Of a stretch of 23,650 bases of DNA, positions 1 through 23,650 are shown in pieces; within the stretch, counting starts at the first letter, position 1; every line of letters starts with the position of its first letter. The translations under genes and the position numbers were made by a program. The stretch is taken from positions 1-23,650 of the IMG/VR virus record IMGVR_UViG_3300030012_002187, one strand, 5' to 3'. The notes beneath the pieces were generated by a model. It made no database searches. It saw nothing but the letters and a program-made list of their open reading frames with translations, and was not told where the DNA came from. This DNA is from a virus.

Positions 1-348
1 GTTCCACAAACAAAAGAAGGTGAAACCATAACTGTTTTCCATGACTACGTACGTGAGATGGTCATGCGATACATGGTAAAACCAAAGGATATGCTGTTGT
101 CTACAGATGTACCACAAATGCCCTATGAGTTTCATCAACTTATTGTATACAAAGCATTGGAAGACATCTATCTCAAACTTGGTCAACAAGGTTTGGCTGC
201 GACCTATGAAAGAAAATACATGAAGGAAATCAACGGGTTGGCTAAACGATATGTAGACAAGATAGATCAGCGTGTAGTGCGTGGCCGGTTTCACATGGCA
301 TATGGTAGACCAACATACGATGGTACTACATTAAGGAGACTTTCATGA
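1..348 (+). CDS. Head-tail adaptor-like protein, 5' partial
   Basis: The reading frame is open from the first base of the window, so the gene starts upstream; 115 residues are visible. The segment with PYEFHQLIVYKALEDIYLK, followed by a Tyr- and Glu-rich helix with repeated basic residues, resembles the C-terminal helical part of phage neck/adaptor proteins (SU10-type adaptor), where a PEE(F/Y)H..(L/I)..(Y/W).AL pattern is common. Such proteins form the ring joining portal to tail nozzle. The next gene is nozzle-like and starts on the overlapping ATGA of this gene's stop, which fits translational coupling within a neck/tail block. The family call is from remembered pattern only; any small virion connector is an alternative. 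Confidence 0.6.
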   Translation, partial: VPQTKEGETITVFHDYVREMVMRYMVKPKDMLLSTDVPQMPYEFHQLIVYKALEDIYLKLGQQGLAATYERKYMKEINGLAKRYVDKIDQRVVRGRFHMAYGRPTYDGTTLRRLS

Positions 349-2525
349 AGCCACAACGGTTCAAACGCTATGTGCCATGTGGTGGTATCAACCAAGTGTT
401 AATACCAAACATGGGCGATGCAAACATTGTAAACAACTGTAGATACGTTTCAGAAGGCGGTTGGAAAGCCAATGTTGGTTTTGAATCTTGGTGGCATGCG
501 CCTGCATCTTGGACTGTCACAAGTACCATCGTAGCAAAATACTTTACAGACAAAGTTGATGCAGTCTACCAATGGAAGAGACAAGGAACCAATGACATTT
601 ACACGTTTATAGAGCAGTCGGGGCGATTGTACTACGCCATTGGTAACAAAGGACAGGGTGCAACCTATACGGGTGCCTTCTATGAGAATGACTTGGTAAC
701 GATTGACAGTGACCGGTACATACCTAAACTGGGCGATGTCGGTAGTCAGTTTGTTAACCTGGGGCAACATCTGTTGATTATCAACGGACGGGACCGTGCA
801 ATACTGTTTAGTGGTGATCAAGTTTATCGAGACTTTGGTTTTGTGTTACAAACGCCAAGTTGTGACCCTTTGGATGTAGCCACAGAATACCAGAACAATA
901 AGGTATTAAGTGGTGGTGCTGCTGTTGCTTACAACAAAGTGTCTCAATACGGTTTGGGAGATGTAACAGAAAATGTACAGTATACGTACAACTACAAAAT
1001 GACGATGATTTCTGACTTGGGTGCAGAATCTCCATTGAGTGCAACACAAAGTGTTTCATGGTCCATTCCAAACGCACAGAACAAACGATATGGTGTAGCA
1101 CTTGACTTGCCAATAGGGCAGGACGGTGTAGTGGCGAGACGTATATATCGAACCAAAGAGATAGCCACAAACGGTGAACTCTATTATTTTGTGTCGCAGA
1201 TAGATGAAAACTCAAGTAGGTTTTTTATAGATGCCATGCCAGACAGGTTTTTAGTGGACCAAGCACCATCTGTTACAGCCAGCACACCTATAACTACAGA
1301 TTGGAAGTTTGGTGAAGTATGGGACAACAGGTTGTGGTTAGCCGCAGGTAGTCGCATTATTTATTCTGATAGAGGTATCTTTGAACAGTTTGGAGCGTTG
1401 GCTTACTTTGACTTGGGCAATCAGACCGGTGGTGACATCACACAACTAGTAGCGTTTTACAACAATCTTATTGTATTTAGAGAATCAGCAATCAACATTA
1501 TAAGTTTTGATACAGACAGCTACAACATCAGCACTATCACTAACACACTTGGCACGGTGGCTAGCAAGGCTGTTGTAGTCATACCACAGTTGGGAGTTGT
1601 GTTTGTTAATGAACAAGGCGTGTGGATGCTATCAGGTGGGTTAAATGGTGGTGCATCTATCAACATGCAAAAGATAAGCAAGCCCATTGACAAACTTTTG
1701 CGTAGAGTCAATCGATCAATGATACACAAATCAATAGCAGCATACTCCTACAGAGAAAAAGAAGTATGGTTGCATTTACCAACAGATGACAGCACGACAC
1801 CAGACTTTGGATATGTCCTACATCTCACACCACAAACACCACTTTGGTCTATAAGAACGGACTTAGAAACTCCAACAAACAGTTATTGGTCGGCTATGTC
1901 TACGACCGTCAATGGTTATTTTTTGTTGGGCAACGACCCGAACTGGACTCCGGCATTGAATGCAGAAACAAAAAAGTTGGGACCACTCCAGGTTATGAGC
2001 GCTCGATCGCATTGGGGACAGACAGGTAAAGTAACTGCATTTGGTGACAACGTTACATTGCAAATCACAGATACAGTCCATAATGGTCATCAATGGGAAA
2101 GTGCTTGGTACAACTCAAACGAGAACAGTGTCAAGGTGCGATACTATAGTGTAGAACTACGCATTATTTCATATGGTGACAATGGGTTCGACTTCTTTTA
2201 TGGTATTGACTACTCGTACACAGAAAGCACCACATCCACCCAAAAGCAAGCAAAGAGTGAAACGGTGTACACTATCAAAGAAGATGCCGTGTTTGGTCCA
2301 GCGGATCTGTCTGTTACCAAGGTACCGTTTACAGTAAACTCCAGTAAGATTGCAGAAGGTCGATTAATCACACTGCGATACGATGTAAATACGGAACTGT
2401 GTGACCAGTTTAAGTTTGGTGTACGAACTACCAACTCACAACAGTGGCACCTACTGTCGTTTAACATACTGTCAGATTCAGTGGCCATACCAGCACTTAA
2501 CCAGTCTACAAAGGTGTCACGATGA
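345..2525 (+). CDS. Tail nozzle / tail-hub-like beta-rich structural protein (726 aa)
   Basis: This is a long, Cys-poor, aromatic-rich protein made mostly of predicted beta strands. Around residues 325-445 it has a propeller-like stretch: a DNRLWLAAGSRIIYSD motif, then hydrophobic strands ending in VVFVNEQGVWMLSGG. Such NRLW..G..R..YSD strands are typical of podovirus nozzle proteins (P22 gp10, T7 gp12 functional class), which form the distal tube below the adaptor. The start ATG overlaps the preceding stop (ATGA), and AAGGAG lies at 333-338. Its place directly after an adaptor-like gene and before fibre-like genes agrees with this role. The function is inferred from position and fold-like pattern; no enzymatic motif is seen. 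Confidence 0.6.
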   Translation: MKPQRFKRYVPCGGINQVLIPNMGDANIVNNCRYVSEGGWKANVGFESWWHAPASWTVTSTIVAKYFTDKVDAVYQWKRQGTNDIYTFIEQSGRLYYAIGNKGQGATYTGAFYENDLVTIDSDRYIPKLGDVGSQFVNLGQHLLIINGRDRAILFSGDQVYRDFGFVLQTPSCDPLDVATEYQNNKVLSGGAAVAYNKVSQYGLGDVTENVQYTYNYKMTMISDLGAESPLSATQSVSWSIPNAQNKRYGVALDLPIGQDGVVARRIYRTKEIATNGELYYFVSQIDENSSRFFIDAMPDRFLVDQAPSVTASTPITTDWKFGEVWDNRLWLAAGSRIIYSDRGIFEQFGALAYFDLGNQTGGDITQLVAFYNNLIVFRESAINIISFDTDSYNISTITNTLGTVASKAVVVIPQLGVVFVNEQGVWMLSGGLNGGASINMQKISKPIDKLLRRVNRSMIHKSIAAYSYREKEVWLHLPTDDSTTPDFGYVLHLTPQTPLWSIRTDLETPTNSYWSAMSTTVNGYFLLGNDPNWTPALNAETKKLGPLQVMSARSHWGQTGKVTAFGDNVTLQITDTVHNGHQWESAWYNSNENSVKVRYYSVELRIISYGDNGFDFFYGIDYSYTESTTSTQKQAKSETVYTIKEDAVFGPADLSVTKVPFTVNSSKIAEGRLITLRYDVNTELCDQFKFGVRTTNSQQWHLLSFNILSDSVAIPALNQSTKVSR

Positions 2526-3244
2526 AAGTATTTACACAGGTAGGACAAAAAGACCTTGACCAGGTTAAACCAGAAAACATCAATGACAACACTCGTATGG
2601 TTGTAGGTGAATACAATGGCAAGATTGATGGTCAAAACTTTCCCGTATCAACTGTAGACAAACTTAAAATGGCACCATCAGTCAAAACAGATACAGCTGC
2701 ATCTGATGTAAAAAGATTTAAGTTTATTGGACAAACACAAAACTATTTTTTTGTACGCAGATGGAATACATTTGAGGGTGGATTAAACATACATCTACCA
2801 CTGTATACCTTTGATTTACAAAACAGTAGTTGGTCAAGTGGATGGAATAACTTGACAGATATACAATCTGATTTCAATAAGTTTGTCTTAGAGTTTGACA
2901 CTGAAAGTGGAACTTTACATGGATGTTTTGACATCAACTATCGTCATGGGTTGGACATAATAAACGATGGTTCGTCTGATGAACAGTTCGGTGGTGATTG
3001 GCACACACGTTGGGGTATATTTTGTAACGATGTGTTGATAGCAGAGACAGGTAGAGTTTATCCTAGACTCCAAAACCTTACAGTGCCATTTAAGTTGTTT
3101 GTAGGCTCACAACCTGTACGCCTAGACTTGCGGTGGCAAACAATAACAACAAATCCAAAAGATGCATTGAATGTAAGTACCAACCCAACATCTAGAATGG
3201 AAATCTACGGTGCATCCATATGGGCCTGTAACACAAAGAGGTAA
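2522..3244 (+). CDS. Virion appendage protein, unassigned (240 aa)
   Basis: The start overlaps the stop of the nozzle-like gene by four bases (ATGA), with AAGGTG upstream. The N-terminal 60 residues are polar and contain VGEYNGKIDGQNFPV, a style seen in short phage fibre/adaptor segments. The rest is rich in Trp, Asp and Asn with alternating strands (for example LYTFDLQNSSWSSGW), as in beta-sandwich appendage domains. No known catalytic motif or signal peptide is visible. The position between the nozzle and two further fibre-like genes suggests a tail accessory or fibre-attachment protein. I do not recognise the family. Confidence 0.5.
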   Translation: MKVFTQVGQKDLDQVKPENINDNTRMVVGEYNGKIDGQNFPVSTVDKLKMAPSVKTDTAASDVKRFKFIGQTQNYFFVRRWNTFEGGLNIHLPLYTFDLQNSSWSSGWNNLTDIQSDFNKFVLEFDTESGTLHGCFDINYRHGLDIINDGSSDEQFGGDWHTRWGIFCNDVLIAETGRVYPRLQNLTVPFKLFVGSQPVRLDLRWQTITTNPKDALNVSTNPTSRMEIYGASIWACNTKR

Positions 3245-3246
3245 GC

Positions 3247-3912
3247 ATGGGTAAAATCACAAATCAATACTTTGAAGGTGGGCAAGCTCCTACAGCAGCA
3301 GAACTTAATGCTGTGTATAATAGTGTTGCTGGTGATAGTGTGCAAGATGTCAACCTGGACACGGAGTGGGCGCAAAGAAAACACTTTAGTGATTCCAACA
3401 GTATTACAAGTTTGTTTACATTTGACTATGATGGAACAGCAAACTGGAATACCACTAGTGTTACCATGGCAACGATTGAAAATGTAGCCGGCACACCAAG
3501 TAAGGTCTTGCCAAATTACAGTACGCATGGAGATACAATAGTACGTGTGCATGCAACCGGACTGGTTGGTGAAACAGCGCTGAATACAAATGATGGGAAC
3601 GGAACGTCAGGTCAAATAAATCACAATACTTATGCGTTTCAGTTAAAGATGTCCTTAAATAGTAGTGGTACTCCATCAACAGTAAACATTGCTAACTGCA
3701 CATACAGTTTTACTCCCAAGGCGGCTATCACAACTGTAAGTACAGGCACAGTATCAAATATGAACTTTCGATGTTTTTCAATAAGTGCTGTACATTATTT
3801 GGCTGCTGGTAACGTCATTGACTCAATAGAACTGCAAGCATGTGTTGGTCTAGCAAGTAACTCGATAAACATACAGCACAATCACATACAGGTTATTGTA
3901 GTGGAGAACTGA
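3247..3912 (+). CDS. Fibre-like virion protein (221 aa)
   Basis: It starts two bases after the previous stop, with AGAGGTAA upstream. The N-terminus (YFEGGQAPTAAELNAVYNS) matches the short attachment-type opening common to phage tail appendage proteins, where a polar strand is followed by A.ELN..Y/F. The remainder is Thr/Ser/Asn-rich with predicted beta strands and ends in a hydrophobic strand (HIQVIVVEN), as expected for a trimeric fibre or collar whisker. The next gene has a parallel opening, so the two may be paralogues that occupy equivalent positions. Function is inferred from composition and neighbours. Confidence 0.5.
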   Translation: MGKITNQYFEGGQAPTAAELNAVYNSVAGDSVQDVNLDTEWAQRKHFSDSNSITSLFTFDYDGTANWNTTSVTMATIENVAGTPSKVLPNYSTHGDTIVRVHATGLVGETALNTNDGNGTSGQINHNTYAFQLKMSLNSSGTPSTVNIANCTYSFTPKAAITTVSTGTVSNMNFRCFSISAVHYLAAGNVIDSIELQACVGLASNSINIQHNHIQVIVVEN

Positions 3913-4619
3913 TGGCATTTACTAAACCATTTACATATGTAGACGGAGCCGTATTGTCGGCTACCAATCACGCATCGAATGAGGATGCATTGAGGGAATA
4001 TGTCAACCAAGAAATCATTGCTTCTGACGTATCTGTGGATACCTTTGTTGGAGAGAGTATTGCTACCCCTCGTCTTATTAGTTCTGTACAAACTGGTGAC
4101 TTTGTTTCTAAAACTATTCAGGGTGTATCAAAGTTACGACTACCACAAGCATATAGCTGGTTCACCTCGACCACTAAGAGCGACAATCAAACGAGCACTA
4201 CGGTTGAGGACTATCAATCGCTAAGCAATACTGGTGCTGAAGTTGTTATCACCAAGGACAACACAAAAGTGATGATAACCTTCTATGCTAAGGCAGCATC
4301 TACAAAAAACAGCACTGTAACAAGAGGTCCCGGAAATGGTTTATGGGAAAGCAAGTTTTTGTTGCAATATGAGAAAGCTGGGCTGATAACACAATACGAT
4401 GGTACAAGAGCATATGTATGGGAAAATGCTGACGGCATAGTTGGTGTGTTCTTAAATCCTGGTGCGCAAGCAAATGCGTGTGGTCATCGCAGCATAATGA
4501 TGACTCGTATGTTAACATTGAGTGCAGGAAGATATAAGTTTTCAGTGGCAGTAAATGCCAAAGTTGAAAAGGGGCAGATTAACTGTCAAACATTTACAGT
4601 AGAAACATTTCATGTATAG
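3912..4619 (+). CDS. Fibre/collar-like virion protein (235 aa)
   Basis: Its ATG shares one base with the preceding TGA, with GGAG just upstream, so translation is coupled. The opening (FTYVDGAVLSATNHASNEDALREYVNQ at residues 5-31) follows the same plan as the upstream gene: a short strand, then a helix that would count out subunits. The next stretch, ATPRLISSVQTGDFVSKT, resembles linker segments in phage appendage proteins. The C-terminal 120 residues are beta-rich and end in TFTVETFHV, typical of a jelly-roll-like tip. It could be a receptor-contacting appendage or a structural collar; the sequence alone does not decide. Confidence 0.5.
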   Translation: MAFTKPFTYVDGAVLSATNHASNEDALREYVNQEIIASDVSVDTFVGESIATPRLISSVQTGDFVSKTIQGVSKLRLPQAYSWFTSTTKSDNQTSTTVEDYQSLSNTGAEVVITKDNTKVMITFYAKAASTKNSTVTRGPGNGLWESKFLLQYEKAGLITQYDGTRAYVWENADGIVGVFLNPGAQANACGHRSIMMTRMLTLSAGRYKFSVAVNAKVEKGQINCQTFTVETFHV

Positions 4620-4626
4620 GTGACGT

Positions 4627-5184
4627 ATGGACCCATTAACAATGGCATTGATAGCAGCTGGTGGTAGTGCAATAGGCGCATTGCCTGACGTTATTCCAAG
4701 TAAGTTTGAGCGTGAGCAAAAGAAGCGACTAAGAAATATGCAGCGCAAACAGGAAATGGGTGCGTTGGGATTGACTGACCGAGAGCGTACAGCAATCGAA
4801 GGCCAGATGCGTGGTGCCAGACAGCAGGCTCAACAGTATGCACAGGCAGAACGTCAGAGGCTTACACAGCCACAAGGACAGCCACAAATGGGTTTGCTAG
4901 GTCAACAGTTGGCAGATGAAAGCAGACAGCGCTTAGAAGCGGATTTGGCATCTCAAATACTGGGTATGGATTTGCAACGCAAAGCAATGCAAGAGCAAGA
5001 GATAAAAGATTTACAAGCAGCACAAGGACAAATGGCAAGACAACGAGCAGAAGCCTTGGTGTCTCCATTTCAAGTGGGTGCTGAAACACTTGTTGGTCAA
5101 ATGGGTATGCAGGCTTTGTTGGAAGCGGGTTTAAGCGATGAAGAAAAGTTTAAATTCTTTGGCAACATATTTAAAGGGGGATGA
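4627..5184 (+). CDS. Small internal virion / DNA-ejection protein candidate (185 aa)
   Basis: The N-terminus is hydrophobic and small-residue-rich (MDPLTMALIAAGGSAIGALP), then the protein becomes a Gln/Arg/Glu-rich helix from about residue 28 to 145. It ends with a short amphipathic segment near QMGMQALLEAG. This layout (Gly/Ala-rich membrane-active start plus long polar helix) is typical of small ejection proteins such as T7 gp14 or P22 gp7, which leave the virion and enter the cell envelope. The following two genes encode larger helical proteins, giving the usual small-medium-large order of ejection modules. AGGTGA precedes the start. No homology was tested. Confidence 0.5.
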   Translation: MDPLTMALIAAGGSAIGALPDVIPSKFEREQKKRLRNMQRKQEMGALGLTDRERTAIEGQMRGARQQAQQYAQAERQRLTQPQGQPQMGLLGQQLADESRQRLEADLASQILGMDLQRKAMQEQEIKDLQAAQGQMARQRAEALVSPFQVGAETLVGQMGMQALLEAGLSDEEKFKFFGNIFKGG

Positions 5185-5185
5185 C

Positions 5186-7105
5186 ATGGCTATTCAACAA
5201 GTAGGCGGGCAAGGCGTATATGTTATTACCGGTAGTGGTCGTGACCCACGCAAAACAAGCTCGGGTCAATCATGGGCTAACTTGGTAACTCAACAGAAGT
5301 TTATGTTGATTCAAGAAGCGCAGAAAGAAGCACTGCGTCAAATAGAACAAGAGCAACTTTCCTTTGAGGATAAGCGTAAAGCACAAGAACAACTTAGACA
5401 ACAATTGTTAGATCAAATAGCCGCAGAGAAAAAGGGTATTGCAGACCTACGTGTAAAGCAAATTACCACTAACGAAGCACGAACACTTGCAAATCAAAGA
5501 CAGGGTGCCAAAGCACCAAGTGGTGGTGGAAGTGTAACTGAAAGCATACCCAGCGAGAAGGATGTGCAATCATTTTACACAAGAGAAATCAACGCTGCTA
5601 CAGCACAAGAACGTAAGGCTAGAGCAACTAAAGATGATTTGATAAAGGCGAAAAATGAGCAACGGTTATACAAGCAAGCGGCACCTGCATTGTTGTCACC
5701 GGAAGATTTAGAAAACTATGGAACTTATGAAGAAGCCATTGATGCAATGGACAAAGAAGAGCGTGAAGCAAGAACAAGAGCAGGTGAGATAACAAAGTCT
5801 AAGAGAGATTTTACAGGGGCATCGGAACCTGCCAAGCGTAAAATACAAAGAGAAATGTCAACTAAAACCATACGGTATGGTACTTCTAGCCCTGGTAAAG
5901 AGGTAGAACCGCTAGGTGAGTTTAAGGGATTTGAGCCAGAGATTGCAGGTAGAGAAGACCGCATAGCAAAACTACAGGCTGAACTGGATGCACTCGAAGT
6001 ATTAGAGCGACCAACTTTTGATACGATAGAACGCACACGTCAGATTTATGGTGACAAGTTCATGGGTCCACGTCGAAGATTGCGTGGTCCACAAACAACA
6101 GAGACACAACCTGTAGAGCAACCTGTAGAGCAACCTGTACGCACTCCAGAGCAAGAGAGCAACCTCCAACAAATGCAATCTTATGGTACGTCTAGTGAAC
6201 CTATGATGATAGGCGGTGCAGACGATAGGGCAATGATGGGGCAACAACCTAGTCGGCAACAACCTTCGATGTCAGCACCAGTAGATATATTTGAAGGTGA
6301 AGAAGAGGTTATACAACCAGCACAAACAAGACCAAATCAAGGGAACATGGATGCTTTGCGTCAAGCAGAAATGGATGCAATAAATGCACAAGATTTTCAG
6401 TTTCAGCCAAGTACGGTACAGAATGTTAGCACACCTAGGTTTAACCCCTTGCGACCACCAGCAGAGCCTGTAGATACGTTTGAGGGTGAGCAACCAGTTA
6501 TACAGGCACCTACGTCACCAATGGATTTTAGCTTTGCTCCAAGCACTGTAACCAATGTAACAGCACAACCATCTTCTATACAGCCACAAGAGGGACAACG
6601 GTTTTTAGAAAACATGGTGTTAGGTTTTGACCCGGAGTCCCAGCAATCTGTAGACCTAACACAAGAGTTTTCGGAAGTAAGGTTTGGTACGCCACAACAA
6701 AAACAAATGAAGGCAATGTCACTGTTAGCAGATGCTGCTGAACAGTTTGGTCCGACAAGTCCAGAGTTTAAGAAACGTAAAGGAAAGATACTCTCCGAAC
6801 TGCTTAAAATAAACGACCCCAAGCAATTTCGTTTGAAGCGCAAGGTAGAACGTATCATGGATGAGGACCCTAAAAACTATCAAGCATTGACAAAGGCAGT
6901 ACCAGGTATAACTGAACAAGATGCTAGACTTGTTACACAATTGTTTGCACCTTCCGCTGACAAAATAGCATTAGATGTAGATGCTGAATATGAAAATGCT
7001 AAGGCTCAACTGCAAACGTTATCACCAGCAAGACGCAAAAAAGCACTAGAACTTTTAGAACTACAATATATAGCAGTTTTAGACAACATCAACACTGGAA
7101 TGTAA
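5186..7105 (+). CDS. Internal virion protein with coiled coil and Pro/Gln-rich linker (639 aa)
   Basis: I chose the ATG at 5186 because AAAGGGGG lies eight bases upstream and the preceding gene stops at 5184; an in-frame alternative start at 5138 would overlap that gene by 47 bases. Residues 30-110 and 130-290 are charged, Gln/Glu/Lys-rich helices. Residues about 305-470 are a low-complexity Pro/Gln linker holding a triplicated VEQP and a duplicated segment (PVD.FEGE..VIQ, then F.PSTV.NV). The C-terminal 160 residues are again helical. The gene sits between a gp14-like gene and the 2037-aa gene, which fits a middle member of an ejection set. A scaffold-like role is an alternative. Confidence 0.5.
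   Translation: MAIQQVGGQGVYVITGSGRDPRKTSSGQSWANLVTQQKFMLIQEAQKEALRQIEQEQLSFEDKRKAQEQLRQQLLDQIAAEKKGIADLRVKQITTNEARTLANQRQGAKAPSGGGSVTESIPSEKDVQSFYTREINAATAQERKARATKDDLIKAKNEQRLYKQAAPALLSPEDLENYGTYEEAIDAMDKEEREARTRAGEITKSKRDFTGASEPAKRKIQREMSTKTIRYGTSSPGKEVEPLGEFKGFEPEIAGREDRIAKLQAELDALEVLERPTFDTIERTRQIYGDKFMGPRRRLRGPQTTETQPVEQPVEQPVRTPEQESNLQQMQSYGTSSEPMMIGGADDRAMMGQQPSRQQPSMSAPVDIFEGEEEVIQPAQTRPNQGNMDALRQAEMDAINAQDFQFQPSTVQNVSTPRFNPLRPPAEPVDTFEGEQPVIQAPTSPMDFSFAPSTVTNVTAQPSSIQPQEGQRFLENMVLGFDPESQQSVDLTQEFSEVRFGTPQQKQMKAMSLLADAAEQFGPTSPEFKKRKGKILSELLKINDPKQFRLKRKVERIMDEDPKNYQALTKAVPGITEQDARLVTQLFAPSADKIALDVDAEYENAKAQLQTLSPARRKKALELLELQYIAVLDNINTGM
6107..6145 (+). repeat. Short tandem repeat encoding (VEQP)n
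   Basis: The 12-base unit CCTGTAGAGCAA occurs twice in a row, followed by a third CCTGTA, with a near match just before. It encodes repeated Val-Glu-Gln-Pro in the linker of the 639-aa internal protein. Its perfect copies suggest recent slippage in a region without fold constraints. Confidence 0.8.
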
Positions 7106-10100
7106 ATGGCACAAACAGGTTTATTCAGTAAAAACTTAAGCAAAGACCTAGAGAAGTTTGGTGTTGTTAATCCACCTTCAGATTTGGAATTGGCAGAGTT
7201 ACCAGTTGATTTACAAAGGCAACTGGCAGAGACAATTGGGGCTACTGCTGTTGCTAGTGAGGTGCTGGACAGAACGCCAGAGCAACGGGAAGAGCAACTC
7301 AAAAAGATATACACCATACTTGGTCAAGCACAAGAACCAAAGCATGGTAGTTATTCAGAACGAGCAAAGAAAACTAAAGAACCACCACCACCACTAGAGA
7401 CTATACCAACAGGTGCACCGCCCATCAAAGCATCTACCGCACTAAAAACACAACAGACAGTTAGTGGCAGACCAGCGCAAACTCTTGCAGATGTTACACT
7501 GACTATTCGTACAAAAATGCCACAAACGCTGGCTACGATGATGACTCCCGATGGGCAACGGTTGTTTACAGACGAAGAGATACCACAACAAGTTAGGGCA
7601 TTTGAGTCATTGTACGAACAGTTGCAAATTGAAAATGCTGCCTACGCAGGTGTTGGTGCCCCACGAAAGAATGAAGTAGAGTTGTATGAACAAGCACTGG
7701 ATGAGTTTGTTAACATTTTGTCTGGCAACATACCTGTACTATCAGAGGAAGAAGTAGACCCTGAAATGCAAGGTTTGACAGCAAGTCCATATGTCAATGC
7801 ATACTCAAAACAAATCGTGCCTGGTTCTATTCCAGACTACACACCGGCACAACTTAAATACTTTAAAAAACTTAATAAAGAGAAAGTGGACAAATACGTA
7901 AATCGCAACTACGAGCAGTTTCTACAAACAGCACCGAGAATGTTTTACGTCAAAAAGAATGGCATTGAAACTACAATTAGTCAACCAGTACTGGATCACA
8001 TTGTATCCAGTCCAACTGCGGCTATTATATTTTCACCAGAGATTGACGATGAAATAAGACAGCAGTACGAAGATGTGTACTTTTCACTACCTGCTGTTAG
8101 GTTGAACTCCGGCGATTATGGTGTCAATACATATGAAGCAAGAGCAATGGCAAAGGTCAAAGCAATCAACGATTTACAAGTAGGTCAATGGTTTCAAGAT
8201 CCAGACCAAAAGGCACGTATACTAGCAGATGTAGACAAGTTTAAAGAAGTTGGCATCATGGAAACTAGAACACCTTTTGGTGGTACAGGCGAAAGTAATT
8301 TTGCTCAATATGCACGGGTTGTAATGTCGCCTTTGACAGCGTTTGCTAGCATAACTCAAAGCAAAGCAGAAAAAGAAGTTGCCAAGGTCATTGGTGCTGG
8401 TGCTGAAGCCTTGGAGGCTGTTGGAATACTGCCACAACTTCCAGAAGGTGAATCATACTACGACCCTGATATGGCATCTAGAGTACGACTCAAGCAACGT
8501 AAAAAGGACGCAGCGTTATATACGGGTCGCCTAACTATGTTTGATGAAGAGATAGCACCGGACAGTATATTGGGTGAAATGGTAGACGCAGTGGCTAGAA
8601 ACCGTGGACACTTAGACTTCAATACTGATTTGGCTGAAGGTCTAAATATCGATGGTGCAACGAAACTTGGTATGCAAGCAGCAGGTTTTACAGCAGATTT
8701 GTTATCTCCAGATATAGCCGTTATTGCTGGTGCGGTAAAAGGTGCCAAAGCAGGTGCCAAGATGTTCCAAGTACAAAAGCAAGTAATGGGTGCTGATAAC
8801 TGGAAGGCATTTAAAGAAGGGTTTGACCAACTTCAACGCACAGCAATGACCGAAGTGTTTGATGAGGCAAACTTAATTTCGCTGACAGCAGAATTGGTAT
8901 CTCCAAAAGCCGCCAAAAATTTAAAGAACACTGCTTATGGAGACATCCGTTTATATATGTCGGATGATATGGCACGCAATCTAGAGGCAAGGACTTTGTT
9001 GCAAGACGGCAGAGTAGATGATTTAATTGCGGCAGATTTGCAAGATACGGTTTACGCAAAAGCGTACTATGAGTTGGGCGGCTCACAACAAGCAGATGCG
9101 GTATTCTTTGCCAAAATGAACGAAAACGAAAAAGTATCTGACATGATTAAAGAGTATGATGAAATGTCAAACATACTTAGTGACGCTGAAAGTCTTGGAT
9201 ATGATGAAGCGGTAAGGTTGTCTAGAACTGCCAAAAGTGACATTAAAGGGTCTACGTATAAAAAGCTAGATGAGATATACAATAGGGCTGGGAAGCAACC
9301 AGATGTAAAGGATGTGGCAGATCAAGTTAACAATGCACAACGCATGCTTGCCACAGTCTATGGTAGAGGTTTGTTTTTCGAATCTAGTCCTGTAATTGGT
9401 GGACTTGACAACATAGTTGCCATAACACGCAACACGTTTGGTACGCCACAGTCTAGGTCTGAACTTTTGGCAACAGCGATGCTTACCAAACTGTCTACCA
9501 GCATTCAAGAAATACGTCGGATGCCTGTATCAAGACAAGTCAAGCCGGTTGAGTTTGCTTCATACAACTTGTACGGTGCTGATAGAGTTGCAAAACAAGG
9601 TCGTGAAGAGGTCATGTACGACCTAACCAATATGACTGCAGCAAACAAAGGGATTCTAGAGGAGAGCATATTAGAACTGGATGCTCCACAAACATACAAG
9701 AACTATTTGATGGATATGGTTAGGAATAAAAACCGTATATTTGAGTCCGATATAAATGAACTTGTAATGAAGAATCGTGACGATGTTGCCATTGGTCGAA
9801 GGGATGTGTTTACGACAGAAAACATTAATGCACTACCAAAAAGTCAACAGCAAAAACTACTAGAACCTGCCAACTCACTAGCACGTATAGACTGGCGTAA
9901 TGGATTCTTTGGACAGGCTTTTGACAAAGCAGACGACATGTTTGGAATAGGCGACTTATTCAAAACAAAGAAGGCTGCAGAGAACGCACAAAAAAACCTT
10001 ACCAATGATGTTCAAACCTTTGAACAAGCACGTATGTTGAATGAGATACAAAAGGAGATGGCACAACTACCATTGCAACTGAACAGAGAGTTTAGAGAGT

Positions 10101-13100
10101 TGCTGACAGGTGATGCTTCTGTACGTGCACGATATGTAGCGGACCCCGACAATAAGTTAACCAAATCAGAAGTGATGGCTTCATTAATTATAGGGCAACG
10201 TCAAGTTGGTGTGGGTAAAATAGTACAAGAAGATGAACTAGCAAACACTCTTAAATGGATGTTAGACCGATGCTTTTATCAAAAGCGTGGTGGGATTGCT
10301 ACACAAAGTGCTGGTGATGACATAACGGGTATGTCAAGCATATTAGATGCTGACATATTTACACCCGAAGCACGTGAGGAAATAGGTAAGTTTTTGGAAG
10401 CAATAGCCAAAGATGCGACAAACAATCCAAGGGTTATGTGGCCTAGGTTTCAAGAAGTTGTCAATGATTTAGACGACATGCTTGCAAACAATGAACCACT
10501 ACAAATACTAAAAGATGACGGTAGTATTCAAGAGGTGCTGATAGTAAAAGATGGTTTGCAATATACAAATCTTCGAACAGTTTCTAACGTCGAACTTGAA
10601 GATATAATGGAAGAGATGACAATGGGTGCATACTTCCATGCTGAAGGTCGGAGAGTAAATCATCGATATTTAGTTGAAGTAGTTGACAAGCAAATGGAGC
10701 AACTTAACATTGAAAACATAGTACCAGGTTCCGGTGTAACACAAGATACTTTTGAAAGATTAGTACGTGAGTCGTCGGAGTTTGTGTGGAACAAGAATAA
10801 TTATTCGTATCAAAAGCAGTTGGAACTAGTTGAGGAATCATTAAGGCAAGGTCATTTACAAGACATCTTAAAAGAAGCAGGCGACCAAGTAAACATAGAC
10901 ACTACGGATATAATCAAAAGCATTTACAAAGAGTTTGATGAATACATAAAGAAATCATTTACTGACATCAAACAAGAGGTTGAAGACCTAAGCAAACAAA
11001 TAAACGAAGATTTAAATAAAGAATTAGAATCTTTACGATCTAAGTACGAAACCAAATTAAAAGATGAACAAAAGCAAGTCAAAAATACATTAAACACTAG
11101 TGAACAGCAAGAAATAGCTCAAGTAAAGTTGGATGCGGAAAGCAAAATAGGCAATGTAAAATACAGAAGTCCAGCTGCAAAAGCTATACGTAAAGTAAGA
11201 GACACTACTATTAGAACCATAGAACGCAAGTATGTAAAATTGCGCAGTGATAGTAAAAAGGCTGTGAATAGCAAGATAAATCAAGAAGCCGCACAAGAAC
11301 TACAAAGAGCGCAGCGAAATGCGCAACTTAAAATAGAATCAAATGTCAAGGTTATTGAAGAAGGCGAGGCTCAGTTTCGTGAAATGTTTGATATAAACAT
11401 GCAAAACAAATCACCAATTGAAGCACTAGAGTTTTTCGTAACAGAGTATGGAACTGAAGTCTCTAGTGATTTTGAAACTGTATTGCGCAATATACGAAAC
11501 AAAACGTTGCCAGATGAAACAGTAGACCAAGTTTCTAGAATGGCACTTGACTATGTAACAACAGCACTAAGAAAAGGTGGTGTTGACACCGCCGTAGCAC
11601 CAACACTAAATCAACTAGACGATAAAATGAACGCATTGTTTAAACCTGGCAATGAAGATTTTGGCATAGCTATACTTGGTACAGAGTTTGAAGAGTTACG
11701 TAAAGACTACGCAAAGATAGGTATTCAAGGTGCACAAGAAAACATAAAGAAGGTACTACAATCCGAACCAGGTGCGAGTACATTTCTACGAAAACTATTT
11801 AACATACACCAACCTATATTTTACTTTACAGTATTGGGGGCAAGGACAAGGTTTCACGGTATGAACTTTTTGACTGCACCCTTCTTAATTTACCAAACAC
11901 TAGGTAGGTTTACAAACCCTCTTAAAGGTATGGAAGTGGTCTTGAAGGGTGGAAGAATAGGTGCTAAAGGTGCAAACGATGTCGCTGTACGTAGTGCAGA
12001 TGGTTTGACTTTTACCAATAGGCAAATCTTTGAACGTATTGAGCGTAGTGGTGTAAAGTCTGAGTACAGTTTTATTCAGTCGGCTATGCGTGATGGTACA
12101 TTGTTGCGATACATGAAGAACTATGAAAATGCAAACATTGGTTTTGGTAAAAAGTTTTACGACAACCTTATGAGTTGTATTGACTCTATAAATTCGGTTG
12201 GAACGCAAACGGATATGGCATGGCGATCATCAGTATTTATAGATGCTATAAAGGAAGGCAGTAGTGTAGAAGAAGCAACTGATTTAGCTCGACGTTCTTT
12301 GTTTGACTACAATGACCTTTCAAAACTAGAACGTGAATACGTTATGAGTGCCACAGTGTTTTGGAACTTTCAAAGACAAAATATAGTTGGTTTTATAAAG
12401 TCACTTCTAGACCCTAACAAGTTAGGTAGATACATTCGGATGTACAAGTTGAAGCGTGATATGAATGCTATATTTGCAGACAACAATGATGGCAAGCGCA
12501 TACCATATGAAATGTACATGCCTCAATACACACAAACACGAATCATATTTGGTCAACAACAAGGTATTGCTGACAATCGTCAATTGCTCATGTCGCCTTC
12601 AATACCCGGCTTAGAAGCATCTATGTTTTTAACAGATGTGACTAGCAACCCACTTTCAACAGTACAAGAGAAAGTAAATCAGTTATTGCGTCCCGATTTG
12701 CGATTGCTGTTGGGAACCAAGCAGCAGAAATACAAGGCTTCAATTGTAAATCCAGAGTACATTACAAATCTAGCTCGGCATGACGACGACCCTCAAGTAA
12801 TTGCGGACAACCTATCTGTACTTATGGGTACAACAATCGAACCCAAGTATGTGGGAACAAATACTGTTGGTAACGTCAATGGGTATACTTATCCACTGGA
12901 TGACGCACAACAACAGACATATGCGTATTTCCAAGACGCAGTGGCATTGATTGGTGCAACGACGGCAATTAATGACTACTCCCGCATATTGAATCCCGAA
13001 GGCACAACATACGAAGGGTTGTCTCCATTGCAACGTATGCTGGCACTGACAGGGGCGTTGACACCAGCAAGACAAAAGAGTATTGTGGATCAACAAATAC

Positions 13101-13219
13101 TGAATGTTAAACGTCAAATAAGCGAACTTCGCAAGATGCAAAATCTACAACGGTCTAGAGCACAAGGTGATATAATCAGAGGGGCAACCCAACAAACAGA
13201 CTTATCCGAACAGGAGTAA
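7106..13219 (+). CDS. Giant internal / DNA-ejection virion protein (2037 aa)
   Basis: The ATG follows the previous TAA directly (TAAATG). The product is about 2037 residues and mostly helical. Residues about 515-548 form a Gly/Ala-rich apolar stretch (LSPDIAVIAGAVKGAKAG) that could insert in membranes. Residues about 1272-1430 are a long Lys/Glu-rich coiled coil. Residues about 1565-1600 are aromatic and apolar (PIFYFTVLGARTRFHGMNF). Near residue 1732 the pattern FDYNDLSKLEREYV, followed by FWNFQRQNIVGFI, resembles a conserved block near the C-terminus of large phage internal proteins. The family role is to build a channel or travel with DNA during ejection. I see no polymerase, transglycosylase or protease motif that I can defend. 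Confidence 0.6.
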   Translation: MAQTGLFSKNLSKDLEKFGVVNPPSDLELAELPVDLQRQLAETIGATAVASEVLDRTPEQREEQLKKIYTILGQAQEPKHGSYSERAKKTKEPPPPLETIPTGAPPIKASTALKTQQTVSGRPAQTLADVTLTIRTKMPQTLATMMTPDGQRLFTDEEIPQQVRAFESLYEQLQIENAAYAGVGAPRKNEVELYEQALDEFVNILSGNIPVLSEEEVDPEMQGLTASPYVNAYSKQIVPGSIPDYTPAQLKYFKKLNKEKVDKYVNRNYEQFLQTAPRMFYVKKNGIETTISQPVLDHIVSSPTAAIIFSPEIDDEIRQQYEDVYFSLPAVRLNSGDYGVNTYEARAMAKVKAINDLQVGQWFQDPDQKARILADVDKFKEVGIMETRTPFGGTGESNFAQYARVVMSPLTAFASITQSKAEKEVAKVIGAGAEALEAVGILPQLPEGESYYDPDMASRVRLKQRKKDAALYTGRLTMFDEEIAPDSILGEMVDAVARNRGHLDFNTDLAEGLNIDGATKLGMQAAGFTADLLSPDIAVIAGAVKGAKAGAKMFQVQKQVMGADNWKAFKEGFDQLQRTAMTEVFDEANLISLTAELVSPKAAKNLKNTAYGDIRLYMSDDMARNLEARTLLQDGRVDDLIAADLQDTVYAKAYYELGGSQQADAVFFAKMNENEKVSDMIKEYDEMSNILSDAESLGYDEAVRLSRTAKSDIKGSTYKKLDEIYNRAGKQPDVKDVADQVNNAQRMLATVYGRGLFFESSPVIGGLDNIVAITRNTFGTPQSRSELLATAMLTKLSTSIQEIRRMPVSRQVKPVEFASYNLYGADRVAKQGREEVMYDLTNMTAANKGILEESILELDAPQTYKNYLMDMVRNKNRIFESDINELVMKNRDDVAIGRRDVFTTENINALPKSQQQKLLEPANSLARIDWRNGFFGQAFDKADDMFGIGDLFKTKKAAENAQKNLTNDVQTFEQARMLNEIQKEMAQLPLQLNREFRELLTGDASVRARYVADPDNKLTKSEVMASLIIGQRQVGVGKIVQEDELANTLKWMLDRCFYQKRGGIATQSAGDDITGMSSILDADIFTPEAREEIGKFLEAIAKDATNNPRVMWPRFQEVVNDLDDMLANNEPLQILKDDGSIQEVLIVKDGLQYTNLRTVSNVELEDIMEEMTMGAYFHAEGRRVNHRYLVEVVDKQMEQLNIENIVPGSGVTQDTFERLVRESSEFVWNKNNYSYQKQLELVEESLRQGHLQDILKEAGDQVNIDTTDIIKSIYKEFDEYIKKSFTDIKQEVEDLSKQINEDLNKELESLRSKYETKLKDEQKQVKNTLNTSEQQEIAQVKLDAESKIGNVKYRSPAAKAIRKVRDTTIRTIERKYVKLRSDSKKAVNSKINQEAAQELQRAQRNAQLKIESNVKVIEEGEAQFREMFDINMQNKSPIEALEFFVTEYGTEVSSDFETVLRNIRNKTLPDETVDQVSRMALDYVTTALRKGGVDTAVAPTLNQLDDKMNALFKPGNEDFGIAILGTEFEELRKDYAKIGIQGAQENIKKVLQSEPGASTFLRKLFNIHQPIFYFTVLGARTRFHGMNFLTAPFLIYQTLGRFTNPLKGMEVVLKGGRIGAKGANDVAVRSADGLTFTNRQIFERIERSGVKSEYSFIQSAMRDGTLLRYMKNYENANIGFGKKFYDNLMSCIDSINSVGTQTDMAWRSSVFIDAIKEGSSVEEATDLARRSLFDYNDLSKLEREYVMSATVFWNFQRQNIVGFIKSLLDPNKLGRYIRMYKLKRDMNAIFADNNDGKRIPYEMYMPQYTQTRIIFGQQQGIADNRQLLMSPSIPGLEASMFLTDVTSNPLSTVQEKVNQLLRPDLRLLLGTKQQKYKASIVNPEYITNLARHDDDPQVIADNLSVLMGTTIEPKYVGTNTVGNVNGYTYPLDDAQQQTYAYFQDAVALIGATTAINDYSRILNPEGTTYEGLSPLQRMLALTGALTPARQKSIVDQQILNVKRQISELRKMQNLQRSRAQGDIIRGATQQTDLSEQE

Positions 13220-13222
13220 ATT

Positions 13223-13645
13223 ATGAAAACAGGACACAAAGACCATCCAAGTATCAACGATACAAACGTAGCAGCAGTTGCTCAAAACTTTGACGCAACT
13301 AAATTTCACAAACATTCATTGGTTGTGCCGGAGCAAATCGACACATCCGGTAAATTCTTAGGTCGCATAGAATCTATTGTCGTTCGCTGCACTGGTTTGG
13401 GTGGTAGTAATACCAGTCTAACGCTTAAAGGATGCTGGGATGCTGCTGGTGATCACGTATGGTTCCCAGACACAGCCGGAACCATTGCTACTGGTGTAAC
13501 TACAACCACAACGGGTAGTGCTGCATATGAGTTTAAACTCCCAGTACAATCGTATTTTGACAATGCAGATGTATATCTGTTCTTTAAAATCAATGGTTCT
13601 GGAAACATCACAATTGACTACTCGCAGATTGTTTGGAGTGAATAA
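13223..13645 (+). CDS. Small virion structural protein, unassigned (140 aa)
   Basis: AGGAG lies in the stop region of the giant gene, and the ATG is four bases past that stop. The product is Thr/Gly/Asp-rich and beta-prone, with a Val/Thr-rich stretch (TIATGVTTTTTGSAAYEF) and a final strand ending IDYSQIVWSE. It reads like a single beta-sandwich domain, as found in decoration or fibre-tip proteins. It shares one base with the next start codon and lies in the tail-fibre block, so an accessory to the fibre or a tail decoration is plausible. I do not recognise the family. Confidence 0.45.
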   Translation: MKTGHKDHPSINDTNVAAVAQNFDATKFHKHSLVVPEQIDTSGKFLGRIESIVVRCTGLGGSNTSLTLKGCWDAAGDHVWFPDTAGTIATGVTTTTTGSAAYEFKLPVQSYFDNADVYLFFKINGSGNITIDYSQIVWSE

Positions 13646-13902
13646 TGCCAGTTGCCAGTCCATTTGAAACGGCTGGTGGTGGAGAGGTCAATCTTGAGTA
13701 TGAAGACATTAGTGCACAGACGGACGGTTCCACCCAAAGTTTCACAGTAAGCAGTGACTACAAATCCGGTTCATTACAGGTATATTGGAATGGACTCCTC
13801 CAACTGTTCACGGACATTGGAGAGTTGTCTGTTACCAATTTCACAACTACATTTATACCGGCTAGTGATGATTCCCTAGTCGTCATATATATACTAAAAT
13901 AG
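13645..13902 (+). CDS. Single-domain fibre-tip-like protein (85 aa)
   Basis: The start overlaps the previous stop by one base (TAATG), with GGAGTG upstream. After a 15-residue tail, the whole protein looks like one small beta domain: QTDGSTQSFTVSSDY, then LQVYWNGLLQL, and a last strand DSLVVIYIL. The same order of elements forms the last 85 residues of the neighbouring 533-aa fibre (GDGSATTFDAS, AIVFRNGLAM, DQITVMYFSL). The two are probably paralogous modules, one free and one fused. A role as a receptor-binding or capping domain is inferred from that similarity. Confidence 0.5.
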   Translation: MPVASPFETAGGGEVNLEYEDISAQTDGSTQSFTVSSDYKSGSLQVYWNGLLQLFTDIGELSVTNFTTTFIPASDDSLVVIYILK

Positions 13903-13911
13903 GAGCCAATC

Positions 13912-15513
13912 ATGGCAGTTCAAATCTCCAAAGAACAAGTAAAAAACAATGCGATTGATTCAACCAAACTGGATGGGTCGTCCAACTATTCATTCTCGAG
14001 TCAGTTACGTTACACTGGTTCTGATACAAACACACAATCAGTAGCAACACGTGGATACGTAGACTCAGTTGCCGCTGGTCTTGACCCTAAACAATCCTGT
14101 AAAGTTGCTACAACGGCAAACATTACATTGAGTGGAACACAAACCATTGATGGTGTATCGGTATCTGCTAACGACCGTGTACTCGTTAAGGACCAAACGA
14201 CTGGTTCTGAAAATGGTATCTACATTTGTAGTGCTGATGCTTGGTCACGTTCGTCGGACATGGCTGTTGGTAGTGATGCTGCTGGTAATCAAATGTTTAT
14301 TGAGCAAGGTACTGTTAATGGAGACCTAGGATTTGTTTGTGTTAGCAACAAAGGTTCTGCCGTAGTTGGAACAAATAGTTTAACATTTAGCATCTTCTCT
14401 AGACAGTCAGATACAGAAGCTGGTGCTGCACTTAGCAAGACCGGTAATCGTCTCGATGTTGAGGTAGATGGTTCTTCTATCGAGATTGAATCAGATGCTC
14501 TTCGTGTGAAGGCTTCGGGTATTACCGACAACATGTTGGCCGGGTCCATTTCGAACTCAAAATTGTCGAACTCTACTATCAGTGGTATTGCTCTAGGTTC
14601 TAGTCTGCAGGGCTTGACAGCATCTGCAACAGGTGGTTTGAGCCTGAGTGCTACGTACAATGGTTCTGCTGCTGTATCTGCTAGCATCAACTTAGATGGA
14701 GCAAGTTTGGCTACAGGTTCTAACGGACTTAAAGTTGCCACTGGTGGTATCTCTACTCTAATGTTGGCTGATGATGCTGTAACTTCAGCAAAACTTGCAG
14801 ACGCTTCGGTTGTAACGGCTGCTCTTGCTGGAACTTCCGTCACTGCTGACAAACTTGCAGATAATGCTGTAACTACAGCAAAGATTTCTGATTCGTCCGT
14901 AACTGCCGCCAAACTTGCCGGTTCTATTCCAGCCGACAAACTTGTACTGGGTAACGGTGTAGAAAACTCTGGTGGTTCTCTCATTGTATCTCTTGACGGT
15001 GGTACTTTGGCACTTGGTGCTGGTGGTCTTAGTGTTGCTGCTGGTGGAATTGGTTCTACTGAGTTGGCATCAAATGCTGTAAGCGCAGCGAAGATTGCTT
15101 CAAATGCAGTAGAGACTGCTAAGATTGCTGACGATGCTGTGACTGCAGCAAAAATTGCTGACGCTGCAGTAGACTCTGCTCGCCTAGCATCAAATGCTGT
15201 AACGACAGTAAAAATTGCCGATGCCAATGTGACTGCTGCCAAGTTGAACTTCATGGCATCGTACGAAACATTGTCTGCCGGTGATGGTTCTGCTACTACA
15301 TTCGACGCTTCTGCTGCTGCTGATGCTACCATGCTCGGTGGTGCCATTGTATTCCGAAACGGTTTGGCGATGGGTCTTGTTGAGTCTTCACCTTCAGGAC
15401 AAGACCAGTATACATTGTCTGCGACTGGCGGAAGTGGCGGCGTATTACGTGTGACTTTTGGTGCTGCTCCAAACAGCGGGGACCAAATCACTGTAATGTA
15501 TTTCTCATTGTAA
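13912..15513 (+). CDS. Tail fibre protein with 10-residue repeats (533 aa)
   Basis: AGGAG precedes the ATG by about seven bases. Residues 1-45 hold a fibre-type opening (VKNNAIDSTKLDG). Residues about 50-165 carry a pattern common in phage tail fibres: TRGYVDSVAAGLDPKQ, then ANITLSGTQTIDG, DRVLVKDQT and ENGIYIC. Two arrays of 10-residue repeats (A-V-T-x-A-K-I-A-D type) follow at about residues 287-336 and 387-446, probably a trimeric stalk. The last 85 residues form a beta domain related to the preceding small gene. The product should be the main host-recognition fibre of the virion. A short ORF complementary to this gene is a composition artefact. Confidence 0.8.
   Translation: MAVQISKEQVKNNAIDSTKLDGSSNYSFSSQLRYTGSDTNTQSVATRGYVDSVAAGLDPKQSCKVATTANITLSGTQTIDGVSVSANDRVLVKDQTTGSENGIYICSADAWSRSSDMAVGSDAAGNQMFIEQGTVNGDLGFVCVSNKGSAVVGTNSLTFSIFSRQSDTEAGAALSKTGNRLDVEVDGSSIEIESDALRVKASGITDNMLAGSISNSKLSNSTISGIALGSSLQGLTASATGGLSLSATYNGSAAVSASINLDGASLATGSNGLKVATGGISTLMLADDAVTSAKLADASVVTAALAGTSVTADKLADNAVTTAKISDSSVTAAKLAGSIPADKLVLGNGVENSGGSLIVSLDGGTLALGAGGLSVAAGGIGSTELASNAVSAAKIASNAVETAKIADDAVTAAKIADAAVDSARLASNAVTTVKIADANVTAAKLNFMASYETLSAGDGSATTFDASAAADATMLGGAIVFRNGLAMGLVESSPSGQDQYTLSATGGSGGVLRVTFGAAPNSGDQITVMYFSL
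14770..14919 (+). repeat. Five 30-bp imperfect repeats in the tail fibre gene
   Basis: Five consecutive 30-base units encode ten residues each, of the form D-(D/N/A/S)-A/S-V-T-x-A-K-L/I-A (for example DNAVTTAKIS, DSSVTAAKLA). The units differ at many third positions, so the array is constrained at protein level. It starts exactly 300 bases before the second array. Confidence 0.85.
15070..15249 (+). repeat. Six 30-bp imperfect repeats in the tail fibre gene
   Basis: Six consecutive 30-base units encode SNAVSAAKIA, SNAVETAKIA, DDAVTAAKIA, DAAVDSARLA, SNAVTTVKIA and DANVTAAKLN. They belong to the same repeat family as the array at 14770. The regular ten-residue period points to a repetitive trimeric stalk; recombination between units could change fibre length. 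Confidence 0.85.
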
Positions 15514-15528
15514 GTTGTATGATTGTTT

Positions 15529-15550
15529 GGAGTGTCCTTCGGGGCACTCC
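15529..15550 (+). terminator. UUCG-loop hairpin between fibre and holin-like gene
   Basis: The arms GGAGTGTCC and GGGCACTCC pair over nine positions (one T-G wobble) around a TTCG loop, a very stable tetraloop. The hairpin lies 15 bases after the fibre stop and 10 bases before the Shine-Dalgarno of the next gene. Only ATTTAA follows, not a T-run, so it would be a weak intrinsic terminator at best. An RNA end-protecting or processing hairpin is equally likely. A TATGAT element ends five bases upstream, which leaves open a 5'-terminal hairpin of a lysis-gene transcript. Confidence 0.55.
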
Positions 15551-15569
15551 ATTTAACATTGGAGGTTCT

Positions 15570-15896
15570 ATGGAAGGCGAAGTTTTGCAACTGTTGATGA
15601 GTGGTGGGGCGAACGTTGCGTTTGCAGTATTCCTGTACACTCAGAACAAGGACCTCCAACGTCGTGCCGATGAACGTGAAGAGAAGGCAGAACAGAAGGA
15701 GACAGAACTGCGTGCTAGGTATGACACTGTCATTGAGGGTATGCAGCAAAAAGAAGAGGCAATGAGAGAGACTATTGTGCAGGAGATGACAGACCTAGAT
15801 AAAAGAATGTCATTATTAGAGCAAAGTGTTACAACATTGAGTACAATGATTAGTGAGATTAAAGCATCATTAATTAGGGTGGACAATGCCAACTAG
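15570..15896 (+). CDS. Holin-like small membrane protein with coiled coil (108 aa)
   Basis: GGAGG at 15561-15565 selects this ATG over an in-frame start at 15519 that lies upstream of the hairpin. Residues 5-23 are apolar (VLQLLMSGGANVAFAVFLY), giving one short membrane span with few residues outside. Residues 26-105 are a charged coiled coil beginning NKDLQRRADEREEKAEQK. One N-terminal span followed by a charged helix resembles the BhlA/UviB type of holin-like proteins. It sits just after the tail fibre, a usual lysis position, but no endolysin is visible nearby. A membrane anchor or spanin-like role is an alternative. Confidence 0.5.
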   Translation: MEGEVLQLLMSGGANVAFAVFLYTQNKDLQRRADEREEKAEQKETELRARYDTVIEGMQQKEEAMRETIVQEMTDLDKRMSLLEQSVTTLSTMISEIKASLIRVDNAN

Positions 15897-16170
15897 AAAA
15901 AAACGGACTCCAGCACGTGGTAAACGATTTGTCAAGGTTGTCAAGAATAAGAAGACTGGTAGAACACGAAAGGTGTCCTATGGGCAGGCAGGCAAGTCGA
16001 AGAGTGGCAAGGATCGTATACAACCAGGGACAAAGAAGGGAGACTCCTATTGCGCACGCAGTGCAGGCATCAAGAAACGACTGTCTGCAAAGAAACGTAA
16101 CGACCCCAACAGCCCCAACAACCTATCACGCAAGAAATGGAAGTGTCGTGGTAAAAAATCCATGCGTTAA
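15886..16170 (+). CDS. Short lysine/arginine-rich protein with Cys motif (94 aa)
   Basis: The gene overlaps the previous one by 11 bases, with AGGGTGG upstream. The product is strongly basic throughout, with two cysteines (56 and 87) in a conserved-looking tail: KKGDSYCARSAGIK, then DPNSPNNLSRKKWKCRG. I recall this pattern from small uncharacterised proteins of marine phages and large algal viruses, including as fused domains. The charge suggests nucleic-acid binding, perhaps DNA condensation in the virion, but this is inference. It forms a pair with the next basic gene, at the end of the late module. Confidence 0.6.
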   Translation: MPTRKKRTPARGKRFVKVVKNKKTGRTRKVSYGQAGKSKSGKDRIQPGTKKGDSYCARSAGIKKRLSAKKRNDPNSPNNLSRKKWKCRGKKSMR

Positions 16171-16197
16171 CGTACATCTTCAGGTATACTTGTACAT

Positions 16198-16551
16198 ATG
16201 AGTAAAGACGCATGCTATCATTCGGTCAAGAGCCGATACAAAGTTTTCCCATCAGCTCGTGCATCACAGGCAATAGCCAAGTGTCGCAAGAAGAAAGGGC
16301 AGGTACGCAAGAGTAAGAAAGGAGCCGCTCTCAAACGATGGGACAAAGAGAAGTGGAAGGACCAGTCTGGCAAGGCGTGTGGTACAAAAAGAAAAGGTAC
16401 ACCCTATTGCAGACCGTCTAAACGTGTTAGTTCTAAAACACCACGTACCCGTAGCGAGATGTCTAAGTCTCAATACCGTTCTAAGGTTTCACAAAAGTCT
16501 AGGGTTGGTCGTGGTAAAAGAGTAACCCCATTACGAAGGAAAAAATCATGA
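16198..16551 (+). CDS. Short basic Cys-containing protein, DUF5872-like style (117 aa)
   Basis: The product is very basic. Its N-terminus ACYHSVKSRYKVFPSARASQ and the following AIAKCRKKKG match a motif (C..VK.RYKVFPSA.AS.A..KCR) that I associate with small DUF proteins of marine phages and giant algal viruses. A second part (RWDKEKWKD, CGTKRKGTPYCRPSKR) resembles the companion W..EKW.D...PC domain. Four cysteines (6, 29, 61, 71) could bind metal or form disulfides. The start has only a poor Shine-Dalgarno (AGGT, 13 bases away), and a GTACA/TGTAC inverted repeat sits between it and the previous stop. Molecular function is unknown; binding of packaged DNA is possible. Confidence 0.6.
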   Translation: MSKDACYHSVKSRYKVFPSARASQAIAKCRKKKGQVRKSKKGAALKRWDKEKWKDQSGKACGTKRKGTPYCRPSKRVSSKTPRTRSEMSKSQYRSKVSQKSRVGRGKRVTPLRRKKS

Positions 16552-16724
16552 ACTCAGATTTACTTGCACTTACACCGGAGCTTGTTTTATTCATCAAAAA
16601 ATTGGTACAACACTCACGTGGTGGTCTTACCAAAGATGAGCGTCAAGAGTTGGCAGCAGATTTGATCAACTTGTTGTACAAGGTATTGAAAGAACTTGTT
16701 GACATTGACGAAGAGCAAGGTTAA
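16548..16724 (+). CDS. Small helical protein, unassigned (58 aa)
   Basis: The ATG overlaps the previous stop (ATGA), with GAAGGA at 16535-16540. The product is one acidic helical domain: TPELVLFIKKLVQ, then a turn SRGGLTKDER, then QELAADLINLLYKVLKEL. The helix-turn-helix layout with a GG turn looks like a small dimerising bundle. It is the last gene before the terminator that ends the late transcript. I do not recognise a family; an accessory to the basic proteins or a lysis regulator are guesses only. Confidence 0.6.
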   Translation: MNSDLLALTPELVLFIKKLVQHSRGGLTKDERQELAADLINLLYKVLKELVDIDEEQG

Positions 16725-16748
16725 ACTTCTACAACACCAATCACTACT

Positions 16749-16792
16749 GGAGTTTAGGGCTGGCCAGCCTCTGAACTCCTTTTGATTTTTTT
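16749..16792 (+). terminator. Rho-independent terminator of the late module
   Basis: Arms GGAGTTTAG and CTGAACTCC (one T-G wobble) enclose the self-complementary GGCTGGCCAGCC. They are followed by TTTTGATTTTTTT. The T-run makes it directional for the + strand and it lies 24 bases after the last late gene. It overlaps the last codons of the convergent HTH gene, so that gene's C-terminal codons double as terminator. Confidence 0.85.
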
Positions 16793-17050
16793 ACGCCACC
16801 TAGCTTCAACCATCTTCATTTCGTCCATACTGGTAATCGCTTCAAACATGAGTTGTGTGGGACTCCGATTCTCTTTGTTGGCTATGACAGTAACCAGTAC
16901 AATTAGATTGCTCATGCGTGGCTCATACGCTCCAGATAGGTACTTGTTGATAGTGTTGACGTGGAGTCCTGCTCTATCAGCCATGTAGGTTGTACTGATC
17001 GAGTTTCGATGCATTGCCTTGTTGAGCCATGAACCAAATCCCTTAATCAT
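16754..17050 (-). CDS. XRE-type HTH regulator with extended C-terminus (98 aa)
   Basis: The ATG at 17050 follows a GGTGGTGGTG stretch; a longer in-frame form would add a Val-rich peptide without better support. Residues 20-42 form a Cro/CI-type helix-turn-helix (STTYMADRAGLHVNTINKYL), followed by SGAYEPRMSNLIVL as in XRE proteins. The last 30 residues are charged (VEARWRKKIKRSSEAGQP). It should bind a palindromic operator as a dimer and act as a repressor or Cro-like protein. It is the last gene of the leftward operon but appears to have its own promoter at 17124-17152. The C-terminal codons lie in the late terminator. Confidence 0.75.
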   Translation of the reverse strand: MIKGFGSWLNKAMHRNSISTTYMADRAGLHVNTINKYLSGAYEPRMSNLIVLVTVIANKENRSPTQLMFEAITSMDEMKMVEARWRKKIKRSSEAGQP

Positions 17051-17067
17051 CACCACCACCACTAACA

Positions 17068-17090
17068 GAAATGGGTGCGGAACCACCCAC
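17068..17090 (-). other. Leader hairpin before the last HTH gene
   Basis: GGGTG at 17073-17077 and CACCC at 17084-17088 form a five-base-pair arm around a six-base loop in the leader of the 98-aa HTH gene. It is weak and has no T-run, so it is more likely a leader structure than a terminator. Confidence 0.3.
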
Positions 17091-17102
17091 ACCCAAACCT
17101 AC

Positions 17103-17117
17103 CATGCACGGAGCATG
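17103..17117 (-). promoter_or_regulatory. Inverted repeat at predicted +1 of the internal promoter
   Basis: CATGC and GCATG are separated by five bases. On the - strand the repeat begins six bases after the -10 box at 17124, that is at the predicted start of transcription. It could be a 5'-terminal RNA stem-loop or an operator. The spacing is the same as at 21483 and 21769, but the sequence is unrelated. Confidence 0.55.
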
Positions 17118-17123
17118 TAAAAT

Positions 17124-17152
17124 ACTATAACTCATTTTTCTGACTCTATCAA
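17124..17152 (-). promoter_or_regulatory. Internal sigma70-type promoter for the last HTH gene
   Basis: On the - strand, TTGATA (17152-17147) and TATAGT (17129-17124) are separated by 17 bases; each matches the consensus at five of six positions. The -35 box lies in the last codons of the 71-aa HTH gene, and the start would be near 17117, giving a leader of about 65 bases for the 98-aa HTH gene. It would allow that regulator to be made without the rest of the operon. Confidence 0.6.
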
Positions 17153-17347
17153 CACACCAAAGTGTAAGAAGGCACGTTCCCATTCTTCGGGGTACAAGTA
17201 GACACATAGGCGCATTAGATACTTGACGTTGGGCACCTGTTTACCTGACAGCCATTTGGCAACTGTGTCACGATGACAGCCAATGGCACGTGCCAACTCA
17301 CACTTGTTGACGGTTGATAAAGTTTCCTTTAGTTGTGTTGCAAACAT
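17132..17347 (-). CDS. Small XRE-type HTH protein (71 aa)
   Basis: The ATG at 17347 has a strong GGAGGT upstream (17351-17356) and lies inside the 3' end of the methyltransferase gene (19-base overlap). Residues 15-36 form a helix-turn-helix (KCELARAIGCHRDTVAKWLS), followed by GKQVPNVKYLMRL and YPEEW. The single-domain size fits Cro-like or controller (C-type) proteins. It is similar in plan to the 78-aa HTH gene upstream in the same operon (G.QVP...YLMRL......YP). Coupling to the methyltransferase suggests it could set methylase level, but this is inference. Confidence 0.75.
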   Translation of the reverse strand: MFATQLKETLSTVNKCELARAIGCHRDTVAKWLSGKQVPNVKYLMRLCVYLYPEEWERAFLHFGVLIESEK

Positions 17348-18147
17348 GCTACCTCCAGTAGTCGTGATTTTACAATTTGTTGTCCGACCCACTCTGCGCA
17401 CTGTGGGACGACTGCGTTTCCAAGAGCCTTGAGTCTGTCCAGTCTTTTGGGAATCCCATCATCCACTCTACAAAAGCGGGTAGGATACGGAGTTCTCCAG
17501 TAATTGTCTCCATGGTCAACCCGTCCAGTTTCGCCATTTCCACACCCAGGTCGCCCTGTCGTTTCCAGCAACTGGGACTCATGTTGTTTTTTATGTCGTG
17601 ACACGTTGGAGTCGGCAAACGCAAGCTCGTTGCGCAGATAGAATCCGATGGTAGTTGGGAAGGCGACGGCAAACCACCTGCGTCTAAGATGGGGTGCTCC
17701 GGTTTGTGCAGCGGATATAACCGTCCATTCGCAGTCATACCCGATGCGGGCAAGACTACCAACAACGTCGGGTCCGCCCACTCGAAGGATGTTTGCGACG
17801 TTCTCCAAGACAATGATTTGGGGTTGGGGTCTAAGCTCGCTAATGAGTCGGTGCACTTGCCACCAAAGACCAGACTTCTCTTCATTTGATAATCCCTCCA
17901 TCTTGCCGGCAATTGAGATCGACTGGCACGGAAAACCTGCGCAAAGAACTTGCACTGGTTCTAAGTTGTGTGCGCCAACTGTACGCACGTCGTTGTATCG
18001 TTTGGCATTAGGCCAATGTCTCTCCAAAACAGAACGACAGAATGGCTCCTTCTCTACCTGCCACACTGTTTGCAATCCAGGTATGGACCTTTCTAAACCC
18101 AAATCGAGACCTCCGATGCCGCTGAACAGGCTACCCATTTTTATCAT
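17329..18147 (-). CDS. dcm-like: C5-cytosine DNA methyltransferase (272 aa)
   Basis: It transfers a methyl group from S-adenosylmethionine to cytosine C5 in DNA. All key motifs are present in order: motif I SLFSGIGGLDLGL (residues 6-18), motif IV with the catalytic Cys in GFPCQSIS (Cys74), motif VI ENV (115-117), motif VIII QTGAPHLRRRWF (148-159) and motif X ALGNAVVPQ (241-249). The target-recognition region between VIII and X is short (about 80 residues). I chose the ATG at 18147 with GGGGGCG upstream; ATG at 18138 or TTG at 18159 are possible. The start overlaps the SWIM-protein gene. No partner endonuclease is seen, so it probably protects phage DNA from host restriction. Confidence 0.93.
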   Translation of the reverse strand: MIKMGSLFSGIGGLDLGLERSIPGLQTVWQVEKEPFCRSVLERHWPNAKRYNDVRTVGAHNLEPVQVLCAGFPCQSISIAGKMEGLSNEEKSGLWWQVHRLISELRPQPQIIVLENVANILRVGGPDVVGSLARIGYDCEWTVISAAQTGAPHLRRRWFAVAFPTTIGFYLRNELAFADSNVSRHKKQHESQLLETTGRPGCGNGETGRVDHGDNYWRTPYPTRFCRVDDGIPKRLDRLKALGNAVVPQCAEWVGQQIVKSRLLEVACLQHN

Positions 18148-18430
18148 CGTCGCCCCCAAACTCCTTGTCCCACGAATCCTTTATAGACTTTGCCAATGCG
18201 CCTAGATGTTTGCATTTAGTACCCCGGTATTGATGGTCAGGACAAGAGCATGTGTAACCGTTCTCGTCAATCACACAGGTCCACTTGGGGAAGTGCCCAA
18301 CCATGCTACCATCCGGCAGCATGTTGGTCTTCATCTCTTTCATCTTGGTTTTGACACGGTCATCATCGAACAGACCTTTGAGTCTCCACAGTTCGACAAT
18401 CTCTTCAATGGTTTCAGTCATGGTCGGCAT
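18131..18430 (-). CDS. SWIM zinc-finger protein (99 aa)
   Basis: The segment YTCSCPDHQYRGTKCKH (residues 59-75) is a SWIM-type zinc finger: C-x-C (61, 63), nine residues, C-x-H (73, 75). SWIM domains bind DNA or proteins and occur in recombination-associated factors and helicases. The N-terminal 45 residues are acidic and helical (TETIEEIVELWRLKGL), and the tail is Asp-rich. The ATG at 18430 is preceded by GGAGAG and overlaps the upstream gene by 17 bases; the 3' end overlaps the methyltransferase start. A stand-alone SWIM protein in a replication/modification operon may help in DNA recombination or as an adaptor; the exact role is unknown. Confidence 0.75.
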   Translation of the reverse strand: MPTMTETIEEIVELWRLKGLFDDDRVKTKMKEMKTNMLPDGSMVGHFPKWTCVIDENGYTCSCPDHQYRGTKCKHLGALAKSIKDSWDKEFGGDDDKNG

Positions 18431-18902
18431 GGTTCTCTCCAAGTGCGCCGTCCATCCAGTCCATCAAAGCACCAACCTCAGTGTTCTCGTGGTATTTCAT
18501 TTCAGAATCTAGATACAGGGTGACATCTACGTAGGCAATGTCATTGACATCGTTTGAGATATACAGGATGTGGTGGTGTCCACGTTGACAGTAGAACGGA
18601 TGCATCCACCCTCGTTCACCATTGAAGTTGGGTGGTGTGGTTTCAGGGCAGTGCAACCATCCAAGACGCTCCAATTCAGAACGGTACATATCCATTTGCA
18701 TAATCAGTTTTTGGTATGAGTCTAGGGATGGTGGTGGCAGTGGGTTAGCTGGTCGTGACAGGTACCACTCCTCAATCATATCGTTGATTGGGTGCAGTGC
18801 ATCAATAGCTACCAGTATGGTGTGTGCTTTCTGCAGGGTTGATTTGGTGGCGTTGTCTTTGACCTTGTCAATGACGTGTTGTAGTTGTTCTAGAAAGAAC
18901 AT
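18414..18902 (-). CDS. Unassigned early protein (162 aa)
   Basis: The ATG at 18902 has GGAG seven bases upstream and follows a leader that closely copies that of the first operon gene. Residues 1-60 are helical (FFLEQLQHVIDKVKDNATK). After a Pro-rich linker (SRPANPLPPPSLDSYQ) comes a His/Trp/Tyr-rich part with WLHCPETTPPNF, GWMHPFYCQRGHHHILYI and a strand YVDVTLYLDSE. The Cys and His spacing might bind metal, but I cannot fit a known finger. It ends in an acidic helix (ALMDWMDGALGENHADHD). Its place between the loader-like and SWIM genes suggests a DNA-metabolism accessory role. Family not recognised. Confidence 0.6.
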   Translation of the reverse strand: MFFLEQLQHVIDKVKDNATKSTLQKAHTILVAIDALHPINDMIEEWYLSRPANPLPPPSLDSYQKLIMQMDMYRSELERLGWLHCPETTPPNFNGERGWMHPFYCQRGHHHILYISNDVNDIAYVDVTLYLDSEMKYHENTEVGALMDWMDGALGENHADHD

Positions 18903-18930
18903 GGTGTACTCCAGTGTTGGGTGGTAGGTT
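18900..18930 (-). repeat. Leader repeat, second copy
   Basis: The 31 bases before and including this start codon match those at 21449-21479 at 26 of 31 positions without gaps: AACCTACCA, then CCAAC, TGGAG and ACCATG are shared. Here it begins inside the stop codon of the preceding gene. It acts as the ribosome-binding leader of the 162-aa gene. Confidence 0.7.
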
Positions 18931-19663
18931 ACCAAATACAGTCATCAGGATCGATGTCTGTATCTGCATGAAATGTATTGTAGTGAATTGTCGTAGGTTT
19001 GTCAACAGTTATTGGCATTGGCATTGGGTTAACGTCGCTAGGTACGTACCGTCCATCAATCATAGTTTTCGCAATCTCCATGTACGGGTTCGGCTTACCT
19101 TCGTGCGCACGCTCTTTTTGTACACGCAACATACGTTCGTAGTTGTGCGGCTCCCGTTGTTTCATGGTGAGCACTGGCAGTTTACCATCAGTCATGTGCC
19201 ACACCTTCAGTGTGATACGGGCATCGTGTTGCATCTTGACGTACAATGAGTTCCAGTCACCCATCTGAGGGTATTTGGAAACTGCCCCATCACAAGTGCA
19301 TCGAGCTACACACCTGTGCACCTTGAATCGATTGTCAGCAAGGATGAGGAAGTGTGCGCTTATCTCACGGATGCCTTCACGCTGTACGCAGTCATCGCAG
19401 AACTTGTATTCTTTGAGTTCCATACCAGTGCCACCGAGTTCACGAATCACCTCTCTAACCTCCTCCAGGACATGTCCTAAAGTTGGAGGGTACTGGTGCT
19501 TCTTCATGCATACGTTCAGGATTGCCTTGTGCAGGTGCACATCTTTAACTCGCTCCAAACCTGCATCCCATACTGGGTACACTTGAGCCTTCCACTCGTC
19601 TTTTTTGTTGAATGTAGCTGCGAACATATCCAGTGCGATGTTTACCATGTGTGCATTAGCCAT
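18929..19663 (-). CDS. Helicase-loader (lambda P-like) candidate with Cys cluster (244 aa)
   Basis: The ATG at 19663 has GGAGG five bases upstream and overlaps the initiator gene by eight bases. Residues 13-70 have the plan seen at the start of many phage replication P-type proteins: a helix with one Trp (DEWKAQVYPVWDAGLERV), a second helix, then QYPPTLGHVLEEVREVI, which parallels the usual (W/Y)PP(S/T)L..F. Residues 89-124 hold CDDC and CVARCTC, probably a zinc site. The C-terminal 70 residues are polar. In lambda-like phages the P protein brings host DnaB helicase to the origin bound by O; the gene order here is the same. Assignment rests on pattern and position. Confidence 0.5.
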   Translation of the reverse strand: MANAHMVNIALDMFAATFNKKDEWKAQVYPVWDAGLERVKDVHLHKAILNVCMKKHQYPPTLGHVLEEVREVIRELGGTGMELKEYKFCDDCVQREGIREISAHFLILADNRFKVHRCVARCTCDGAVSKYPQMGDWNSLYVKMQHDARITLKVWHMTDGKLPVLTMKQREPHNYERMLRVQKERAHEGKPNPYMEIAKTMIDGRYVPSDVNPMPMPITVDKPTTIHYNTFHADTDIDPDDCIW

Positions 19664-20390
19664 TGTTGCCTCCAATGATGTTGCCATCTGCATCGAATGA
19701 TGGAATCGCCGCAGAACGCCGTTGAACGCTCTTTGGCAATGCCGGTAGTGGTTGCTGTTGACTGAGTGCGTAGTTGGCATCCAACTTCTTTGAGGACACC
19801 ACCACGGCTGGATTCACCATGCCCTTGTTGCGTAGGTACAAAGCACGGTAGTGGTCAGAGGTGAACAGCCAATCGAATACAGCCATCGCCTTGTCAATCG
19901 CTCCAGTTCGAACCACTTTGGATAGTGTGCCCAAATCAACTGCGCTCACCATAGTCAACTGCCCACCTTGCTTCTCATACAGGTCCATCCAGTAGCCAAG
20001 CAGGTTTAGCAGTGGTTCGTTGGTTTTGCAGTAGTCGTACAGTTGTGGTTTGACTGAGGAGTCAACAGGGATAGGCATATTGTTTACAATGAGAACTTGA
20101 CCTTCCCCAACAACACCACCACTAATATTTTTAGTACTAATATTTTTAGTGTTGGTGGTAATGGGAGTAGTATTTTTTGGTTCTGCTATATTAGTACTAT
20201 TAGTACTATTAGTACTATTAGTGCAAGAACTATGCCAAAGCCGTAGAATCTCTTCTGAACTCTCTACAACTGCGACACGCCCCTTCTCATAGACAATCTC
20301 CGTACCCAACTTGTTTGGTGCAGTGTAGAGCATTGTCGATAGGTTAACCAAGGTCTTCTGCTTGGATGCAATCAGTGTCAATAGAATCAT
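19656..20390 (-). CDS. Replication initiator (lambda O-like) candidate (244 aa)
   Basis: GGGGAGG precedes the ATG, which lies just past the HTH gene's stop. Residues 1-55 look like the end of a winged-helix domain (TLIASKQKTLVNLSTML, then TEIVYEKGRVAVVES). Residues 57-90 are low-complexity Asn/Ser/Thr with NST repeats, coded by the AT-rich repeat cluster at 20121-20223. Residues 115-190 are helical (LLNLLGYWMDLYEKQGGQL, then FDWLFTSDHYRALYL), resembling the C-terminal domain of phage initiator proteins. A small initiator whose gene contains direct repeats, followed by a P-like gene, is the lambda O/ori/P arrangement. No homology was tested; a different DNA-binding replication factor is possible. 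Confidence 0.5.
   Translation of the reverse strand: MILLTLIASKQKTLVNLSTMLYTAPNKLGTEIVYEKGRVAVVESSEEILRLWHSSCTNSTNSTNSTNIAEPKNTTPITTNTKNISTKNISGGVVGEGQVLIVNNMPIPVDSSVKPQLYDYCKTNEPLLNLLGYWMDLYEKQGGQLTMVSAVDLGTLSKVVRTGAIDKAMAVFDWLFTSDHYRALYLRNKGMVNPAVVVSSKKLDANYALSQQQPLPALPKSVQRRSAAIPSFDADGNIIGGNNG
20121..20223. other. Candidate replication origin: iteron-like AT-rich repeats
   Basis: Two perfect tandem copies of ACTAATATTTTTAGT lie at 20121-20150. Three perfect tandem copies of the 9-mer TTAGTACTA lie at 20191-20217, followed by a partial copy to 20223. The same 9-mer also spans the junction of the first pair (20131-20139), so one core occurs four times. TTAGTACTA is largely self-complementary. 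An A/T-rich segment with a T-run lies between the arrays. The cluster lies within the initiator-candidate gene and codes for a low-complexity linker, as lambda iterons do within O. Confidence 0.5.
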
Positions 20391-20393
20391 TGC

Positions 20394-20630
20394 TTACCTC
20401 CCCTGTTCCATGCTTATTGTGTTGACCATAATGTTGTATCCTTGACCGCTGACTCTATTTGGATATACGATTTTAGCCAGTCGCATTAGGTAACCTCGCT
20501 CCGGTACTTGAATACCGTCAACCCACGCTCTTAGAGTGTAGATGGATACACCACACAGTTCTGCAACCTCATTTGGTGTATGCTTTGAGTCTTTAATCGC
20601 TCTAGTTAGGAGTTCTGTAAATGGAATCAT
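20394..20630 (-). CDS. XRE-type HTH protein (78 aa)
   Basis: GGAGGTGAGCA stands directly before the ATG, and the start overlaps the upstream stop by four bases. Residues 19-40 form the helix-turn-helix (PNEVAELCGVSIYTLRAWVD), followed by GIQVPERGYLMRLAKIVYP. It shares GxQVP...YLMRL......YP with the 71-aa HTH protein at the other end of the operon, while the recognition helices differ (SIYTLRAWV and HRDTVAKWL). It is likely a Cro-like DNA-binding protein, placed directly upstream of the replication genes as lambda CII or Cro are. The target site is unknown; candidates are the palindromes in 21464-21813. Confidence 0.75.
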   Translation of the reverse strand: MIPFTELLTRAIKDSKHTPNEVAELCGVSIYTLRAWVDGIQVPERGYLMRLAKIVYPNRVSGQGYNIMVNTISMEQGR

Positions 20631-21052
20631 TGCTCACCTCCTTCAGGTGTACGCATGTGTCCATAGAGATAGTCCACTGCCAATACTAAATCGTAGCAGC
20701 CTATATTACGCTCCAGTCTACAGTGACGAATCACTTCATTGACAGCGTCTACCTGTTTGAGCATCCCTAGTTCATAGGCATGCTCCATCCCGGCATTGAC
20801 TTTGCCCAGTCTAGCCATGGCATTGACAATGATGGTGGTGGTGTCGTGAATGGCTTCAATCTCTGAGGGCAAGAATCGCTCCGGATTGGGAACGAGCTCT
20901 TTGGCACAACTGCAGATTGGGTGGTCATCCTGCAGCACTGACTCAGAAGATACAATGTATCGGTTGTTGATGATGGTGAGGTCTGTACCTTGTACTGGTA
21001 CTGCACTCATGATTTGAGTGACGTTGGGTGGTATGCGCATTAAACGTGGCAT
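20627..21052 (-). CDS. Unassigned early protein (141 aa)
   Basis: AGGAGCC precedes the ATG, and the stop overlaps the next start codon. The N-terminal third is beta-prone (QGTDLTIINNRYIVSSESV) and contains CSC (DDHPICSCAKEL). The rest is helical: PSEIEAIHDTTTIIVNAMARLGKVNAGMEHAYELGMLKQ, then a Cys-containing helix and CYDLVLAVDYLYGHM. The helical part looks like a small bundle that may bind a partner protein. There is no known catalytic motif, signal or membrane span. Position in the operon suggests a regulatory or replication accessory. Confidence 0.6.
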   Translation of the reverse strand: MPRLMRIPPNVTQIMSAVPVQGTDLTIINNRYIVSSESVLQDDHPICSCAKELVPNPERFLPSEIEAIHDTTTIIVNAMARLGKVNAGMEHAYELGMLKQVDAVNEVIRHCRLERNIGCYDLVLAVDYLYGHMRTPEGGEQ

Positions 21053-21061
21053 GGTAGGCTC

Positions 21062-21229
21062 CTATACCGTTTTGGTGATGATGTATTGGATCGAGCTGAC
21101 ACGGCAGTCGATGATTTTAATGTCCTTAATGTTTTGGCATAACGCTGACAGTGCTTCAAGGGTCTCGAGTGAATATGGCAACCAGCTAATGGTCCCGTCT
21201 TTCTCTGTTACAAGTACAATTTTAGTCAT
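21062..21229 (-). CDS. Small early protein, unassigned (55 aa)
   Basis: The gene starts at an ATG three bases after the preceding stop, with AGGAG inside the end of the preceding gene, and ends nine bases before the next start. The product opens with a strand (MTKIVLVTEKDGTISWLPYS), then a helix (LETLEALSALCQNI) and two more short strands (KDIKIIDCRVSSIQYIIT). The alternating strand-helix-strand pattern and strong Shine-Dalgarno support a real small protein. It could be an antihost or regulatory protein, but no family is recognised. Confidence 0.7.
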   Translation of the reverse strand: MTKIVLVTEKDGTISWLPYSLETLEALSALCQNIKDIKIIDCRVSSIQYIITKTV

Positions 21230-21232
21230 GGT

Positions 21233-21451
21233 TTACTCCTGTGGTAGGTTGATAAATGCTAGGTACTCTCCATACACTGCGCAGTATTGACACACCTCGA
21301 CAGTGTATGCAATACCCCAGTCTGTTAATACACAATCTAGTTCGTCAAGTTGAAGCTCTGAATGAATATAAATTGCGTTTGTCATTTCGGTATAGTAGGC
21401 TATGTTTTCTTCCATTAGCCATTGACCGATGCCTTGGATGTTGTATTCCAT
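21233..21451 (-). CDS. First gene of the leftward operon, unassigned (72 aa)
   Basis: I chose ATG at 21451 because GGAG lies six bases upstream; an in-frame ATG at 21463 has no Shine-Dalgarno and lies within the conserved leader. The product is acidic and rich in Tyr and Trp: QGIGQWLMEENIAYYTEM, then IYIHSELQLDELDCVLTDWG and VCQYCAVYGEYLAF. The C..C pair near the end (residues 56 and 59 region) may bind metal. As the promoter-proximal gene it should be made early. A role as an inhibitor of a host protein is only a possibility; no family is recognised. Confidence 0.65.
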   Translation of the reverse strand: MEYNIQGIGQWLMEENIAYYTEMTNAIYIHSELQLDELDCVLTDWGIAYTVEVCQYCAVYGEYLAFINLPQE

Positions 21452-21479
21452 GGTATGCTCCATAGTTGGTTGGTAGGTT
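21449..21479 (-). repeat. Leader repeat, first copy
   Basis: AACCTACCA, CCAAC, TGGAG and ACCATG of this 31-base leader recur at 18900-18930 (26 of 31 identical). A related AACCTACCAA with TATGGAG leads the rightward gene at 21814. The element combines an unstructured C/A-rich spacer with the ribosome-binding site. Confidence 0.7.
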
Positions 21480-21482
21480 TGT

Positions 21483-21499
21483 AGATAGTTTGTCTATCT
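21483..21499 (-). promoter_or_regulatory. Inverted repeat at predicted +1 of the leftward transcript
   Basis: Arms AGATAG and CTATCT are separated by five bases. On the - strand the repeat begins six bases after the -10 box. It could fold as a six-base-pair stem-loop at the 5' end of the leftward mRNA or be bound as an operator by one of the HTH proteins. A near-copy (AGATAC, GTATCT) sits at the same place in the rightward promoter. Confidence 0.7.
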
Positions 21500-21505
21500 G
21501 TATAC

Positions 21506-21534
21506 AGTATATAGAAATAAATCTACAGTGTCAA
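21506..21534 (-). promoter_or_regulatory. Leftward early promoter (sigma70 consensus)
   Basis: On the - strand, TTGACA (21534-21529) and TATACT (21511-21506) are separated by exactly 17 bases. The -35 is perfect and the -10 matches five of six. A T-rich tract resembling an UP element lies just upstream of the -35. The palindrome CTGTATACAG (21498-21507) overlaps the -10 box. Transcription should start near 21499 and drive the eleven-gene leftward operon. Confidence 0.85.
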
Positions 21535-21712
21535 ATAAAAAAGAAAAAAACTTTTCTATCTACCAACACCAACACTACCATGAATACCAAAGTCGCTCCA
21601 GTGATAACTCGCTCCAATGTAATACAATACACCGTGCACCCCGACTGCTTAACGCATTTGTAATTTTCGTCTCTACCTCAGAATTTGCTGAAAAATTAGC
21701 GATGTAACTAAA

Positions 21713-21725
21713 TGTAATCATTACA
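21713..21725. promoter_or_regulatory. Palindrome upstream of the rightward promoter
   Basis: TGTAATCATTACA is a perfect inverted repeat around a central base. It lies nine bases upstream of the weak -35 box of the rightward promoter, a usual activator position. The binding protein is unknown. Confidence 0.45.
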
Positions 21726-21733
21726 AAATAAAT

Positions 21734-21762
21734 GATACAATCTATAGATTTTGCACTATAAT
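21734..21762 (+). promoter_or_regulatory. Rightward early promoter
   Basis: A perfect TATAAT lies at 21757-21762. The position 17 bases upstream holds GATACA (21734-21739), a poor -35 match (three of six), so the promoter may need an activator. The 12-base palindrome AATCTATAGATT (21739-21750) lies in the spacer, where a bound protein could block polymerase. From the -10 box on, the sequence matches the leftward promoter at 35 of 42 positions. Confidence 0.7.
21739..21750. promoter_or_regulatory. 12-bp palindrome in the rightward promoter spacer
   Basis: AATCTATAGATT is perfectly self-complementary and sits between the -35 and -10 boxes. The leftward promoter spacer carries only the related GTAGATTT, not the full palindrome. 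It is a candidate operator specific for the rightward promoter. Confidence 0.45.
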
Positions 21763-21768
21763 ATATAC

Positions 21769-21785
21769 AGATACACAACGTATCT
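21769..21785 (+). promoter_or_regulatory. Inverted repeat at predicted +1 of the rightward transcript
   Basis: Arms AGATAC and GTATCT are separated by ACAAC. The repeat begins six bases after the -10 box. Compared with the leftward copy, the innermost pair changed from G-C to C-G on both arms, so pairing is kept. Confidence 0.7.
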
Positions 21786-21813
21786 ATTAACCTACCAATT
21801 ATGGAGTCCCATT

Positions 21814-22656
21814 ATGGATTTTAAAAAGTACATCATCGTCGAAAATATACCGGCGTTTAAACTGTCAATGACTGACAACAAATCAACCGTATCAGAGCCG
21901 TTACCATATGAGCATTATACAATTAGTAAAACAGGAAAGCGCCGCGCTATTCTGTCAAGTTCTGTCAAGTGGTCAAAAGTCGAAGGTGTTGAAAAATATG
22001 GGGTAACTGGTCTATACCTGCCACCGGCTACCACTGTATCAGGTATCAACACCTGTAAATTTGCGGGTAAGTGTGCAGAAGGTTGTATAGCATTCACTGG
22101 TCAATTGGGTATGTTTCACCAGACGACTATGGAATTGCGTATGTTGGCGTTGTATCACCACACAGAAAGATACCTCATTGATATGTTACGTGCCTTGTAT
22201 CTCCAATCATTCAAGGCGTCAATCGATGATAAACAATTGTATTGTCGTTTGAATGGAACATCAGACCTTCCATTTTACAAGGTGCTAGATATGGACGCCA
22301 TCGTTTCAGACTTCAATGGTCTTGCAGGTTTTTACGATTACACCAAATATCCATTCATAAAAAACCCTTGGCGATCATATCATCTCACATATAGTTATTC
22401 AGAGATAACCAAAAAAATACACCCGTCTTTTGATAGGGTCGCAATTGTTGTAACCAAAAAAGATAAAATCAAATTGCTTTCTGATTATCCTGGTGTATTC
22501 TGTGATGGTGATTTACATGACATCAGACCGTTAGACGGTAGCAAGTATGTTTTACTGCAAGGTAAACGGGTAACGGCTAAAGGTAAACAGTTACACGACG
22601 ATTTTATACAGTCATATGAATCTATAGTCTCTATGTTTGTTGGGGGTGCAGTATGA
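21814..22656 (+). CDS. Gp88-like phage protein with C-x5-C-x3-C motif (280 aa)
   Basis: The ATG at 21814 has GGAG seven bases upstream within the conserved leader. The protein follows the plan of the phage gene-product-88 type family: NTCKFAGKCAEGC (Cys 81, 87, 91), a Met/Leu-rich helix, CRLNGTSDLPF (144-154), GFYDYTKYP (172-180) and YHLTYSYSE (189-197). Family members share a Cys cluster early and the R.NGTSD and FYDYTK blocks later; their biochemical function is not known to me. The Cys cluster may hold metal, possibly iron-sulfur, but the spacing is not that of radical-SAM enzymes. It is the first and largest gene of the rightward operon, so it is probably expressed early. Confidence 0.7.
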   Translation: MDFKKYIIVENIPAFKLSMTDNKSTVSEPLPYEHYTISKTGKRRAILSSSVKWSKVEGVEKYGVTGLYLPPATTVSGINTCKFAGKCAEGCIAFTGQLGMFHQTTMELRMLALYHHTERYLIDMLRALYLQSFKASIDDKQLYCRLNGTSDLPFYKVLDMDAIVSDFNGLAGFYDYTKYPFIKNPWRSYHLTYSYSEITKKIHPSFDRVAIVVTKKDKIKLLSDYPGVFCDGDLHDIRPLDGSKYVLLQGKRVTAKGKQLHDDFIQSYESIVSMFVGGAV

Positions 22657-22835
22657 TTATTAGGATTGAAGTATATGAAGGTGCAGAGATAACAGTATCA
22701 GAGTTTGAAGTACTCCAAGACGATATACAAATATTGGACTACTATGTAGAATTATTGGAATATAGAGAATTGTTTTATGCTGTTTTCGTTAACGGGGTCA
22801 GAACAAAATATTATCTTGAAGGTGGTGAGGTATGA
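22653..22835 (+). CDS. Small acidic protein, unassigned (60 aa)
   Basis: The ATG overlaps the stop of the gp88-like gene by four bases, with GGGGG upstream. The product is acidic and aromatic-rich: strand MIIRIEVYEGAEITVSEFEV, helix DDIQILDYYVELLEY, then a strand pair LFYAVFVNGVRTKYYLEGG. The compact alpha/beta layout resembles small phage proteins that bind a host protein, but no family is recognised. It is translationally coupled on both sides, which supports expression. Confidence 0.65.
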   Translation: MIIRIEVYEGAEITVSEFEVLQDDIQILDYYVELLEYRELFYAVFVNGVRTKYYLEGGEV

Positions 22836-22942
22836 ACCAAGATAAACCTATTGACCTTGCTATTATCTGCATGACCTTTCTATGCATGTTTATTTTCTGT
22901 ATTGTTTACATGCCTGTTATTGTAAGGTGGTTTTATGGATAG
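22832..22942 (+). CDS. Small one-TM membrane peptide (36 aa)
   Basis: The ATG overlaps the preceding stop (ATGA), with GGTGGTGAGG upstream. After a polar start (NQDKPIDL) comes an apolar stretch (AIICMTFLCMFIFCIVYM) with three cysteines, long enough to cross the membrane once, and a basic/aromatic end (VRWFYG). Such tiny hydrophobic genes in phage early operons often act on the envelope, for example in superinfection exclusion, but this is inference. Confidence 0.6.
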   Translation: MNQDKPIDLAIICMTFLCMFIFCIVYMPVIVRWFYG

Positions 22943-22991
22943 AGATACAATTTTCATATGGTTAATGATTTTGATTTTCATAAGTTGTTAG
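22935..22991 (+). CDS. Very small hydrophobic peptide (18 aa)
   Basis: AAGGTGG lies upstream of an ATG that overlaps the stop of the previous gene. The product MDRDTIFIWLMILIFISC is almost wholly apolar after four residues. The good Shine-Dalgarno and overlap suggest translation, but the length makes chance possible. Confidence 0.35.
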   Translation: MDRDTIFIWLMILIFISC

Positions 22992-23014
22992 CCAAAAAAA
23001 TAGCTACTTCTGAG

Positions 23015-23044
23015 CCCGTGTCATTTATTTGACACGGGTTTTTT
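23015..23044 (+). terminator. Rho-independent terminator of the rightward operon
   Basis: Arms CCCGTGTCA and TGACACGGG form a perfect nine-base-pair stem around TTTATT, followed directly by six T. It lies 23 bases after the last tiny gene. Confidence 0.93.
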
Positions 23045-23046
23045 GT

Positions 23047-23100
23047 GTATATTGATATACATACTGTATTGATTTTACTGTTACACCATCTCAATCAATA
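23047..23100. promoter_or_regulatory. Palindromes in the leader of the 94-aa gene
   Basis: GTATAT and ATATAC flank a central TG (23047-23060), and TATTGATT (23067-23074) pairs with AATCAATA (23093-23100). TTGATA at 23052 followed 18 bases later by TACTGT could be a weak promoter overlapping the first palindrome. The gene lies beyond a strong terminator, so some promoter is needed here. Confidence 0.4.
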
Positions 23101-23128
23101 CCGATTTTATCATATACAAGGGGACCAC

Positions 23129-23413
23129 ATGACAACTAGAAAAAGTACCTACTTAAATAAACCACATAATCAGATAGCGAAATGCATACGGGAAGAAAGT
23201 ATAACCGGGTTACTATGGGCGTTTATTCAACTTTCCCAAAGTGAAATAAAACAGGATGGAAAGTCGGTGACTTTTTCAGGTTCGGACCTGTCGAAATTTG
23301 TCGCTCTGCTACATCAGAGAGAGGTACAGGCGGTACTAGACAAGCCCGAGTCAACTGACATTGCTGCTATTGCATCATGGCTCGAAACAAGCGAAACAAA
23401 ACCGAAACAATGA
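23129..23413 (+). CDS. Unassigned protein ending in a repeat region (94 aa)
   Basis: AAGGGGA precedes the ATG at 23129; an in-frame start at 23045 would lie in the terminator's T-run and is unlikely. The opening is basic (TTRKSTYLNKPHNQIAKCIREE), followed by a helix (ITGLLWAFIQLSQSEIK), a short strand pair with KSVTFSGSDLSKFVALLHQRE, and an Ala/Ile-rich end (DIAAIASWLETSETKPK). The last unit recurs 82 bases downstream in another frame, so the original protein may have been longer. Function unknown. Confidence 0.6.
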   Translation: MTTRKSTYLNKPHNQIAKCIREESITGLLWAFIQLSQSEIKQDGKSVTFSGSDLSKFVALLHQREVQAVLDKPESTDIAAIASWLETSETKPKQ

Positions 23414-23590
23414 CGCAATAACAGCACGAAACATCGAAACAATTGCTGGTTTTGCAACATGGCTCCAATGGTATTGCTGTATATGCAGCATCCAAGTTCC
23501 AATTGCTGCATTTGCGTCACAACGTGATTGCTTTGCTGCGCTTGCGTCAATTGCTGCGCTTGCACATATTGCTTTTGCAGCATCCCAAAC
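23360..23590 (+). repeat. Degenerate ATTGCT repeat array
   Basis: ATTGCT begins at 23360, 23442, 23473, 23502, 23527, 23550 and 23568, usually followed by a TTGC or TGCA step and CA. The copies at 23360 and 23442 share a longer block with GCA-CATGGCTC. Spacing falls from 31 to 18 bases. The rest of the stretch to 23650 contains no gene that I can support; a continuous frame exists (23361-23618) but has no start signal. Confidence 0.6.
23383..23441 (+). repeat. Five direct copies of CGAAACA
   Basis: CGAAACA occurs at 23383, 23392, 23403, 23427 and 23435, all in the same orientation, around the stop codon of the 94-aa gene. Spacings are 9, 11, 24 and 8 bases. They may be iteron-like binding sites or remnants of slippage. 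Confidence 0.6.
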
Positions 23591-23650
23591 CCCCGAGCCA
23601 CTTATGCTGCATTTGTAACATTATCGTTAGGCGGGTATGGTTTGCGGGGT

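Follow-up and report, generated by a model that had tools for sequence, protein, structure and literature searches.

Predicted base-paired mRNA 5′ ends, a shared translation-start module and a candidate small RNA in a family of uncultivated phages

The two divergent operons of this phage appear to be built on a single plan, in which a sigma-70-type promoter would be followed by a short hairpin formed from the first transcribed bases, an unstructured and nearly G-free leader carrying AACCUACCA, a GGAG and the start codon. The overall explanation that we propose from the sequence, at a probability of about 0.55, combines 5′ RNA hairpins, a shared translation-start module and a candidate small RNA. 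The window, which is the whole 23,650-nt stretch analysed, lies within a 34,174-base virus record, and its control region (21449-21816; Table 1) forms the boundary between a leftward block of small genes, encoding HTH proteins, a cytosine methylase and a SWIM zinc-finger protein, and a rightward block. Judging from this gene content, the two operons are presumably early ones. A DNA search with the control region gave no match among deposited phage records, a tblastn search with a tail protein gave none either, and no GP88 relatives were found in the bacterial and archaeal genomes scanned; the terminase retrieved distant records only, with best identities below 30% among the matches listed. The phages are a little-known uncultivated family. 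The end of the record (L006:9400-10524) resembles window positions 1-1200 in its ORF translations without being identical to them, as if two strains had been joined or the genome were circular.

Consistent with the first-pass annotation, the leftward sequence from the -10 box (21511-21470) matches the rightward one (21757-21798) at 35 of 42 positions, each side carries a 6-5-6 dyad located six bases 3′ of its -10 box, and both leaders run into AACCTACCAA and then GGAG. The resemblance is not due to chance, because no other ungapped alignment of the left cassette within the window, on either strand, exceeds 23 of 42. The left promoter is near consensus (TTGACA-17-TATACT, 11/12). For the first left gene, the most likely start codon is the ATG at 21451 and not position 21463 of the mechanical ORF list, since this choice makes GGAG (21461-21458) its ribosome site.

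Table 1 Coordinates of the features described (window positions, except where the record is named)
Feature	Position	Strand	Evidence
Left promoter, TTGACA (21534-21529), 17-base spacer, TATACT (21511-21506)	21506..21534	-	conserved in relatives
Left 5′ stem-loop AGATAG-ACAAA-CTATCT, at expected +1	21483..21499	-	sequence, covariation
Leader motif AACCTACCA, left	21471..21479	-	
Shine-Dalgarno site GGAG, first left gene	21458..21461	-	sequence, alignment
Right -10 box TATAAT, good; without clear -35	21757..21762	+	sequence, relatives
Right 5′ stem-loop AGATAC-ACAAC-GTATCT, at expected +1	21769..21785	+	sequence, covariation
Leader motif AACCTACCA, right	21789..21797	+	
Shine-Dalgarno site GGAG, GP88 gene	21803..21806	+	
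First right gene, GP88 family (PF17338)	21814..22656	+	domain search
Internal AACCTACCA copy, before GGAG and gene starting 21229	21242..21250	-	
Internal AACCTACCA copy, before GGAG and probable start near 18902	18922..18930	-	
Terminase AACCTACCA copy	24357-24365 of record, outside window		
Candidate small RNA promoter, TTGATA-17-TATAGT	17124..17152	-	
Candidate small RNA, roughly 60 nt	17057..17118	-	conservation, covariation, duplex prediction

Searches with GP88 yielded nine related control regions that retain their upstream part, L013 being nearly the same as L008; two further pattern hits, L017 and L018, were dropped as chance. Among the relatives, promoter and leader show good conservation on the left and rapid divergence on the right. 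Within one and the same relative, left and right agree at only 9-18 of the 42 positions from the -10 box, compared with 35 in the window, so that the mirror-image near-identity is a peculiarity of the window phage. The idea of a duplicated cassette serving both early operons, which had been put forward from the window, is unsupported as stated and was rejected after this comparison inside each relative: close left/right resemblance occurs in the window only, and its AACCTACCA-GGAG part is also present at internal genes and at the terminase. The first leftward gene (window 21233-21451; equivalents in L002-L005, L008 and L049) differs between phages, and its promoter and leader are constant, which suggests that small genes are exchanged behind a fixed leader.

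Selection on the dyad, which had been postulated from the compensated inner pair of the two window copies, is supported by the related phages, where the arms stay complementary, where compensatory changes are seen in both the left and the right families, and where four promoters examined blind carry the stem as well. In the left family (nine sequences, seven distinct), 96% of the cells are paired, compared with 24-49% in slid controls, and three of the seven pairs have changed on both sides, pair 5 being found as A-U, G-U and G-C. The right family (window, L012, L003, L009 and L002) is 100% paired, with compensatory changes at two of six pairs and pair 2 represented by G-C, G-U and A-U. The L002 stem, AUGGAUAC-AAU-GUAUUCAU, is quite unlike that of the window, though the GP88 proteins of the two phages are 86% identical.

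What the relatives share is the layout. An uninterrupted stem of at least 5 bp opens at the expected +1 to +4 in 21 of 23 promoters, +1 being deduced from the -10 box and some -10 boxes having been picked by eye. In the first set, 17 of 19 promoters display at least five uninterrupted pairs 0-3 bases after the expected +1 when G-U is allowed. The corresponding background is 22%, both over every position of these genomes and at other -10-like sites. If Watson-Crick pairs alone are counted, the figures are 9 of 19 and about 4%, the sequences inside the phage family not being independent of one another. This contiguous-stem test was used in place of a minimum-energy criterion, which is too lax since 26% of all 36-mers pass it. 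The exceptions, L008R and L013R, have no uninterrupted stem, and an interrupted one folds at the same place. A stem lies just upstream of 20 of 21 promoter-linked leaders versus 12 of 34 internal leaders. Four promoters outside the set on which the idea was formed all carry a Watson-Crick stem, an outcome of about 3 in a million at a 4% background, with -10 boxes picked by eye. Two belong to record G006, found via a truncated GP88 gene and the leader, and show AGATACA-CGG-TGTATCT and TACAGT-TCA-ACTGTA at +1; the others are on contigs L055 and L062, found via the candidate small RNA, whose leaders are preceded by ATACAG-ATTAA-CTGTAT and ATGCA-CAACAGA-TGCAT, respectively, both six bases after the -10 box. 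Short as they are, the stems of the family are also weak, at about -2 to -8 kcal/mol. In comparative terms, the layout is evidence that selection in this phage family favours paired mRNA 5′ ends at the principal divergent promoters.

The first-pass annotation had read the dyad either as an RNA 5′ stem-loop or as a two-fold protein site, and the comparison favours the former. The dyads are very probably RNA stems, because G-U pairs occur as intermediates, loops vary from 3 to 11 bases and the arms on the two sides of one phage are usually unlike. That they are instead two-fold DNA operators for a phage repressor, such as a small HTH protein switching both operons together, is improbable, even though they occupy +1 to +17, where a repressor would block, HTH genes are present, and perfect odd-centred palindromes (8-1-8), unnecessary for an RNA hairpin but perhaps needed at a DNA site, occur in L003L, L012L, L049L and L049R. 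A single protein would call for constant half-sites and spacing, and none were found among the dyads compared; the centre spacing is unfixed (loops of 3, 5, 6, 7 and 11) and G-U replaces Watson-Crick pairs in many dyads. A better shared two-fold DNA site is moreover present in the promoter spacers, where TAGA-N6-TCTA occupies 21512-21525 between the -35 and -10 boxes of the left promoter, its sole exact copy in the window; at the right promoter, a copy with a single mismatch lies at 21745-21758. The element is also found on the two sides of L002 and of L005 and on the left of L009, and a different one, GAC-NN-CTGTATA, is shared by the two sides in L004, L007 and L008. If one protein serves both promoters, the spacer element would, from its sequence, be a better site for it than the dyads. 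Further upstream, at about 50-83 bp from the left -35 box, are two TGGAGYG-type repeats (window 21594-21617, minus strand) placed 16 bp apart (18 in L012 and L049); repeats of this type are kept in 10 of 10 phages, as GGGAGCG in L005, and are probably a protein site or an origin element.

As an RNA structure, the stem has close parallels. The T7 gene 10 leader consists of a 5′ hairpin, then an unstructured leader and a strong ribosome site. Like this leader and those of ompA and papA, the phage leaders are predicted to place a hairpin at or very near the 5′ end, tolerate changes of its sequence and continue into an unstructured leader and a strong ribosome site. Unlike them, the predicted stem of the phage family is kept at both divergent promoters and is joined to a fixed motif that matches a candidate phage small RNA. 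Two features of 5′-terminal stabilising stem-loops, an opening near the inferred 5′ end (21 of 23) and conservation of pairing rather than of sequence, are both found in the phage set. 5′ stem-loops protect mRNAs (PMC7509114), and in C. necator expression was 1.5- to 3-fold higher, and the mRNA more stable, with the T7 gene 10 stem-loop (PMC6146998). By analogy, the hairpin most likely belongs with the known hairpins that protect or insulate mRNAs, and a stabilising or insulating role in these phages is rather probable: acting as RNA, it would keep the 5′ end paired and thereby slow 5′-end-dependent decay, as other 5′-terminal stem-loops do, and may also keep promoter-proximal sequence off the ribosome site, which the G-poor leader would hold open.

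Two other classes of phage stem-loop were considered. HK022 put and lambda nut are also RNA structures that follow soon after divergent early phage promoters (PMC9378689), and the position of the hairpins after two divergent promoters, as at putL and the nut sites, would suit nascent-RNA antitermination signals. This function is very unlikely for the present stems, and membership in the put/nut class was rejected: put comprises two stem-loops spanning about 70 nt and nut a sequence-conserved hairpin recognised by protein, whereas the phage has a single short stem whose sequence is conserved neither between sides nor between phages, and the linear motif 3′ of the stem also stands before internal genes, just ahead of the ribosome site. 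The promoter early stem loops (PeSLs) of T4-type phages are early promoters joined to a stem-loop, for which a part in gene shuffling is proposed (PMC4503421); as with PeSLs, small genes vary behind a constant leader in the window phage family. PeSLs are described as promoter-terminator composites, whereas the present stems lie 3′ of the -10 box and a search of 20500-22700 gave no terminator-like site, so that membership in this class was rejected as well.

Downstream of the stem, AACCTACCA is present in six copies in the 34-kb record, where 0.27 are expected, and five of the six lie just upstream of a start, namely those of the first gene on each divergent side, of two leftward internal genes and of the terminase. 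The relatives display the same pattern. Because of these copies, AACCTACCA-GGAG is a general translation-start module and not a signature of the promoter pair; the AACCUACCA-GGAG part is common to several phage genes. Some leaders (L004, L005 and L008) carry CCAACCAA repeats instead. A long hairpin followed by TTTTAACCTACCA is found upstream of the terminase gene at L006:650-730 (record 24300-24380) and also at L009:3800-3880, and might represent a terminator or else a 5′ end generated by processing.

The sixth copy is on the plus strand within a leftward block (17096-17104), and on the minus strand it forms the core of a conserved element that we propose to encode a small RNA. Six bases after TATAGT the predicted transcript forms a 5′ hairpin, CAUGC-UCCGU-GCAUG (17117-17103; loop UCCUU in most relatives), followed by a linker, GUAGGUU (17102-17096), and by a terminator-like 8-bp stem (17094-17073) with the loop GUGGUU and a tail that is U-rich in relatives and weaker in the window. 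Seventeen distinct versions were collected, with a mean column identity of 94% over a 46-base core, compared with 57% in the 60 bases upstream. Five of the eight pairs of the 8-bp helix show compensatory changes, with three U-G cells and no broken cell, values reached in 0 of 500 shuffles. The U-G pairs assign the RNA to the minus strand, since they would be A-C mismatches on the other; a gene leader on the plus strand was accordingly rejected, no conserved frame following it there. A search of Rfam at gathering score gave no match in the window or in four related loci, no convincing match to the candidate was found in deposited phages, and the RNA is apparently undescribed.

The candidate is complementary to the leaders at two places. 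One is UGGUAGGUU, whose end falls in the linker and whose reverse complement is exactly AACCUACCA; the other is UGCUCC, which lies partly in the hairpin loop and corresponds in the same way to GGAGCA. Their order fits a two-part contact. When 35 starts of the window genome are ordered by the predicted energy of their duplex with the 5′ portion of the RNA, the six bearing CCTACCA take ranks 1-5 and 8 (Mann-Whitney p about 1e-4), a ranking that is not independent of the 9-nt match through which the element was noticed. The six include the gene at 21052, since its start, GGAGCCUACCAUG, is also a match. In relatives, promoter leaders reach -18 to -30 kcal/mol (z -2.5 to -5.8) against the RNA of their own phage, energies that leave aside the cost of opening the small RNA's own hairpin. 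Motif and complement are both nearly invariant, so that they show no co-change except for one case in L049, where the loop has changed to UUCGU and pairing with GGAG is still possible via G-U. Complementarity to target ribosome sites, a trait of phage trans-acting base-pairing small RNAs, is therefore found here.

The repeated motif is best explained, on this sequence evidence, as a docking address for the candidate RNA. The specific proposal, that an RNA of about 60 nt reads the two-part address GGAG plus AACCUACC through its exposed loop (UCCUU) and its linker (GUAGGUU) in many of the phage's own leaders, is tentative and stands slightly below even odds. Such an RNA would probably bind the leaders and, because the pairing also covers the Shine-Dalgarno site, repress or time translation. 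It is doubtful that the role of AACCTACCA goes no further than that of a G-poor, unstructured enhancer of the ribosome site, or of a recombination boundary before exchangeable genes, with a complementarity that is a by-product, arising for example from an inverted copy of a leader. The CCAACCAA repeats that take the place of the motif in some leaders agree with such a reading, as does the varying of the first left gene behind the same leader, which is expected of exchange points. However, a given 9-nt antisense match in so short an element has a chance expectation of about 62 in 262144, the match is invariant in 17 of 17 versions, and the Shine-Dalgarno site is matched, in the correct order, by another segment; the element also has what looks like a promoter at its start and a terminator at its end, and its strand is assigned by covarying pairs.

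Among the known regulators in the open papers searched, the candidate RNA would, as deduced here from sequence, act most like c4 and sar (P1 and P22); c4 of P1/P7, sar of P22 and OOP of lambda are short RNAs that pair at or near the ribosome site of phage mRNAs (PMC12197685). Those RNAs act mainly on one target, whereas the candidate would read a two-part address in at least five leaders of its phage. If it acts as proposed, a single RNA would control many genes of its phage through one leader address, a task usually given to repressors or sigma factors, and could co-regulate both divergent operons, internal genes and the terminase, with the 5′ hairpins keeping the address exposed and the mRNA end protected; the recurrence of one leader motif before unrelated, exchangeable genes would then be explained. 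The gene starting at 21052 carries GGAGCCTACCATG (window 21050-21065, minus strand), which places the start codon itself inside the stretch complementary to the candidate small RNA.
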